Source: Pseudanabaena sp. (GTDB lineage Bacteria; Cyanobacteriota; Cyanobacteriia; Pseudanabaenales; Pseudanabaenaceae). Taken from it: DNA of 64,000 bases. This document shows, piece by piece, positions 1 to 64,000 of the stretch. The position numbers were made by a program, and so were the translations under genes. The notes under the pieces were generated by a model. The model searched no databases. It was not told the DNA's origin and saw only the letters and a list, made by a program, of their open reading frames with translations. Location: positions 1 through 64,000 of the forward strand of contig QBMK01000020.1 in the NCBI GenBank assembly GCA_003249035.1, in the 5' to 3' direction. The first letter of the stretch is position 1, and every line of letters starts with the position of its first letter.

Positions 1-96
1 GTTGGTAACACTATCTACCAACTTAAATTTGGACTTTTGTCTGATTATTTAAAATCCCAACTCAAGCATCCTTCTATCCCTATGGCTCTTGCGTAA
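1..96 (+). pseudogene. 3' end of a gene entering from the left, possibly a transposase tail
   Basis: The frame starting at base 1 is open for 31 codons and stops with TAA at 94-96; the visible tail ends in SIPMALA. The start lies outside the window, so length and integrity cannot be judged. I do not recognise the family with confidence. The position next to a truncated methylase remnant makes an insertion-sequence transposase plausible, but no inverted terminal repeat can be confirmed from one end. Confidence 0.3.
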
Positions 97-143
97 GTCC
101 TAAGTTTTACTAACCATTTATCCCAAGTCTGAACAGTCAGACA

Positions 144-326
144 TTGAAGCTGACGAAATTAGGGATATCATCACAGAATATCAACAACAATGATACGAGC
201 GAATTAGAAAAGGCGATCAATAATTTAGTTTACAAACTCTATCAAATCACCTATGACGAAGTAAAAATAATTGACCCAAAATTTGGGCTAACCGAACAAG
301 AATACACAGCAATTAAAATGGAATAA
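144..326 (+). pseudogene. C-terminal stub of an Eco57I-like DNA methyltransferase / type IIG restriction enzyme
   Basis: A 60-codon frame opening at a TTG. Its second half contains NNLVYKLYQITYDEVKII followed by GLTEQEY, which matches the usual extreme C-terminus of Eco57I-type and BREX-type adenine methyltransferases (a short helix ending in 'LVYxLYxLTxEEI'). Nothing of the catalytic domain (FxGxG, NPPY) is present, so this is a remnant and not a working gene. The truncation point lies just right of another gene end at base 96, consistent with an insertion having removed the 5' part. The recognition rests on a short stretch; the family name is therefore moderately sure and the remnant status surer. 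Confidence 0.5.
191..218 (+). repeat. Direct repeat, left copy (partner at 1243-1277)
   Basis: The 18-mer gaattagaaaaggcgatc at 201-218 recurs exactly at 1260-1277, and the preceding tgatacgag also recurs, with a 6-base insertion in the right copy. Both copies read as the same peptide (TSELEKAI) and similarity fades downstream. The two copies bracket the DUF433/DUF433/DUF5615 module, so the right copy looks like a decayed second methylase tail. Confidence 0.6.
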
Positions 327-338
327 GAGGTAAAAATA

Positions 339-548
339 ATGAAAACAATAGCAGGACTAGATCGCATTACCTTTGACCCCAAAATTATGGCAGGTCAAGC
401 TTGTATTCGCGGAATGCGGATACCCGTATCAGTAGTCATCAACCTCATCGCCAACGGCTTATCAACGGCACAAATAATTGAAGACTATCCCTATCTCGAA
501 CCAGACGACATCCAACAAGCACTCAGATCTAAAAACTATGACACTTAA
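339..548 (+). CDS. DUF433 antitoxin-like protein (first of two)
   Basis: A 69-residue protein of the DUF433 family, small winged-helix-like proteins that act as the antitoxin or DNA-binding partner of DUF5615 PIN-like toxins (VapB45-type). The family core is visible: a GQACIRGMRIPV segment near residues 18-29, then NGLSTAQIIEDYPYL, a typical 'L..G.s..eIl.dyP.L' helix pair. It ends shortly after 'DDIQQAL', somewhat earlier than usual members, so the C-terminus may be clipped. It overlaps the next gene by 11 bases and lies directly behind a methylase remnant. Expected role is autorepression and neutralisation of the toxin at 868-1209; this is inferred from family pairing. Confidence 0.8.
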   Translation: MKTIAGLDRITFDPKIMAGQACIRGMRIPVSVVINLIANGLSTAQIIEDYPYLEPDDIQQALRSKNYDT

Positions 549-864
549 AGAACTAGAACCTCAACTACTCGCACTCTCACCTACAGAAAAGTCCCAAGCA
601 ATCCAACTAATCCTAAACAGCCTATTAAATAGTTGGCACGGCATCGAGAAAACCTTAAATGTATGTGGCGGTGATGCTTGTATCCGTAACACCAGAATCC
701 CCGTTTGGCTATTAGTCAGCTACCAACAACAAGGGCTTAGCGACGCAAAAATATTAGAAGCATATCCAACTCTAAACGCAGTCGATCTAGCAAATGCTTG
801 GATATATGCCGAAAGTCATCCCCAAGAAATTGCCAATGCTATCCTTGAAAACGAGGCAGATTAG
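538..864 (+). CDS. DUF433 antitoxin-like protein with N-terminal extension (second of two)
   Basis: Starting at the ATG at 538 gives 108 residues. The first roughly 45 residues form a separate helical extension (MTLKELEPQLLALSPTEK...), and the DUF433 core follows, with GGDACIRNTRIPVWLL and GLSDAKILEAYPTL. The extension resembles the helical segment often fused to DUF433 in cyanobacterial antitoxins. A TTG start 20 codons upstream is also open but would overlap the previous DUF433 gene deeply, so ATG 538 is preferred. The stop is three bases before the toxin gene at 868, indicating translational coupling. It is probably the true partner of that toxin; the preceding DUF433 gene may be a redundant or clipped duplicate. 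Confidence 0.8.
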   Translation: MTLKELEPQLLALSPTEKSQAIQLILNSLLNSWHGIEKTLNVCGGDACIRNTRIPVWLLVSYQQQGLSDAKILEAYPTLNAVDLANAWIYAESHPQEIANAILENEAD

Positions 865-867
865 GCA

Positions 868-1209
868 ATGGTCAAACTCTATGCAGATGAGCAATTTCCA
901 TTGCCTGTCGTCAAAATTTTGCGTACATTAAGATATGACATTCTGACCGTACAAGATGCAGGAAAAGCAGAGCAAAAAATCCCCGATCCTGAAGTCCTGC
1001 AATATGCCATTAGCCTCAATCGAGCCGTCTTAACCATGAATCGCCGTGATTTTATTCGTTTACACACACAAACACCTCAACATAAAGGCATCGTGATTTG
1101 TAGAAGTAGCACCAACTGGGAAAAAATCGCCCAAGCTATACATAATCATCTCTCTCAACTTGAGACTATAGAAAAACAACTCATTAGAATCAAATTACCA
1201 TCGTTGTAA
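868..1209 (+). CDS. DUF5615 PIN-like toxin
   Basis: A 113-residue protein of the DUF5615 (Mut7-C/PIN-like) family, presumed RNases that are the toxic half of DUF433 modules. It opens with KLYADEQFP, where the acidic D-E pair is the first predicted metal ligand, continues with DILTVQDAG and IPDPEVLQYA, and has AVLTMNRRDFIRLH, the family's 'vLTxdrrDF' motif with the later acidic ligand. The size is normal for the family. It begins four bases after the upstream antitoxin stop, so the pair is one transcription unit. Activity is inferred from the family and not shown here. Confidence 0.82.
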   Translation: MVKLYADEQFPLPVVKILRTLRYDILTVQDAGKAEQKIPDPEVLQYAISLNRAVLTMNRRDFIRLHTQTPQHKGIVICRSSTNWEKIAQAIHNHLSQLETIEKQLIRIKLPSL

Positions 1210-1242
1210 AAATTATCACTGCTAAAAAAGGCGATCGCCATG

Positions 1243-1277
1243 CTGATACGAGTACGAGTGAATTAGAAAAGGCGATC
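1243..1277 (+). repeat. Direct repeat, right copy (partner at 191-218)
   Basis: Second copy of the methylase-tail sequence, with 18 identical bases at 1260-1277 and a duplicated tacgag unit upstream. Downstream the two copies still share a weak 'LV(Y/H)' reading before losing similarity. No coding function is likely. Confidence 0.6.
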
Positions 1278-1329
1278 GCAGATTATTTGGTTCACAATAG
1301 ATCTTCAGGAAGTTTGGGAGCAAACTCGT

Positions 1330-2934
1330 ATGCGATATTTTCTGTTATGGTTTCTTTCCTTAATGTTTGCGATGATGTCGCTAAGTTTCCCAAAACCTGC
1401 GCGATCGCAATCTGATTCTCCATCACAATTTCCAGATTCCCAGCGATATCCTGATTCTCCTTCACGAAACCCTTCTAACGGTGGCTTTAATCCGTTAATA
1501 CTTTTAAACCTGATCAATTCTTTGAGTCGTTCTGGCAACAGCGATCAACAACAGGTTGATTTGTCGCCTGACATCGCCGAAATTCGTGGACAAATTGGGC
1601 GATTGTATTTTCTCTTAGCGCGGCAATATGCTGCTCAGAATCAATTGCCTCAGGCTTGCAATGCTCTCGAAAAAGGATATAGCGCTGAATTAGAAGCTTA
1701 TTTAAGCAAACGGATGCGATCGTTAAAACCTGACAGCGATGACTGTTACGCCTCAGAAGTGCAACGCATCTCCCAATTGACTGGAAGTCCGACTGCCCTG
1801 ATTTATGTCACTACTTCTAAAGGTGGTTTAGAGCTAATTGGTGTACCGCCATCTAGTCCCAGCCGACCTGCGGGAATATTCTCCCGTACTCGGATCGGCG
1901 CAAAGTCATTACAAGAAAAAATTGGGCTGCCGCTCGCTCAAACTAGTCAAAGCAACGGCACTCCGTTTCGAAAGGTTGCCTACAACGTCACTACGGAAGA
2001 AGTCGATCGCGTGATCATCGACTTTCGCAATAATTTACGTGATACCAGTTCCAATGACTTTTTACCCCAGTCACAGCAGCTTTATGATTGGGTTGTTCGC
2101 CCGATGGAGCCTGAGCTAGAAAAAGCACAGGTGAAAACGCTGGTATTCGTGATGAATGGTAATTTGCGAGTAGTTCCTCCAGCTGCATTCCATGATGGCA
2201 AGCGTTATCTAATTGAGAAATATGCAGTTACGACAATTCCATCATGGCAGTTAACAGAACCAAACCATCCCAATCGCGCTCTAACCCCACAAATTTTAGC
2301 CATGGGACTGTCTGAATCTGTTGAAGGCTGGTCGCCATTGCCAGCCACAAAAGTAGAAGTTGAGACGATATCTTCACAGATACTAGTTGGCAAAACTTTT
2401 ATGAATAGTGAATTTACCAAGGATAATCTGCGATCGCAAATCAGTAGTCAGAACTTTGGGATTATCCATCTAGCGACCCATGCCAAATTTGTCAAAAATT
2501 CACCACAGGAATCTTTTATTCAATTTTGGGGCGATCGCTTACAAATGAACCAAATCTCGAAAATGAATCTCGTAACTGATCTATTAACTCTTAGTGCTTG
2601 TGAAACTGCCGTTGGTCAAAATCTAGGCTTGGCAGGTTTGGCAGTAGATTCTGGTGCTAAGAGTGTTTTGGCTTCTCTATGGACAGTTAGTGATGCAGGC
2701 ACGGCTCCGTTAATGATTCGTTTTTATCGCGGCTTACCGACAGCACCTAGCAAAGCGATCGCTCTGCAAGAGGCTCAGTTAGCGTTTTTGCGTGGTGAGG
2801 TCACCATTAAGAATAACCAGATTATTGGAGTGAAAGGATTCCCGAATATTCCCTTTCTTGTTGATACAAGAGGTATTGATCTAAAGCATCCTTTCTTTTG
2901 GTCTTCGTTTACTTTAGTTGGCAATTGGCTATAA
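1330..2934 (+). CDS. Exported CHAT-domain protease-like protein
   Basis: A 534-residue protein with an N-terminal signal peptide or membrane anchor (hydrophobic residues about 3-24, ending near ARSQS), a low-complexity Ser/Pro stretch, a short helical region (residues about 85-135, TPR-like but not clearly TPR), and a C-terminal CHAT domain from about residue 240 to the end. CHAT proteins are caspase-fold peptidases. The predicted catalytic pair is visible: His384 in IIHLATHAKF and Cys424 in LTLSACETAVG, followed by the conserved GLAGLAVDSGAKSVLASLW. Cyanobacterial homologues usually carry many TPRs; here they are reduced to about one unit. Substrate is unknown. The gene stands alone between a toxin-antitoxin module and a strong palindrome. 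Confidence 0.85.
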   Translation: MRYFLLWFLSLMFAMMSLSFPKPARSQSDSPSQFPDSQRYPDSPSRNPSNGGFNPLILLNLINSLSRSGNSDQQQVDLSPDIAEIRGQIGRLYFLLARQYAAQNQLPQACNALEKGYSAELEAYLSKRMRSLKPDSDDCYASEVQRISQLTGSPTALIYVTTSKGGLELIGVPPSSPSRPAGIFSRTRIGAKSLQEKIGLPLAQTSQSNGTPFRKVAYNVTTEEVDRVIIDFRNNLRDTSSNDFLPQSQQLYDWVVRPMEPELEKAQVKTLVFVMNGNLRVVPPAAFHDGKRYLIEKYAVTTIPSWQLTEPNHPNRALTPQILAMGLSESVEGWSPLPATKVEVETISSQILVGKTFMNSEFTKDNLRSQISSQNFGIIHLATHAKFVKNSPQESFIQFWGDRLQMNQISKMNLVTDLLTLSACETAVGQNLGLAGLAVDSGAKSVLASLWTVSDAGTAPLMIRFYRGLPTAPSKAIALQEAQLAFLRGEVTIKNNQIIGVKGFPNIPFLVDTRGIDLKHPFFWSSFTLVGNWL

Positions 2935-2945
2935 GTAGCAAGGCT

Positions 2946-3004
2946 ATAAAGCCCAAAGATTTGTATCGCCAGCGTAGCTGGCGATACAAATCTTTGGGCT
3001 TTAT
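2946..3004. terminator. Perfect long palindrome, bidirectional terminator-like
   Basis: Two 28-base arms, perfectly complementary, around the 3-base centre gta (2974-2976). The ends are A/T-rich so it could act in either direction. It lies 12 bases after the CHAT gene stop. Confidence 0.75.
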
Positions 3005-3117
3005 CTTTCTGTAGATAAATTTTCGGTTTTATAACAGGATCGTAAATCTACACGAAGCAAATTTTGATGAAAACGAAGGAGATGGCATACTAGCGATCGC
3101 CCACTATCAAAAGAACC

Positions 3118-3303
3118 ATGCAAAATTCTGATTATTTTGAAGGCTTAACTTGGACTACTGAAGCAAAAATTAAGTACAAAAATATCCCCTACTTTGTGCG
3201 ATCCCAAGCTCGCCTGAAAATCGAGCAACTAGCTCAAGCCGCAGGTAGTGATACGATTACCGCAGAAATTGTCGAAAAAGCAAGGGTTGAGTTTGGCCAG
3301 TGA
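3118..3303 (+). CDS. Stand-alone PCP_red domain protein
   Basis: A 61-residue protein made of a single PCP_red domain, the domain otherwise found at the C-terminus of ChlB/BchB. The motif [17 protein letters not shown] followed by [15 protein letters not shown] aligns with the tail of ChlB encoded at 47590-49272 in this window ([17 protein letters not shown] ... YDAKAQIGQ). In ChlB this segment helps hold protochlorophyllide in the dark-operative reductase. What a free copy does is not known to me; it might bind pigment or assist the complex. Its stop overlaps the murQ start (GTGA), so the two are co-translated, although no functional link to cell-wall recycling is evident. Confidence 0.8.
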
Positions 3304-4211
3304 ATAATGCATTGAAGAATGGTGATCGTGGTTATTTGTTAACAGAGCAAGCAAATCCTTTTAGTCAAAACTTAGATCGACTTAGTGCCTTAGAAATTGT
3401 CGAACTTTTTAATCAAGAGGATGCTAAGGCTGTTGCCGCAGTTGGACAAGAAAAAGACGCGATCGCTGCTGCGATTACCTGCATTGCTGAAGCGCTCAAA
3501 AGTGGTGGCAGACTGTTTTATGTTGGCGCTGGAACAAGTGGACGACTTGGCGTCCTAGATGCAGCTGAATGTCCTCCCACCTTTTGCAGCGATCCTGAAT
3601 TGATTCAAGGCATCTTAGCAGGTGGGATGAACGCAATGGTGCGCAGCTCAGAAGCCTTAGAAGATCGAGAAGATGATGGCGCAGCCGCGATCGCAGAAAG
3701 AAATATTAGCGATCTTGATGTGGTCTTTGGCATTACTGCAGGTGGTACCACTCCCTATGTCCATGGAGCACTCAAGGAAGCCAAAGAACGGCGAGCGAAA
3801 ACGATCTTTTTTTGCTGCGTACCACCTAATCAATTTCCGAGCCAATACGATATCGAAATTCGTCCATTAGTTGGGGCAGAGATCTTGGCGGGATCTACCA
3901 GACTTAAGGCAGGGACAGCCACAAAATTAGTTTTAAATACGGTTTCGACAGGGGTAATGGTGCAGCTAGGAAAGGTATATGGCAATCGGATGATTGATGT
4001 CTCTGTCACCAATAGCAAACTCGAAGACCGCGCCATTCGGATTATTAGCGATCTCATTTCGCTCAGTCGCGAAGATGCCGCCATGTTATTAGAGCGATCT
4101 GGACGACGAGTTAAATTAGCTTTGTTAATGCATTGGAAAGGCATAGACATCGTCAGCGCCGAGCAGTTGTTGCAAGATGCACAAGGACATTTGCGTAAGG
4201 CAATGATGTAA
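3300..4211 (+). CDS. murQ: N-acetylmuramic acid 6-phosphate etherase
   Basis: MurQ cleaves the lactyl ether of MurNAc-6-phosphate to give GlcNAc-6-phosphate and D-lactate in cytoplasmic recycling of peptidoglycan sugars. The 303-residue length is normal. The protein opens with the family signature [21 protein letters not shown]-type sugar-phosphate isomerase fold follows, with [23 protein letters not shown] holding the phosphate-binding loop (GAGTSGR) and the catalytic Glu of AAECPPTF, and later [16 protein letters not shown], another conserved signature. The start is a GTG at 3300 that overlaps the preceding stop by four bases. Nothing appears damaged. Confidence 0.95.
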
Positions 4212-4297
4212 ATAGCAAGCACCCTATATCATCGCGAGTGAAGCATGTGGCAAATCGCCGTTAAGGTAAGATGTGTTAAGCAAAAAATGTATAAACT

Positions 4298-4612
4298 ATG
4301 ACAGGCGCAGAACTTCGTCAAGCGATCGCGAATAAATGGGACTACTCCTATGACGTACAATTACGAAAAACTCAAGGTAAAATCTTCTTGCAGGTAATGT
4401 GGCGCTATCAAGAGCAACAGTCTTTTTCGATGAGTGAGACAGAATTCATGCAACATTTGGATACAATTGCCTCATATCTAAGCGATTGGGGAGTTGTTGA
4501 ACAAGTTCAAAAATTCATCGAAATCACCAAAGAACGCCCTCGGCTAGGCAAAGCTGTCAGCATTCCGCTTCAAATTGGAGAGCGATCGCTAGAGTGGTTA
4601 ATTGAAAAATAA
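4298..4612 (+). CDS. DUF3067 family protein
   Basis: A 104-residue soluble protein of the DUF3067 family, which is conserved in cyanobacteria and plastid-bearing eukaryotes and has no firmly assigned function. Recognised from the N-terminus MTGAELRQAIANKWDYSYDV, the middle IFLQVMWRYQEQQSF and the ending LGKAVSIPLQIGERSLEWL. No signal peptide or membrane segment is visible. It sits 86 bases after murQ on the same strand and may share its transcript. Its phylogenetic range points to a role related to photosynthesis or plastid upkeep, which is inference only. Confidence 0.75.
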   Translation: MTGAELRQAIANKWDYSYDVQLRKTQGKIFLQVMWRYQEQQSFSMSETEFMQHLDTIASYLSDWGVVEQVQKFIEITKERPRLGKAVSIPLQIGERSLEWLIEK

Positions 4613-4812
4613 TTACCCTTCTTTAGAGTGCGACAAAGAATGCGATAAAAATTAATAAAATCAATAAAAGTATGGTGTGTTGCTGACTTTCTAAGCTAAA
4701 GATTGTACGATTGTGTTGTAGTGCTTTTTATATCCTTGATTTTAAGACATTTCATTTTATTAAGCTACGTAGCTCTAACCATACCTAAGACTAAAAACGT
4801 CAGGGCAAAAAT

Positions 4813-7593
4813 ATGAGTCAAGCAGGAGCTAACCCATGGGATCGCCAATTTGTTAACCTAGGGCGAATCATGCAGTTCTTGCGTGATGAAGACAGTATTG
4901 ACAACCTATTGAATGCAACACTCGATTATCTTCGAGAAAATTTTGAGTACAAACTGCTCTGGATTGGTCTTTATGACGCAGAAAACCACCGACTTACAGG
5001 CAAAGGTGGTACAACTCCTCAGGGTGAAATTAAATTTTTAAAAGAGCGCTTTAATCTCAATGCGGGAGATTTACTAGATCAGGTGATTTTACAGCGCAAA
5101 CCTGTGCCGATCGCAGATTTGCGCCAAGAGAAGCGCAGTGGAGAATGGCAGAAATTAGCCCAAAAATTTGATATTCAAGGTACATTGCTATGGCCGATCT
5201 ATCATCGCGATCGCAGCTTTGGCGTGGTCCTTCTAGGCTCAACTATCTGGAATGTAGCTCCCCGCAACGAAGAAAGAGCCAGACTTTCTGTAGTCCTTGG
5301 CACTCTTGGCTCGACCCTCAGCCGTCTAGACGATGAGTGGCATTATCACAATACCAAGCGTCCTGATGAACCATTACTAAAAATACTCTCAAAAATTCGT
5401 AATATCCCTGCCCTCAACGAACGTCTTGAAGAAATCGTACAGGAAACACATAGCTTTGTGATGCCCGATCACACCAATATCTATTGGTTTGAACGAGAGC
5501 ATCAATATTTTTGGCGACGAACTGCTAATCGCCAAGCAGGTCCCAAAGTCAAGCAAGCACCTGATAATACAGCGGGAGTTACTGTCCAAAATGCCCCTAG
5601 TTTGTATCAGGCTCTATCCAAAGATCAAGTGGTGATGGTAGTTGATGCCAAGTCCATGACCAAGGGCGAAGTTAGCAATCGAGTTATGGAACAATTTGGG
5701 GCAGTTTCTATAATTATTGCGCCCATATTTTTTCAATCAGAACTATTAGGTTTTTTATCGGTGGAAGGTGATGAACCTCGCCTCTGGACAGATGATGAGC
5801 GAAATTTTGTGCGTGGAGCGGCGCAATTAGCAGCTATTACTTCACCTCTAGAAGAGATGGAAGATACCCTCGATCGCATTGCTTCCGATCAAATTCTCAC
5901 CGCAGGAATTGCTAGAGCCATATATTCAGATAAAGATTGGCAAAACGCACTCGATCAAGCTGCCGAGCAGTTATGTCAGAGATTGGCGCTAGAGCGTTTT
6001 TGGGTAGCAACCTATGACAAAGATAATGATGTTTTTAGGATAGATTTTCAGTATCATCCCAAAAATCGCCGTCCTATTCCCCTGGTTTTACCGGGATTAG
6101 CACCCGTTGATGTGCAGATGATGGAGCAATCTGCCGATGCGGCAACTGTCGAGAATCTTGACAGTGATTTTAAATTTCTGACATGGCGGAATGACTTGAT
6201 TGACCTAGATGTGCGATCGATGATCATCAGTAGTACTTCAATGGGGAAATCTCTTGAAGGTATTCTCACTGTTGCTCACGAAGCACCAAGGACATGGTCA
6301 CGTCCAGAGAGAGAAATGGTACAAGCTGTCGCTCAGCAAATTGGTTTAATCGTTCACCAGAATGAGTTGCAGCGGGTATCCGATGAGCGGCAAAAATCTC
6401 ATCAAGCTGTTCAATTCGGTCTAGTTGCGCTCCAGCAATGCAATTCTGTTGAGAAGCTTCATCATACTGCTGCGCAATTAATGGCACAGGTTACCCAATC
6501 CCCTCTGGCGGTATTAGTAGTGTGGCTGCCAGGGCGGCAAGGTGGACAAATTGCTTCAGTTTTTGCTAGCCGTGATGAATATCAGCTCACAATCAGCGAA
6601 ACTCAAATTGCGATCGAAGAAGATCCACTTGCACAGTGGGCAATCCAAAGTGAAGGAATTCTGCCATTGAGTATTCATGACTTACCTGAACAAACGAAGG
6701 CATGGCTTAACGCACCTGCTATTGGGCATTTAATGGTAACTGCATTACGCACAAATCCTGACCACCAGCCAACTGGAATAATTTTGGTAGCCGATCGCGT
6801 GGGACGACGTTGGGTTGATCGCCAATTACAAGCGTTTAATATGTTGGCAAATCAACTCGCTTGGTCTCGTCGCCATCTCTTACTTGTCGATCATCTCAAA
6901 CACAATCGTCAAGAACTGGAAAGGCTTAATTGGTACAAGCATCGTCGACTGGAAGATATCTATCGTACGGTTAGTTCTGGAGTCCAGCGTTTATTGGATG
7001 CTGATGCTCGTGCTAGTGGAACTGGCGGTATCAATAACATTACTCTGCAAAGTTCACTGAAGCAGTTACAAGGTTCTCTATCACCACTCCCCCAAATTAT
7101 CCGCAAAGAGCAGTGGCGCTTGCGTCCCAACTTTGAGACTGCACCATTAGCCGGTATGCTCAAACGTGCTTTAGAAAGGGTTGATTCGCTCATTAAACAA
7201 CGACAAATTTGGTCGCAGGTGCACAATCAAGCCAATGTAGTTGTTGGTGGTGACATCGCCAAGATGGAGATTATTTTAAATGAGTTGTTACTATTTGCCT
7301 GTGGACGCTCAGATGTTGGTGGCAGAATCGATATTTGGTGCCGCCAAATTGACGAAAAGCTTCTAGAACTATCAATCACTGATTATGGCTTAGTTGATGC
7401 GGCTTTATTGCAGGAGTTACATCAAGGCAGAGCGATCGATCCTCTAGCTCCTTCCTTATTAGATCAACCGCCTGGCTTGCATCTCGCGATCTGTCAAAGT
7501 CTTATGATAGAAGCCGGTGGAGAGCTTTCGCTCTATCAACTAGAAGACAATCGCATTCTAAGTCGTCTAATTTTGCCTCTTTCTAGTTCTTAA
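4813..7593 (+). CDS. Multi-GAF sensor with degenerate histidine-kinase-like C-terminus
   Basis: A 926-residue cytoplasmic protein without membrane segments. Four GAF-like modules can be traced (about residues 15-175, 190-350, 370-525, 540-690), none with an obvious chromophore-binding Cys-His pair of the phytochrome type. The C-terminus (about 700-926) resembles a sensor kinase: WYKHRRLEDIYRTV could be the phosphoacceptor helix, MEIILNELLLFACG stands where the N-box should be, SITDYGLVD where the G1 box should be, and PPGLHLAICQSLMIEAGG matches the G2 region. The N-box and G1 are clearly degenerate (no N in the N-box core, no DNGPG), so ATP binding is doubtful and it may be a signalling scaffold. 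No response regulator is adjacent. The ligand is unknown. Confidence 0.8.
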   Translation: MSQAGANPWDRQFVNLGRIMQFLRDEDSIDNLLNATLDYLRENFEYKLLWIGLYDAENHRLTGKGGTTPQGEIKFLKERFNLNAGDLLDQVILQRKPVPIADLRQEKRSGEWQKLAQKFDIQGTLLWPIYHRDRSFGVVLLGSTIWNVAPRNEERARLSVVLGTLGSTLSRLDDEWHYHNTKRPDEPLLKILSKIRNIPALNERLEEIVQETHSFVMPDHTNIYWFEREHQYFWRRTANRQAGPKVKQAPDNTAGVTVQNAPSLYQALSKDQVVMVVDAKSMTKGEVSNRVMEQFGAVSIIIAPIFFQSELLGFLSVEGDEPRLWTDDERNFVRGAAQLAAITSPLEEMEDTLDRIASDQILTAGIARAIYSDKDWQNALDQAAEQLCQRLALERFWVATYDKDNDVFRIDFQYHPKNRRPIPLVLPGLAPVDVQMMEQSADAATVENLDSDFKFLTWRNDLIDLDVRSMIISSTSMGKSLEGILTVAHEAPRTWSRPEREMVQAVAQQIGLIVHQNELQRVSDERQKSHQAVQFGLVALQQCNSVEKLHHTAAQLMAQVTQSPLAVLVVWLPGRQGGQIASVFASRDEYQLTISETQIAIEEDPLAQWAIQSEGILPLSIHDLPEQTKAWLNAPAIGHLMVTALRTNPDHQPTGIILVADRVGRRWVDRQLQAFNMLANQLAWSRRHLLLVDHLKHNRQELERLNWYKHRRLEDIYRTVSSGVQRLLDADARASGTGGINNITLQSSLKQLQGSLSPLPQIIRKEQWRLRPNFETAPLAGMLKRALERVDSLIKQRQIWSQVHNQANVVVGGDIAKMEIILNELLLFACGRSDVGGRIDIWCRQIDEKLLELSITDYGLVDAALLQELHQGRAIDPLAPSLLDQPPGLHLAICQSLMIEAGGELSLYQLEDNRILSRLILPLSSS

Positions 7594-7612
7594 TTCATAA
7601 TCAAGTTTCTTT

Positions 7613-7717
7613 TATACCAGCACTCAAAATGGCGTAGCCAATTTGAGTGCTGAAAACCCTTACTGGGTTTGGTTTTTAATTCACGAAAGCGTGACAACAC
7701 TTTCGTGAATTGTTATT
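7613..7717 (+). repeat. Dispersed double-hairpin repeat, copy A
   Basis: A non-coding element made of hairpin 1 (arms 7619-7633 and 7637-7651, centre gta), a conserved core reading cccttactgggtttgg, and hairpin 2 (arms 7678-7689 and 7700-7711). A second copy in the opposite orientation lies at 56813-56918. The left end reads TATACCA. The core is conserved between copies while the hairpin arms differ and keep pairing. It occupies the convergent gap between the GAF sensor and pheS. Confidence 0.75.
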
Positions 7718-7776
7718 ACTTGCAAAAGAAAATTGATTGTGAATAGCTTGCTGAGTCAGCGAAAAGCGTTGTAAAT

Positions 7777-8784
7777 CTAGAACTGACGTAAGAAGCGCAA
7801 GTCACTTGTAAATAACCTACGAATATCATCAATTTTATGTAAAACCATAGCAACACGATCTACTCCAAATCCCCAAGCAAAACCAGTGACTAATTCTGGA
7901 TCGTAGCCAACTGCTTTAAAGACATTAGGATCTACCATACCGCAGCCTCCAAGTTCGAGCCATCTTCCATTCCACATCACATCAACTTCGGCGGATGGCT
8001 CGGTGAATGGAAAGTAGCTAGGACGAAATCGAATCGGGCATTCACCCAGTAATTCTTCCACAAAGGTTTTGACAGTGCCTTTCAAATCCCCAAAAGTTAG
8101 TCCTTCTTCCACAGCTAAAAGCTCGATCTGATGAAAAATTGGTGAATGCGTAGCATCAATGTCATCTTTACGATAAACACGTCCAGGGCAAGCAATTCTT
8201 AAGGGAGGATCATTCTCTTCCATATAGCGAATTTGCACTGAAGAAGTCTGCGATCGCAACAGCTTTCCATCACTCAAATAGAGCGTATCTGCCATGTCAC
8301 GAGCAGGATGATCGGCAGGAGTATTCAGCGCTTCAAAATTATAGTAATCCGTCTCAATTTCGGGTCCTTGAGCAACAGTAAAGCCCAAACCAACCAAAAT
8401 GTCCAACATGCGGTCAATTGTGCTTTGGATTGGGTGCTGTCGTCCTTGATAAGAATGCAGAATGCCTGGCATTGTCACATCAAGGGTCTCGGATTCAAGA
8501 CGTTTGGTAATTAATGACTGCTGAATTGAGACTTTGCGCTCTTCTAGCTGAGTTTGTAATGTCTGCTTAACTTGGTTAGCGATCGCTCCTACTTGAGGAC
8601 GTTCTTCAGCAGATAATTTACCCATCGCACCCAGAATCTGAGAAAGCGTACCTTTTTTCCCTAAATACTCAACTCTTAACAGTTCTAATTCTTCAGGAGT
8701 TTGCACATCTCCAACTGATTTTGTTGCGAGTTCTGCTAGAGATTGCAATTGAGCCGTTAAGCCCTGTAAGTCCGTTGCCATCAA
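7777..8784 (-). CDS. pheS: Phenylalanine--tRNA ligase alpha subunit
   Basis: PheS is the catalytic subunit that, with PheT, charges tRNA-Phe. The 335-residue protein has the N-terminal coiled-coil arm (residues about 10-95), then the class II synthetase core: [21 protein letters not shown], motif 2 around [20 protein letters not shown], and motif 3 with [18 protein letters not shown]. Length is typical. The start is one of two consecutive ATG codons (8784 or 8781). pheT is not adjacent, which is common in cyanobacteria. Convergent with the GAF sensor gene. Confidence 0.96.
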
Positions 8785-8941
8785 CGTTTCCTATTTATTT
8801 ATGAAGAATTTTAGCTGTCATAACTCTAGCAGAAAAAGCACAAACTCAGCGGTAATCGATGAATTTTCTTGGTATAGAAAACCGAAAGCTAGGTCAGCAA
8901 CTCTCGCCATATCTAGCTTTTGGTGTTGATATATAAAATCA

Positions 8942-8978
8942 AAAAGCATAATCATTGCTAAGCAATGATTATGCTTTT
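8942..8978. terminator. Palindromic terminator after the LysM/M23 gene
   Basis: Arms 8942-8959 and 8961-8978 are perfectly complementary with a single central base. A and T runs at both ends allow use in either direction. It lies between the 3' end of the minus-strand LysM/M23 gene and the 5' region of pheS. Confidence 0.75.
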
Positions 8979-9001
8979 AAACATATAGGAAGGAAATTCC
9001 T

Positions 9002-11536
9002 TTATTTTTGAACACTTGCTAAGAATGTCATTGGATCAATAGCACTGCCACCATTTGGTCGTATTTCAAAGTGGAGGTGAGGACCGGTACTAAATCCTGT
9101 ACTGCCCATTGCGCCAATGGTTTGTCCCTGACTCACCGTTTGACCTTCTCTGACATACAGTTCATTCATGTGAGCATATCTGGTGATTGTGCCGTCAGCA
9201 TGACGAATATCAATCATGTTGCCGTAGCCACCATCATTCCAAGACGCATACTCAATTACGCCTGATGCCGCTGCCAAAATTGGTGTTCCTACAGGTGCGG
9301 CAATGTCAATACCAGCATGAATCCTTCCCCAACGCCAGCCGTATCCAGAGGTAAATACACCATCGGCGGGCCAGATAAAGCCAGTCGATAATCCATAATC
9401 TTGAACATCTGGCAAGTAAGCACTAGCCATCAACTGTGGCAACTGTGGGGAAATACCTGAACGATCGCCTGGATTTGCGATCGCGCTACGACCACTATCA
9501 AAATTGCGATCGGGGTTGGGCGATACATTCAAATTAGCAGCAGCAATCTTAGCGGCTTCTAGCTTACGAGCTGCTTCTTTGATTTCAGCATCACGAACTT
9601 TAGCGTTAAGTTGATCAACTTCTGACTCTAGTCGCTTCACTTCCAGAGAAGTCATCCTTGCTTCAGGTTCAGGCAGTAGAGCAACTTGATTGGGCTGAGC
9701 AATTGTTGATGATGTCTGCTGATCAATCGATGCAGAGGCAGGTACTTTAGGAACGAGACTAGCGGCTAATCTTACTGGGATCTGAACATTTGGTTCAGAA
9801 GCTGGCTGAGGGATAACAGATACAGGCTCAGACTTGGTATTACCGCTTTGCTCAATTGCGCGACTTGAAGGAATAGTCGGAGTCAAAATTGCAGCTACAG
9901 GAGAAGTCTTTGTAATTGGCTCGGAAGCTGGTTGATTTACTGTTTCCACAGGTACATTACCAAGACTTACACGTTGCTCTCTAATCAGTGCTGTAGGAAT
10001 TTGTGGTACCGACAATGCTGCCGCAATTCTAGGTGAGAATTGGAGCTTAGGTTCAGCTACAGGCTGAGAAGAACTGGCTTCAATCGGGGTTGAGCGATTA
10101 TTACTAAACTGCTCGGCAGCACTCGATGAAGGGATTGATGGTGTTGCGATCGATCGGGCTGGCAAATTAAGTGCCGTTGAATTCATCGCAGGATTTTTCT
10201 TGTTATTAGGACTGCCTAACTCACCCAACAGCTGATCGGGAGCAAAGGGGAAAAGCGCAAGGGCTACCTTAACAGCTGGCTCACCAGCAATAGGTAAGCT
10301 TGGTTGCATAGCAATTGCTTTTGTTTGCAGGCTAGATGACTGCTCTTGCGCAGGAGCAATTGGCAGATTGGCTGAAGCATCACTTCCAGTTAGCTGCATT
10401 AACCCATCCCAAGAAGAACTGCGGTTAGCTGCTGCAATTTTCGTTACTGCGTCTTTTGGCAAAACCATTGGGGTTGCGGCAGTAACTCTGACTGGCTCAA
10501 CGCCTCTAGGTGCTGAATATTCACCAACTCTAGTAGTCTCAGACAAAGACGCTACAGGAGATGGGATCTGCTTAATCGGCTTTTCATTAGAAGATGCAAT
10601 CGTTCGGGTTGCTGGCAGATTACGGTCTTGAGGTAGCTTTAACTCTTGATTAAGCTCTAACCATTGAGGATTTTCTAGCTTGTTTGCCTCAATAATTGAT
10701 TTTTGAGAAATACCGTAGCGGCGGGCAATTGTTTCAATCGTATCGCCATTCTGAACTCGGTAGGAAGCATACTTCGGCTGCTTGGCGATTTCGTTTTCAG
10801 CAATATTTGAACTAGAACTATTGCTAGCTAATGTAGCTACAGCTTTTTTCCCTTCCAATTCTTGTAAGCGTTGAAGTAGGCGTTCTTTTTCGGCTACTAG
10901 CTGTCTCTTAACATGACCTTCTTTAACTTGAATTAAAGTCGATACATTTCCTGGAATTACTAGAGACTGATCGATAGCCAAAAAATCGCCAGAACTTAAA
11001 GACGTAAACTTAATAATTTCGCTTTTAGGGACATTGTAATAACTGGAGATAGCTTCCAGTGTGTCACCTGGTTTAACCTTGTGCACCAGCCCGTTCACGG
11101 GTGGTATTACCAACTTTGTACCTGGTTGCAAATCAGTATTTGCACTTATGTTATTTGAAGCAGCGATCGCAGCCGCGTCAACTTGATAAACTTGAGTTAA
11201 TTTCCATAAGGTCTCATCTTCACGAACCTCATGAACAATTACGCCTTGGGATTTATCCCATGAACCTGAGGCGATCGCAGTTCTTGCCATTTCATATTTG
11301 CGATCCTGATTTTGTGCCATTACATCTGTCAATGTGCGAGATGAGGCAGCAACAGGCGAAGCCTTTATATTATTATTCGTTGCTTGTTGATTGACCAACA
11401 CTCCCACAGTTCCAGCTGACAGAGCAAATCCTAAAACTGCTAGGGAACGACGCACCTGCAAAGATGAAATCTTTTCGCCCAATGTCAGGGAAACATTGGT
11501 TGTTAGATCCTCGTCTCTGGATGATAACTTTTTCAA
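9002..11536 (-). CDS. LysM-repeat M23 peptidoglycan peptidase
   Basis: An 844-residue envelope protein. A membrane anchor lies at about residues 29-50 (SLAVLGFALSAGTVGVLV). Three LysM peptidoglycan-binding domains follow, starting with IVHEVREDETLWKLTQ, LVHKVKPGDTLEAISSYY and ASYRVQNGDTIETIARRYG. A long low-complexity linker rich in Ser, Pro, Ala and Gln runs from about residue 300 to 620, then a short coiled coil (KRLESEVDQLNAKVRDAE). The C-terminal M23 lysostaphin-fold domain has the zinc ligands in RIHAGIDIAAPVG (HxxxD) and GPHLHFEIRP (HxH), plus TRYAHMNEL. It is either an active endopeptidase or an amidase activator, since M23 proteins of this layout can be NlpD/EnvC-like; the complete metal motif favours an active enzyme. 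It acts in the periplasm on cell-wall growth or septation. Confidence 0.9.
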   Translation of the reverse strand: MKKLSSRDEDLTTNVSLTLGEKISSLQVRRSLAVLGFALSAGTVGVLVNQQATNNNIKASPVAASSRTLTDVMAQNQDRKYEMARTAIASGSWDKSQGVIVHEVREDETLWKLTQVYQVDAAAIAASNNISANTDLQPGTKLVIPPVNGLVHKVKPGDTLEAISSYYNVPKSEIIKFTSLSSGDFLAIDQSLVIPGNVSTLIQVKEGHVKRQLVAEKERLLQRLQELEGKKAVATLASNSSSSNIAENEIAKQPKYASYRVQNGDTIETIARRYGISQKSIIEANKLENPQWLELNQELKLPQDRNLPATRTIASSNEKPIKQIPSPVASLSETTRVGEYSAPRGVEPVRVTAATPMVLPKDAVTKIAAANRSSSWDGLMQLTGSDASANLPIAPAQEQSSSLQTKAIAMQPSLPIAGEPAVKVALALFPFAPDQLLGELGSPNNKKNPAMNSTALNLPARSIATPSIPSSSAAEQFSNNRSTPIEASSSQPVAEPKLQFSPRIAAALSVPQIPTALIREQRVSLGNVPVETVNQPASEPITKTSPVAAILTPTIPSSRAIEQSGNTKSEPVSVIPQPASEPNVQIPVRLAASLVPKVPASASIDQQTSSTIAQPNQVALLPEPEARMTSLEVKRLESEVDQLNAKVRDAEIKEAARKLEAAKIAAANLNVSPNPDRNFDSGRSAIANPGDRSGISPQLPQLMASAYLPDVQDYGLSTGFIWPADGVFTSGYGWRWGRIHAGIDIAAPVGTPILAAASGVIEYASWNDGGYGNMIDIRHADGTITRYAHMNELYVREGQTVSQGQTIGAMGSTGFSTGPHLHFEIRPNGGSAIDPMTFLASVQK

Positions 11537-12200
11537 AAAACTGCCTCCTCTAAACTAGCTTTGCTCCCCTTATAAATCAAGTGTGAGAATGAAGCGAGTT
11601 AAATAATTTGGCATATTTTAATTAGCCAATTACTAACCCAGCAAGGAGCAATTACAAATAATAAGTTACCTTGCTTTTTTCCTTAAAACAAGTTCATAGT
11701 AAACAGTAAAAAACCTAATTCTATGCATTCAATACTCCACTTCGGCTTTATGCATATTTAGAGGTGTTCTGTCAACCATCAGTTTGGTAAAATAATCTTG
11801 CAAAATCTTTAAAAAAACAATTTGTACGTAACTATACCTAAAGATAGTTTTTGTTGAAAACCTTATCCTACAAGCAGTGACTTTTTTGAGTCTCCAACAT
11901 GATTTTGCTTGATTCGAGATACCAAGGTATCTCTCATCTCCACAGATAGCAATAGGAGATATTATAGTTTTTCGTAGGAGTTATCTCTTGATTACTCTAT
12001 TTTGCTCCGATTTACTCTACTTAACTGTTAAAATTAATTTGTTTCGATGTGTAAGCATTTTTTAACAATTTGCTTGAAAAAATTTACAAAATAAATTCAA
12101 AATAAGCGATTTACAGATTTTTTTATCTTTTGGCAAGAGAGTTTATAAGGCAAGCTCATCTAAATTCCATACTGATAGCCTCTTGAGTAAAATCCAAAAC

Positions 12201-12234
12201 AAAAAAGGGAGTTGCGACGCAGCTCCCTTTTTTG
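12201..12234. terminator. Orphan Rho-independent terminator
   Basis: The sequence aaaaaagggagttgcg pairs with cagctccctttttt around a short loop, giving a GC-rich stem with A and T tracts. Both neighbouring genes start away from this gap, so a terminator here implies an unannotated transcript, possibly a small RNA. A weak -10-like tataag at 12144-12149 would give an RNA of about 80 bases on the plus strand. Confidence 0.65.
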
Positions 12235-12461
12235 CTTTTACTTGCGATCATCAAGCTGTATACATAATCACAATGGGTACAGGAATAGCTTAAAATTACT
12301 TTAAAAATGCCTTAAAAAATGAAATCCCATTTAGTAGATAACAGCTTTCATCCGCATCACTACAGTACATAGACCCTACCCATCTTTAGAAATTAGGGTA
12401 GAAAAGCTTTAACGTACTTAAATTTGCTTGGAAACCGTTTTCAGACTAATGAGTAGATTTC

Positions 12462-12505
12462 AATATCAAGATAGACAACCCAATGTGTTGTCTATCTTGA
12501 ATATT
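12462..12505 (+). other. Leader hairpin before the branching enzyme
   Basis: Arms 12462-12479 and 12487-12505 pair over 18 bases with one bulge. It lies about 60 bases upstream of the start at 12567, where it would fall in the 5' untranslated region. No T run follows immediately, so a role in mRNA stability or attenuation is as likely as termination. Confidence 0.45.
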
Positions 12506-12566
12506 AAAATTCTGCCATTTTTAGCACTATCGGCTAATTTAAAGACTTTTTAGGAAAAGAAGATCT

Positions 12567-14165
12567 ATGAGCATCGGATATCTCGCGTTGGTCTTACACG
12601 CTCACCTGCCTTATGTTCGACACCCCGAAAGCGACTACGTACTCGAAGAAGAATGGCTATATGAGGCGATCACCGAGACGTATATTCCCTTAATCAAAGT
12701 CTACGAGGGACTTAGACGAGATGGTATTAACTTCAAAATAACCATGAGCATGACACCACCACTGGTATCAATGCTGCGCGATCCACTTCTGCAAGAACGC
12801 TATGGCAAGCATTTAGCGATGCTACAGCAATTGGTTGAGCTTGAAGTAATTCGCAACGAGCATAATGGTCATGTCAAGTATCTTGCTGAGTACTACGTTA
12901 AAGAATTTGCCGAAACTCGCGAAACTTGGGAAAAATATAGTGGCGATCTCATAACTGCATTTAAACAGTTTCAGGATACAAATAACCTTGAGATCATCAC
13001 CTGTGGGGCGACACATGGCTATCTGCCGCTGATGAAAATGTATCCAGAGGCAGTCTGGGCGCAACTAGAAGTCGCCGTTGAACATTACACTCAAGAGTTT
13101 GGACGAGCCCCCAATGGGATTTGGTTGCCAGAATGTGCTTATTACGATGGGCTAGAGAGATTATTGGCGGATGTGGGATTGCGATACTTCCTCACGGATG
13201 GGCATGGCATTTTGTATGGTCAGCCACGCCCTCGCTTTGGAACCTATGCTCCTGTTTTTACCGAAACAGGCGTAGCTGCATTTGCTCGCGATCATGAATC
13301 ATCGCAGCAAGTATGGTCATCAAAAGTTGGCTATCCCGGAAATGCAGTTTATCGGGAGTTCTACAAAGATCTTGGGTGGGAAGCAGAGTATGAGTATATC
13401 AAGCCGTTTGTAATGCCCAATGGTCAACGTAAAAATACAGGTGTCAAATATCACCGCATTACAGGCAATGATTTTGGTTTGGATGCTAAGCAACTTTACG
13501 ATCCTTACTGGGCAAAGGAAAAAGCTGCAGAACATGCTACGAATTTCATGCAAAATCGGGAAAGTCAGATAGGCTATCTCCATGACATGATGGGTCGCCC
13601 ACCGCTTGTGGTATCTCCCTACGATGCAGAGTTATTTGGCCACTGGTGGTATGAGGGTCCTTGGTTTATAGATTTTCTAATTCGTAAGTCTTATTACGAT
13701 CAAACCACGTTTGAGATGACGCATCTTGCTGACTATCTTCGTACCAATCCAACCCAACAAGTATCTCGTCCGGCCCAATCTAGTTGGGGTTATAAGGGTT
13801 TCCATGAATATTGGCTAAATGAGACGAATGCATGGGTCTATCAACATTTGCATAAAGGTGCGGAGAGGATGATTCATTTGTCCTATCGTGAACCTGTGGA
13901 TGAGCTAGAGTGGAGAGCACTCAATCAAGCTGCCCGCGAACTACTTTTAGCGCAATCCTCTGATTGGGCGTTCATCATGCGTACAGGTACTATGGTTCCT
14001 TATGCCATTAGAAGGACGCGATCGCACATAATGCGATTGGAGAAATTATTTGATGATATTGAGGCTGGCACAATCGATGCTGGCTGGCTAGAAAAAATTG
14101 AATATATTGACAATATATTCCCTGATATCAATTACAGAACTTATCGGCCATTAACTGCTGGCTAA
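12567..14165 (+). CDS. GH57 1,4-alpha-glucan branching enzyme-like protein
   Basis: A 532-residue glycoside hydrolase family 57 protein with a C-terminal DUF1957 domain, the layout of GH57 glycogen branching enzymes. The N-terminus YLALVLHAHLPYVRHPE is the family's first conserved region. The catalytic nucleophile is predicted to be Glu189 in GIWLPECAYYDG and the acid/base Asp353 in SPYDAELFGHWWYEGP. The C-terminal part contains SSWGYKGFHEYWLN, typical of DUF1957. It should introduce alpha-1,6 branches in glycogen; some family members are only hydrolases, so the transferase call is by similarity. Preceded by a long structured leader and closed by a 25-bp palindrome. Confidence 0.9.
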   Translation: MSIGYLALVLHAHLPYVRHPESDYVLEEEWLYEAITETYIPLIKVYEGLRRDGINFKITMSMTPPLVSMLRDPLLQERYGKHLAMLQQLVELEVIRNEHNGHVKYLAEYYVKEFAETRETWEKYSGDLITAFKQFQDTNNLEIITCGATHGYLPLMKMYPEAVWAQLEVAVEHYTQEFGRAPNGIWLPECAYYDGLERLLADVGLRYFLTDGHGILYGQPRPRFGTYAPVFTETGVAAFARDHESSQQVWSSKVGYPGNAVYREFYKDLGWEAEYEYIKPFVMPNGQRKNTGVKYHRITGNDFGLDAKQLYDPYWAKEKAAEHATNFMQNRESQIGYLHDMMGRPPLVVSPYDAELFGHWWYEGPWFIDFLIRKSYYDQTTFEMTHLADYLRTNPTQQVSRPAQSSWGYKGFHEYWLNETNAWVYQHLHKGAERMIHLSYREPVDELEWRALNQAARELLLAQSSDWAFIMRTGTMVPYAIRRTRSHIMRLEKLFDDIEAGTIDAGWLEKIEYIDNIFPDINYRTYRPLTAG

Positions 14166-14182
14166 TTTATAGTTATAGTCCC

Positions 14183-14235
14183 AAAACAGAAAAGAGAGTT
14201 GCGGCGCTTCGCGCCGCAACTCTCTTTTCTGTTTT
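14183..14235. terminator. Perfect long palindrome after the branching enzyme
   Basis: Two perfect 25-base arms (14183-14207, 14211-14235) around the centre ttc, with a GC-rich core and A/T-rich ends. It lies 17 bases after the branching-enzyme stop. Confidence 0.8.
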
Positions 14236-14357
14236 ATATCATGAGGCTTTTTCTTAACCTTTTTTTAATGAAATTTTAGTAGTGTATGTTACCATTTAAA
14301 TAATTATATGTTATGGTAGCTGTATATAAACAATCTGTAATTTAAAGGATATTAGTA

Positions 14358-14513
14358 ATGAACACAGTTCAAAGAAAGGCTGAAGCAGCAGCAAATCACA
14401 AGGCTAATCTATCAGCTTCAATTAAACGCCGCATGGAAGTTGCTCGTACTAATAATGACGCGGGATTACTAAATGTCCTCGAACAAGAAATGAAGCAACT
14501 AGGCTTAAACTAA
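14358..14513 (+). CDS. Small hypothetical cyanobacterial protein (51 residues)
   Basis: ATG at 14358, TAA at 14511-14513, with a Shine-Dalgarno-like aaaggat 9 bases upstream. The product is rich in Ala, Asn and basic residues (begins MNTVQRKAEAAANHKANLSA, ends EMKQLGLN), is hydrophilic and predicted helical. Similar short proteins with a 'KAEAAANHKANLSAS' segment recur in cyanobacteria as far as I recall, with no known function. It stands alone between two palindromes, so it has its own transcript. The coding look (clean start, ribosome site, helical product) supports it as real. Confidence 0.65.
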   Translation: MNTVQRKAEAAANHKANLSASIKRRMEVARTNNDAGLLNVLEQEMKQLGLN

Positions 14514-14576
14514 AAAACAAGGACACTTCGTCCCACCTTTTTTTAGTTTAAGTTCGGGATATGTCTGATAAATGTA

Positions 14577-14629
14577 CTAGTCCAAAAAACAAAAGCCTCG
14601 CACTGCGAGGCTTTTGTTTTTTGGACTAG
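14577..14629. terminator. Palindromic bidirectional terminator
   Basis: Arms 14577-14602 and 14604-14629 are perfectly complementary over 26 bases around one central base. It separates the convergent small gene and tldD and can serve both. Confidence 0.8.
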
Positions 14630-14657
14630 CAATGAAAGAAATAGAAATAAACTCGCT

Positions 14658-16100
14658 TTACGTCGCACCACCAAAGACTTCAATATTGGTAAATAAGCAA
14701 ACAGGCGACGCATGTCCTACACGAATTACTTGGTTAGGCTCACCTTTGCCGCAGAAAGGAGAGCCATAGGCTTCAACAGTATAGCGATCGCCTACCTTAG
14801 CAAGACTGTTCCAGAATTGATTAGTAATCCCGCGATAATTAGGATTACGCAATGTTTTGGTTAACTTGCCATTTTCGATAAGTTTGGCATATTCGCAGCC
14901 AAATTGAAACTTGTTGCGGTAATCATCAATTGACCATGAACGATTGGATTCCATATATACGCCGCGTTCGATATCGGCGATTGTCTCTTCAAAGGAATGT
15001 TCTCCCGACTCAAGGTTAATATTTGCCATGCGATCGATCGCTGGACGATTCCATGAAGTTGCTCTGGCATTAGCCACGCCTTCGATGCCCGATCGCACTT
15101 GACTCTCAGAACTACCTAAACCGCGCAATAATTTACCTTCTTTAATTAAATATTCTTTGGTCGCTGGAATCCCTGCATCATCAAAGGCATAACTAGCAAA
15201 TTCACCAGCCATTGTGGGGTCAAAGGAGACATTCATCAGCGATGAGCCATATTGCATATTGCCAAAGTCTTCGAGCTTAATGAAGCTACCACCTGCATAG
15301 TTGCGCTCATCGCCTAAGATGCGATCGATTTCTAAGGGATGTCCGATGCTCTCATGGATTTGCAACAACATTTGATCTGGGGCTAAAACTAGTGCTGTAG
15401 TTTCTGTGGGACATTCTGCGGCGGTGAGTAATTCAACTGCTTGTTCACCGACAACTTTTGCTCTTTGCAAGATTGACTCGCGCTCAAATACTTCCATACC
15501 GATTTGATTGCAACGGGCAAGCTGTCCATTATCGCCACGTTTTTGAATAATTGCGCCATCTTGGGCTGTAGCGGAATAGTCTGTGGCAATTGTCAGAAAT
15601 TTTTGATGAATGTCAGAGCCGTTACTGCTGACAAATTTTGTGTCGATTTCGGTAATTACGGCATAGGCACTCGTTTTGACAATTTGATCGGACACCTTTA
15701 AGGTGTCGCAGATCTCGATGAGAAGTTCATTTATTTCTTTCGGAGCGATCGCATCCGATGGTTTTATAAATGGGGAAAAATACTGGCCGATCGCTTTTGG
15801 TCTTTGAGCGATCGTAAAGTGATGCACTGCCCACTGCGCGGCTGTTTTCGCTTGTTGATAAGCTTTCTGTGCTGTTAATTGAATATTTTCGAGATCGAGA
15901 TGATTGGTGCTGGCATAGCCAAACTGTCCATCAGCTAGCACTTCGATCATTACGCCATGGGATTGGCTACGTCCATTGGACTGTGGTTTGCGATCGCGCA
16001 CATACCGAGTTGTATTAATTTCTTTGACTTCACGCAAGCCAATCCATTCGGCAGATGGCAGATCAATATGAGATAAGGCAGCTTTTAAATCAAATTGCAT
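14658..16100 (-). CDS. tldD: TldD-type metalloprotease
   Basis: A 480-residue TldD/PmbA-family protein. In the known pair TldD-TldE the TldD subunit carries the zinc site and degrades unfolded peptides, for example in processing of peptide antibiotics. The metal motif is visible as HESIGHPLEID (HExxxH), and later conserved stretches such as GYDDEG-like YAFDDAGIPA and RTSWNRP-like ATSWNRPAIDRMANI are present. Length is normal. The partner (PmbA/TldE) is not in this window. The protein is cytoplasmic, with no signal peptide. Which of the cyanobacterial TldD paralogues this is cannot be told. Confidence 0.92.
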   Translation of the reverse strand: MQFDLKAALSHIDLPSAEWIGLREVKEINTTRYVRDRKPQSNGRSQSHGVMIEVLADGQFGYASTNHLDLENIQLTAQKAYQQAKTAAQWAVHHFTIAQRPKAIGQYFSPFIKPSDAIAPKEINELLIEICDTLKVSDQIVKTSAYAVITEIDTKFVSSNGSDIHQKFLTIATDYSATAQDGAIIQKRGDNGQLARCNQIGMEVFERESILQRAKVVGEQAVELLTAAECPTETTALVLAPDQMLLQIHESIGHPLEIDRILGDERNYAGGSFIKLEDFGNMQYGSSLMNVSFDPTMAGEFASYAFDDAGIPATKEYLIKEGKLLRGLGSSESQVRSGIEGVANARATSWNRPAIDRMANINLESGEHSFEETIADIERGVYMESNRSWSIDDYRNKFQFGCEYAKLIENGKLTKTLRNPNYRGITNQFWNSLAKVGDRYTVEAYGSPFCGKGEPNQVIRVGHASPVCLFTNIEVFGGAT

Positions 16101-16112
16101 CAGGGAAAATCC

Positions 16113-16151
16113 ATAAAGTAAAAGGGACGCTTTGCATCCCTTTTACTTTAT
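16113..16151 (-). terminator. Terminator of tRNA-Gly
   Basis: Arms 16113-16127 and 16137-16151 pair fully over 15 bases with a 9-base loop. It lies directly downstream of the minus-strand tRNA-Gly and upstream of tldD, so it should end the tRNA transcript. Confidence 0.7.
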
Positions 16152-16160
16152 CAATTATTA

Positions 16161-16232
16161 AGCGGGTGATGGGATTCGAACCCACGACATTCTCCTTGGC
16201 AAGGAGATGCTCTACCACTGAGCCACACCCGC
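16161..16232 (-). tRNA. tRNA-Gly (anticodon GCC)
   Basis: Read on the minus strand it folds into a full cloverleaf: acceptor GCGGGTG/CACCCGC, D-arm GTGGTAGAGC, anticodon arm TCTCC-TTGCCAA-GGAGA with anticodon GCC, and T-arm GTGGG-TTCGAAT-CCCAT. The discriminator base is U and CCA is not encoded. Confidence 0.97.
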
Positions 16233-16341
16233 ATTTCACAGTCTTTTGCGTTTAGCGCTTTACTAATATGCCAAACATTGGAAATAATGTCAACTAGTTT
16301 CTTTAATTGTGACTGCAGCACTCTCCAATCTAAAACTCTTA

Positions 16342-16376
16342 AAAAGTAAGGCAGCGCAAAGCGCTGCCTTACTTTT
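16342..16376 (-). terminator. Palindromic terminator of the flavin reductase gene
   Basis: Perfect 16-base arms (16342-16357, 16361-16376) around the centre aaa. The right arm overlaps the stop codon of the minus-strand flavin reductase gene. Confidence 0.75.
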
Positions 16377-16863
16377 AATACTTGAATCCATTTTTGCGAG
16401 TGTGGATGGCGGATTCGCCTTCACGGAGTCGTTCGCCTGCGTTAATAGTTGCCAAAATTACTGTGTGGTCACCTGCATCGAGACTACCTGTGACTGTTCC
16501 GTCAAGATAGGCGATCGCATCGGTTAGGTAAGGCTGACCACTGGGGGCAGTACCAGTTTCAAGACCTTCAAAAGGATCGACATCAGGAGAAAAACCTTTC
16601 GCAAAATGACCAATAATTTTACCCTGACCTTTTTCAGCGATATTAATTACAACAGGACAGCCAGTTTTCAAAAAAGACTCAATCGGTCTACCCTTGCCAA
16701 CGATGATCGTTACCGAAGGAGGAGCAAACCCAGCCTGCTGCAACCATGAGGCAAGCATCGTGGCAGTTTTGCCATTTTGTTGAGAAGTGACAATAAACAA
16801 ACCACTTGGAATCGCACCGATAGCTGATCCGAGTTGTTCATCTTGAGAAATATTATCTGTCAT
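16375..16863 (-). CDS. Flavin reductase-like FMN-binding protein
   Basis: A 162-residue single-domain protein of the flavin reductase (DIM6/NTAB) family. Visible family features are AIPSGLFIVTSQQNGKTATMLASWLQQAGFAP split across strands 1-2, the segment VTIIVGKGRPIESFLKTG, GQGKIIGHFAKGFSPDVDPF, and LDGTVTGSLDAGDHTVILATI near the end. It strongly resembles the C-terminal NAD(P)H:flavin reductase module of cyanobacterial flavodiiron proteins, but here it stands free without the metallo-beta-lactamase and flavodoxin domains. It may be a helper reductase, or a relic of a flavodiiron gene. It starts about 50 bases after the RDD gene stop on the same strand. Confidence 0.8.
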   Translation of the reverse strand: MTDNISQDEQLGSAIGAIPSGLFIVTSQQNGKTATMLASWLQQAGFAPPSVTIIVGKGRPIESFLKTGCPVVINIAEKGQGKIIGHFAKGFSPDVDPFEGLETGTAPSGQPYLTDAIAYLDGTVTGSLDAGDHTVILATINAGERLREGESAIHTRKNGFKY

Positions 16864-16917
16864 TATTTAGAAAATTTATAAAATCGATATGCGTTTAACC
16901 AAATACGATTGTAATAC

Positions 16918-17790
16918 CTATCTACGTCTAGGACGGCGAGCCGATCGCTTAACTGGTGGTTCATCTTGATATGGTTTTTGGAATGAATCTGGGAGATCGC
17001 CATAATCGTCATCATTCCAATCATCAAAATTTTTAACATCGCCTTTATAAGCACTTCTAGGCGGATCTAACGGTTCTGCATAGGGATCTGTGTAAGGGCG
17101 ATCGTATTCGCTCTCGCTTTCAAAATTAGAGCCAAAATTAAAATCTTGAGGTGGACGAGATTTAGTGCGAGGACGACGCTTTTGTTTGGGGCTTGGTTTG
17201 GAACGGGAATCGCTATATTCATCTTCATAATCGCGATCTTGACGGCTTTGATAAATCTTTGTGGCTTGTTGTCCTGCTAGATTAAAGAGTTTGCCTAATT
17301 TTTGATCGATCGCAAATCCTTTACGGCTTTGAATGGAGATGGTACTGCTAACGCGATCGTGAAAAGCTTGACGTTTTTCGTTGTCAACAATTGCAAAGGC
17401 TGCATCGGCAACAAAAGGAATCCATGCGAATACTATCAGCGTAGAGGTAATCGTTTCGACTAAAAATAGCGAGCAAACGAATACAAAAATCTCGCGTTTA
17501 AAAAACGCTCCAAATCCAGCAGTTTTGCCATACTCAGCATCAATGACCCGAATGCTCATCAGCCATCTACCAAAGCTTTGACCTTGAGCGCGTGCGGCAA
17601 TAAATACGCGGAAGACAAACCAAGTCACCAAAAATGTGACGAAACGCAATGGACTAGATGAAGTGACTGATAGCAGAGACAAAGTTAACTCTGATATGAA
17701 CCAACAACTTAAAAAGTCAATGATTAGCGCTCCAAGTCGTTGGTTGACCGAGGCAAGAGGGTAGCGGCTGTAAGCTGGCTCGAAGTCCAT
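16918..17790 (-). CDS. RDD family membrane protein with long charged tail
   Basis: A 290-residue protein. The RDD domain fills residues about 10-150: NQRLGALIIDFLSCWF carries the R and D of the first signature, and GQSFGRWLMSIRVID the second. Three to four membrane segments are visible. The C-terminal 130 residues are hydrophilic and disordered, with clusters of Arg/Lys/Pro (for example KPSPKQKRRPRTKSRP) and acidic Asp/Tyr stretches, ending in RRPRRR. RDD proteins are proposed membrane channels or transporters; some have Na+/H+ antiport activity. The tail is cytoplasmic by charge. It is probably the first gene of a unit with the flavin reductase. Confidence 0.85.
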   Translation of the reverse strand: MDFEPAYSRYPLASVNQRLGALIIDFLSCWFISELTLSLLSVTSSSPLRFVTFLVTWFVFRVFIAARAQGQSFGRWLMSIRVIDAEYGKTAGFGAFFKREIFVFVCSLFLVETITSTLIVFAWIPFVADAAFAIVDNEKRQAFHDRVSSTISIQSRKGFAIDQKLGKLFNLAGQQATKIYQSRQDRDYEDEYSDSRSKPSPKQKRRPRTKSRPPQDFNFGSNFESESEYDRPYTDPYAEPLDPPRSAYKGDVKNFDDWNDDDYGDLPDSFQKPYQDEPPVKRSARRPRRR

Positions 17791-17893
17791 TGTGATTGCT
17801 TGGTTCGTGATGAAGGCACAGAATTATATTCTATACTGCCAAGTATGATGGAAAATCAAGCGATCGCACCTATCCACAAGGAGCAAAATCGAA

Positions 17894-18352
17894 ATGACAC
17901 AGGCTATAAATCGTAAATCTTTGTATGAGACAGACTTTTTGCTATGGACTGAAGAAACTATAGCTAAGCTCAAGGCTAGGGATTTTGACCATGTGGACTT
18001 GGAAAATTTGATAGAGGAGCTTGAGAGCTTGGGTAAATCAGACAAAAAGGAAATAAAAAGCCGTCTCACAACTTTGATTGCCCATTTGCTTATGCGCATA
18101 TATGTCAATATGCCTCAAGAGTATAATGGCTGGGAACGGACGATTAGAAATCAACGGACTGATCTTGAGTTAGCGCTGATGGATTCCCCTAGCTTAAAAA
18201 CAATATGGAATGATGCTTTTGATATTGCGTTTCGCCTTGCATTGCGAAATGTTAGGGATGAGTATGAGGAAAAAGGCTATCACATCCCTGATCAATGGCA
18301 GTTTAGCCGTGAAATTGATGCGATGTTGAGTGTTAAGTTTTGGGATGAATAA
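17894..18352 (+). CDS. DUF29 family protein
   Basis: A 152-residue protein of the DUF29 family, abundant in cyanobacteria and of unknown function. The signature is plain: LYETDFLLWTEETIAKLKARDFDHVDLENLIEEL is the family's N-terminal half (first 34 residues here), followed by LTTLIAHLLMRIYVN and WERTIRNQRTDLELALMDSPSLK. Its stop overlaps the coaX start by eight bases. A second DUF29 gene sits at 26069-26527. DUF29 genes often lie in defence or toxin-rich neighbourhoods, as here, but no activity is known to me. Confidence 0.9.
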   Translation: MTQAINRKSLYETDFLLWTEETIAKLKARDFDHVDLENLIEELESLGKSDKKEIKSRLTTLIAHLLMRIYVNMPQEYNGWERTIRNQRTDLELALMDSPSLKTIWNDAFDIAFRLALRNVRDEYEEKGYHIPDQWQFSREIDAMLSVKFWDE

Positions 18353-19040
18353 TCATTTAGCGATCGCGATCGGTAATACCAGAATTAAGGCTGTAATTTT
18401 TGATCGCGATCGCCAAATGCTTGAAGAATATGCCTGTAACCACGAGCAATTACCAAACTTAGAAGAAAAACTTGCGCCTAGGACTTTTGAACGCATTACG
18501 ATCGCTTCAGTCGTTCCTGAACTTGTCACCCGTTGGCATGGTCTAACGCAAACTCAAATCATCACAACTGCCGATGTGCCATTGCAAGGCTTGTACTCAA
18601 CAATGGGATGCGATCGCGCCTTGGCTGCCTATGGCGCAGGAGAAACCTATGGCTATCCAGTGATGGTAATTGATGCGGGGACGGCAATCACTATGACTGG
18701 AATTGATGCGCATAAGAATTTATTTGGTGGGGCGATCGTGGCTGGACTGCGATCGCAGTTTTCCTGTTTGCATCAAAATACTGCGGCTTTGCCCGATTTG
18801 CCCATTCCTGAGACTTTGCCAAGACGATGGGCAACTGATACGAATGGGGCAATCCAAGGAGGAGTGGCGCATTTATTAATATTGGGATTACAAGCTTATA
18901 TAGATGATTGGCGATCGCAGTTTCCTCAGAGCCAAGTGATTATTACTGGTGGCGATAGAGATCGTTTGGTGAGATGGGGTTTAAAAGTGGATATTATTGA
19001 AAAGAATCTAATTTTTTTGGGGATTATGGCATTGCCATGA
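18345..19040 (+). CDS. coaX: Type III pantothenate kinase
   Basis: CoaX phosphorylates pantothenate, the first step of coenzyme A synthesis, without feedback inhibition by CoA. Starting at ATG 18345 gives 231 residues and places the ATP motif at the N-terminus (LAIAIGNTRIKAVIFD, the DxGNT-like loop with Ala-Ile instead of Asp-Ile). The second signature VIDAGTAITMTGID and GGAIVAGLRSQFSCLHQNTAALP are intact. The first Asp of the usual 'DxGNT' is replaced by Ala (AIGNT), which is worth noting because that residue contributes to metal binding, though cyanobacterial members vary. It overlaps DUF29 by eight bases and the nuclease-ParA gene by four, so it is embedded in an operon. Confidence 0.9.
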   Translation: MNNHLAIAIGNTRIKAVIFDRDRQMLEEYACNHEQLPNLEEKLAPRTFERITIASVVPELVTRWHGLTQTQIITTADVPLQGLYSTMGCDRALAAYGAGETYGYPVMVIDAGTAITMTGIDAHKNLFGGAIVAGLRSQFSCLHQNTAALPDLPIPETLPRRWATDTNGAIQGGVAHLLILGLQAYIDDWRSQFPQSQVIITGGDRDRLVRWGLKVDIIEKNLIFLGIMALP

Positions 19041-20440
19041 GTTTTAATCCAAAGCTTTGTCGTAATGAGAGCGAAGTCGAAAGCAAATTAATCGTGCAGT
19101 ATCTTTTACCTGCCCTTGGTTACGATCCAAGCAAATGGCATCAAGAGGTCGCATTGGGTAGTATTCGTTTAGATTTTTTAGCGATGCTTTCCCCAGTTTT
19201 CCCAAGTATCAATGACTCATCACCAAAAACCTGTGTGGTGATGGAAGCAAAACATCCCAAACAAAATCTCAATTTTCATGTGCGGCGGTTGAAGCGTTAT
19301 TTAACGAAGTTACAGGTTATGTATGGGGTGTTGACTAACGGTAAAGATTTTCGGATTTATGAACTAGTTAGCGATGAAATAGATCTGGTTTTTCAATGCG
19401 AAGGCTCCGAAATCACTGACAAAATCAAGAAAATTAGCGATATTATTGGCAGGAATAAATTAGCGGGACTTGTTGTTAAATCCATCCCTTTGACTGCTCT
19501 CACAGCTCCAATTGATATTAAATCTCCAATTTTTGAAAATAGTACTCTTCCAATCCCAGAGTCTCTACAAGCAGGAATCATGAAAACGATCGCTATCTAT
19601 CACAATAAAGGCGGTGTAGGAAAAACCACCACTACCATTAATCTTGCCGCCGCAATTAGCCGCAAGGGTTTTAGGGTTTTAATTATCGATCTTGATAGTC
19701 AAGCTAATACAACCTATGCAGCAGGTTTAATGAAGTTTGATACTGAAGAAGAAGACAATCTTAAAGACAGCAATGTCTACAATATTATCTTCTATCCTAA
19801 ATCTAACTATATTCATGATGTTGCGCTAAAGGGAAGTTTTACCTATCCTGAAGTCGATGTTATTCCTGCGCACATTAATTTGATCTGGCAAGAAAACTCT
19901 TTAATTGACCAAGAAAGTTCTAAATTCCAGCTAGTTAAGAAGTTACAGCTTGTGAAAGATGATTATGATGTAGTTTTAATCGATACGCCACCTTCCCTCA
20001 ATCTCTATGCAAGAATTGCCCTGATTGCCTGCGATTACCTCATCATTCCATCCGATCTTAAACCATTTGCGAATGAAGGTTTACGCAATGTCAGAAACTT
20101 TATTGAACAGATTGATGATTTTCGCAGTTTTACCAATCGATCTTCTATCAAGATTCTGGGAGTTTTACCTTCTAAAATCTTGACAAATGCGAATTATATT
20201 AAAGCAACTTTACCCAAGCAAGAGAAGATTATCGAAGATCGATATGGATTTCCCGTATTTGAAACCCGAATTTTTCAACGAGAAGATTTATCTCGCGCAA
20301 TCGACAACTTTGTGATAGAAAGCGATCGCCAAATTCCCGATCCTAAATCTATTTTTGACTTTAAGCCTGATTCGATGTCAGCCGCTGAGTTTGAAGAGTT
20401 AGCCAATGAAGTTCTTGAGAAAATAGGACTACGCTCATGA
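19037..20440 (+). CDS. PD-(D/E)XK nuclease (HsdR-N-like) fused to a ParA ATPase
   Basis: A 467-residue fusion. Residues about 1-140 match the N-terminal nuclease domain of type I restriction HsdR subunits: QEVALGSIRLDFLAM provides Asp46 and VVMEAKHPKQN provides Glu70-x-Lys72, the PD-(D/E)XK triad. Residues from about 182 are a complete ParA/MinD ATPase: NKGGVGKTTTTINLAAAI (deviant Walker A with signature Lys191), DLDSQANTTYA, and VVLIDTPPSLN (Walker B). An internal ATG at codon 182 with AGGA just upstream could also give free ParA. It overlaps coaX and the ParB-like gene by four bases each. A partition ATPase carrying a nuclease suggests a DNA-targeting or plasmid-restricting device rather than ordinary chromosome partition. 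That role is inference. Confidence 0.85.
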   Translation: MSFNPKLCRNESEVESKLIVQYLLPALGYDPSKWHQEVALGSIRLDFLAMLSPVFPSINDSSPKTCVVMEAKHPKQNLNFHVRRLKRYLTKLQVMYGVLTNGKDFRIYELVSDEIDLVFQCEGSEITDKIKKISDIIGRNKLAGLVVKSIPLTALTAPIDIKSPIFENSTLPIPESLQAGIMKTIAIYHNKGGVGKTTTTINLAAAISRKGFRVLIIDLDSQANTTYAAGLMKFDTEEEDNLKDSNVYNIIFYPKSNYIHDVALKGSFTYPEVDVIPAHINLIWQENSLIDQESSKFQLVKKLQLVKDDYDVVLIDTPPSLNLYARIALIACDYLIIPSDLKPFANEGLRNVRNFIEQIDDFRSFTNRSSIKILGVLPSKILTNANYIKATLPKQEKIIEDRYGFPVFETRIFQREDLSRAIDNFVIESDRQIPDPKSIFDFKPDSMSAAEFEELANEVLEKIGLRS

Positions 20441-21372
20441 GTTTACTCACATCTTCGATCGATCTTGACATGATCGTATCACCAGTAACCCAAGAGATAC
20501 CTCAGTTTCAATCAAGTCAAATTGAACATCTTGCTAATTTGTTTTTACAGGCAGGTGGCACAGTAAAACCAATTCTATTACGCAGAGTCTCGCCAATTTC
20601 ATTTGAAATTCTGGAAGGATATTTTGAATATTATGCCGCGCTCAAAGCTCAAGAAATTGACGATCAGTTTACGGCAATCCGAGCCTATGTTGTACCTACT
20701 GAGCTAGAGTCAACTATTCTTGAGCAATATAATTTTTTGCGATCGCTTGCTTCTTCCACTTCAACCGAAATCACTTCTTCACCGACTATTAAAGCTGAAC
20801 AAGAACAAGACTTATCACAAATGGAAAATGCGATCGCTAATCGCTTAGAACAAAAACTATCTGCCACCATAGATCGCATAGTTGAGGAAAGGCTCAACTC
20901 TAGTTTGCAAGTATTTGCCAATCAAATTACACAGCAATTAAACTCGCATTTGTTAGATTTTAAACAGTCATTAGCATTTGTTCCTATTAGCCAAGTTCTT
21001 GCGCCAACACAACCGATTACCTCGGTTCCAGAGCCAGCAACTGAGAAAATCGCTAAATCTAAAACCACGAAAGCTGCTACCACTAAAACTAAAACAACAA
21101 GTTCCAAATCAAAAGTTAAAGATAGCTCTATTATTAGTAATGATGACCCCAAAGCCTTGCAGGTTCTCCATGATTTGAATACTATGAACTTTGCCGATCT
21201 AGAACGTAAGCTAGCCCAATTGAAACCAAGAAGTAAACGCAGCCTTGCTAAACCTATTCATGAGCAAAGGTTGCAGAATCCTGCTCAAATGTTTCAATCC
21301 ATCGAAGATGTAATAAGTAAAGTGTCTGGTATTAACAAAAAAACAATGCAAGACATAATTGATGCATGGTAA
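20437..21372 (+). CDS. ParB-like partner of the nuclease-ParA fusion
   Basis: A 311-residue protein. Residues about 25-95 look like a ParB/sulfiredoxin-fold N-terminal domain (LANLFLQAGGTVKPILLRRV, then EILEGYFEYYAALKA, the 'vvdGhhR..A' equivalent with Gly and Glu but altered core). A helical segment with coiled-coil character follows (about 125-180), then a Lys/Thr-rich linker (KTTKAATTKTKTTSSK). The last 80 residues hold a compact helical domain, with IEDVISKVSGINKKTMQDII resembling a helix-hairpin-helix. The usual ParB CTPase motif (GERRxRA) is not evident. It overlaps the ATPase gene by ATGA. It is presumably the DNA-binding or adaptor part of the same system; no centromere-like repeat was found nearby. 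Confidence 0.7.
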   Translation: MSLLTSSIDLDMIVSPVTQEIPQFQSSQIEHLANLFLQAGGTVKPILLRRVSPISFEILEGYFEYYAALKAQEIDDQFTAIRAYVVPTELESTILEQYNFLRSLASSTSTEITSSPTIKAEQEQDLSQMENAIANRLEQKLSATIDRIVEERLNSSLQVFANQITQQLNSHLLDFKQSLAFVPISQVLAPTQPITSVPEPATEKIAKSKTTKAATTKTKTTSSKSKVKDSSIISNDDPKALQVLHDLNTMNFADLERKLAQLKPRSKRSLAKPIHEQRLQNPAQMFQSIEDVISKVSGINKKTMQDIIDAW

Positions 21373-21432
21373 TGGCTTTAAAGAAAACTACTTTGCCTTA
21401 AGAGCTTTACACAAACACTTCCTTTTTTAAGA

Positions 21433-22419
21433 CTACCGGCTTTCACGATCGCTTTTCGCAGAATAGATCGCGTCAATCAAAGCTTTAGCTTCAGATGCAC
21501 CTTCTGATTTGTGAAACTCCCAAGGATAGGGCATTTTGCCATGTAAAACCATGCGAATGCCAAGAGGGAAAATACTGAGTAATCCTTTGAGATCTCGGAA
21601 GTTATCACCAACTACGCGAACGCCAAATTTACTTTCATCGATCCATCCATCTTCTTTGACTAGCTCTACCATAGTGTGACGATGACGCTGAGCGGTGGAT
21701 TCTGGTAAATCTGTATTAGCGAGGATCTCATGTTTGATTTGGGAAATCCGATCTAGGGGTTGTACTTCCACTGGACAGACTTCGTTGCAGTTATAGCAGC
21801 GCGTACAGTCCCAGACAAATCCTGATTTGTTATATTTCTCTACCCGTTCCTCGGCGAGATCGTCACGGTTGTCTGCCATGACTCGATATGCCTTTGCTAA
21901 TGCATGGGGGCCAACAAAGCGATCGCTTACAGCAGCAGCATTACATTCGGAATAGCAGGAGCCACAAAGAATGCAATTGGCGGCGGCTTGGAGTTTGGCG
22001 CGTTGGGCTGGGGTTTGGAGATATTCAGTTTTGCTAATCTGCCGTGATGCAGTGGAGACATAGGGATCGACTTTGGCGAGATTATCCCAAAATTTAGTCA
22101 TGTCCACGATCAAGTCTTTGATTACGGGCAGATTTTGCATCGGTTCGATCACTAGTTCGGTATCGCGATCGCTCATTACTTCACTGACATGCTTCTGACA
22201 AGCTAAGCCCGATCGCCCATTAATTCGCATGGAGCAAGATCCACAAATAGCATTGCGGCAGTTGCGCCGAAAGCCGATGGAGCCATCCTGTTCGCCTTGA
22301 ATTTTGATTAATGCATCAAGGACTGTGGTGCGATCGGGATCGGCTTCGATTTGATAGGTTTGAAATGTGGGCTCGCTATTGCGCGATGTTTGGCGGCGAA
22401 GCTTGACTGTAATATTCAT
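21433..22419 (-). CDS. sdhB: Succinate dehydrogenase/fumarate reductase iron-sulfur subunit
   Basis: A 328-residue SdhB-type protein, the electron-transfer subunit linking the flavoprotein to quinone in the thylakoid or cytoplasmic membrane. The N-terminal ferredoxin domain has the [2Fe-2S] cysteines in CRNAICGSCSMRINGRSGLAC. The C-terminal domain has CILCGSCYSECNA ([4Fe-4S]) and CTRCYNCNEVCPVEV ([3Fe-4S] and second cluster ligands). It is longer than the E. coli protein by a C-terminal extension, as in other cyanobacteria. It stands alone with no sdhA nearby. It is convergent with the ParB-like gene. Confidence 0.93.
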   Translation of the reverse strand: MNITVKLRRQTSRNSEPTFQTYQIEADPDRTTVLDALIKIQGEQDGSIGFRRNCRNAICGSCSMRINGRSGLACQKHVSEVMSDRDTELVIEPMQNLPVIKDLIVDMTKFWDNLAKVDPYVSTASRQISKTEYLQTPAQRAKLQAAANCILCGSCYSECNAAAVSDRFVGPHALAKAYRVMADNRDDLAEERVEKYNKSGFVWDCTRCYNCNEVCPVEVQPLDRISQIKHEILANTDLPESTAQRHRHTMVELVKEDGWIDESKFGVRVVGDNFRDLKGLLSIFPLGIRMVLHGKMPYPWEFHKSEGASEAKALIDAIYSAKSDRESR

Positions 22420-22584
22420 GGGTGATTATTTGCGATCGGGCTTTGTGCATTAAGTTTAACTTTAACGCAAAGTTTGATGGATGGGGCGATCGCTTTAATC
22501 GCGACGTTTTACTGAAGAGCAAGTTTTTAGCTGATATAATTCGCAGTAATCGAGTAAAGAATGTGAAAAACTCGTTGAATTAGT

Positions 22585-22962
22585 ATGGCTTCTAACTCCA
22601 GCATTAAATTTACGATCGCTTTTAATGATCCTGACCTTGAACCAGAGGATCTTGATGAACAGGCTCAGCACCTTGTGTCTGAGTTGAAGCAAATGGATGA
22701 GGTCGATGAGGTGGATCGCGTAATTGATCCAAATCCGCCAGAGGGTAATAAATCAATGGGTGGATTTGTGGTGGGTTTGCTGTCGGCTGAGGTGAGTATG
22801 GCTAATGCGAAAAAGCTTTTGGGGTTTCTAGGCGATCGCCTTGGTGCTAAGCCGATTGAGTTTACGGTGGAGGGCAATGGTAAAAAGTTGTCGGTGAAGG
22901 CAAATAGTCGTGAAGAACTGGAATCTGCGATTAAGGCGGCTCAAGACTTTTTGGCAGCATAG
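22585..22962 (+). CDS. EACC1-like effector-associated component
   Basis: A 125-residue protein resembling effector-associated constant component 1 (EACC1), a small partner encoded next to effectors in predicted bacterial conflict systems. The visible pattern is a beta-rich N-terminus (IKFTIAFNDPDLEPEDLDEQ), an acidic stretch around VDEVDRVIDPNPP, then MGGFVVGLLSAEVSMANAKK and a C-terminal FTVEGNGKKLSVKANSREEL. It is followed after 25 bases by a caspase-like gene on the same strand, the arrangement expected for EACC1. Its role is thought to be regulatory or sensory, but nothing in the sequence proves it. The annotation depends on recall of the family pattern plus context. Confidence 0.7.
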   Translation: MASNSSIKFTIAFNDPDLEPEDLDEQAQHLVSELKQMDEVDEVDRVIDPNPPEGNKSMGGFVVGLLSAEVSMANAKKLLGFLGDRLGAKPIEFTVEGNGKKLSVKANSREELESAIKAAQDFLAA

Positions 22963-22987
22963 ATAACTCTCGTTTAGGTAGAAAGTC

Positions 22988-24553
22988 ATGGCTAAGATTG
23001 CATTGTTGATTGGGGTTAGTGAATACGAGGTGGGGTTAAATCCTCTACCTGCGGCGGTGAAGGATGTTGTGGCTTTGGAGCGCATCCTCAAAGACTCAGA
23101 GATGGGTGACTTTGATGAGGTGAAAGTTTTAACTAACCCTGAGCCTCAAGCAATGCAATATGAGGTTGAGACTTTATTCTCAGGTCGTAGCAAGGATGAT
23201 TTTGTGCTGCTGTTCTTTTCGGGGCATGGGATTAAGGATGATAATAACAATTTATATTTCGCGACTCGGATTACCAGAAAATCGGCAAAGGGCGATCTGA
23301 TTCGGTCTACGGCTGTTCCTGCAAGGTTTGTGCATGAGGTGATGAATAACAGCCGTGCGAAGCGACAAGCGATTATTTTGGACTGTTGTTTTAGTGGTGC
23401 TTTCGATCCATCTTTGCAGTCTAAGGATGATGGATCGGTTGATTTGCAGGGACAGTTAGGAGCTGAAGGTAGGGTGGTGTTGACTTCTTCTAGTTCTACG
23501 CAATATTCCTTTGAACAGCAAGGTTCGGATCTATCGCTTTATACTCGTTATTTGATTGAGGGTATCGAGACGGGGGCAGGCGATCTTGATGAAGATGGAA
23601 AGATTTCTGTGCAGGAGTTGCATAAATACGCAACGAGTAAGGTACAGGAAACTGCGCCCGTTATGACTCCAAAGTTAATTACCCTCAAAGATATGGGCTT
23701 TGATATGGTGTTAGCAAAGGCAAAAGTCACCGATCCTAAGTTGAGATATAGGAAAACTGCTTCACGATATTCTAATGCAGGTAAAATCCGTCCTGTAGGG
23801 CGAGCTGTTTTGAATACTTTGAGACAGCAATTAGGGCTGACTGTTGAAGAAGCGACTGAAATTGAAAATGAGTTATTGCGTCCTTACCAAGAACGTCTTG
23901 CCAATCTGCAACAATATCGAGAAGCTTTGATTGCAGAGATTGAGTATGAAAATCCTTTAGGTGAGTCTGCTCGTAATGGTTTAAATGAGTTTCAGCAGAT
24001 GCTCGGACTTAGAGATGAAGATGTTAATCCAATTGAGACTGAAGTTTTAATTGATTATTCTGCAAAAAATCAAAACGCTGTAATTTTAGAAGAAGTTCCA
24101 CCCGACAAGAAAATTGCTGTTCTTAAAGTCGTTAGTGAAATCACTGGCTTGGGTCAGAAGGATGCTAAAGATCTGGTTGAGTCTGCTCCTAGAATAGTTA
24201 TAGAAGATAGGCAAAAAGACGAGCTTGATGCTGCTAAGAAGCGAATTGAAGAAGCTGGCGGCAAAGCCTCAGTTTCGTTTATACCAAAATTCGCGCCTTC
24301 CCAAGATTTCACTCATTTCAGTGATTATAGACCACATACTATGATTTTAGAAGAAGTTCCACACGACAAGAAAATTGCTGTTCTTAAAGTCGTTCGTAAA
24401 ATCACTGGCTTGGATCTGAAGGATTCTAAAGATCTGGTTGAGTCTGCTCCTATCGTAGTTATAGAAGGCAGGCTAAAAGATGAGCTTAATGCTGCTAAGA
24501 ATCAAATTGAAGAAGCTGGTGGTAAAGTTTCAGTTCGGTTGTCTACAAACTAG
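22988..24553 (+). CDS. Caspase-like protease with two C-terminal ribosomal L7/L12-like domains
   Basis: A 521-residue protein. Residues 1-245 form a C14 caspase domain: ALLIGVSEYEVGLNPLPAAV at the start, catalytic His80 in LLFFSGHGIKDD and Cys134 in IILDCCFSGAFD. Residues about 255-350 hold two related helical motifs, RQQLGLTVEEATEIENELL and FQQMLGLRDEDVNPIETEVL. Residues about 365-430 and 452-520 are two copies of a bL12 C-terminal-like domain (KKIAVLKVVSEITGLGQKDA and KKIAVLKVVRKITGLDLKDS, each followed by KDLVESAP and EEAGGK). In the ribosome that domain recruits translation factors. With the adjacent EACC1-like gene it forms a likely suicide or defence effector; the L12 parts may sense or bind translation GTPases. 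Function is inferred. Confidence 0.85.
   Translation: MAKIALLIGVSEYEVGLNPLPAAVKDVVALERILKDSEMGDFDEVKVLTNPEPQAMQYEVETLFSGRSKDDFVLLFFSGHGIKDDNNNLYFATRITRKSAKGDLIRSTAVPARFVHEVMNNSRAKRQAIILDCCFSGAFDPSLQSKDDGSVDLQGQLGAEGRVVLTSSSSTQYSFEQQGSDLSLYTRYLIEGIETGAGDLDEDGKISVQELHKYATSKVQETAPVMTPKLITLKDMGFDMVLAKAKVTDPKLRYRKTASRYSNAGKIRPVGRAVLNTLRQQLGLTVEEATEIENELLRPYQERLANLQQYREALIAEIEYENPLGESARNGLNEFQQMLGLRDEDVNPIETEVLIDYSAKNQNAVILEEVPPDKKIAVLKVVSEITGLGQKDAKDLVESAPRIVIEDRQKDELDAAKKRIEEAGGKASVSFIPKFAPSQDFTHFSDYRPHTMILEEVPHDKKIAVLKVVRKITGLDLKDSKDLVESAPIVVIEGRLKDELNAAKNQIEEAGGKVSVRLSTN
24083..24544 (+). repeat. Intragenic tandem duplication encoding two L12-like domains
   Basis: About 200 bases starting at 24083 recur starting at 24344, a period of 261 bases (87 codons). 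Long runs are identical, such as attttagaagaagttcca and aaattgctgttcttaaagtc. The high DNA identity, including third positions, indicates a recent duplication or gene conversion. Confidence 0.85.
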
Positions 24554-24642
24554 ATCTAGCAACAAGTCATGAACCCGTGACGAAAGTTTTTTCATATCAC
24601 TAGTCCACCAGATGAAAACATGAGTATCAATCAAGACTCTCA

Positions 24643-24864
24643 TCAATCATCATCCCCTAACCAAAACTCATCTGGTAAAGGCTCATTAAAATCATCACTC
24701 ATCCAGATTTGTCCCTCATGCAAACCAGCAACACGCTGAAACCCTAACTGTTGAGATGGTTGAACAGATTTGTTTTTAGCAGCCCGAACAAAGCTGAGTA
24801 CCTCCGCTAATAAAGGCTCTGGCATTGAATTTAATTCATTTACAATCGTTTCTACAGTGATCAT
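24643..24864 (-). CDS. DUF2281 antitoxin-like protein (orphan)
   Basis: A 73-residue protein matching DUF2281 antitoxins: an N-terminal helix with ELNSMPEPLLAEVLSFV and a C-terminal toxin-binding tail with AGLHEGQIWMSDDFNEPLPDEF. Such proteins normally precede a VapC/PIN toxin. Here nothing on the minus strand follows, since the caspase gene is convergent and close, so the toxin seems to be lost. It starts 14 bases after the DUF433 gene stop on the same strand and could be co-transcribed with it. Confidence 0.75.
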   Translation of the reverse strand: MITVETIVNELNSMPEPLLAEVLSFVRAAKNKSVQPSQQLGFQRVAGLHEGQIWMSDDFNEPLPDEFWLGDDD

Positions 24865-24878
24865 TGCTTATACTCTTG

Positions 24879-25247
24879 CTAATTAATTTGGTAATTGCTT
24901 GCATACGAAACTTGACCGCCATATTTCACCCAATCAGTCATATCAACCACTTTATCCTCGTCGTAGTCAGAAGGAGAGCCAAAATCCGCATCAATTTCTG
25001 CTTGCTCATCATCACTGACATAGGGCAGAGAAAAATCAGTGCACCGCGCCGCAAAAACTAAACAAGCTTGAATATCAGCAAGCTCTAAATCAGGAAAATC
25101 TTCTAGAATTTCAGTAATGCTTACATTTTCCGATAGCATTTCTAGAATATCAGTCACCCGAATTCTCATCCCACGAATACAAGGACGACCACCACATTGT
25201 CCAGCAATTTGCGTGATACGAGTTAGCAGACTATTTTTTAAGTTCAT
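24879..25247 (-). CDS. DUF433 protein with unusual C-terminal extension
   Basis: A 122-residue protein. Residues about 10-70 are a DUF433 domain (GQCGGRPCIRGMRIRVTDIL, ENVSITEILEDFPDLE). The following 50 residues (TDFSLPYVSDDEQAEIDADFG ... VKYGGQVS) are acidic and not part of the usual family. The expected DUF5615 partner is absent: the next gene downstream is a DUF2281 antitoxin. Either the toxin was lost by recombination, or the extension changes its job. Confidence 0.75.
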   Translation of the reverse strand: MNLKNSLLTRITQIAGQCGGRPCIRGMRIRVTDILEMLSENVSITEILEDFPDLELADIQACLVFAARCTDFSLPYVSDDEQAEIDADFGSPSDYDEDKVVDMTDWVKYGGQVSYASNYQIN

Positions 25248-25307
25248 AAGTTTTTCTTTGAGCTTATCTACTTTAATCTTAACGCCAGTTAAAGCTACTT
25301 GATGCGA

Positions 25308-25724
25308 TCAAGTAATTGTGAAAAACTGCTCAACTGTCACAATCGGACAGGCAAAGCTATCAACAAGACAGAGCAAATCGCGATCACCTGTTACTAGGTA
25401 ATCAGCATTCCCAACCAATCCCAAAACAAGAAAAGGGACATCAAAAGGATCTCGGCATTCTGGAATAGTCGGTAATTGCTCTGGCAACAACACCGTGTCG
25501 CAAAATGGCAAATAATCCGCTAATAAATCCTCTTGTTCTGCCTTTGTTAATTTGAACTTCGGATAAGCAAGCACCCTAATTAGTTCCGTAATCGTTGCCT
25601 TAGAAGCCAACGGAACAAAGCGATCGCTCTGCCATGCCAAACGCAATCTTGCTGTATTGCCTCCAAACACTAACGCTGATAATACTAAATTAGTATCAAT
25701 TACCACTCTGAGGCTATCGCTCAT
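25308..25724 (-). CDS. PIN-domain toxin (putative VapC-like RNase)
   Basis: Starting at ATG 25724 gives 138 residues, beginning MSDSLRVVIDTN; this ATG overlaps the antitoxin stop by four bases (ATGA), which fixes the start. PIN acidic residues are visible in VVIDTNLVLSAL (first Asp), TITELIRVLAY (Glu), CRDPFDVPFL and LVTGDRDLLCL (later Asp residues). It belongs to the 'PIN family toxin component' group often coupled with AbrB-like antitoxins. Predicted RNase acting on cellular RNA when free. A decayed partial duplicate of its 3' part lies at 26532-26720. Confidence 0.85.
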   Translation of the reverse strand: MSDSLRVVIDTNLVLSALVFGGNTARLRLAWQSDRFVPLASKATITELIRVLAYPKFKLTKAEQEDLLADYLPFCDTVLLPEQLPTIPECRDPFDVPFLVLGLVGNADYLVTGDRDLLCLVDSFACPIVTVEQFFTIT

Positions 25725-25942
25725 CCCTTCCGCGCCCAATCGACAGCATCAGCAATATCCTGTTCGCTTATCTCCAAAGCCGCTAATTTAGAACGAACAG
25801 CATCAGCACGTTGAATCTTTATGGGGGTAAGAATAATTTGCCCGCCTTCCACCTTCACATCAAAATATTCCGAATCTCCTATTTCTCTTGTAATACTTTT
25901 AGGAAGAGTAAGCTGATTTTTGGAAGTTAACTTAGCCAGCAT
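25721..25942 (-). CDS. AbrB/MazE-type antitoxin
   Basis: A 73-residue protein. The first 45 residues are a swapped-hairpin AbrB DNA-binding domain (AKLTSKNQLTLPKSITREIG, then FDVKVEGGQIILTPI). The rest (SKLAALEISEQDIADAVDWARK) is the toxin-neutralising tail. It overlaps the PIN toxin by four bases, giving the normal antitoxin-first order. It likely represses its own promoter in the region 25943-26068. Confidence 0.88.
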   Translation of the reverse strand: MLAKLTSKNQLTLPKSITREIGDSEYFDVKVEGGQIILTPIKIQRADAVRSKLAALEISEQDIADAVDWARKG

Positions 25943-26068
25943 AGTAAATTTCCTAAATTTGCAAAAGGCAGAATGTAAGATTTCCTTACTTTAGCATATT
26001 CTTACTTATGTTTGGACTGTAAAGCCATCGCATTGTAAAATAGAAATATCGTCAATGGAGCAAACCCG

Positions 26069-26527
26069 ATGACAGTTATAAATGCAAAGCTCTCTTTAAC
26101 AGCAGTTTACGAACAAGACTACTTACTGTGGTTAGAAATGACTAGCGAACAACTCCGCACAGGGAAACTAGAAAATTTAGACATTGAGAACCTTTTAGAA
26201 GAAATTGAAGCAATGGCGCGAAAAGAAAAAGTTGCATTAGAAAGTAACTTAGAAATTTTATTGATGCATTTACTCAAATATCAATATCAAGTCAATAAAC
26301 GTACTTCTAGTTGGCGATATACCATTGACGAACATCGTAGCCGCATTGTCAAAGCCATAAAAGTAAGCCCTAGCCTAAAACCATACTTAAAACAAGTCTT
26401 TGATGACTGTTATCAAGAAGGTCGAAGAAAAGCCGCTATTGAAACAGGGTTAAATATCTCTACTTTCCCAATGCGATCGCCTTTTAGCCAAGAAGAGACT
26501 CTAAATCCCGATTTTTTACCTGAATAA
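26069..26527 (+). CDS. DUF29 family protein (second copy)
   Basis: A 152-residue DUF29 protein: VYEQDYLLWLEMTSEQLRTG and LENLDIENLLEEIEAMARKEK form the N-terminal signature, followed by LLMHLLKYQYQVNKR and SWRYTIDEHRSRIVKAI. It is divergent from the one at 17894-18352, so not a recent duplicate. It lies between an intact PIN-AbrB module and a broken fragment of the same PIN gene. This suggests that the PIN fragment and the DUF29 gene travelled together or that DUF29 marks an insertion hot spot. No function known. Confidence 0.88.
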   Translation: MTVINAKLSLTAVYEQDYLLWLEMTSEQLRTGKLENLDIENLLEEIEAMARKEKVALESNLEILLMHLLKYQYQVNKRTSSWRYTIDEHRSRIVKAIKVSPSLKPYLKQVFDDCYQEGRRKAAIETGLNISTFPMRSPFSQEETLNPDFLPE

Positions 26528-26531
26528 CTCA

Positions 26532-26720
26532 AATTGTGAAAAACTGCTCAACTGTCACAATTGGAAAAGCAAAACTATCAACAAGACAGAGCAAATCGCG
26601 ATCGCCTGTTACAAGATAATCAGCATTCCCAACTAGCACCAAAACTAAAAGGGTTCATCTAAAGGGTCACGACATTCTGGAATTAGTGGTAACTGTTCTG
26701 GGGTCAAACCCGAAACACCT
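26532..26720 (-). pseudogene. Decayed duplicate of the PIN toxin 3' part
   Basis: From 26532 the sequence matches the C-terminal coding part of the PIN gene beginning at 25314 (gtgaaaaactgctcaactgt is shared, then acaagacagagcaaatcgcg). Similarity runs for about 180 bases. A one-base deletion after the cccaac shared by both copies shifts the frame, and there is no 5' half, so it cannot make a toxin. Confidence 0.85.
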
Positions 26721-26784
26721 AATTCCAATAGTTTCATCAAGAAAATTGCAAAGCATCTATCTCAATAAAACTATTGGAATTAGA

Positions 26785-28506
<1,722 letters not shown>

Positions 28507-28642
28507 TTATTGTTTCGTAAACAATGCTTAACAAAGTGATTATATAGCAGGTGATAACGCCCGAATATCTATGCTTATTATTCATTTGCGATCTCAAAAC
28601 AATTATTCTCACTCCCAATCCTGCTAGGCGAAATCTAAATTA

Positions 28643-30070
28643 ATGAATCAAAATTCTGCCCCATTACTAGAAGCAGCGCAGCGATATCTCCATATCGATC
28701 ATGCGCCGTTTTATATGCCAGGTCATAAACGTGGTCAAGGAATTGATCCCGAATTTGTGTCAATCATGGGTGAGAATATTTTCCGCCTCGATTTGCCAGA
28801 ACTCCCCGACCTTGAAGATCCGATCGCCGAAGCCGAAGCACTCGCCGCCGATGCTTATGGTAGCGATCGCGCATGGTTCTTGACTAATGGTTCTACTTGC
28901 GGAGTGCAAGCGATGCTACTGGCAACTTGTCAGTATGGAGACAAGATTTTAATTGGGCGCAATTGTCACAAAGCGGCGATCGCAGGACTTGTACTCAATG
29001 GCGCTATGCCTGTTTATTTGCCAACAGACTATTTACCTGAATTTGATTTGGACTTGGGCGTAAGTCCTGAGACTCTAGAATTATTTCTGAATTTACATCC
29101 TGATGCCAAAGCAGTGATGCTAGTTAGCCCAAATTACTTTGGAGTCTGTGGCGATCTGACCAAAATGGCAGCGATCGCTCATTCCTTTAATATGCCCTTA
29201 TTAGTTGATGCTGCTCACGGAGCGCATTTAGGTTTTCATCCCGATCTACCGATTTCGGCGATACAAGCAGGAGCCGATTTAGTTGTGCAATCCACGCACA
29301 AAGTAGCTGGCAGCCTTACCCAATCTTCCATTTTACATTTACAAGGCGATCGCATTAATGCCAAACAAATTGATCGTGCTTTGCAAATATTGAGATCGAG
29401 CAGTCCCAATCTATTACTAATGATTTCTCTGGATGTAGCTCGAAGGCAAATGGCAGTCAATGGCAAAGAACTCTTAACTGAAACATTGAAATTAGGAAAA
29501 GCAGCGCGATCGCAATTAAACAAAATTCCTAATTTGCATGTCTTTAGCAAAAGAGAAGTTCCCACACTTGACGATACTCGCTTAACCGTAATGACTGATT
29601 GCATAGGGATTACGGGCTTTGAAGCTGATGAATATTTGCATACCCAATTAGACGTGATGGCAGAAATGCCCACTCTTACTCAATTAGTATTTATTCTCAG
29701 TCTTGGTAATACTGAGACTGATATTGATCGGCTAGTTTATGGATTCCAACAACTTTTCAATAAAAAAGGAAAAAAGGAAAATAGAAAACTAGTTCCAGTT
29801 AAAAATTATGAGCTACGAATTGCGAACTATCAGCCTAAGCTTACTCCCCGTGAGGTGTATTTTGCTAAAAGCGATCGCATTCATATCAATAACGCGATCG
29901 GGCGAATTAGTGCCGAATCACTTTGTCCCTATCCTCCAGGGATTCCTTTACTTTGTCTTGGTGAAGAAATCACTTTAGAGACAGTGAAGATGTTGCAAGC
30001 TATTTTGAGATCTGGCGGCATCATTAATGGCGCAAGTGATGAAACTCTCGAGACAATTCTAGTTGTATGA
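28643..30070 (+). CDS. Orn/Lys/Arg decarboxylase family PLP enzyme
   Basis: A 475-residue fold-type I PLP enzyme of the short (Bacillus SpeA/YaaO-like) Orn/Lys/Arg decarboxylase group. The N-terminus has FYMPGHKRGQG. The PLP site is visible: NGSTCGVQAML for phosphate binding, LLVDAAHGAHLGFHP with the Asp and His near the ring, and VVQSTHKVAGSLTQSS with the Schiff-base Lys of 'STHK'. The C-terminal domain includes PYPPGIPLLCLGE. The substrate cannot be read from sequence; arginine (polyamine pathway) is the usual one in this subgroup. Ends in a 29-bp palindrome. Confidence 0.9.
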   Translation: MNQNSAPLLEAAQRYLHIDHAPFYMPGHKRGQGIDPEFVSIMGENIFRLDLPELPDLEDPIAEAEALAADAYGSDRAWFLTNGSTCGVQAMLLATCQYGDKILIGRNCHKAAIAGLVLNGAMPVYLPTDYLPEFDLDLGVSPETLELFLNLHPDAKAVMLVSPNYFGVCGDLTKMAAIAHSFNMPLLVDAAHGAHLGFHPDLPISAIQAGADLVVQSTHKVAGSLTQSSILHLQGDRINAKQIDRALQILRSSSPNLLLMISLDVARRQMAVNGKELLTETLKLGKAARSQLNKIPNLHVFSKREVPTLDDTRLTVMTDCIGITGFEADEYLHTQLDVMAEMPTLTQLVFILSLGNTETDIDRLVYGFQQLFNKKGKKENRKLVPVKNYELRIANYQPKLTPREVYFAKSDRIHINNAIGRISAESLCPYPPGIPLLCLGEEITLETVKMLQAILRSGGIINGASDETLETILVV

Positions 30071-30076
30071 CAAGAC

Positions 30077-30137
30077 ATAAAAGGAATTTTGGAGTTTTCA
30101 GCACCTGCGGTGCTGAAAACTCCAAAATTCCTTTTAT
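30077..30137. terminator. Perfect long palindrome after the decarboxylase
   Basis: Two perfect 29-base arms (30077-30105, 30109-30137) around the centre tgc, the longest in the window. It insulates the decarboxylase from the riboswitch region. Confidence 0.8.
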
Positions 30138-30255
30138 ATGTTCTAATGGGATGTACATATATAGACAAGATCTTTAGGAAAAACAAGCGCAATGATACTA
30201 GAAGTATCTTAAGGTGCTGAATTTAGAGTCTTTGGTTAACCTAAACGGTAAAAAA

Positions 30256-30385
30256 TATTGGTTCGGTTCCAACGGGTAACTGTCGTTGGAGGTAACGGGG
30301 AAAGTTTGGTGTAAACCCAGCGCTGTCCCGCAACTGTGATGAGATTCATCAATCTCTTAGTCAGGATGCCCGCCGATTGCAAAGG
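30256..30385 (+). promoter_or_regulatory. Cobalamin riboswitch
   Basis: Conserved cobalamin-aptamer blocks occur in order: ggttcggttcc, taacggggaaagtttggtg, taaacccagcgctgtcccgc, aactgtgatga (the 'CCGCAACTGT' element) and agtcaggatgcccgcc. The spacing fits the class. Downstream hairpins at about 30386-30401 (gggtctc/gagactc) and 30419-30441 (atcatct/agatgat) may be the expression platform. It precedes the unknown gene at 30536 on the same strand, so B12 level should control that gene. Confidence 0.92.
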
Positions 30386-30435
30386 GTCTCTTTTGGAGAC
30401 TCATAAACCTGCTCCTTATCATCTGCGAGGTATAG

Positions 30436-30552
30436 ATGATGTTTAGTTCAAAATTTTTAGAAGTTTTACAATTGCGACAGCTTTCACAAACACTATGCCA
30501 AGGCGATCGCATCAGGGATATCTATAGGAAGTCCAATGCTGCGAGAACATAG
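30436..30552 (+). CDS. Possible upstream leader ORF overlapping the riboswitch-controlled gene
   Basis: Two ATG codons (30436 and 30439) follow GAGG at a good distance; the frame runs 38 codons and stops at 30550-30552, 16 bases inside the next gene in another frame. The product (MMFSSKFLEVLQLRQLSQ...) is not recognisable. It could be a translated leader or chance; composition includes a HIP1 site. Confidence 0.3.
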   Translation: MMFSSKFLEVLQLRQLSQTLCQGDRIRDIYRKSNAART

Positions 30553-31003
30553 AGAACTTCGGAGCATCGATCGTTCTTGGCAATCTCAGTTTATTCGAGA
30601 AAACTTTTTACTGATTGGATATCATACCTTGAGGGGTGTTGCAACTTCGGATAAAGGTATTACAGTTTGTATTGTTGACATACCTCCTACTAATTTCAAA
30701 CCGAGTTTTCACATTTGGCAATTTAGAACTCAATTTATATCAGCAGAATTTGCTTCGACCTATTTGTTGGAAATGGGTATCAGTTCGCGTCAAATTCCGT
30801 CATTAGTACAGGCAATCAACTCTTATGATCCTCAGCAAGAGATCATACTGGCAATGAATACTGATCAAAATATCGAAATTTACTATCTCCAGAATCTGAA
30901 GATTTCTCCCACAGAATGCTACAAACAAGTATGCGATCGATGGGATGAATTCATGCCAGATGGGTTGCCGCCTGATTCATTACGTCGTTTTATTTATTCA
31001 TAA
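30536..31003 (+). CDS. Unknown protein controlled by a cobalamin riboswitch
   Basis: A 155-residue soluble protein without a recognised domain. ATG 30536 follows TAGGAAG. Visible parts: a basic N-terminus (MLREHRELRSIDRSWQ), a beta-rich middle (ENFLLIGYHTLRGVATSDKG, ITVCIVDIP), and a helical C-terminus with FASTYLLEMGISSRQIPSLVQ and ECYKQVCDRWDEFMPDGLP. No signal peptide, membrane segment or metal motif (no CxxC, no DxHxxG B12 motif). The riboswitch upstream indicates it is switched off by cobalamin, so it may serve cobalamin or cobalt supply, or replace a B12-dependent step. It stands alone before a terminator. Confidence 0.75.
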   Translation: MLREHRELRSIDRSWQSQFIRENFLLIGYHTLRGVATSDKGITVCIVDIPPTNFKPSFHIWQFRTQFISAEFASTYLLEMGISSRQIPSLVQAINSYDPQQEIILAMNTDQNIEIYYLQNLKISPTECYKQVCDRWDEFMPDGLPPDSLRRFIYS

Positions 31004-31017
31004 GAATTATTCAAGAA

Positions 31018-31054
31018 GCTAGGATGGGCAGTGCTTTGCGCCGCCCATCCTAGC
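31018..31054 (+). terminator. Terminator after the riboswitch-controlled gene
   Basis: Arms gctaggatgggc (31018-31029) and gcccatcctagc (31043-31054) with a 13-base loop. It lies 15 bases after the stop at 31003. Confidence 0.65.
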
Positions 31055-31091
31055 CATACTACTAGAGTTATTTACAAGAGTATTTTGTTGA

Positions 31092-32258
31092 GTGGAAAGC
31101 ATAATTAAAAAATCAGACTTTGTTCTAAATCCTTACATGAAGAGCAACGATCTTTGGGCGACTTATCAAATTCTTAATACCGTTGTTCCTTACATACTTT
31201 TATGGGTTTTAGCAGTTAAAGCAGCAGCATTTTCTCTCTGGTTGATGCCCCCAATCATCATTTTGATGACCCTTTTTTCATTGCGTTGCTTCTCTTTGAT
31301 GCATGATTGCGGTCATTATTCACTCTTTAGTTCCAAAAAAGTTAACAGGGTTGTCGGTTTCTTTTTGGGAGTGATTAATGCCATACCCCAATACCCATGG
31401 TCAAGAGGTCATGCTTACCACCACAAAACCAATGGTGATTGGGAACGATACCGTGGCGTAGCAGCATTTCTCTCTACTGAAGAATTTTCTAAGCTCAATA
31501 CTTCTGAGCAAAAACTGTATGCCGTAATGAGGCATCCATTAATGTCTTTTGCTGGAGGTTTTTTCTACCTTGCGATCAGACCAAGATATGCTCTAATTGC
31601 AGGAACCTATGATTTTATTGGTCATATATTTTCCAGTTTAAAGAAAGACCCTCGCATGAGTTTTGCAGCAATTATTTCCTCTCATAAATCTAGAAATTGG
31701 TATACAGGAGCCGAATTTATAGATCTGCTGCTCAATAATATTTGCGTAATCAGTAGCTGGATTTTCCTTAGCCATTTGCTTGGAGCAGGATTCTTTTTTG
31801 GTGTTTATTCAATCAGCTTGACCATTTCGGCAGCAATCTTTATCTGCGTGTTCTATGTTCAGCATAACTTTGAATCCTCTTACGCTCACAAGACAGAAAA
31901 TTGGGACTATCTGCTTGGAGCGCTTGAAGGAAGCAGTTATCTCGAATTACCTAAAATTTTGAAGTGGTTTTCTGCAAATATCGGCTTCCACAATATTCAT
32001 CACCTTTCTGAGAGAATCCCTAACTACAATCTCCAGGCTTGCCATAACGCCAATATTCACCTTCTTTCAAAAGTAAAATTGCTGAATCTCGGGGATATGC
32101 TTGGTTGCGCAAAGTTTGTACTGTGGGATTCAGAGGCGAGTCATCTGATTTCGATCGCTGAATTTCACAAATCAAAATCTACAGCTCTAGATTTCGATCA
32201 AAGCATACTAACTCGAAATAAGCTAGAAGACCTACTTGCCAAAAATAGCGAGGCTTAA
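31092..32258 (+). CDS. Membrane fatty acid desaturase
   Basis: A 388-residue integral membrane desaturase with the three histidine boxes that bind the di-iron centre: HDCGHYSLF, GHAYHHKTNGDW and NIGFHNIHHLSERIP. Membrane segments flank the boxes in the normal order. The start is a GTG at 31092; the ribosome site is weak, and the first 15 residues are hydrophilic. It acts on acyl lipids or a carotenoid-like substrate in the membrane. It is not a clear DesA/B/C/D orthologue: its box environment resembles the delta-12/omega-3 superfamily, but regioselectivity cannot be assigned. Strand and spacing show it has its own transcript. Confidence 0.88.
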   Translation: MESIIKKSDFVLNPYMKSNDLWATYQILNTVVPYILLWVLAVKAAAFSLWLMPPIIILMTLFSLRCFSLMHDCGHYSLFSSKKVNRVVGFFLGVINAIPQYPWSRGHAYHHKTNGDWERYRGVAAFLSTEEFSKLNTSEQKLYAVMRHPLMSFAGGFFYLAIRPRYALIAGTYDFIGHIFSSLKKDPRMSFAAIISSHKSRNWYTGAEFIDLLLNNICVISSWIFLSHLLGAGFFFGVYSISLTISAAIFICVFYVQHNFESSYAHKTENWDYLLGALEGSSYLELPKILKWFSANIGFHNIHHLSERIPNYNLQACHNANIHLLSKVKLLNLGDMLGCAKFVLWDSEASHLISIAEFHKSKSTALDFDQSILTRNKLEDLLAKNSEA

Positions 32259-32285
32259 TCTAAATCCTCCAACTTAATTTCACCC

Positions 32286-32363
32286 TTATTTTATTTTCTT
32301 CATGACGTACTTCAGGATGCCACCTAAAACTAATGTGGCGATCGCAATCTCTTGTGTTAACAT
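32286..32363 (-). CDS. Possible 25-residue membrane micro-protein
   Basis: On the minus strand an ATG at 32363 opens MLTQEIAIATLVLGGILKYV and four to five further basic residues (MKKIK), stopping at 32286. The shape, a single hydrophobic helix with a basic end, resembles small photosynthetic or stress membrane subunits, but no family is recognised and no strong ribosome site is seen. It lies antisense in the 150-base gap between desaturase and propeller genes. Confidence 0.3.
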   Translation of the reverse strand: MLTQEIAIATLVLGGILKYVMKKIK

Positions 32364-32409
32364 CTGACGCTTAAAAGAGTGTAAATAAGGTTTTAGTGAG
32401 GACATAAAG

Positions 32410-33501
32410 ATGTTGACAAAACAAAATATATCTGGGACAGCCTCGAAAACTTTCTCTAAAATTCTTTCAAAATCGCTATTAGCAATAACAGTTAACTTAG
32501 CTAGTGTAAGTGCAGTAACCTATGGAGCTCTTAATACCGTTGAAGCAATTAATCCTGACAGCCATAACCTAGCCATATCTGAAAATGTTCGTCTTGCCAG
32601 TAAGTCATCATCAAGCTTAGATAGTCGAATTAGCTCAACTCTAATTGACTATCAAGGTAGGCTTTGGATTGGGACTTGGCAGGGCTTAATGCAAATCGAT
32701 CAAAAGTCTGGAAATGTAGTCGGCTCCATTTCTTTACCAAATTCTACTGTCACCGCCCTGTTAGAAGATCGTCGCGGTTATTTTTGGGTTGGCACAACTT
32801 CAGGCTTATATCAGATTCAACCTAGCTCTGGCAAAATTGAAAACATTGCCATTCAACTATCTTCCAGCCGAGTTCTTAGCCTAGCAATGGATCGAGCAGG
32901 CTTTATTTGGGTGGGAACCGATCAAGGTCTGACCCGCATCAGTCCCTATAATGCTGAAACCTATGCCAGAATGCCCGATCTTCCTGGTACTGCCGCTAAC
33001 GTCATGCAGATTGACAATGCTGGCAATCTTTGGGTCGGAACATTAAATGGTTTGCTTAAAATCAATCCCGGAACAGCTAAGATTACCGCAAGGATTCCTT
33101 TCGTCTCCGGCCAAATTGTCCAAGCGATCGCGGTTGAACCTTCGGGGAAGATATGGGCAGGTACGCCTCGCAACGTGATTGAAATAAATCCAACAACCAA
33201 TAAAGCGATCGCGAGGATTAATTCCGTGACTGGGCGAGATATTGTGGCTCTTGCAAGCGATAAAAATGGCGAGTTGTGGATCGGCATGAGAGATGGTTTA
33301 GTTCTTGCCAATACTTATAATGGTGCAGTTACATCATCGATCTATAATTTGCCCAGCAGTTCAGTCATTAATTTACTTGTTCACAATCAACAGGTATGGA
33401 TTGGCACCGAGAATGGTTTAGGCAAGATAAACACTCAACTTAAAGAATCAGAAATACCAAACGCGACTGCTACAGTGGTCTATCAGACAATTAGAAAATA
33501 A
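32410..33501 (+). CDS. Exported seven-bladed propeller protein (Reg_prop repeats)
   Basis: A 363-residue protein. An N-terminal basic-hydrophobic segment (about residues 15-45, LLAITVNLASVSAVTYGAL) marks export. Seven repeats of the two-component-regulator propeller motif follow: LWIGTWQGLMQI, FWVGTTSGLYQI, IWVGTDQGLTRI, LWVGTLNGLLKI, IWAGTPRNVIEI, LWIGMRDGLVLA and VWIGTENGLGKI. That count equals one full beta-propeller. In sensor kinases this domain is the periplasmic ligand-binding part of a hybrid regulator; here it is free, so it may be a stand-alone periplasmic binding or scaffold protein. Ligand unknown. The gene starts near GTGAGGACAT, with 'gagg' 7 bases before ATG. Confidence 0.85.
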   Translation: MLTKQNISGTASKTFSKILSKSLLAITVNLASVSAVTYGALNTVEAINPDSHNLAISENVRLASKSSSSLDSRISSTLIDYQGRLWIGTWQGLMQIDQKSGNVVGSISLPNSTVTALLEDRRGYFWVGTTSGLYQIQPSSGKIENIAIQLSSSRVLSLAMDRAGFIWVGTDQGLTRISPYNAETYARMPDLPGTAANVMQIDNAGNLWVGTLNGLLKINPGTAKITARIPFVSGQIVQAIAVEPSGKIWAGTPRNVIEINPTTNKAIARINSVTGRDIVALASDKNGELWIGMRDGLVLANTYNGAVTSSIYNLPSSSVINLLVHNQQVWIGTENGLGKINTQLKESEIPNATATVVYQTIRK

Positions 33502-33565
33502 TCAGAAAGTGATAACTTCTCCCAACTTTACTGTCTGAATCCAGTAATTCTCATTATAAAAATCT

Positions 33566-33917
33566 GTTTTTTAAAAGCTCGCAGACGACGGGCTTTTAAA
33601 AAACTATTTTGTGTTGCTAGGGGGAAAGGCAATGGCAACACAAAAATCTGTTTCACACCGAGAATAGTTGGTTCTCATCCCACCTATTATTCGATGGGAT
33701 GAGAGTAAGATTATTATATTTAGATCAGAAAAAGCTATATAGGTACTTGTGCAAAATAAATTATCCAAACCCGTAAAATTGCGCCCCGTAGGGGGGCAAT
33801 TTTACGGGTTTGGATGTGTAATTAATTATGTACATCTACTTAGAAGTTTGCCAATCAATAGGTTGTGAGTAAAAGTTTAGACAATATTGCCTTGCAATAT
33901 TGTCTAAACTTTTACTC
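33566..33917. repeat. Array of five palindromes in a 447-bp gap
   Basis: In the gap 33502-33948 five inverted repeats follow each other: 33566-33604 (13-base arms), 33607-33645 (11-base arms), 33674-33703 (9-base arms), 33763-33815 (25-base arms, one mismatch, centre gta) and 33867-33917 (24-base perfect arms, centre ctt). No gene is seen in between. The first can terminate the propeller transcript; the rest are in excess. Confidence 0.75.
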
Positions 33918-33948
33918 AGGGTTGAGTTGTGGAGAAATAGACGAAAAG

Positions 33949-35427
33949 ATGGATATTTTATTAGCAAAATTATATGAAATCTTCACAGCCCAAATTTTAG
34001 ATATTGGAGGTACTAGGTTTTCATTCGCCACAATCGCTTCTTTACTAGGGCTACTCATCCTAGCCTTTTTTATCTCAAAAATTATTAGCGAAATCATTCG
34101 GCGATCGCTTTTAACTCGACTTCGCATTAATCGCGGATTACAAGAAGCAATTACCGTATTTATCAAATATGTATTGATCACCCTTAGTAGTGTGATCGTT
34201 TTACAAACGGCTGGAATTAACCTTAGTTCCTTAGCGGTAATTGCTGGTGTAGTAGGCATTGGGATTGGCTTTGGGCTGCAAAATCTTGCTAGCAACTTTA
34301 TTAGTGGACTAGTATTGCTATTTGAGCAAACTCTCAAAGTTGGAGACTACATCGAAATTGGCGAACTCAAAGGCACAATCGAAAAAATCTCGATTCGTTC
34401 TACGATTCTCCGAACTGATGACGATCTATTTGTAATTGTGCCAAACCAGCGTTTTATTGAGCACAACACAGTCAACTGGAGCTATGAAGGCCATACTTGC
34501 CGAATTCATATTCCCATTAGTGTGGCTCATGACACAGATCTACTGGTTTTGACAGAAGCCTTGCTAAAAGCTGCTCGCCATGAACCGCGTGCATTGTCAA
34601 CTCCACCACCAGAAGTCCTATTTCATAAGTTTGAGAGAGATTCTCTTGAATTTGAGCTACTGGTTTGGATTGATGAACCGGATGCTAATGAGCCTATTCG
34701 GAGTTCTCTTAATTTTCGAATTGCTTACGAACTTAGAGAAAGAGGAATTAAAGTCCCTCTCCCAACTAGAGAACTAGTGCTTCGCAATCCTGAATTAATT
34801 CGGCAAGCATTTTCCCTATTAGATTCAGACAATGCTGATAAGGAGGAAAGAGTTACAATTAATTCAAGAGCGATATCCACTATATCGCCTGTTTCTAGTG
34901 ACATGAGCACTACAAATCTCCGCGATTTATTACGAAACATCTCCTATTTTGAAAGAAGTACAGAAGTAGAACTGTTTGCATTAATTGCCAGAGGATATCG
35001 TAAATATTTTGATATAGGCGAAATGATTTGTCATGAGGGCGATCCTAGTGAAGAGTTCTACATCATTCTGTCTGGTGTAGTCGAAATATTTTCAGAGAAG
35101 AATAATCAGATGATCGCAACTTTAAGAGAGGGGGAGTTTTTTGGTGAGATATCTCTGCTGACTGGTACGCCTCGCACGGCTACAGTTCGGGCAATAGCGG
35201 TTAATACAGTTCTTTTTGTAGTGGAGCGGCAGCAACTGCAAAAACTTTTAAGCGAACATAAGGAATTAGGTGAGCAAATCGCCTTGAAGTTATCAGAACG
35301 TCAGCAGGTTTTAATCAGTCTCGGATTACTCAATGAAGAGGAATTACAAAAGTCTCAGTATGCGGCTTTAGCATGGGTACGCGATCGCTTAAACAGTTTG
35401 TTTGGGATTAGCTTGGGCAAAAATTAA
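33949..35427 (+). CDS. Mechanosensitive-type (MscS) channel with cyclic-nucleotide-binding domain
   Basis: Starting at ATG 33949 gives 492 residues. An in-frame GTG at 33865 is open too, but its first 18 codons are a perfect 24-bp palindrome, so the later start is preferred. Three membrane segments precede the MscS pore helix (GVVGIGIGFGLQNLASNF) and the beta domain (VGDYIEIGELKGTIEKI, VPNQRFIEHNTVNWSY). Residues about 350-470 form a cNMP-binding domain with GEFFGEISLLTGTPRTATVRA, the phosphate-binding cassette containing the Glu and Arg that hold cAMP/cGMP. This is the bCNG layout: homologues bind cyclic nucleotides and may lack gating by tension. It sits in the cytoplasmic membrane. Confidence 0.9.
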   Translation: MDILLAKLYEIFTAQILDIGGTRFSFATIASLLGLLILAFFISKIISEIIRRSLLTRLRINRGLQEAITVFIKYVLITLSSVIVLQTAGINLSSLAVIAGVVGIGIGFGLQNLASNFISGLVLLFEQTLKVGDYIEIGELKGTIEKISIRSTILRTDDDLFVIVPNQRFIEHNTVNWSYEGHTCRIHIPISVAHDTDLLVLTEALLKAARHEPRALSTPPPEVLFHKFERDSLEFELLVWIDEPDANEPIRSSLNFRIAYELRERGIKVPLPTRELVLRNPELIRQAFSLLDSDNADKEERVTINSRAISTISPVSSDMSTTNLRDLLRNISYFERSTEVELFALIARGYRKYFDIGEMICHEGDPSEEFYIILSGVVEIFSEKNNQMIATLREGEFFGEISLLTGTPRTATVRAIAVNTVLFVVERQQLQKLLSEHKELGEQIALKLSERQQVLISLGLLNEEELQKSQYAALAWVRDRLNSLFGISLGKN

Positions 35428-35508
35428 TAAAATCATGTCCCACTGGTTCAGTTTTTTATCAATACATCCGCACTTATGTTTTCTTAGATTAAATTTCGCT
35501 GGTGAATG

Positions 35509-35559
35509 AAGCGATCGCCTAAATTCGCCATTGTTAATGGCGAATTTAGGCGATCGCTT
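35509..35559. terminator. Palindromic bidirectional terminator
   Basis: Perfect 24-base arms (35509-35532, 35536-35559) around the centre gtt, containing a HIP1 site in each arm. It separates the convergent channel gene and trpE. Confidence 0.8.
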
Positions 35560-35572
35560 AACAGTCTTTTCA

Positions 35573-37072
35573 CTAGCCCAAACATCGCAGAGACTCCAAC
35601 ATTCCCTTTGCCTTGTTCAAAGTCTCTTGATATTCCTTCTCAGGATCAGAATCAGCAACCACGCCAGCGCCAGCCTGAACACTAGCAGTTCCATCCTTCG
35701 TCACCATTGTCCGAATTGTGATTGCTGTATTCAGCTGGCCTTCAAAATCGTAATAACCATAGGCTCCAGCATATGTTCCTCTGCGATCGCCTTCCAAGTT
35801 ATGGATAATATCCATCGCGCGAATTTTTGGCGCACCACTGACTGTACCCGCAGGGAAGCACGCCTGAAGCAAATCCCAAGCTGTTTTTTCTGGACGAATC
35901 TCTCCGACGACATTGCTGACAATGTGCATTACATGGGAATAAAGCTCAATGGACATCAACTCATCAACTTTAACCGTGCCACTCTTACAAACGCGACCAA
36001 GATCATTTCTCCCAAGATCCACCAGCATCACATGTTCAGCAACTTCCTTAGGATCAGCTAGCAAATCCTTCGCAAGTTCTGCATCTTCCTTAGGTGTTGC
36101 ACCGCGAGGTCTTGTCCCTGCGATCGGGCGTAAAACTGTGCGTGAGATTCCATCGATTACTTCTGCCTTGACCATGATTTCAGGACTAGAACCAATTAGC
36201 TGCCAATCTTGAAAGTTGAAAAATGCCATATACGGCGAAGGATTGACTACTCGCAAAGAGCGATACAGACTAAATGGTTCTCCCTTAAACTCCGTTGTTA
36301 GTCGTTGCGAAAGTACGACTTGGAAAACATCGCCAGCCTTAATATGTTCCTTGCCCTGCTCTACAGCTTTGCAGAATTTCTCGCGGGTGACATTGCTCGT
36401 ATAACTTACAGGTGGCCGCAGGCGAGGATTCGTCCAAGTAATTGCTGTTTTTTGGCGATCTAGGGGCGATCGCAGTTTATCTACCAACACCGTCAAGCGA
36501 TCGCAAGCCGATTTATAGGCAAATTCCGTAGTCTCACCGTTACTCAAATCCGCATAGGCGATCGCCCAAATCTTGCGTTTAACCTGATCGAATACCAGCA
36601 AACTATCCACCTGCATCCATACACCATCAGGAGTATCACCCTCTTGACAGGGATAAACAGGCACTTTTGGCTCAATCCAATTAATTAATTCGTAACCCCA
36701 ATAGCCAAAAAGCCCTCCTAAACTTGGCGGCAACTCTGGCAAATGCACAGGTTTAATAGTTGCAAGGCAATTATTTAAATGCTGAAACGGGTTCCCAACA
36801 AACTCTTTTACCTTGCCATCTCGAAATGTCTGCGTGGTGCGATCGCCTCTAACTTCTAATACCCATAGAGGATCGCAACCCAATAAACTATAACGCCCAA
36901 GTCGCTCACCGCCCTCGACTGACTCTAATAAAAAGCTATAGGGCTGACCTTGACATACTCGATACCAAGCCGACACAGGTGTATCAAGATCCGCAACCAG
37001 CTCCATATACACGGGAACAAAGTTACCCTGTTTAGCAAGCTCAATAAAGTCAGAATACTCAGGGAAAATCAT
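35573..37072 (-). CDS. trpE: Anthranilate synthase component I
   Basis: TrpE converts chorismate to anthranilate, the first committed step of tryptophan synthesis, using ammonia or glutamine through TrpG. The 499-residue length is typical. The tryptophan feedback site is present near the N-terminus ([15 protein letters not shown]). The catalytic chorismate-binding region includes [46 protein letters not shown] and [16 protein letters not shown]. No trpG lies nearby. It might instead be a PabB-like enzyme, but the feedback motif favours TrpE. Confidence 0.92.
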
Positions 37073-37180
37073 GCGATCGGGATTTTTAAATTAAATGCTG
37101 CAACTAAATTAAGATCTTATCGCGGTTTTTAGAAATACGATAAACTTCGTGCAAGTTAAGAATTGGGGGAGGCAAAAATC

Positions 37181-37267
37181 ATGGCAGAAATTAAGGAGAA
37201 TAACGAGCAAAAAGTTGACGTGAAAGTAATGATGCTACTCGATTCATGCGCAATAATCTTACAGTAA
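37181..37267 (+). CDS. Short ORF with strong ribosome site, maybe a truncated gene start
   Basis: ATG 37181 follows gggggagg at 37165-37172, an unusually strong Shine-Dalgarno site for this genome, and codes for 28 residues starting MAEIKENNEQKVDVKVMML. It runs antisense to the 3' end of the HNH gene. The site looks like the start of a real gene that the HNH pair has cut off. Product not recognised. Confidence 0.3.
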   Translation: MAEIKENNEQKVDVKVMMLLDSCAIILQ

Positions 37268-37604
37268 CGCGCCCGACCGTTGACAGTGGTTGAATTTTAC
37301 CGCTTTTCGAGTCAAGACAAAAATGCTCTTTCCAGATGTCTTTTCTAGGGCTGTAAAGCCTCACTGTATAGCCCGTTTCGGGATCTATTGAGGCAATATC
37401 GCTACCTTTGGCTTGATTGCATAGTGAGCAGGATAGAGCCAGATTTTCCTCTATAGTTTCTCCACCGTGCTTTTCAGCGATGACATGATCGACCTGATGG
37501 GATGCTAACACTAACATTTCTGGGATTAGGCAGTACTCACACATGTTTTGGGCGCGATCGCTAACTATGCGGCGCAAACTTGCCGAAATATAAGTTCTAC
37601 TCAT
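37191..37604 (-). CDS. HNH endonuclease
   Basis: A 137-residue HNH nuclease. The zinc-finger-like HNH core is visible: CEYCLIP (CxxC), HQVDHVIAEKHGG (first His with metal Asp-His), ENLALSCSLCNQAKG with the second CxxC and Asn, giving a full H-N-H motif. The C-terminal segment (VGRVTVRLLRMNRVASLL...) diverges from the usual 'R..RLNR' ending and runs over another ORF, so the last 20 residues may be altered by a junction. It overlaps the 118-residue partner by four bases. Such pairs are common in cyanobacteria, with no established role. Confidence 0.85.
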   Translation of the reverse strand: MSRTYISASLRRIVSDRAQNMCEYCLIPEMLVLASHQVDHVIAEKHGGETIEENLALSCSLCNQAKGSDIASIDPETGYTVRLYSPRKDIWKEHFCLDSKSGKIQPLSTVGRVTVRLLRMNRVASLLSRQLFARYSP

Positions 37605-37957
37605 GCACTTTGCTGAAGTTTGAGTAGCGCTTGTACTTTGGCAAGACGGACTAGATGTTCCACAAACTCATAGTGTTGCCATAGACTGAGATCGATTTCA
37701 TTGAGTCCTTCAGCACGGCTCTTATCTAATAGATTTTCAATTTCAGCTTGAAGGTTAGGTGCAAGGCGTAAGGCAATAATTTCTTGAGGGGATGGCAGTT
37801 TTGCAAAAAATTCTAAGACTTCGGTGAGTCCAGAAAAGCCTGTGGCAGGATTGGCGGTGATTTCTTGTAATCCTAGAGCCAAAATTTGCGGGAGTTTGTC
37901 CTTCAGTGGTTCTAACCGCAGGGCGATATCATCGGGTATTTCTACTGTGATTTGCAT
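37601..37957 (-). CDS. Partner protein of HNH endonuclease (antitoxin-like)
   Basis: A 118-residue soluble protein with a short beta-like start (MQITVEIPDDIALRLEPLKD), then helices (LPQILALGLQEI, LTEVLEFFAKLPSPQEIIALR) and a final helix (HYEFVEHLVRLAKVQALLKL). The N-terminus resembles antitoxin-like ribbon domains, and the 'PSPQEIIALR' segment is common in cyanobacterial proteins that precede HNH or PIN genes. Overlap of its stop with the HNH start suggests a regulated pair. Function not shown. Confidence 0.6.
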   Translation of the reverse strand: MQITVEIPDDIALRLEPLKDKLPQILALGLQEITANPATGFSGLTEVLEFFAKLPSPQEIIALRLAPNLQAEIENLLDKSRAEGLNEIDLSLWQHYEFVEHLVRLAKVQALLKLQQSA

Positions 37958-37997
37958 GGTTCTGCCCTATTCTTATCTGTATTGTATTCATTATCCG

Positions 37998-38036
37998 ATA
38001 AAAAAGAAGGCTCGCTAAGCGAGCCTTCTTTTTTAT
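37998..38036 (-). terminator. Palindromic terminator of ndhD
   Basis: Perfect 19-base arms (37998-38016, 38018-38036) with one central base. The right arm overlaps the stop of the minus-strand ndhD gene. Confidence 0.8.
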
Positions 38037-39631
38037 TTGCTTAAACTTGGTGAAGCTTGAGACTGTAGACTTGCCAAACGTTTGTTATCTCGTTTATTTG
38101 CTAAGACTGGGACTGCATCACGCAAAGTTGCTGCTAGTTGAGTCGTGGTTGAGTCATAGATTTGAGTAACGATTTTTGGATAGAAGCCAATCCCAATGAT
38201 AGGAATCAGTAGGCAAGCAATGATAAATACTTCGCGGGGCTCCGCATCTACAAGATCTTGATGCGAAGTGAGTGCCGTGTTTTCTTTACCGTAGAAAATT
38301 TCACGCAACATCGAGAGCAAATAGACGGGTGTTAAAATTACGCCTACAGCCATTAGCAATAGAGCAATAACTTTAAATGTGCCGCTATAAGCATCGCTTG
38401 TGGCAAAACCGACAAAAATCATTACCTCCGCCACAAAACCACTCATCCCAGGTAAAGCTAGGGACGCGAGGGAGCAAGTGGTAAACATCGCAAAGATTTT
38501 TGGCATCTGCTGACCAACACCGCCCATTTCATCAAGGATCAAAGTATGAGTGCGATCGTAAGTTGCACCGACAAGGAAAAATAAGCTAGCACCAATTAAT
38601 CCATGCGAAATCATTTGCAACATTGCACCACTAGTACCAAGATCGGTGAATGAAGCTAAACCTATCAGCACAAATCCCATGTGTGAGATCGATGAATAGG
38701 CAATTTTGCGTTTAAGACTGCGCTGGGCAAAAGAGGTAAGCGCGGCATAAATAATATTTACGATCCCCAGGATTACTAAGATTGGGGCAAAGTAAGCATG
38801 GGCTTCAGGAAGCATTCCTGCATTCATCCGCATCAACGCATAACCACCCATTTTCAGCAAGATACCGGCAAGTAGCATGTGAACTGGCGCAGTCGCTTCA
38901 CCATGGGCATCGGGCAGCCATGTATGCAATGGGAAGATCGGCAGTTTGACTCCATAGGAAATCAAGAATGCACCGTAGGCTAGCAATTGGAATGTGAGGG
39001 GGTAGTCTTTGTTGGCAAGAGCCTGCATATCAAAGGTGACAGTATCTCCATAGAATGCCATGGCAAGCCCAGCAACAAGGATAAATAATGAGCCGATCGC
39101 AGTGTAAAGAATAAACTTGGTGGCGGCATATAGTCGCTTATAGCCCCCCCAGATCGATAGCAATAGGTAGACAGGGATTAGCTCTAATTCCCATGTCAGG
39201 AAAAATAGCAGCATATCCTGTACCGCGAATACGGCGATTTGTGCGCCGTACATCGATAGCAATAAAAAATAAAATAAGCGCGGCTTCAGCGTGACAGGCC
39301 AAGCTGCTAAGGTCGCTAATGTGGTGATAAATCCAGTCAGCAAGACCAAAGGCATCGAGAGTCCATCAACGCCTACTGACCAATTTAGTCCCAATTGCGG
39401 AACCCATTCGTATCTCTCAACGAGTTGGAGTCCAGGATTACTGTAGTCATACTTTGTGCAGAAGGCATAGGCGATCGCTGCAAAGTCAATTAGTCCCACT
39501 ACTAGCGCAAACCAGCGAATCGTTTTGCCATCACCTTTGTCTGGGACAATTGTGACAACTAAGGACATGGCTATGGGAAAGGCAATGATAAACGTGAGCC
39601 AAGGAAAGTTTTCGAGATTTAACATATTCAA
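38033..39631 (-). CDS. ndhD: NAD(P)H-quinone oxidoreductase subunit 4 (NdhD)
   Basis: A 532-residue membrane subunit of the NDH-1 complex, an antiporter-like proton-pumping subunit in the thylakoid membrane. About 14 membrane segments are visible. Conserved landmarks: [19 protein letters not shown] with the functional Glu, [20 protein letters not shown], and [11 protein letters not shown] with the central Lys. The presence of an NdhD-type paralogue rather than NdhF is clear from length and motifs. Which of the cyanobacterial ndhD paralogues (respiration/cyclic flow, or CO2 uptake) cannot be decided; the absence of ndhF3/cupA nearby mildly favours ndhD1/2. It stands alone. Confidence 0.92.
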
Positions 39632-39950
39632 AAGTAACCGTTGTAATTACCCACCCATTTTCTAGACAGTCATTCTACCTATGGTCACTTGCAGACTCTG
39701 TAGTTGTTTATAGTTACTTAAACCTAGCCGATCGCTATAAATCTTCAAACACTGACTGGGATCATGACAGTGCAAGACATTAAGAACATTAAATTCATTT
39801 AAAAGCTGTCTTAAGATTTGTAAAGAAATATTAACAAATTAAGACAATTATTTACATAATTTTTATTTGCAAGACCGAAGGCTTTGGGTTTCCACTTTTC
39901 TGCTAATCTCGAAAGTGAATAAATTATTTTTTAATAGAGAGATTTTAGGC
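39632..39950. other. Divergent promoter region between ndhD and psbU
   Basis: 319 AT-rich bases with no gene on either strand. It must hold both promoters. A long AT stretch (about 39800-39860) precedes the psbU leader. No hairpin or clear operator was seen. Confidence 0.6.
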
Positions 39951-40334
39951 ATGAAAGCACTTATACGCTTTTCTGTTTTACTAGTTGCGATCGCGTCAAT
40001 TTTGACAACTGGCTTTTTAGGTTCTTTTGGCAGTAACGCTGCATTTGCCGAAGACTTACCTGCCACTAATTTTTACACTCAAGACCTCAGTAAGATCGAC
40101 CTGAATAACGCTAATATCAACACTTTTCGTCAAGTTCGCGGCATGTATCCGACATTAGGTCGGATTATCATCGAAAATGCACCTTACAACTCGTTAGATG
40201 AAGTACTAAAAATTTCTGGGTTAAATGAATCTCAAAAAGAACTGATCAAAGCAAATGCTGACCAGTTCACCCTCAAAAAACCTGATGAATCCATGGGTCG
40301 TGAACGAATTAACAACGCTAACTACAGATTGTAA
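39951..40334 (+). CDS. psbU: Photosystem II 12 kDa extrinsic protein PsbU
   Basis: PsbU is a lumenal extrinsic subunit stabilising the oxygen-evolving manganese cluster. Starting at ATG 39951 gives 127 residues with a bona fide signal peptide (LIRFSVLLVAIASILTTGFL, cleavage after AFA). The mature part begins EDLPATNFYTQ and carries the helix-hairpin-helix fold: KIDLNNANINTFRQVRGMYP, and ENAPYNSLDEVLKISGLNE. An upstream TTG-like start would add a non-signal segment and is rejected. Confidence 0.95.
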   Translation: MKALIRFSVLLVAIASILTTGFLGSFGSNAAFAEDLPATNFYTQDLSKIDLNNANINTFRQVRGMYPTLGRIIIENAPYNSLDEVLKISGLNESQKELIKANADQFTLKKPDESMGRERINNANYRL

Positions 40335-40363
40335 TTAAGTTAAGTAGAGATTTTGATCCATTC

Positions 40364-40395
40364 AAAAAAAAGCAGCATTTAGTGCTGCTTTTTTT
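40364..40395 (+). terminator. Rho-independent terminator of psbU
   Basis: The stem agcagca/tgctgct with a tttag loop, preceded by an A run and followed by a T run, 30 bases after the stop. Confidence 0.85.
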
Positions 40396-40500
40396 GTTGA
40401 AAAATATCGCGATCGCGAATGCCCTGAATGTTGCTAAAATGTTACATAACGCAATATAAAAACAAATTCGACCAAATTTTAGAAAATTAGGTATAAGTAC

Positions 40501-40863
40501 ATGGCTCTTTTCGGCTTATTTGGCAAAAAAGATAAAAAAAAAGAATCTGAGAATCCAGAAAATACGGAATCTTCTTTCTTTCTCGATCAAGACTCAGCAA
40601 AAACCCTTGGTGATATTGACTACATGCGCACACCAAAGGCTGTCAGAAGAACATTCCCTACTGTTAATGGTGTCAAAGGTGCTGACATTACAAGTGCTTT
40701 CACTGCAACTGAAAAAGTAGAAAACTCTAAAATTGAAACTAAAACCAATCAGTCGTCTGAACCAATTCCTCAATCCACATTTGAGCCAAAGCAGATCAAT
40801 ACTCGAGTAGATTCGAACATGGATATCTTTATAAACATGGCAAAAGATATCAAAAAGAAATAA
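40501..40863 (+). CDS. Conserved cyanobacterial protein of unknown function
   Basis: A 120-residue hydrophilic protein. It starts MALFGLFGKKDKKKESENPE, a small amphipathic start followed by a basic stretch. The conserved middle is FFLDQDSAKTLGDIDYMRTPKAVRRTF. The rest is disordered, rich in Ser, Thr and Glu, ending NMAKDIKKK. The 'LGDIDYMR' segment recurs in hypothetical cyanobacterial proteins as I recall; function unknown. It may associate with a membrane via the N-terminus. Own terminator follows, so it is a single-gene unit. Confidence 0.7.
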   Translation: MALFGLFGKKDKKKESENPENTESSFFLDQDSAKTLGDIDYMRTPKAVRRTFPTVNGVKGADITSAFTATEKVENSKIETKTNQSSEPIPQSTFEPKQINTRVDSNMDIFINMAKDIKKK

Positions 40864-40866
40864 GAG

Positions 40867-40907
40867 CATAAAAAAGAAGCGTCGCTATGCGACGCTTCTT
40901 TTTTATG
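40867..40907. terminator. Palindromic terminator
   Basis: Perfect 19-base arms (40867-40885, 40889-40907) around the centre tat, directly after the stop of the preceding gene. Confidence 0.85.
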
Positions 40908-41075
40908 GGCTTCGGAAAACCGTCTAGATCTGATTCAGTGCTAATAACCTATACACCGTAAACTATCCTTGTAAGCTGATAATAGACTCAATAGGGGTTT
41001 CAGTGAGAGCTTAGCTCTTTCTAAAAAACACCATTGAATTTGTTGTAGATTGAGGCATTGCGCGAGGTTATTAGT

Positions 41076-42815
41076 ATGGTGTTTAACTGGTTTCGGCGAA
41101 AGTTTGATGATGACAAAGATGTAACCAATCAACCTGTAAAGCCAGCCCAAACTGAAGAAAAAACGCCTGAATCTAAACCTGTTGACGAGCCGAGCCCGAT
41201 CGCATCGCCAGCATCTCAAGATTTATTGAATTGGGCTAAGGCTGCCTATGCTAATGTGCAACAACAGGCAGAAGTTGCTGAAGAAAAAGCCGCTGAAGCA
41301 GAATTTTTTGAGTCAGAAATTACCGAGCCAGAAGTTGCTAAGACTGAGGTTGTGGAGGTAACTCCAGAAACTATTGAGCTTGAAGCCAAAACAGCTACGC
41401 CAGAAGTTGTTGAAGCTACACCAGAAATTATTGAGCCAGAGGCAAAGACTGCTCAACCTGAAATTACTCAACCTGAAATTGCAGAGTTGGAAGTTGAGCT
41501 AAAGATTATTGAGCCTGAAGTTATTGTCACCGAAACACAGGTTACTGAACCTTCAATCTCTGAAACGACAACAGAATCTACTGAATTAGTCGAACCGAGC
41601 GCTGCTGAGTTACCTTTAGAAATATTTTCAGAACCCGAACCAGTCGCACCAGTAGAAACTGTTACTGAAATTGAACCTGCGGCAGTTCCTTTTTGGATGC
41701 AGTCAGAAAGCGATCGCCTTGCCCGTATTGCTGCCCTTGAAGCTACGGCAATCGTAGAACCTGAGCCCGAAGTTAAGCCCACATCCAGAAGCAAAGCCAC
41801 AATCACATTTGATGATGAGTTCATTTGGTCAGCCGAAGTCCTCGCATCTCAGGGTCGCCGCCCCGATCAAATCTCCATTGAAGAAATCACATGGCTCAGT
41901 CGCTTACGCCAAGGTCTAGACAAAACTCGCTTGTCTCTAGTAAATCAGCTTAAGGCGATCGTTGGACAAGGTCCACTCAGTGCTGATTCAGTTGATGATA
42001 TTGAAGCTTTGCTCTTACAGGCAGATGTTGGCGTGAGAGCCACTGACCAAATTATTGCCAAGCTGCAAGACAAACTTCGCAAAGAAGTTTTACCACCAGA
42101 AGAGGCGATCGCCTATCTCAAACAAATTCTCCGTGAGATGCTGGATGTATCACAGAAGGGGGGTGAACCGATTCCAATGCTAATTCCAGAAAAAAACCAA
42201 CTGAATATTTGGTTGATCACGGGCGTAAATGGTGCAGGTAAGACCACAACGATCGGTAAACTTTCTCATCTCAGTGTTAAATCTGGCTACAAAACTCTCA
42301 TCGCAGCAGCTGATACTTTTCGGGCTGCGGCAGTTGAGCAAGTCAAGAGCTGGGGAAAAAGATCTAACGTAGATGTAATTTGTAATCCAGCCCAAAATGC
42401 TGATCCTGCGGCAGTTGTATTTGATGCAATCTCTGCAGCCCAAGCTAGAGGCACTGAACTACTTCTAGTAGACACTGCAGGCAGATTGCAAAACAAGAAA
42501 AATCTGATGGAAGAACTCAGCAAAATTCGCCGGATTATCGATAAAAAATCTACCGATGCCAAAATTGAATCTTTGCTAGTTCTAGACTCCACCCTCGGAC
42601 AAAACGGACTTAAACAAGCGGAAATCTTTGCTCAATCCGCAGGCATTACGGGCGTGATTCTGACGAAATTAGATGGCACTGCTAAGGGTGGTGTAGCGAT
42701 CGCAGTGGTGCAACAGCTTGGGCTACCCATTAGATTTATCGGCGCTGGTGAAGGCATTGAGGACTTGCGACCATTCTCTAGCTACGAATTTGTAGAAGCA
42801 TTACTAAGTAATTAG
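41076..42815 (+). CDS. ftsY: Signal recognition particle receptor FtsY
   Basis: FtsY is the membrane receptor GTPase for the signal recognition particle. Starting at ATG 41076 gives 579 residues. The first 210 residues are a very acidic, repetitive A domain with many E-P-T-V units (for example PEVVEATPEIIEPEAKTAQP), longer than most. The NG GTPase part includes GVNGAGKTTTIGKLSHL (G1), DTFRAAAVEQ, LLLVDTAGRLQNKKN (G3) and TKLDGTAKGG (G4). The acidic N-terminus probably mediates membrane and SecY contact. The DNA encoding the repeats is internally repetitive and may be prone to length change. Confidence 0.95.
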   Translation: MVFNWFRRKFDDDKDVTNQPVKPAQTEEKTPESKPVDEPSPIASPASQDLLNWAKAAYANVQQQAEVAEEKAAEAEFFESEITEPEVAKTEVVEVTPETIELEAKTATPEVVEATPEIIEPEAKTAQPEITQPEIAELEVELKIIEPEVIVTETQVTEPSISETTTESTELVEPSAAELPLEIFSEPEPVAPVETVTEIEPAAVPFWMQSESDRLARIAALEATAIVEPEPEVKPTSRSKATITFDDEFIWSAEVLASQGRRPDQISIEEITWLSRLRQGLDKTRLSLVNQLKAIVGQGPLSADSVDDIEALLLQADVGVRATDQIIAKLQDKLRKEVLPPEEAIAYLKQILREMLDVSQKGGEPIPMLIPEKNQLNIWLITGVNGAGKTTTIGKLSHLSVKSGYKTLIAAADTFRAAAVEQVKSWGKRSNVDVICNPAQNADPAAVVFDAISAAQARGTELLLVDTAGRLQNKKNLMEELSKIRRIIDKKSTDAKIESLLVLDSTLGQNGLKQAEIFAQSAGITGVILTKLDGTAKGGVAIAVVQQLGLPIRFIGAGEGIEDLRPFSSYEFVEALLSN

Positions 42816-42925
42816 TTTTAAGTAGCTCGACACAATTAGGAATGATAATTTAATAAAACCCAAAATTTCTACTATCGGCTGAGCGGGCGGTGGAGATTTT
42901 GAATCTGGGCTTGTCATTATGTCGA

Positions 42926-42955
42926 TTTTATTAGCGGCACAAAGCGCTAATAAAA
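42926..42955 (+). terminator. Hairpin downstream of ftsY
   Basis: Arms ttttattagcg (42926-42936) and cgctaataaaa (42945-42955) with an 8-base loop, about 110 bases after the ftsY stop. Confidence 0.5.
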
Positions 42956-43062
42956 CTATTTAAGAAAATTACTTAAATCGATTGTTAATTTTTGTCCAAC
43001 TAAGGCTAAACTGTTTGACTAAATTAGCTTTCGTTCAAACCACCTAGCGTCGCTGCATTGGT

Positions 43063-44448
43063 ATGTCTCTATCATTGCCACCTAGAAATAGATCTCTCCC
43101 ATTACAGGACATTGACAATACGTCTGTAATGGTGATGAAAGATCTCAAAGACCTGCTCAGGCGGATGAGTCAGGATCAAAATAAAATCCATGAGCTGCTT
43201 AGCTTTTTGGGTTACGCTCTGCGCAGCTTTAGTAACCTCAACCAATTTTTAGAATTAATTCCCCTAATCGCCAGTCGTGTAACTGACTCCGATGGTGGTG
43301 CGCTAATTTTGTTTAAAGCCAGTGGTCAGATGCGCCTAGAGTCTCTGCATTGCCCTGAACGCAATAAAGGCGGCATGAAGGCACAACAAGTAAGAACAGC
43401 GATCGAGCGAGCCATCCAACAGGTATTAACAGGCAGTCCGACCGCTCTAGATGAAATGGTCAGCCGCTATCTGGGCGCAGATGTCCATTTGTACGGCACA
43501 TCGGTTTTAGTCAAAAATGCAGTGCGCGGTCGTCTTTACATATTTAGCCGCAAGCCCGATTATATTTGGACAGATAATAAGCGTACTTTGATGCGCCTAG
43601 TCGCCGATCAGACTTCAGTGGGGCTAGAAAATCATGAACTCACTACAGAACTAATCAAAAAAGAGCGCCAAGATCGCGAGATGGAGATCGGCGCAGAAAT
43701 TCAGCGTCAACTTTTACCGCGCAATTGTCCTAAAATTCAAGGCATTGAGATCTCGGCGAAATGTTCCACGGCTAGCCGTGTTGGTGGTGACTATTACGAC
43801 TTTATTCCGATGCAAAAAGGCGATCGCTGGGGCTTTGTAGTCGGCGATGTCATGGGTAAAGGAGTCCCTGCAGGCTTAATCATGACCATGACAAGGGGCA
43901 TGTTACGAGCAGAAGTGCTTAACAATCATTCTCCAAGCAAAATTTTAGAACATCTCAACGAGGTGATGTATGAGGATCTGGAGAAATCCCATCGCTTTGT
44001 GACCATGTTTTATTCGGAATACGATCCCGTAACCCATATCCTCTCTTTTAGTAATGCCGCCCATACGCCTGCTTTACATTGGCGAGCTAAGACGAGATCT
44101 ATTCATGCCCTTGACACAATGGGAGCTTTGATTGGATTAGAAGCTGGCTCGAAATATGAAGAAAGTAGCACTCACCTAAATTCAGGCGATGTCGTCATCT
44201 ATTACACTGATGGCTTCACTGAAGCGGCAAGTCCAGAAGGCGATCGCTTTGACGAAGAGAACCTCCGTAAAGCCCTAGACTGGGCATGTCAGAATTGTTT
44301 CCCACTTTCCGATGATGTGACCCGCCCACAGATGATTCTTGACTACATCTTCCAAGAAGTGCAAAACTTTATTGGAGAAGGGCATACTCATACTGATGAC
44401 ATGACCTTAGTGGTTTTGCAAATAAAAGATAAAGTTCTAAAAAATTAA
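43063..44448 (+). CDS. RsbU/SpoIIE-type PP2C phosphatase with GAF domain
   Basis: A 461-residue cytoplasmic regulator. Residues about 40-200 form a GAF-like sensor (FSNLNQFLELIPLIASRVTD through VADQTSVGLENHEL), joined by a coiled linker (KKERQDREMEIGAEIQRQLLP, the usual SpoIIE prelude) to a PP2C domain (about 220-455). Phosphatase motifs with metal-binding Asp are visible: SRVGGDYYDFIP, GDVMGKGVPAGLIM, DVVIYYTDGFTEAA and THTDDMTLVVL. Such proteins dephosphorylate an anti-sigma-factor antagonist to switch a stress sigma factor. No antagonist or anti-sigma gene lies next to it. Confidence 0.88.
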   Translation: MSLSLPPRNRSLPLQDIDNTSVMVMKDLKDLLRRMSQDQNKIHELLSFLGYALRSFSNLNQFLELIPLIASRVTDSDGGALILFKASGQMRLESLHCPERNKGGMKAQQVRTAIERAIQQVLTGSPTALDEMVSRYLGADVHLYGTSVLVKNAVRGRLYIFSRKPDYIWTDNKRTLMRLVADQTSVGLENHELTTELIKKERQDREMEIGAEIQRQLLPRNCPKIQGIEISAKCSTASRVGGDYYDFIPMQKGDRWGFVVGDVMGKGVPAGLIMTMTRGMLRAEVLNNHSPSKILEHLNEVMYEDLEKSHRFVTMFYSEYDPVTHILSFSNAAHTPALHWRAKTRSIHALDTMGALIGLEAGSKYEESSTHLNSGDVVIYYTDGFTEAASPEGDRFDEENLRKALDWACQNCFPLSDDVTRPQMILDYIFQEVQNFIGEGHTHTDDMTLVVLQIKDKVLKN

Positions 44449-44465
44449 CCCAAGCCTAAAATATT

Positions 44466-44744
44466 ATGTTTGACTTAGCTCAAGCCCATCATTTAGTAAC
44501 TATTGTGACTAGATCTGACTTATCGTTTCATCTTTCAGCGATCGATATTTCTAGCAATATGCATTTCAATATTACCGATCTACATTCACACGTAAACATG
44601 GATTTACTTGCCCAACAATTTAAGGGAAATGTAATGGGTGACATTGCAAATGGTTGGAATAGTTTTGTGAAATCTGGTCAAATTTGGGCGCTGATTATTG
44701 GTGTCGTAGTTGGATATCTATTTAGAAGTATTACCAACGCTTAA
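44466..44744 (+). CDS. Small single-helix membrane protein
   Basis: An open frame of 92 codons on the same strand as the phosphatase gene, 17 bases behind it. The C-terminal part is convincing: MDLLAQQFKGNVMGDIANG followed by a membrane helix (IWALIIGVVVGYLFRSI). The N-terminal half is polar and unlike a protein start, so ATG 44562 or 44598 may be the real start. No family recognised. Terminator follows directly. Confidence 0.55.
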   Translation: MFDLAQAHHLVTIVTRSDLSFHLSAIDISSNMHFNITDLHSHVNMDLLAQQFKGNVMGDIANGWNSFVKSGQIWALIIGVVVGYLFRSITNA

Positions 44745-44751
44745 AAAATAT

Positions 44752-44783
44752 AAAAAAAGCTGCACTTCAGTGCAACTTTTTTT
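44752..44783 (+). terminator. Rho-independent terminator
   Basis: The stem gctgcac/gtgcaac with a ttca loop, between A and T runs, right after the small membrane protein. It also abuts the 3' end of the minus-strand initiator tRNA. Confidence 0.75.
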
Positions 44784-44787
44784 GTAA

Positions 44788-44861
<74 letters not shown>

Positions 44862-44914
44862 TTGTTTCGCTTAGCTAATATAGCATGGTTTCATATAATT
44901 GCAATCATTTGACT

Positions 44915-44969
44915 AAAGTTTTTAAAAATGGTCTCTGTGCTTTGCACAGAGACCATTTTTAAAAACTTT
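44915..44969 (-). terminator. Perfect palindrome at the 3' end of the 6S RNA gene
   Basis: Perfect 26-base arms (44915-44940, 44944-44969) around the centre ttt. On the minus strand it follows the probable 6S RNA and precedes the initiator tRNA. Confidence 0.75.
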
Positions 44970-45161
44970 GTCACCCCTCCGCAACGCCGTCTTACCTCAG
45001 TTGTTTGACCCGGTAAAACCAGGTGGAGCCGAGGCGCAACGCCTAACTTAAGTTCCCAGATGCATGTCTGGTATACTGCGGCGAAGACTGCCAAAGACTC
45101 CTAGAAAACAATTATCGATCAAGACACATTATCGGTAGTCACGCACGCCACAGAGGAGCTT
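44970..45161 (-). ncRNA. ssaA: Probable 6S RNA (SsaA), 5' end near 45161
   Basis: On the minus strand an RNA of about 185 bases starts near 45161. Its 5' part reads CTCCTCTGTGGCGTGC and pairs with GGCGTTGCGGAGGGG at its 3' end to close a stem of 14 consecutive pairs; several are G-U wobbles, so pairing holds only for the minus-strand RNA. The interior can form small hairpins (CCAGA/TCTGG, AGGCG/CGCCT). This 'CCTCTGTGGCGTG' 5' block and single long interrupted helix are the style of bacterial 6S RNA, the RNA polymerase-binding regulator. A TATAAT box precedes and a long palindrome follows. No SRP RNA, tmRNA or RNase P motif is present. Class assignment is by pattern. Confidence 0.65.
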
Positions 45162-45167
45162 GCACTA

Positions 45168-45173
45168 ATTATA
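45168..45173 (-). promoter_or_regulatory. -10 box of the probable 6S RNA gene
   Basis: Perfect TATAAT on the minus strand, 7 bases upstream of the predicted RNA start. No good -35 box is seen at 17 bases. Confidence 0.6.
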
Positions 45174-45189
45174 ACAATCTAAAACTCAA

Positions 45190-45224
45190 AAAGGAGGCAT
45201 GTCGCAAAGCGACATGCCTCCTTT
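45190..45224 (-). terminator. Palindromic terminator of the DUF554 gene
   Basis: Perfect 16-base arms (45190-45205, 45209-45224) around the centre aaa, 23 bases downstream of the minus-strand DUF554 stop. Confidence 0.8.
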
Positions 45225-45247
45225 GCTAACAAAGATAGCTTGTTGAA

Positions 45248-45988
45248 TTATTTGAGACTATCGGCTAGCCAGTAAACTAAAGGCGCGATCGCTAATGCAG
45301 GCAAAAATGAAGCAACCCTTACCTTGGCTAACTCTAATAAATTTAAGCCCAGTCCTAACAACATCAAGCCACCGACACCAGTAATAATTAATACCGATGG
45401 AGCATTAGCTGGATCGGGTAGGCTTTGAGCTAAATTTCCTGCTAAAAGTGACAAACTGCCTTGGTATAGGGCAACGGGTAAAGCCGAGAAACCCACACCG
45501 ATCCCGTAAGTACTAGCAAATACAATTGAGATAAATCCGTCGAGAGCCGATTTTAGCGCTAGAAGATTATCATCGCCTCTTAGCCCATTATTGAGGCTAC
45601 CGATAATTGCCATTGGTCCAATACAAAATAATAAACTTGCGGCTACAAATCCTTCAGTAAATTTGCCTCTGCCCTTGAATTTTGCTTTTAGCCAATCACC
45701 AACCGATTCTAGACGCTTCTCGATCTGTCCTAATTCACCAATTACACCACCAACAATTAACGAAATAAGCGACAATATCACACCGTCAAGAGCACCAGCT
45801 TTGACTTTGAGCAAGCTGTTTGCCATGTTAATACTGACAAAGATAGTGATTAGCCCGATCGCTTGTTTGAGAATTGGTAAAACCTGAGACAGGAATCGTC
45901 CACGCAAGATTAGCCCTAAAAATGTTCCGAAGGAGATCGCCAAAATATTAATCCAAGTCCCACTGGTTTTTGTCCAAAAATCTAGCAT
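45248..45988 (-). CDS. DUF554 family membrane protein
   Basis: A 246-residue protein with six to seven membrane helices. DUF554 features: TWINILAISFGTFLGLILRG at the N-terminus, ILSLISLIVGGVIGELGQIE, and SLLFCIGPMAIIGSLNNGL. Members are possible transporters or channels with no clear substrate. Single-gene unit, divergent from chlN. Confidence 0.88.
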   Translation of the reverse strand: MLDFWTKTSGTWINILAISFGTFLGLILRGRFLSQVLPILKQAIGLITIFVSINMANSLLKVKAGALDGVILSLISLIVGGVIGELGQIEKRLESVGDWLKAKFKGRGKFTEGFVAASLLFCIGPMAIIGSLNNGLRGDDNLLALKSALDGFISIVFASTYGIGVGFSALPVALYQGSLSLLAGNLAQSLPDPANAPSVLIITGVGGLMLLGLGLNLLELAKVRVASFLPALAIAPLVYWLADSLK

Positions 45989-46110
45989 TTAGTTCAGTTT
46001 GCTTTGCCTCTAGCCTTTAAATATAACAACAACCAGAGTCAGGTTCTTGGCGCTCACCTTTAATTTGGGGTTTCCTGTAAACCTTTGCAACTTTTTGCCC
46101 CGTCTCTTGA

Positions 46111-46130
46111 CTTTACTAAATATAGTAAAG
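46111..46130. promoter_or_regulatory. Operator-like palindrome upstream of chlN
   Basis: ctttactaaatatagtaaag has perfect 8-base arms around aata, centred 130 bases before the chlN start. The size and AT content match a dimeric winged-helix regulator site, for instance of ArsR or MarR type. No T run follows, so it is not a terminator. Confidence 0.4.
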
Positions 46131-46217
46131 GGAATTAACTTAATCGATTGCTTAGCGATCGGACGATTGTTTGGATGCATAGCTTTGTCCCTTAGAGAAT
46201 TAGGGACTGGCTTTTAA

Positions 46218-47559
<1,342 letters not shown>

Positions 47560-47589
47560 GTTTATTTTTTAACCTCATCGAAGTAACTT

Positions 47590-49272
47590 ATGGAATTGAC
47601 TCTCTGGACTTACGAAGGCCCTCCCCATGTGGGGGCGATGCGAATTGCTACCGCCATGGAAGGCGTGCATTATGTGCTTCATGCACCGCAGGGCGATACC
47701 TATGCCGACTTGTTATTTACGATGATCGAGCGTCGCGATCGCAGACCGCCTGTAACTTACACCACTTTTCAAGCCCGCGATCTCGGTGGAGACACCGCTG
47801 AAATGGTGAAAACTTCGGTGCGCGAAGCCTATGACAGATTTAAGCCTCAAGTCATGCTCGTTGGCGAAAGCTGCACAGCTGAGTTAATTCAAGATCAACC
47901 AGGCGGCTTAGCCAAGAGTATGGGATTGCCGATCCCCGTGGTGAGTTTAGAGCTACCTGCTTATTCCAAAAAAGAGAATTGGGGTGCAAGCGAAACTCTA
48001 TATCATCTAGTTCGGACACTCCTATTACCAGTTGTTCCTGCTCCAAACACACCACGTCCCAAGCGCGATCGCAATATTCGTCCTAAAGCAAACATAATTG
48101 GGCCAACAGCTCTAGGCTTCCGATGTCGTGATGATATTCGCGAAGTGATCAAGTTATTGGCGGAGATCGGCGTAGATGTCAATGTTGTTGCGCCAATGGG
48201 ATCGACACCAGATGACTTGCTGCGGATACCTGATGCCGATTTTAATATTTGTCTTTATCCAGAAATTGCGCTGACAACCTGTACTTGGCTCAGTCGTAGT
48301 TTTGGGCAGCCCATCATTAAAACCGTTCCCATTGGAGTTGGTGCGACTCGCGACTTTATTGCGGAAATTGGCAAAGTTGCCGATATTGATGTCAGCGCAG
48401 CTTTAGCGCGATCGCATGCTGATACTCTAGGTAACTGGGATGCAGCGCGGGTATCATCGGCCGCCGAAGTGGGCGCTTCGAGACTCCCTTGGTATTCCAG
48501 ATCAGTTGACTCCACCTATCTCACTGGTAAACGAGTTTTCATCTTTGGTGATGCGACTCATGTTCTGGCGGCAGCAAGGATGGCAACTGAAGAATTAGGC
48601 TTTACCCTCGTTGGTATTGGAACCTATAGCCGAGAGTTCGCGCGGGAAGTACGCGAAGTTGCTAAGAAGCATGGAATTGAAGCTGTGATTAGTGATGACT
48701 ATCTGGCAGTGGAAACTAAAATTGCTGAAGCCGCTCCAGAACTAGTGCTTGGCACTCAGATGGAACGACATATCGCCAAACGCTTGGGTATCCCTTGCGC
48801 GGTGATTTCTGCACCAATTCACGTTCAAGATGTGCCTGCTCGTTACTCACCACAAATGGGCTGGGAAGGCGCAAACGTGATTTTTGATAGTTGGATACAT
48901 CCCTTGATGATGGGTCTAGAAGAGCATTTGATTGGAATGTTTAAAGAGGACTTCGAGTTTGCAGAAGGACATATGAGCCATCTACATACTGCACCATCAC
49001 AAGAATCTCGTCGTGATCTATCTAGTGAATCAGTCGCTACTGATCATGCGATCACCTCAACAAACAGCTCTAATCAAGCCGTTCTCACACCTGTTGCTCA
49101 AGCAATTGAGGGTATTACTTGGAGTGCTGATGGTGAAGCTGAGTTGAAGAAGATTCCCTTCTTTGTTCGTGGCAAAATCAAGCGTAATACTGAGAAATTT
49201 GCTAGCGATCGCGGCATCACTTCGATCACTGTAGAAACTCTCTACGATGCAAAAGCCCAGATTGGTCAATAA
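47590..49272 (+). CDS. chlB: Light-independent protochlorophyllide reductase subunit B
   Basis: The NifK-like partner of ChlN, 560 residues. It begins [20 protein letters not shown], where the Asp ligand of the ChlB cluster in other organisms would be further on. It has [34 protein letters not shown] with the cluster cysteine, and [18 protein letters not shown]. The C-terminal 50 residues are the PCP_red domain ([20 protein letters not shown]), joined by a Ser/Thr-rich linker. The form matches the purple-bacterial/marine-cyanobacterial type. Start at ATG 47590 with weak ribosome site, 31 bases after the preceding palindrome. Confidence 0.95.
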
Positions 49273-49332
49273 AAACATAAATGAAGTTTGGTGTGTTGCG
49301 CCAAACTTCAAATAAACAATTATTTTTAATAG

Positions 49333-50244
<912 letters not shown>

Positions 50245-50249
50245 TCATC

Positions 50250-50280
50250 AAAAAAGCCCTCGCTAAGCGAGGGCTTTTTT
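50250..50280. terminator. Terminator of chlNBL and hicBA
   Basis: Perfect 15-base arms (50250-50264, 50266-50280) with A and T runs at the ends. It serves the convergent chlL and hicA genes. Confidence 0.9.
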
Positions 50281-50281
50281 A

Positions 50282-50488
50282 TTACAGTTCATCTTCTGTT
50301 AGTTCAGCTATCTTCATTAACGCCTTTAAAGTTCCGATCTTTAAATCCTGATTTTTGTGAACAGGAATAGAGATAATCTTGTTCTCACCTAGCTTTTCGT
50401 ATATATGGTGGCTTCCAGTAATTTTTTTGAGCGTCCAGCCTCTCTGTTCAACTATTTTACATAGTTTTTTGCCTGAGATTGACTTCAT
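50282..50488 (-). CDS. hicA: HicA mRNA interferase toxin
   Basis: A 68-residue HicA/YcfA-type toxin, an RNase with a double-stranded-RNA-binding-like fold. The catalytic His sits in KKITGSHHIYEK (GSHH), after GKKLCKIVEQRGWTL, and SIPVHKNQDLKIGTLKALM closes the fold. It follows the antitoxin gene with a four-base overlap. The module sits between pigment genes and is probably a stabilising or mobile element. Confidence 0.9.
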   Translation of the reverse strand: MKSISGKKLCKIVEQRGWTLKKITGSHHIYEKLGENKIISIPVHKNQDLKIGTLKALMKIAELTEDEL

Positions 50489-50688
50489 ACTGTAATTTCA
50501 ACTACCTTTGAAACAAGGTCTATTTTTTTGCTTTCATTAGCTACTTCTAACCAACCTTGTATGGCATCTTGCAGATTGCTCAGCAATTCATCCATGCTGT
50601 CGCCCTCTGTGATACAACCAGCGAGTGCAGGAACTTCAGCCCAGTAACCGCCTTCTTCAGCAGGATAAACAATTGCTTTAATTTTCAT
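50485..50688 (-). CDS. hicB: HicB antitoxin
   Basis: A 67-residue partial-RNase-H-fold antitoxin: IKAIVYPAEEGGYWAEVPAL and GCITEGDSMDELLSNLQDAI are typical. It lacks a long C-terminal DNA-binding domain, as in short HicB forms, ending after WLEVANESKK. Overlaps hicA by ATGA. Confidence 0.9.
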   Translation of the reverse strand: MKIKAIVYPAEEGGYWAEVPALAGCITEGDSMDELLSNLQDAIQGWLEVANESKKIDLVSKVVEITV

Positions 50689-50741
50689 TATGTATGTTGA
50701 GTTTCAGTCTCTGCATATTGATTTTATCTCAAGATACAAGG

Positions 50742-51326
50742 TTAGAGTTTCAGGTCAAACACATCCAAGGAAGAAGTTATATGCGATCGCGTAATTGCGT
50801 ACATCTTTACATCCCAAGTACGCTCTTTAGTGAAAACATAATTATGCAAAATCCCTTCAAACTGCATTCCAACTTTCTCTAAAACTCTTGCCGAACTTAT
50901 ATTTTCTACAGCGCAATAAGCTTGAATCCTGAGTAATTGCATTACATGAAAGCCAAAAGCGATCGCTACATTTACTGCCTCAGCCATCAAGCCTTGACCC
51001 CAATAATCCCTTGACAGTGTGTATCCTAGTTCTGCTCTTCGATGAACAGGTGTAACATGCAGACCACAAGTTCCAATTAATTTGCCGTTCCCCTTTTCTA
51101 CTATTCCCCAAGTCATTCCTGTCCCATCGCGATACATTTTAAAAACAAAATTGTTTAAATATTCATAAGTCTCATTAATTGTCTGATGTGCTTCCCATAA
51201 AGTGTAAGTACTTACTTCTGGATCATGGGCATAGGCAAAAATATCCGCAGCATCAGATATCTCCAGTTTGCGAAGAATCAAGCGTGGTGTTTGCAAAGTT
51301 AGAAATTGTTCTGCCAGATCTAGCAT
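50742..51326 (-). CDS. GNAT N-acetyltransferase (RimJ/RimL-like)
   Basis: Starting at ATG 51326 gives 194 residues (MLDLAEQFLTLQTPRLILRKL, the classic RimJ/RimL opening). An open extension upstream is rejected because it runs through a palindrome. The acetyl-CoA loop is visible as YTLSRDYWGQGLMAEAV (Q/RxxGxG/A type), followed by VENISSARVLEKVGMQFEG. It could acetylate a ribosomal protein or small molecule; substrate unknown. Divergent from hemF. Confidence 0.88.
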   Translation of the reverse strand: MLDLAEQFLTLQTPRLILRKLEISDAADIFAYAHDPEVSTYTLWEAHQTINETYEYLNNFVFKMYRDGTGMTWGIVEKGNGKLIGTCGLHVTPVHRRAELGYTLSRDYWGQGLMAEAVNVAIAFGFHVMQLLRIQAYCAVENISSARVLEKVGMQFEGILHNYVFTKERTWDVKMYAITRSHITSSLDVFDLKL

Positions 51327-51339
51327 AATTGAGGTTTTA

Positions 51340-51368
51340 ATAAAGTCAGTGCCTCGCGCTGACTTTAT
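51340..51368. other. Hairpin between GNAT gene and hemF
   Basis: Arms ataaagtcagtgc (51340-51352) and gcgctgactttat (51356-51368) pair with one G-T, centre ctc. It would lie in the GNAT 5' leader. It belongs by shape to the palindrome class seen at gene ends. Confidence 0.55.
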
Positions 51369-51571
51369 GGTATGGGTTAGCGATCGCGATATTTTGCTAC
51401 ACAATGCTTTACATTTGCCCCAGTCAACACAGACTAAATGTAAAGTATTTAACAGTGATATAGCAATTCTCTATGAGCTTAAGGAGTCTCAGCCTACGGG
51501 TGCGTCTTCTCAAACTTACAAACTCTTATAAAATTTTAAGTCCAACCTCTGAAAACTAATACGAAACGATT

Positions 51572-52594
51572 ATGACTATCGCCCCTGTCGCTCCTAGTAA
51601 GGTTTTACTCAAAGTTCCTGTTGACTCTAAGGCTCGCGTGAAACAGTTCATGCAGGGCTTGCAAGACAACATTTGCCAAGGTTTAGAAGAACTAGACGGC
51701 AAAGCAACATTTAAGCAAGATCAATGGGAGCGACCTGAAGGCGGCGGCGGACGATCTCGTGTAATTACCGATGGTGACTATTTTGATAAGGGCGGCGTAA
51801 ATTTTTCTGAGGTATTTGGCTCCCAGTTGCCCCCAGCTATTTTGCGCCATCACCCAGAAGTTGCAGGTGAAACATTCTATGCGACTGGGACTTCGATGGT
51901 GCTACATCCTAAGAATCCTTATGCACCAACAGTTCACCTTAACTACCGTTATTTTGAAGCAGGTCCAATTTGGTGGTTTGGTGGCGGACTTGATCTCACC
52001 CCTTATTATGGTTTTGGCGAAGATGCAAAGCACTTGCACACCACACTTAAAGCTGCTTGCGATCGCCATAATCCTCACTACTATCCTGTGTTCAAACAAT
52101 GGTGTGATGATTACTTTTACCTCAAGCATCGCGGGGAAACTCGCGGCGTAGGTGGTATTTTCTTTGACTACCAAAATGGCGAAGACGGACTTTACAAAAA
52201 CAGTAATGATTCAACAACCGCTCAAGTAATGAGTGACGAAGTCGGTGATGTGCCACGTACTTGGGAAGAAATTTTTGCCTTTGTTAACAGTTGTGGTAAT
52301 TCCTTCTTGACAGCCTATACCCCGATCGCAAATCGTCGCCGCAATATGGAATATGGTGATCGTGAGAAGCAATGGCAACTATACCGTCGCGGACGCTATG
52401 TAGAATTCAACCTCGTCTACGATCGCGGTACAATCTTTGGTCTGCAAACTAATGGGCGCACTGAATCAATCCTAATGTCATTACCTCCACTCGTGCGTTG
52501 GGACTATGACTATCATCCTGAGCCTAATACTCCCGAAGCTGAACTGCATAAAACCTTCTTGAAGCCTCAAGATTGGATTAACTGGAAAGCCTAA
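51572..52594 (+). CDS. hemF: Oxygen-dependent coproporphyrinogen III oxidase
   Basis: HemF oxidatively decarboxylates coproporphyrinogen III to protoporphyrinogen IX, using O2, in heme and chlorophyll synthesis. The 340-residue protein contains GGGGRSRVITDGDYFDKGGVN split over two conserved blocks, GSHP-like TGTSMVLHPKNPYAP, ending with FEAGPIWWFGGGLDLTPYYG and RRGRYVEFNLVYDRGTIFGL. Complete and typical. Close to chlNBL, consistent with a tetrapyrrole neighbourhood. Aerobic counterpart to the radical-SAM enzyme HemN. Confidence 0.96.
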   Translation: MTIAPVAPSKVLLKVPVDSKARVKQFMQGLQDNICQGLEELDGKATFKQDQWERPEGGGGRSRVITDGDYFDKGGVNFSEVFGSQLPPAILRHHPEVAGETFYATGTSMVLHPKNPYAPTVHLNYRYFEAGPIWWFGGGLDLTPYYGFGEDAKHLHTTLKAACDRHNPHYYPVFKQWCDDYFYLKHRGETRGVGGIFFDYQNGEDGLYKNSNDSTTAQVMSDEVGDVPRTWEEIFAFVNSCGNSFLTAYTPIANRRRNMEYGDREKQWQLYRRGRYVEFNLVYDRGTIFGLQTNGRTESILMSLPPLVRWDYDYHPEPNTPEAELHKTFLKPQDWINWKA

Positions 52595-52628
52595 TAAAAA
52601 AGAACCTCTTGAAGGGGTGCTTTTTTAT
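52594..52628. terminator. Terminator between hemF and the glycosyltransferase gene
   Basis: ataaaaaag ... cttttttat forms an A/T-flanked stem with imperfect inner pairing (aacctc/ggggtg). It overlaps the hemF stop and the minus-strand gene end. Confidence 0.65.
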
Positions 52629-54013
52629 CCAAGCCATTGGTGTCTTCCATATCGTACCCATTGCTCTATTAAACCTATAGCACTTACAACAACAAATAGC
52701 TGTAGAACTACCTCAGTTTTTTTTGTATTTATAGTTGTTAATATGTATGCCAGAAAGATGTAAAAGAAAGGAAGACTAAATGTAAATCTTGCAAGGCTAT
52801 ACAGTTTGTCAACTGTAAATAAATTGATGAGTATATGGCTTATTACGAAGCTTAAACAAAACCAGAAAACATAACTACTTATTAAGGGTAATGACTGGAT
52901 AGAATCTGGATATCCTATTTTTTGCAAACCCTTATTATTGAATTTTCTAACTATAAGATTTGTTAGATAAACTACCAATAATATAGAAGGGTACAATGAT
53001 AATATTCCCCAAAGTAGAGGAAGCTTAGGTACAAATATCTCTACACTAATTTTGTTTATAAAACTATATGTATAAATCAATATGTACACATGAAAAAAAA
53101 TAGGAAAGTACAATGCCATTTGTTCAAAAAGAGGATACTCTATTGATAAGAATATATTGGGATAAAATCCTAACTCCTTGCCCCATAGTTTTTGATCGTT
53201 AAATGGAGCTAGAAAATCTCCGCGTATCTGTAGGCAAATAAACCCATAAATGCCATAGCCTACAATTGTAGCCAATATAATTATTACGCTCAACTTAATG
53301 AAATGCTTGCGTGCTTGCAAACAATCTATTTGAGGTAGTCTTTCTTTAAAAGAATTTCCCAAAAGAGTATTTATTAGAAAAATCACTGTAACCGAAATTA
53401 GGCTAGAAAATATTAGTTGTAAAGATACAGGGCGAGTTAAAGACATTGTAACAACTACAGTAAAAGTAGCTATATACCTTAAAAAACTGTCAGTTTTTTT
53501 ATTGCTGATCAAATATATTAAGATAATGCTTAAAAAAGAAAATAGCCCCTCTGTATATCCGATAACTCTGAAAATTGATAGGGGAGATAAGGTGTGTACC
53601 AAAGTCAACAAAAAAGATAGTTTTGAATTTTTAGTAATCTTATGAAATAGATAAGATAGAGCAGGTATTGTCAGAACAAAAAATATTGACGAAATAACTC
53701 TTAGAGATATAACTGCTTGTTCAAAATTTTGAGGCTTAAATATATACCTTGTGATCCACCCAAGCATTGGATAAAACGCTGAGCATTGGTTAGAAATAGT
53801 ATTGTTTGCATATGCACTAACATCAAAGTAGTAACCAGCTTTCTCTAAGATTGCAGAGTTATTTGTAACCTCTTCCATAGATATGGCTGAAAAAAGCTTC
53901 TGGAATGTATTTGGTTCAATTAATGATGCAATTAAGAAGCAGGTTACAAAAGCTAACAATGAAAAAAAAGTTGCCTTAAATAATCCTGATAATTTAATTT
54001 CAATAACTGGCAT
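52625..54013 (-). CDS. GT-C membrane glycosyltransferase (PIG-V/Gpi18-like)
   Basis: A 462-residue protein with about 10-12 membrane helices. Landmarks of the PIG-V/Gpi18-like mannosyltransferase group: GYYFDVSAYANN, where Asp64 lies in the predicted first lumenal loop, CSAFYPMLGWITRY, and RVIGYTEGLFSFLSIILI. The sequence is much richer in A and T than its neighbours and has no HIP1 site, which points to recent acquisition. The substrate is probably a lipid-linked sugar used for surface polysaccharide or glycoprotein, but no other glycan gene is near. Confidence 0.65.
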   Translation of the reverse strand: MPVIEIKLSGLFKATFFSLLAFVTCFLIASLIEPNTFQKLFSAISMEEVTNNSAILEKAGYYFDVSAYANNTISNQCSAFYPMLGWITRYIFKPQNFEQAVISLRVISSIFFVLTIPALSYLFHKITKNSKLSFLLTLVHTLSPLSIFRVIGYTEGLFSFLSIILIYLISNKKTDSFLRYIATFTVVVTMSLTRPVSLQLIFSSLISVTVIFLINTLLGNSFKERLPQIDCLQARKHFIKLSVIIILATIVGYGIYGFICLQIRGDFLAPFNDQKLWGKELGFYPNIFLSIEYPLFEQMALYFPIFFHVYILIYTYSFINKISVEIFVPKLPLLWGILSLYPSILLVVYLTNLIVRKFNNKGLQKIGYPDSIQSLPLISSYVFWFCLSFVISHILINLFTVDKLYSLARFTFSLPFFYIFLAYILTTINTKKTEVVLQLFVVVSAIGLIEQWVRYGRHQWLG

Positions 54014-54131
54014 AGTAAAGCAAATTCTTAGTTTTCAAATTTGAATTTCAAAAAGATGATGTTTATTTATGAAAAACAACTTGTGATCTCTAGATTAGTA
54101 ATTAGAGCTATGGACAGTTAAGGAGGGATGA

Positions 54132-54191
54132 ATGCTGAAACGCCGATTTCATGCCGACCGAAAAGACGCAATTACGTCGATCACACTTTAG
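54132..54191 (+). CDS. Possible 19-residue leader peptide
   Basis: ATG 54132 lies 4 bases after a strong AGGAGGG (54121-54127) and codes MLKRRFHADRKDAITSITL, stopping at 54189. The flanks tggacagttaa (54111-54121) and ttagctgtcca pair, enclosing the ribosome site. It is upstream of livF/natE. Short and of unknown role. Confidence 0.35.
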   Translation: MLKRRFHADRKDAITSITL

Positions 54192-54263
54192 CTGTCCAGT
54201 GCCAAAAATGAATTTAACGTCGATTTATAGTTAAGATTTTACAGCGTAGGAGGAAATTATTAA

Positions 54264-54965
54264 ATGTTAGATATTAACAACCTAAGCGTTAACTATGGAG
54301 GGATTCAGGCGCTGCAAGACATAAGCTTATCGATCAATGAAGGTGAAATTGTGACCTTGATTGGCTCTAATGGAGCAGGCAAGACGACCACTTTACGGAC
54401 TATTTCTCGTCTTGTCTCACCGCGATCAGGACAGATTATTTACAGCGGTAAGAATGTTACGAATCTACGACCAGATCAAATAGTCAAAATCGGGATTGCT
54501 CATAGCCCAGAAGGACGACGAGTACTAGCAAGACAGACTGTACTGGATAATTTGGAGTTAGGAGCATTTTTGCGAAGCGATCGCTGGGGGATTAAAGCCG
54601 ATATCGAAAAGCAGTTTCAGATTTTTCCAAGGCTGGGTGAACGCCGCGATCAATTAGCCGGCACATTAAGTGGAGGCGAACAGCAAATGTTAGCGATCGC
54701 CCGTGCGGTGATGAGTCGCCCTAGACTGTTATTGCTTGATGAACCAAGCTTGGGACTGGCCCCACAGATTGTCAGAGAAATTTTTAAAACCATAGTTAAT
54801 CTCAATCAATCTGGGGTGACTATTTTATTAGTTGAGCAAAACGCGACTTTAGCTTTGCAGCACGCTAATCGTGGATATGTGATGGAGTCTGGGGTAATTA
54901 CGATCGCAGGGCAGGCATCGGATTTATTAGTTGATGAAAGAGTTCGTCAAGCATATCTAGGATAA
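54264..54965 (+). CDS. natE: Branched-chain/neutral amino acid ABC transporter ATPase (LivF/NatE type)
   Basis: A 233-residue ABC ATPase. Walker A is GSNGAGKTTTLRT, the signature LSGGEQQMLAIARAVMSRP, Walker B LLLLDEPSLGLAP, and the LivF-specific IGIAHSPEGRRVLARQTVLDN. In cyanobacteria the N-I system (Nat) uses NatA and NatE as ATPases. The other subunits (NatA-D) are not in this window, which is usual as Nat genes are scattered. The gene symbol is by similarity to LivF/NatE. Preceded by AGGAGGAAATT, a good ribosome site. Confidence 0.85.
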   Translation: MLDINNLSVNYGGIQALQDISLSINEGEIVTLIGSNGAGKTTTLRTISRLVSPRSGQIIYSGKNVTNLRPDQIVKIGIAHSPEGRRVLARQTVLDNLELGAFLRSDRWGIKADIEKQFQIFPRLGERRDQLAGTLSGGEQQMLAIARAVMSRPRLLLLDEPSLGLAPQIVREIFKTIVNLNQSGVTILLVEQNATLALQHANRGYVMESGVITIAGQASDLLVDERVRQAYLG

Positions 54966-55020
54966 AACCCAAAAGACAAGTGGCGGCGCGAAGCGCCGCC
55001 ACTTGTCTTTTGGGTTTTAT
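54962..55020. terminator. Perfect long palindrome after natE
   Basis: Perfect 28-base arms (54962-54989, 54993-55020) around the centre gaa. The left arm overlaps the natE stop codon. Confidence 0.85.
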
Positions 55021-55105
55021 TTTTTAATTTTCCTGAATTTGTGTTTTAACCAACACTTTTAGCGCACAATTTTAAGTAGATACCTAGCGCGTCAAATTGT
55101 TTTGT

Positions 55106-56194
55106 ATGATTGAGACCCTCAATAAGTTGCCTCGTTGGTTTTCTCTGGGCTTAACTTTCCCGTTAATTTTTCTAAACGGTTGGTTATTGCTATTGCTTGG
55201 TCGAGAATTGCAACCATTAGTCAGCATCCTGATCACAGCGACAGTGATTTCGTTTTTGCTAGATTATCCCATCCGCTTTCTGATCAAATTGAAGGTCAAT
55301 CGGGGTATTGCGGCGGGATTGGTAATTCTGATATTTTTCATGGTGCTGGGGACATTAGCAATTTTTCTAGTGCCTTTGATTTTGGCGCAGGCGAATGAAC
55401 TCATCGTCCGTCTACCGGAATGGATTAAGTCGGGGCAGCAACAGTTGCAAATTTTTGAGACTTGGGCGATCGCGCAACAATTACCGATTGATATTAGTAG
55501 CACATTCAATCAAGTTATCGAAAAGTTAACAGGTGTTCTACGATCGCTAACCAGCCAGCTTTTTAGTATTGTCTTTGGGGCGATCGGTAGTCTAGTCAAT
55601 ATCTTTTTGACCTTGATATTTTCGATTTTTCTCGTCATTCGTGGTGAATCCCTGTGGAATGGATTACTAAATTGGCTACCTCAGAAATGGAATGATCAGG
55701 TTCGCAATTTACTGCCTCGTAACTTTGAGCGCTTTATTGTCGGACAGGTGACTTTAGCTACAATCCTTGGTATTTTGCAAACTACAGCAATGCTAATCTT
55801 GGGAGTTCCCCTTGCCCAGCTTTTTGGCTTCGGCATAGGACTTGCGAGTTTAATTCCCCTTGGTGGCTCTAGCACGATTATCACCGTCAGCCTATTGATT
55901 GCTTTACAGAATTTCTGGCTTGGAGTGAAAGTTTTACTTGTCGCAGTAGCAATTATTCAAATTGTAGAGAATGTACTAGGTCCGCGTATTGTAGGAGAGT
56001 TAACAGGGCTAAACCCAGTATGGATGTTAATTTCCCTCGATATTGGCTTTAAGCTTAATGGTGTTTTAGGACTATTAGTTGCTGTGCCGATCGCAGGCTT
56101 TATTAAAGGTACTTTTGACACAATTCGCGGCGTGAATGGTTCCAGTAAAGTTGAGGCGATCGCCGAAGCCCACACCGAAGTTTCAATTAAATAA
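55106..56194 (+). CDS. AI-2E family transporter
   Basis: Starting at ATG 55106 gives 362 residues; the TTG at 55097 is less likely. The protein has about eight membrane helices: paired hydrophobic segments at the N-terminus, a periplasmic or cytosolic central helix (LPEWIKSGQQQLQIF), and the C-terminal signature PLGGSSTIITVSLLIALQ, then ENVLGPRIVGELTGLNPVW. Family members export autoinducer-2 or drive Na+/H+ exchange. Cyanobacteria carry several; substrate unknown. Palindrome follows. Confidence 0.88.
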   Translation: MIETLNKLPRWFSLGLTFPLIFLNGWLLLLLGRELQPLVSILITATVISFLLDYPIRFLIKLKVNRGIAAGLVILIFFMVLGTLAIFLVPLILAQANELIVRLPEWIKSGQQQLQIFETWAIAQQLPIDISSTFNQVIEKLTGVLRSLTSQLFSIVFGAIGSLVNIFLTLIFSIFLVIRGESLWNGLLNWLPQKWNDQVRNLLPRNFERFIVGQVTLATILGILQTTAMLILGVPLAQLFGFGIGLASLIPLGGSSTIITVSLLIALQNFWLGVKVLLVAVAIIQIVENVLGPRIVGELTGLNPVWMLISLDIGFKLNGVLGLLVAVPIAGFIKGTFDTIRGVNGSSKVEAIAEAHTEVSIK

Positions 56195-56239
56195 GTGAAA
56201 ACAAAAGGCGGCTCTTAGCGCCGCCTTTTGTTTACTTTA
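56194..56239. terminator. Terminator after the AI-2E gene
   Basis: aacaaaaggcggc pairs with gccgccttttgtt around tcttagc, with longer imperfect ends. It abuts the stop codon. Confidence 0.75.
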
Positions 56240-56297
56240 AGTTTTTGTAACGTATGCCCCAATCAATAAATATCCTGTTAATCTAAGTAAAAGAAAC

Positions 56298-56681
56298 ATG
56301 AGTAGCACTCAAGCGCCACTCATGTTTCGCTTTTACAGAACTACTGATAATTTTTGCATTATGAAGCGTTTTCGGGATGAATGGATTGATGAATGGTGTC
56401 AGGAAAATGGTTGGACTGACCTATTTGTTGAGCGTTGCTGCAATTATTGGGCTTTTCCTCCAAGCTCTGTGATGCCATTGCCGATACCTGACAAGACCTT
56501 ACGGGCGATTAAGAATGCCAAAGGGATGAGTGATGATGAAAAATCTTGGACATTTGCCGCGATCGCTATTTCCTGCCTAGCTTCAATATTTAGCTTTATT
56601 TTGAAAAATCCTCTGCCAATTACCTGTGCCTTCGGTTGTGTCGCTTTCATTGTCGGACAACTAGAAATCGAAGAATTTTAA
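56298..56681 (+). CDS. Hypothetical cyanobacterial membrane protein
   Basis: A 127-residue frame from ATG 56298; ATG 56361 (MKRFRDEWIDEWCQENGWTD) is the more typical start as the segment before is unlike a protein core. The middle has DLFVERCCNYWAFPPSSVMP. Two hydrophobic helices lie near the end (SWTFAAIAISCLASIFSFIL and ITCAFGCVAFIVG). I know no function; similar small proteins appear in cyanobacteria. Dispersed repeat B follows. Confidence 0.7.
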   Translation: MSSTQAPLMFRFYRTTDNFCIMKRFRDEWIDEWCQENGWTDLFVERCCNYWAFPPSSVMPLPIPDKTLRAIKNAKGMSDDEKSWTFAAIAISCLASIFSFILKNPLPITCAFGCVAFIVGQLEIEEF

Positions 56682-56812
56682 TTGAAACTTTATTATTGCG
56701 ATACTCGAAGCTCAAACTCATAGAACGGATGAACTTGAAGTATCTTTTTAATCTATTTCAGCATACTTGAGATTTTAGCGCAGAGCTTATGTTCTTGACT
56801 AAAATCTCAGGT

Positions 56813-56918
56813 TATACCAATTCACAAAAGTGTGACGACACTTTTATGAATTAAAAACCAAACCCAGTAAGGGTTTTAAAAACACAAAATGGCTACGCCA
56901 TTTTGTGTTTTGGTATTA
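56813..56918 (-). repeat. Dispersed double-hairpin repeat, copy B (inverted relative to copy A)
   Basis: Reverse complement of copy A at 7613-7717. It shares the core ccaaacccagtaaggg, two hairpins (about 56819-56842 and 56883-56911) and begins TATACCA and ends TGGTATT, giving terminal inverted repeats. Arms differ from copy A but keep pairing. It has no coding capacity. Confidence 0.75.
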
Positions 56919-56922
56919 TTGT

Positions 56923-57864
56923 CTATTTCAAGATTTGTTCATCTGTGGAAAAATCAATGTCTGCTTGCTGGCGATTGGAAGGAAGATAGTCTTGCTCAAA
57001 AGAGGTTTTCAATCCAGATAATAAATCGTATTGGGGATTCCACTTTAAATCTTGATTGGCTTTGGTGACTGAAGCGAAGAAATGTTGCAAGCGGAATGGG
57101 AATGCTTTCTTTTTGCCAAAGTCAAAATCTTTCGGATTGTAATAGACAAAGTTGAGTTGGCTAGGATCTTTACCTGCGGCGATCGCACATTGTTGGGATA
57201 GTCCAATGAATGTGACATAGCGCGTATCAGAAACATTATAAATTTCACCGATCGCCTTTTGATTGCCTATAACTGATGCCATTGCAGAAGCGAGATCTTC
57301 AACATGACCGATTTGGGTAATGAATTTGCCATTGCCAGGAATCGGAATCGGGCGATCGCGTACAATCCGATCAAAAAACCAAGCTTCTACATCGTTATAG
57401 TTTCTTGGTCCGTAGATATAGGTGGGACGGATGGATGTGTAAGGGAACCCAGATTCAGCGCGGATTTGCTGTAAATAAGCTTCAGTATCTAGCTTGCCTT
57501 TATGACGACTTTTGGGATCGATGGCATCGGATTCGTGGTAGGGCAAAATATCGCTATTTAGATATACACCTGCGGAACTCATATATACAAAATGCAGGAG
57601 GCGATCGCGAAATATTTCGACTAGCGGCTGGGTATCGCTCAGCTCCCGCCCATTGTTATCGAAAATTGCTTCAAAGGATTCGCCGCTAAGTTGGTCTCGT
57701 AATTGTTGCGGATCGGTGCGATCGCCAATAATTGTACGCAGACCAGCCACGGGTGATGGCTTCTTACCGCGATTAAATAAAGTTACTTCATGTCCCTGTG
57801 ATACCAACAATTTGACCAGAGGCACACCAATAAATCTTGTGCCGCCCATTACTAAAATTTTCAT
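56923..57864 (-). CDS. NAD-dependent epimerase-like protein, CSP41 type
   Basis: A 313-residue extended SDR protein. MGGTRFIGVPLVKLLVSQGH is the Rossmann start with GGTRFIG. The rest resembles the chloroplast stem-loop binding protein CSP41: YMSSAGVYLNSD (in place of the YxxxK region), RPTYIYGPRNYNDVEAWFFD, and IPGNGKFITQIGHVEDLA. In plants CSP41 binds rRNA and mRNA; cyanobacterial forms may be RNA-binding or true epimerases. The catalytic Tyr-x-x-x-Lys is unclear. Its gene follows dispersed repeat B on the convergent side. Confidence 0.85.
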   Translation of the reverse strand: MKILVMGGTRFIGVPLVKLLVSQGHEVTLFNRGKKPSPVAGLRTIIGDRTDPQQLRDQLSGESFEAIFDNNGRELSDTQPLVEIFRDRLLHFVYMSSAGVYLNSDILPYHESDAIDPKSRHKGKLDTEAYLQQIRAESGFPYTSIRPTYIYGPRNYNDVEAWFFDRIVRDRPIPIPGNGKFITQIGHVEDLASAMASVIGNQKAIGEIYNVSDTRYVTFIGLSQQCAIAAGKDPSQLNFVYYNPKDFDFGKKKAFPFRLQHFFASVTKANQDLKWNPQYDLLSGLKTSFEQDYLPSNRQQADIDFSTDEQILK

Positions 57865-57904
57865 TTTTTAACTAATTTTTATTGTATTTACTAAGTAGCT
57901 AGAA

Positions 57905-57953
57905 AAACCAAAATATGTACCGCCCGCGCAGCGGGCGGTACATATTTTGGTTT
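57905..57953. other. Palindrome between divergent genes
   Basis: Perfect 23-base arms (57905-57927, 57931-57953) around the centre gca. Both neighbours start away from it, so termination would concern an unknown transcript, or the palindrome has another role. Confidence 0.7.
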
Positions 57954-58054
57954 ACTTAATCTCAGAATATAGCGTTTTGCGCTGTAGATTCTGCTATGAC
58001 GTTAGTATTAAATGGTGCTGTTTGTATTGCTAATCTAAGCAAGTAATCGGAATT

Positions 58055-59902
58055 ATGCGGCGACTGATCGGAATTTTTGTGATTGGGCTGTTGAGCTTTG
58101 TCTTTGCAATGGCTACTGGCGCTCAGAGCTTTATACCTCCTTCGCAGCTGCATCTTACCTATCCACCGTTGCAACATACGACCACTAGCGATCGCCTATT
58201 TTTTATTGGTACTGCGCCCAAAGATGGCAATGTCAATATCAATGGCAAACTCATATCGCGAAGTGATGCTGGACATTTTGCGCCGAGTCTGCCGCTTAAA
58301 TTGGGTGAAAATAATTTTGCGATCAAGTACGTTAATGGGGCAGGCGATCGCAGTAGTGAGCGCCAAATTAATGTCAAAGTTCTGCGGGATTCACCAATTA
58401 CATTGCCACCAAAAGATATTGGGTTTATCAAAGAATCTTTATTCCCCACTGTGGATATAGCGCGACAACCCAATGAAAGAATCTGCTTCGATGCGATCGC
58501 CACACCTAATGCAACAGTTTTAGTGAGAATTGGAGATCGTGAAATCCCCCTATTACCACGTCGTAACAATATCCAATTACCCCCAAATTCTTCAGTGCTG
58601 ACAGGCAACATCGAAGCCACAGCAGAATCTCCTTCAGGATATTTTCGCGGATGTACTACTTTTGAAATAGCTAGCCAACTTAGTCAGCCTGAATATGAAA
58701 TGCGATTGGGCGATCGTATTGTCAAACAAAAAGCCGTTGGCAAAGTGGAGATTCTCTCTCCAAATAATATCCAAGTTGCTGAAGTAATTGCGAGCACTGC
58801 TGATGCTAGAACTGGAGCAAGTACTGATTTCTCTAGGATCACGCCTTTGCCTAAAGGAGTTAAAGCTTTGGTCACAGGTAAACAAGGTGATTGGCTTCGG
58901 CTTGACTATGGCGGCTGGGTGAGAAAGAGTATGACTAAGCTTGAAGAAACTGAGAACACTCCACACTCAATTGTGCGAAGCATTAAGACTAAGCGAGTTG
59001 TCAATAACGCCAGTAAAAATGACAATCATAATAATGTGTGGACTGAGGTGACAATTCCGCTAGAAGTGCCTGTACCACTGGCAATTACCCAAGGCGATCG
59101 ATTACTTTCTCTTACCCTCTACAATGTGACCGCACAAACTAATACGATTTCAATCGACTCAGACTCAATTATTAATAAGCTGGACTGGGCACAAACTGAA
59201 CCAGACAAGGTGACATATACGATTAGTCTCAAACCAAAACAGCAATGGGGTTATAAAGTTCGCTACCAAGGTTCAAATCTGATTTTATCCCTCAAACATC
59301 CGCCCCTTATTGCGCCCAAGGCAGCAGAAAATTCTCAGCCACTTCAAGGTGTGAAGATTCTTATTGATGCAGGACATGGAAGTAAAGAAGACTTAGGATC
59401 GCGAGGTCCCACAGGCTACCCCGAAAAAGATGTCACCCTGATCACCTCAAAGCTATTCCAAACTGAGCTACAAAATCGCGGTGCTATGGTCATAATGACC
59501 CGCACTGACGACTCAGATATTCTTTTGGAGCCCAGGGTCGATAAAATTAATCAAGAAGAGCCAACTCTAGCGATTAGTATTCACTACAATGCTTTGCCTG
59601 ATAATGGGGATGCAATTAATACGTCAGGGATGGGAAGCTTTTGGTACAATCCACAAGCTGAAGACTTTGCAAAGTTTATTAATACCTATGTCGTGAAAAA
59701 GCTGAATCGTGCAGATTATGGAGTTTATTGGAATAATCTTGCCCTCGCCCGTCCCACAACTGCTCCATCCGTACTTTTGGAATTAGGTTTTATGATCAAT
59801 CCTGTCGAGTTTGAATGGATTATCGATCCGCAACAGCAAAAGTTACTAGCTAAAACCCTTGCCGATGGCGTTACCGAATGGATTTTGAATGCAGTTAAGT
59901 GA
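58055..59902 (+). CDS. N-acetylmuramoyl-L-alanine amidase
   Basis: A 615-residue exported enzyme. Signal peptide about residues 1-23 (LIGIFVIGLLSFVFAMATGA). An Ig-like or AMIN-like N-terminal part binds envelope. SH3b domain around residue 250-300 (ASTADARTGASTDFS, VTGKQGDWLRLDYGGWV). Amidase_3 at 430-610 cleaves the amide between MurNAc and stem peptide: zinc ligands in ILIDAGHGSKEDLG, GPTGYPEKDVTL and AISIHYNALPD, catalytic Glu in VLLELGFMINP. It acts in the periplasm at septa. Confidence 0.92.
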   Translation: MRRLIGIFVIGLLSFVFAMATGAQSFIPPSQLHLTYPPLQHTTTSDRLFFIGTAPKDGNVNINGKLISRSDAGHFAPSLPLKLGENNFAIKYVNGAGDRSSERQINVKVLRDSPITLPPKDIGFIKESLFPTVDIARQPNERICFDAIATPNATVLVRIGDREIPLLPRRNNIQLPPNSSVLTGNIEATAESPSGYFRGCTTFEIASQLSQPEYEMRLGDRIVKQKAVGKVEILSPNNIQVAEVIASTADARTGASTDFSRITPLPKGVKALVTGKQGDWLRLDYGGWVRKSMTKLEETENTPHSIVRSIKTKRVVNNASKNDNHNNVWTEVTIPLEVPVPLAITQGDRLLSLTLYNVTAQTNTISIDSDSIINKLDWAQTEPDKVTYTISLKPKQQWGYKVRYQGSNLILSLKHPPLIAPKAAENSQPLQGVKILIDAGHGSKEDLGSRGPTGYPEKDVTLITSKLFQTELQNRGAMVIMTRTDDSDILLEPRVDKINQEEPTLAISIHYNALPDNGDAINTSGMGSFWYNPQAEDFAKFINTYVVKKLNRADYGVYWNNLALARPTTAPSVLLELGFMINPVEFEWIIDPQQQKLLAKTLADGVTEWILNAVK

Positions 59903-60845
59903 TCCAAACCAATTTTGGTCTAGCTTCCATTTTGGCGAACTGATCAATGCTTATATCCCTCTGATGGTATGGACAGGGGTTGGCTTAGTAGCGTCTAGAT
60001 TTGCGCCGCTCCATACCTCCAAATTTATGGGCATCACTCTTTACTGGGTGGGAGTGCCATTGCAACTATTTGTCCTCGCTAGACATACAGAATTTTCAGA
60101 TACGCCCTACATTCCCTATGTGGCGATCGCAACTTTGATTCTCAGTTGGCTATTGGCTCTAGTCGGTTGGCAGTTTGCAAAACAGGAAGATAGCGATCGC
60201 TCTAGTTTGGGGAGCTTTATTTTGGCAACCATGCTGGGCAACACGGGCTTTGTGGGCTTGACTTTAACCAGTTCTTTGGCAAGTTCTACCTATGCTGATT
60301 GGGCAGTTTTATACAGCATCGCCAGTAACGTCGCTGGTAATTATGGCATTGCCGTTTTTATTGCTAGTTACTTTGGCAAAAGTGATGTGAAGCCGCCTTG
60401 GTGGAAGTTGCTACTGGATGTGGCGACTGTGCCGAGTCTATGGGCTTTTGCGATCGGTTGGTATACGCGCCCGATCGGGTTACCTGATGCGATCGAGTCG
60501 GGATTGGACATAGGCGTATGGGTAACGATCGCCTTTGCGTTGTCATTGGTGGGTTTAAGACTAGGTAAAATCGAAAAATGGGACAGCCTCAAACCTGCGG
60601 CGATCGCGGCTTTTTTGCGCGTGGGAATCGTACCTTTAGCGATCGGGCTGGGAGCCACGATGTTTGGACTCCGCAATGATCCGCGTCTGATTCTCACGCT
60701 GATGTCGGGGACTCCGACAGGTTTATCGGTGCTAATTCTTGCTGAAGTCTATAACCTTGATCGCGATTTATTAATCAGCACGATCGCCTTCTCTTTTATC
60801 GGACTAATTTTTATGCTACCGATCTGGATCGTATTTTTTGGCTAA
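59889..60845 (+). CDS. AEC family transporter
   Basis: A 318-residue membrane protein with about ten helices, of the auxin efflux carrier family. Landmarks: LINAYIPLMVWTGVGL near the start, ATMLGNTGFVGLTLT with the family's conserved GNxGF, and LMSGTPTGLSVLILAE in the C-terminal half. Overlaps the amidase stop by 14 bases, so they are co-translated. Function may be export of organic acids or amino acids; substrate unknown. Confidence 0.88.
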   Translation: MQLSDPNQFWSSFHFGELINAYIPLMVWTGVGLVASRFAPLHTSKFMGITLYWVGVPLQLFVLARHTEFSDTPYIPYVAIATLILSWLLALVGWQFAKQEDSDRSSLGSFILATMLGNTGFVGLTLTSSLASSTYADWAVLYSIASNVAGNYGIAVFIASYFGKSDVKPPWWKLLLDVATVPSLWAFAIGWYTRPIGLPDAIESGLDIGVWVTIAFALSLVGLRLGKIEKWDSLKPAAIAAFLRVGIVPLAIGLGATMFGLRNDPRLILTLMSGTPTGLSVLILAEVYNLDRDLLISTIAFSFIGLIFMLPIWIVFFG

Positions 60846-60924
60846 AGAACATAAGAGTTATTCAATTCAATAGGGAGCCGATTTTACGGTGAATCCCTAA
60901 TGCTCAATGGGTAAGATTCAGTTA

Positions 60925-61560
60925 CTACTGATTTGCTATCCCCGTCTGCAAAGTCTTGAGAACTGATGACATATCACTGTTCAAAATTGCGTTTACATTT
61001 AGCCATAAACCCAGAAACTCTTGGCTACGGATAATTCCTGATTGATCAGGTTCTAATCTACTATATTTGCCATTTTCGAGAATGAACCAATCGATTTGAC
61101 GATCTAATGTTCGCCAGACGATGTATTCCTTTACGCCGTTATGTTCGTATGTACGTTTTTTGCTGTGTAGATCGTAAGAAACTGTACTAGCAGCAATTTC
61201 AGCAATCAGTTCGGGTGCACCTGAAATATAACCATCATCATCGATTTTTGCCTTTCCATCAATACGGAATAGTACAGCATCGGGTTGAGGTTCGTTGTCG
61301 TCATCGAGTCGGACTGTTGGCTCGATACCAACTTCTAGCCCCTCGACCATTGATTGATAGGTAACTAACCAGCCAATGATTTGGCTATGGGGCTTACCAT
61401 GAGATGTAAAGCGTAGGGGAGATGCCACGTGTACGATGCCTTCGATTAGTTCTGCTTTTTTGATATTAGATGCTGTATAACGCCGCTCAAATTCATCTCG
61501 ATTGAGGCGATCGCCATTTTCGAGAATGGTTAGTGGTGATGAAGAGTTGGCAATAACCAT
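60925..61560 (-). CDS. Uma2 family (DUF820) putative endonuclease
   Basis: A 211-residue PD-(D/E)XK-fold protein. LTILENGDRLNRDEFERRY start, ELIEGIVHVASP, EPQPDAVLFRI (D of motif II), PELIAEIAAST and SKKRTYEHNGVKEYIVW (E...K) form the pattern. Uma2 proteins are extremely numerous in cyanobacteria, with no known target. Complete. Confidence 0.85.
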   Translation of the reverse strand: MVIANSSSPLTILENGDRLNRDEFERRYTASNIKKAELIEGIVHVASPLRFTSHGKPHSQIIGWLVTYQSMVEGLEVGIEPTVRLDDDNEPQPDAVLFRIDGKAKIDDDGYISGAPELIAEIAASTVSYDLHSKKRTYEHNGVKEYIVWRTLDRQIDWFILENGKYSRLEPDQSGIIRSQEFLGLWLNVNAILNSDMSSVLKTLQTGIANQ

Positions 61561-61676
61561 AGCTTTTAGAAGTTGTGCTTTTGAATATTTTAGCAGTCTT
61601 GGCTTTGGTTAGAGGTTTAGAGTTCTGACTTGTTGGGTGTTTTTGGAATTTACTATACAAATAGATATTAAAACCC

Positions 61677-61719
61677 AAGAATTAGTATTGCGGTGAGAAG
61701 CGCCACAACACTAATTCTT
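61677..61719. other. Hairpin between the Uma2 gene and its neighbour
   Basis: aagaattagt (61677-61686) pairs with actaattctt (61710-61719) around a 23-base interior with weaker pairing. Terminator-like but uncertain. Confidence 0.45.
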
Positions 61720-61749
61720 CGTGGGAAGGGATTACAAGTTGATAACTAT

Positions 61750-61989
61750 TTAATCCTCTTTACGATCGCCTCTTTTCTCATTACCATTTTTTCGTGGTGC
61801 GATCGCTTGAATTAGTTTTGTAGCAGCATCGATTGTTTGGGCGGTATGCTTTAGAAGCATGGTAATCGCTAAAACCCAAGCCAATGGATTGGTGGGATCG
61901 ATCGCGAAATTAGGAAATTCAAGGTTTGAAGGTGCGGGATATGCGGGGTGGATGGTTTGAATTGCCTTGCCTTCTGTGTGATTCATCAT
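61750..61989 (-). CDS. Small hypothetical protein
   Basis: A 79-residue protein with Pro/Asn-rich N-terminus (HPAYPAPSNLEFPNFAIDP), a helix LAWVLAITMLLKHTAQTIDA (semi-hydrophobic) and a charged tail NGNEKRGDRKED. Not recognised. It lies before the NB-ARC gene in opposite direction and could be an accessory, but evidence is thin. Confidence 0.45.
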   Translation of the reverse strand: MMNHTEGKAIQTIHPAYPAPSNLEFPNFAIDPTNPLAWVLAITMLLKHTAQTIDAATKLIQAIAPRKNGNEKRGDRKED

Positions 61990-62123
61990 GATTGAGTTAC
62001 CTCATATTGCTTTGATGAATAAAGCTTATGGCTGCTAACTTGGGCGGAGATCCCCTGAAAGTTGCGCGAGGTAGAAAAATTGGTACATACTATGTAGAAC
62101 TTTAGTAGATAGCCCACTACTTG

Positions 62124-64000
62124 ATGGATTGGAAATCTTTTCTTGAAGATATGAGCGATCGCTTACGACTGACTCCAGAGCAGCGTAGGGTCTTTTTAGA
62201 GCGACTAGACGATGAGAATTTTGAAGAGAGTGAAGCTAAGATTGCGGATCAACTCAACATTGGTGTATCAGCTCTAAAGAAACACATGAGCGAAATTTAC
62301 GATCGCGCAGGTCAAGAGTTTCCGTCATTAGCAAAGATTGCGGGTCGTGGAAAGCTAAGAGAGCTAAGGGCTTGTCTAAAGGAATCCTGCAAACAAGCTG
62401 CCTCAAACCAAAAGATCGAGGTGGAAATCAATCCCAAAGTCCCGCCAGAGTTAGAAGGCTTAGAGAGCAAGAGCAGTCTGCAACCTATCCGAAAATCACC
62501 ACTCAAAGTAGGTGCGCCGCTTCCAAGGGTGCGGTTGCCAGAAAACTATGTCGAGCGACCAAATGCATTGAATGCGGTAAAGACAAAACTCTTGGCGGTA
62601 GACGAGCGGACGTTGGTGGTTAGCGCGATCGCGGGTTTGGGAGGATTGGGTAAGTCGGTCTTAGCGGCGGCGTTGGTTCAGGATCTAGAGGTACAGGCGC
62701 GGTTTGCGGATGGGATTTTGTGGGTGACTTTGGGGCAGAGTCCCGATTTACAGACTTTGTTGGGGGATTGGATCAGGGAGTTGGATAAGTCGCGGGAAGC
62801 TTTTAGCGCCAATACTCTAGAGTCAGCATCGCGGTATTTGCACAATCTGCTGGCGGAGCGGCAAATGTTGCTGGTGGTGGATGATGTCTGGAATGCTGCC
62901 CATGCTGAATGGTTTCGGGTCGGGGGTGAGGGCTGTCGGGTATTGGTGACGACGCGAGAGGCGCAGATCGAGGGGGCGGACACTTACTCCTTAGCTTTGA
63001 TGTCAGAGGCTGAGGCGATCGCACTGGTGAGGCAAAAGTTAGGAACTAAGTGGCGATTGGCGCAGGAGGTGGAGGTCAAAGCCTTTGCTAAGTTATTGGG
63101 CTATTTGCCCTTGGCGTTAGATTTAGCGACAAATCAGGTGCGTGATGGTTTGAGTTGGGAGGAGTTGAGATCGGAGTTTGAGGCAGAGCGGCGCTCGGTG
63201 GCATCGGGGAAAGGAAGGCGATCGCGGGCGCTAAACCTGTTGGACTCTTCTGAGAAATGGGATGATTTGGATGAGAATTCCCAGCGTAAATATAGCTTGC
63301 AAGCTTGTTTTAATTTGAGTTTAAAGCGGCTAACTCATGAGCAATTGCAACAATTTGCTTGGTTGGGGGTGCTACCAGAGGATGTGAATCTCAATAGTCG
63401 CATGGCAGAGGTGCTATGGGATTTAAAGCCGTTGCAGGCAAAGCGGGTGTTGATATTGTTACGCAGTCGCTCGTTTCTGACGGATGGGGTGGCGACGATC
63501 GCAGAGGAGCAGACCTATCGGGTACATGACCTCATGCATGATATGGCGCGTAGCCTGATCGAAGAGGGGATTCTTAGCTCTGAGGCTGTTGCGCCTTTAG
63601 AGCTTGCCCATCGGCAATTTCTGGAACGATATCGAGAACGCGCATCAAATCACCGTTGGGATGGATTGCCTAAGGATGGCTATATTCATCGTCATTTAAC
63701 TTGGCATCTGGAACAGGCAAATTGGGGTGATGAACTCCATGCCCTGATGTCGATGAGCGCTGCTCAAGGGCGAAATGCTTGGTTTGAGGCTTGCGATCGC
63801 CTTGGGCAACCTGCGATTTTTGTGGATGATGTGGCGCGGGGCTGGAAAATTGCAGATCGGGGTTACGAAGGCGATCGGGCTGGGGCGATCGTCTTGCAAT
63901 GTCGGTATGCGCTGATTACGGCGACGTTGAATAGTTTGGTGGAGAATTTGCCGATTGGCATGATGGCGGAGTTTGTCAAGCATGGCTTTTGGACGGTGGA
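62124..64000 (+). CDS. NB-ARC STAND ATPase with N-terminal HTH-like domain (cut by window end)
   Basis: An open frame from ATG 62124 (or TTG 62121; a stop lies at 62106) to the window end, at least 625 codons. Residues 1-70 form a helical, HTH-like domain (LTPEQRRVFLERLDDENFEE, IADQLNIGVSALKKHMSEIY) of the kind that starts many cyanobacterial STAND proteins. The NB-ARC core has Walker A GLGGLGKSVLAAAL, Walker B LLVVDDVWN, RVLVTTREAQ, the GLPL-like GYLPLALDLA, and the MHD-like RVHDLMHDMA. The part after about residue 500 would be a repeat or effector region; its end (WD40, TPR or effector) is outside. Such proteins are immune sensors that oligomerise when triggered. Confidence 0.9.
   Translation, partial: MDWKSFLEDMSDRLRLTPEQRRVFLERLDDENFEESEAKIADQLNIGVSALKKHMSEIYDRAGQEFPSLAKIAGRGKLRELRACLKESCKQAASNQKIEVEINPKVPPELEGLESKSSLQPIRKSPLKVGAPLPRVRLPENYVERPNALNAVKTKLLAVDERTLVVSAIAGLGGLGKSVLAAALVQDLEVQARFADGILWVTLGQSPDLQTLLGDWIRELDKSREAFSANTLESASRYLHNLLAERQMLLVVDDVWNAAHAEWFRVGGEGCRVLVTTREAQIEGADTYSLALMSEAEAIALVRQKLGTKWRLAQEVEVKAFAKLLGYLPLALDLATNQVRDGLSWEELRSEFEAERRSVASGKGRRSRALNLLDSSEKWDDLDENSQRKYSLQACFNLSLKRLTHEQLQQFAWLGVLPEDVNLNSRMAEVLWDLKPLQAKRVLILLRSRSFLTDGVATIAEEQTYRVHDLMHDMARSLIEEGILSSEAVAPLELAHRQFLERYRERASNHRWDGLPKDGYIHRHLTWHLEQANWGDELHALMSMSAAQGRNAWFEACDRLGQPAIFVDDVARGWKIADRGYEGDRAGAIVLQCRYALITATLNSLVENLPIGMMAEFVKHGFWTV

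Follow-up and report, generated by a model that had tools for sequence, protein, structure and literature searches.

A CcmS-like protein family behind cyanobacterial cobalamin riboswitches and its possible role as an adaptor in the response to B12 shortage

What does a small protein of no catalogued family do directly behind a cobalamin riboswitch in Pseudanabaena sp., and is its role tied to B12? The stretch of DNA analysed (the window; 64,000 nucleotides) encodes this protein, here called X, in a plus-strand ORF at 30536-31003, and the 155 residues given in a preliminary description of the locus were confirmed. Cobalamin riboswitches are known to precede metE, HupE, CobW and the gene of a putative metal-binding protein, and the work of Perez et al. 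2016 reportedly places RF00174 before metE in the cyanobacteria PCC 73109 and PCC 7002. The aptamer that had been read from the letters was borne out by computation using Infernal, which returned an RF00174 match at 30247-30391 (+) with 56.4 bits against a gathering threshold of 31.5 (E 2.5e-11 over the window), spanning all 189 positions of the model (1-189). The switch is thus a member of RF00174; its start had been put at 30256, which is 9 nt late. The Orn/Lys/Arg decarboxylase gene upstream is closed, and kept apart from the riboswitch unit, by a strong bidirectional terminator-like hairpin at 30084-30130 that has a 20-pair stem with T tails on either strand; six such terminator-like sites were found where 0.7 were expected. 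The draft genome to which the window belongs (4.55 Mb) carries three cobalamin riboswitches, two of which precede X genes. The second X gene (G000:C24:34240-34860, locus L080) directly follows the second riboswitch and starts inside the switch hairpin itself, while the third riboswitch precedes a HupE-like gene (L081; HupE by resemblance). Elsewhere in the window, a 6S RNA (RF00013, 60.9 bits) lies beside a tRNA gene at 44972-45159 (-).

Just 3' of the aptamer, the MFE fold contains a hairpin with a 9-bp stem (30417-30441, +), in which the Shine-Dalgarno sequence GAGG (30427-30430) occupies the loop and the start codons ATGATG (30436-30441) lie in the 3' arm. It is predicted to serve as the downstream platform, able to mask a ribosome-binding site, that characterises RF00174 members. 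The MFE of the full leader is not clearly below that of shuffled sequence (z -0.53). The aptamers examined are nearly all followed by the motif ATCTGCGAGG..RGAT(G), one pair of which shows a C-G to T-A exchange, and a hairpin of the form ATCTGCGAGGTAC-RGAT(G) stands directly behind nearly all aptamers, with the Shine-Dalgarno sequence in the loop and mostly with a start codon in the 3' arm. In some loci this codon is the gene start itself, as for X (L080), DUF1636 (L124, L136) and HupE (L103). In the window this codon begins a 38-codon leader ORF (30436-30552, +) whose stop end overlaps the start of X by 17 nt, and in three other Pseudanabaena genomes (L146-L148) the ORF has the same frame and length, with no frame break. 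The 17-nt overlap recurs at metE-X junctions in other genera, where overlaps of 11-17 nt occur in many genomes, and also where the gene before X encodes a methyltransferase, CobW or DUF1636. From this arrangement, translation of X may be coupled to that of the leader through the overlap. A different leader was seen in four loci of several genera (L069, L072, L101, L097), in which the switch start codon opens an 18-codon peptide of similar sequence, MMxTSxFCDW..VGILRL, well before metE or a metE remnant.

No family was found for X in Pfam or NCBIfam, even at E 1, and a search of PHROGs gave nothing significant. A single-sequence search recovered X in 31 of 97 relatives, and among 388 sampled genomes of the cyanobacterial class a profile search recovered the family in 117; weak X-like matches (E about 1e-9 to 1e-7) in G023-G025 and G155 were left unassigned. 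The residues Cys45 and Cys128 are near-invariant, and a separate clade, X2 (support 1.0), stands beside the X1 type to which the window protein belongs. For the association with riboswitches, 74 X loci were gathered by protein homology alone and then scanned for RF00174. The aptamer was present upstream on the same strand in 68 of them, covering about 39 genera and 16 families, with X placed first or after co-directional genes. Four of the remaining six loci (L073, L112, L120, L125) are cut upstream by the end of the contig or stretch, and in two (L111, L114) RF00174 is truly absent within the stretch read. A separate check of 13 named loci found the switch upstream of X in 12, the other (L197) being cut at a contig end. 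As genomes carry about three riboswitches each, the association in 68 of 74 loci cannot be due to chance. The preliminary description had proposed an undescribed B12-related role, to be doubted if most homologues lacked the riboswitch; that situation was looked for and not seen, and the switch association, together with the partners metE, HupE, CobW and DUF1636, supports such a role.

An AlphaFold model of X (55 sequences) was obtained with a pLDDT of 83.9 and a pTM of 0.78. Foldseek searches of the PDB at E<=0.001 returned two matches only, both of them CcmS: 9iur from Synechocystis (1.5e-5) and 8zlh from Nostoc 7120 (1.1e-4), with a probability of 1.00. VIA-align gave Z scores of 8.7 and 8.6 over 112-114 residues, the next row being a designed protein at 4.8. 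Since a Z score near 8 can by itself reflect a common arrangement, homology was tested separately by comparing profile with profile. The X profile matched a CcmS profile, built from 21 homologues and itself matching the CcmS structures with E values of about 1e-38 or better, with a probability of 93.7 (E 1.8e-7, 116 columns), and a second alignment repeated the match (E 8.7e-7); a P-x-x-C-[YF]-x-Q-V motif is common to both families. Sequence profiles of X searched against the PDB before modelling had given only sub-threshold CcmS matches (E 0.5-0.8). The fold, the profile-profile match and these weak earlier matches identify X as a divergent CcmS homologue, and the view that X forms a new branch within the CcmS superfamily is well supported by sequence and model. 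The absence of a known domain, as previously described, therefore stands as far as Pfam and NCBIfam are concerned but not at the level of fold. X is nevertheless not the CcmS orthologue: a CcmS profile (A4) applied at E<=0.001 to 33 X genomes recognised CcmS in two only (G059, G073), where it coexists with X, and never retrieved an X gene, and the residues that bind the CcmK1 tail are not clearly kept. Among these (D51, Q53, F58, Y60, D126, E130), E130 aligns with Pro141 of X and D126 with a variable position, and the beta1-beta2 region of X is not alignable. In one of the two genomes the CcmS homologue was seen by eye next to OCP- and FRP-like genes (L213, G059), with no ccm gene recognised in the short stretch read.

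The description of X as the sole gene of its unit did not survive: the leader ORF overlaps it and, 89 nt downstream on the same strand, follows a gene for an FA_desaturase membrane diiron enzyme of 388 aa (31092-32258, +) with intact His boxes HDCGH, HAYHH and HNIHH. A palindrome without a T tract (31019-31053) lies between the two genes, and a similar one occupies the same place in L146-L148. In many genomes the place of the desaturase beside X is conserved; in a search of 12 genomes the X-linked type was found in seven, in one copy each and always beside X. The recurring order is riboswitch, [metE], X1, [X2], desaturase, SAM methyltransferase (MT2) and DUF1636; variant cassettes include another SAM methyltransferase, CobW, HupE, or a second FA_desaturase type (after X in L074, L075, L105 and L113) with a CMAS-type methyltransferase. 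No partner is constant, and some X genes have no desaturase, microprotein (see below) or metE alongside. MT2, which we take to be the Sll0418-type MPBQ methyltransferase, occurs mostly as a single copy, with 74-80% identity across the class, and so has the look of a housekeeping enzyme that the operon has taken up. Neither in G002 nor in the genome of the window (G000), a draft that may have gaps, was a close copy of MT2 found; in G000 only a 37% relative is present. In the metE operon of two Limnothrix loci (L067:7369-9495 and L068), two extra proteins stand between X1 and X2, one a 465-aa ribonucleotide reductase barrel protein that resembles a fragment, the other a protein of 239 aa that has no family. 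In Cyanobiaceae (L140:3465-5933, L141, L145), a distant homologue, X', lies opposite a MetR-type LysR gene, with no riboswitch found upstream of X' in these three loci. The best NCBIfam model for the LysR gene is MetR at 189 bits, against 98 for the next and below the equivalog cut-off of 382. In two of these genomes (L140 and L141), X' precedes a desaturase of the window type. The cassette partners, together with the pairing of X' and desaturase beside a MetR-type gene, point to a shortage of methionine or SAM after B12 loss.

A microprotein of mostly 59-90 aa, matching no Pfam or NCBIfam family, was found in about 35 B12-switched loci, often 50-90 nt 3' of X (for example L072:9563-9739, L097:5459-5638 and L170:4358-4543), and was not found in the window. 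It carries the N-terminal motif M-[LP]-K-x-Y-L-[HQ]-R-x-G-[KQ]-I-P-T-x-x-H-P-F-V-K (core YLHRxGKIPTxxHPFVK), and the same motif is fused to the N-terminus of the desaturase in L069, L093 and L197. As a guess, X might bind this motif; the peptide MLKYYLHRSGKIPTSVHPFVK would be a conjectural candidate ligand.

The position of X behind metE was followed into loci where metE has been lost in part. Short ORFs that keep only both ends of metE run into X in several loci, with lengths of 104 codons in L101, 106 in L111, 93 in L118, 67 in L119, 41 in L086 and 28 in L107. In these loci and in L092, L093 and L106, metE has been reduced by internal deletion with one or both ends kept, and the remnants often overlap the start of X by 17 nt, as is seen at intact metE-X junctions. 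Other remnants before X are the C-terminus of CobW (71 codons, Nostoc) and the start of a desaturase-type peptide (L168). Seven of ten putative metE deletion events are in frame into X against one third expected (binomial p 0.02), a bias that is suggestive only, the events having been judged by eye without proof of their independence and three remnants being out of frame. The leader ORF of the window is not recognisable as a metE remnant. In L114 (G260:C4), where the X ORF is on the minus strand, a C-terminal metE remnant is fused in frame to X.

The reading we favour, and hold to be probable, is that the window carries a B12-repressed unit in which X acts as a CcmS-like, peptide-binding adaptor of the response to starvation for B12 and methionine synthase activity. 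Cyanobacterial cobalamin is mostly pseudocobalamin. When cobalamin is plentiful, it would bind the aptamer and stabilise the hairpin at 30417-30441, which would hide the ribosome-binding site and start codon of the 38-codon leader ORF, and X, coupled to the leader by the overlap, would be turned off as well. When cobalamin or cobalt is short, the leader would be read and X made. X would then work like CcmS, as an adaptor or chaperone without enzymatic activity, small and probably dimeric, that grips a short peptide tail of its client, the client being part of the starvation response and not of the carboxysome. Riboswitch control of the family and its homology to CcmS are well supported. While the B12 response of this strain and the adaptor action of X are what we infer from the arrangement and the fold, the identity of the client is a guess, for which the neighbouring desaturase or the microprotein motif would be the best candidates. 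A wider version of this reading is doubtful as a whole. It would have a broader CcmS-type adaptor superfamily in cyanobacteria, the X branch of which is induced when B12 is short and brings in client enzymes through YLHRxGKIPTxxHPFVK, either in trans by way of the 59-90-aa microprotein or in cis through the N-terminal extension of the desaturase, and so remodels membrane lipids or quinones when the B12-dependent supply of methionine and SAM fails, with upstream genes gutted in frame to leader ORFs that keep X coupled to the switch.

Other functions for X were weighed against the adaptor reading. X could be a protein for handling B12 or cobalt, that is a cobamide or metal carrier or a chaperone of cofactor trafficking; it shares cobalamin riboswitch control with HupE, CobW, DUF1636 and BtuB, often sits beside CobW or DUF1636, and has its two near-invariant cysteines. 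We judge this unlikely, as X lacks a metal-binding Cys/His cluster, its sole structural relatives are CcmS proteins solved as peptide-binding dimers, and X' sits with a desaturase and a MetR-type regulator and not with transport genes. Slightly less likely still is that X serves MetE, the B12-independent methionine synthase, as its dedicated assembly factor or activator, although the metE-X overlaps fit this and the two genes co-occur: X was found in 23 of the 37 genomes with full or major metE and in 94 of the 351 others (Fisher p 3.7e-5). Fourteen of those 37 metE genomes have no X, most X genomes have no metE, and X persists where metE is a remnant. In the window's own genome and in the genomes of its genus that were searched, metE (TIGR01371) was not found, and metH was present in all 38 genomes checked. 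With X and metE each occurring without the other, X as an obligate partner of MetE was ruled out by distribution across genomes. Least probable in our judgement is that X is a true carboxysome factor, a stand-in for CcmS that ties carboxysome assembly to B12 status. Its fold and profile similarity, and the scarcity of recognisable CcmS in X genomes, would suit that role, but CcmS is rare in the class anyway (22 of 194 genomes), X and CcmS fall in separate clades and can coexist, no carboxysome gene was seen beside X, and the CcmK1-tail-binding residues are not clearly kept in X.

A protein that follows riboswitches across much of the cyanobacterial class thereby gains a fold, a family and a testable mechanism. 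If the adaptor reading is right, CcmS, hitherto described for carboxysomes alone, becomes part of a superfamily that also has a different function. No description of X, its relationship to CcmS, the leader coupling or the microprotein was found in the searchable papers, many journals lying outside that search, and no mention of slr1911 was found in the literature searched. The locus also bears on an older puzzle, a desaturase under a B12 riboswitch that its authors left unexplained, supposing a missing B12-dependent isozyme (Kazanov et al. 2007, PMC2211319). In the cassettes under B12 switches, X, SAM methyltransferases and metE are repeatedly accompanied by desaturases; the desaturase of that report lies on metagenome fragments without X (PMC2211319), and that of the window is DesA-like.

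Among known systems, the cyanobacterial metE riboswitches belong to the same aptamer family, and metE-X operons share both the switch hairpin and the junction with X. RF00174 precedes metE in Limnospira PCC 8005, with no expression given for metE-adjacent genes (PMC8400943). The window differs from these systems in that it has no metE and in that its switch starts a short leader ORF to which X is probably coupled. In Anabaena, alr4027, the gene of a putative metal-binding protein, stands behind a B12 riboswitch whose response to cobalt and cobalamin has been seen in vivo (PMC10878165). This alr4027-btuB2 switch is likewise a cyanobacterial B12 switch but controls uptake genes, and no X is reported with it (PMC10878165); the alr4027 product is probably a DUF1636-type protein, and proteins of this type are commonly encoded beside X. 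CcmS (Slr1911, All1292), the assembly chaperone of beta-carboxysomes, is a dimer that binds the short C-terminal tail of CcmK1 (PMC11635287). X resembles it in having five helices and four strands and in its size class, and differs from it in its identity of about 15%, its longer beta1-beta2 segment, its control by a B12 riboswitch, and its neighbours, which belong to methionine and lipid metabolism and not to the ccm genes.
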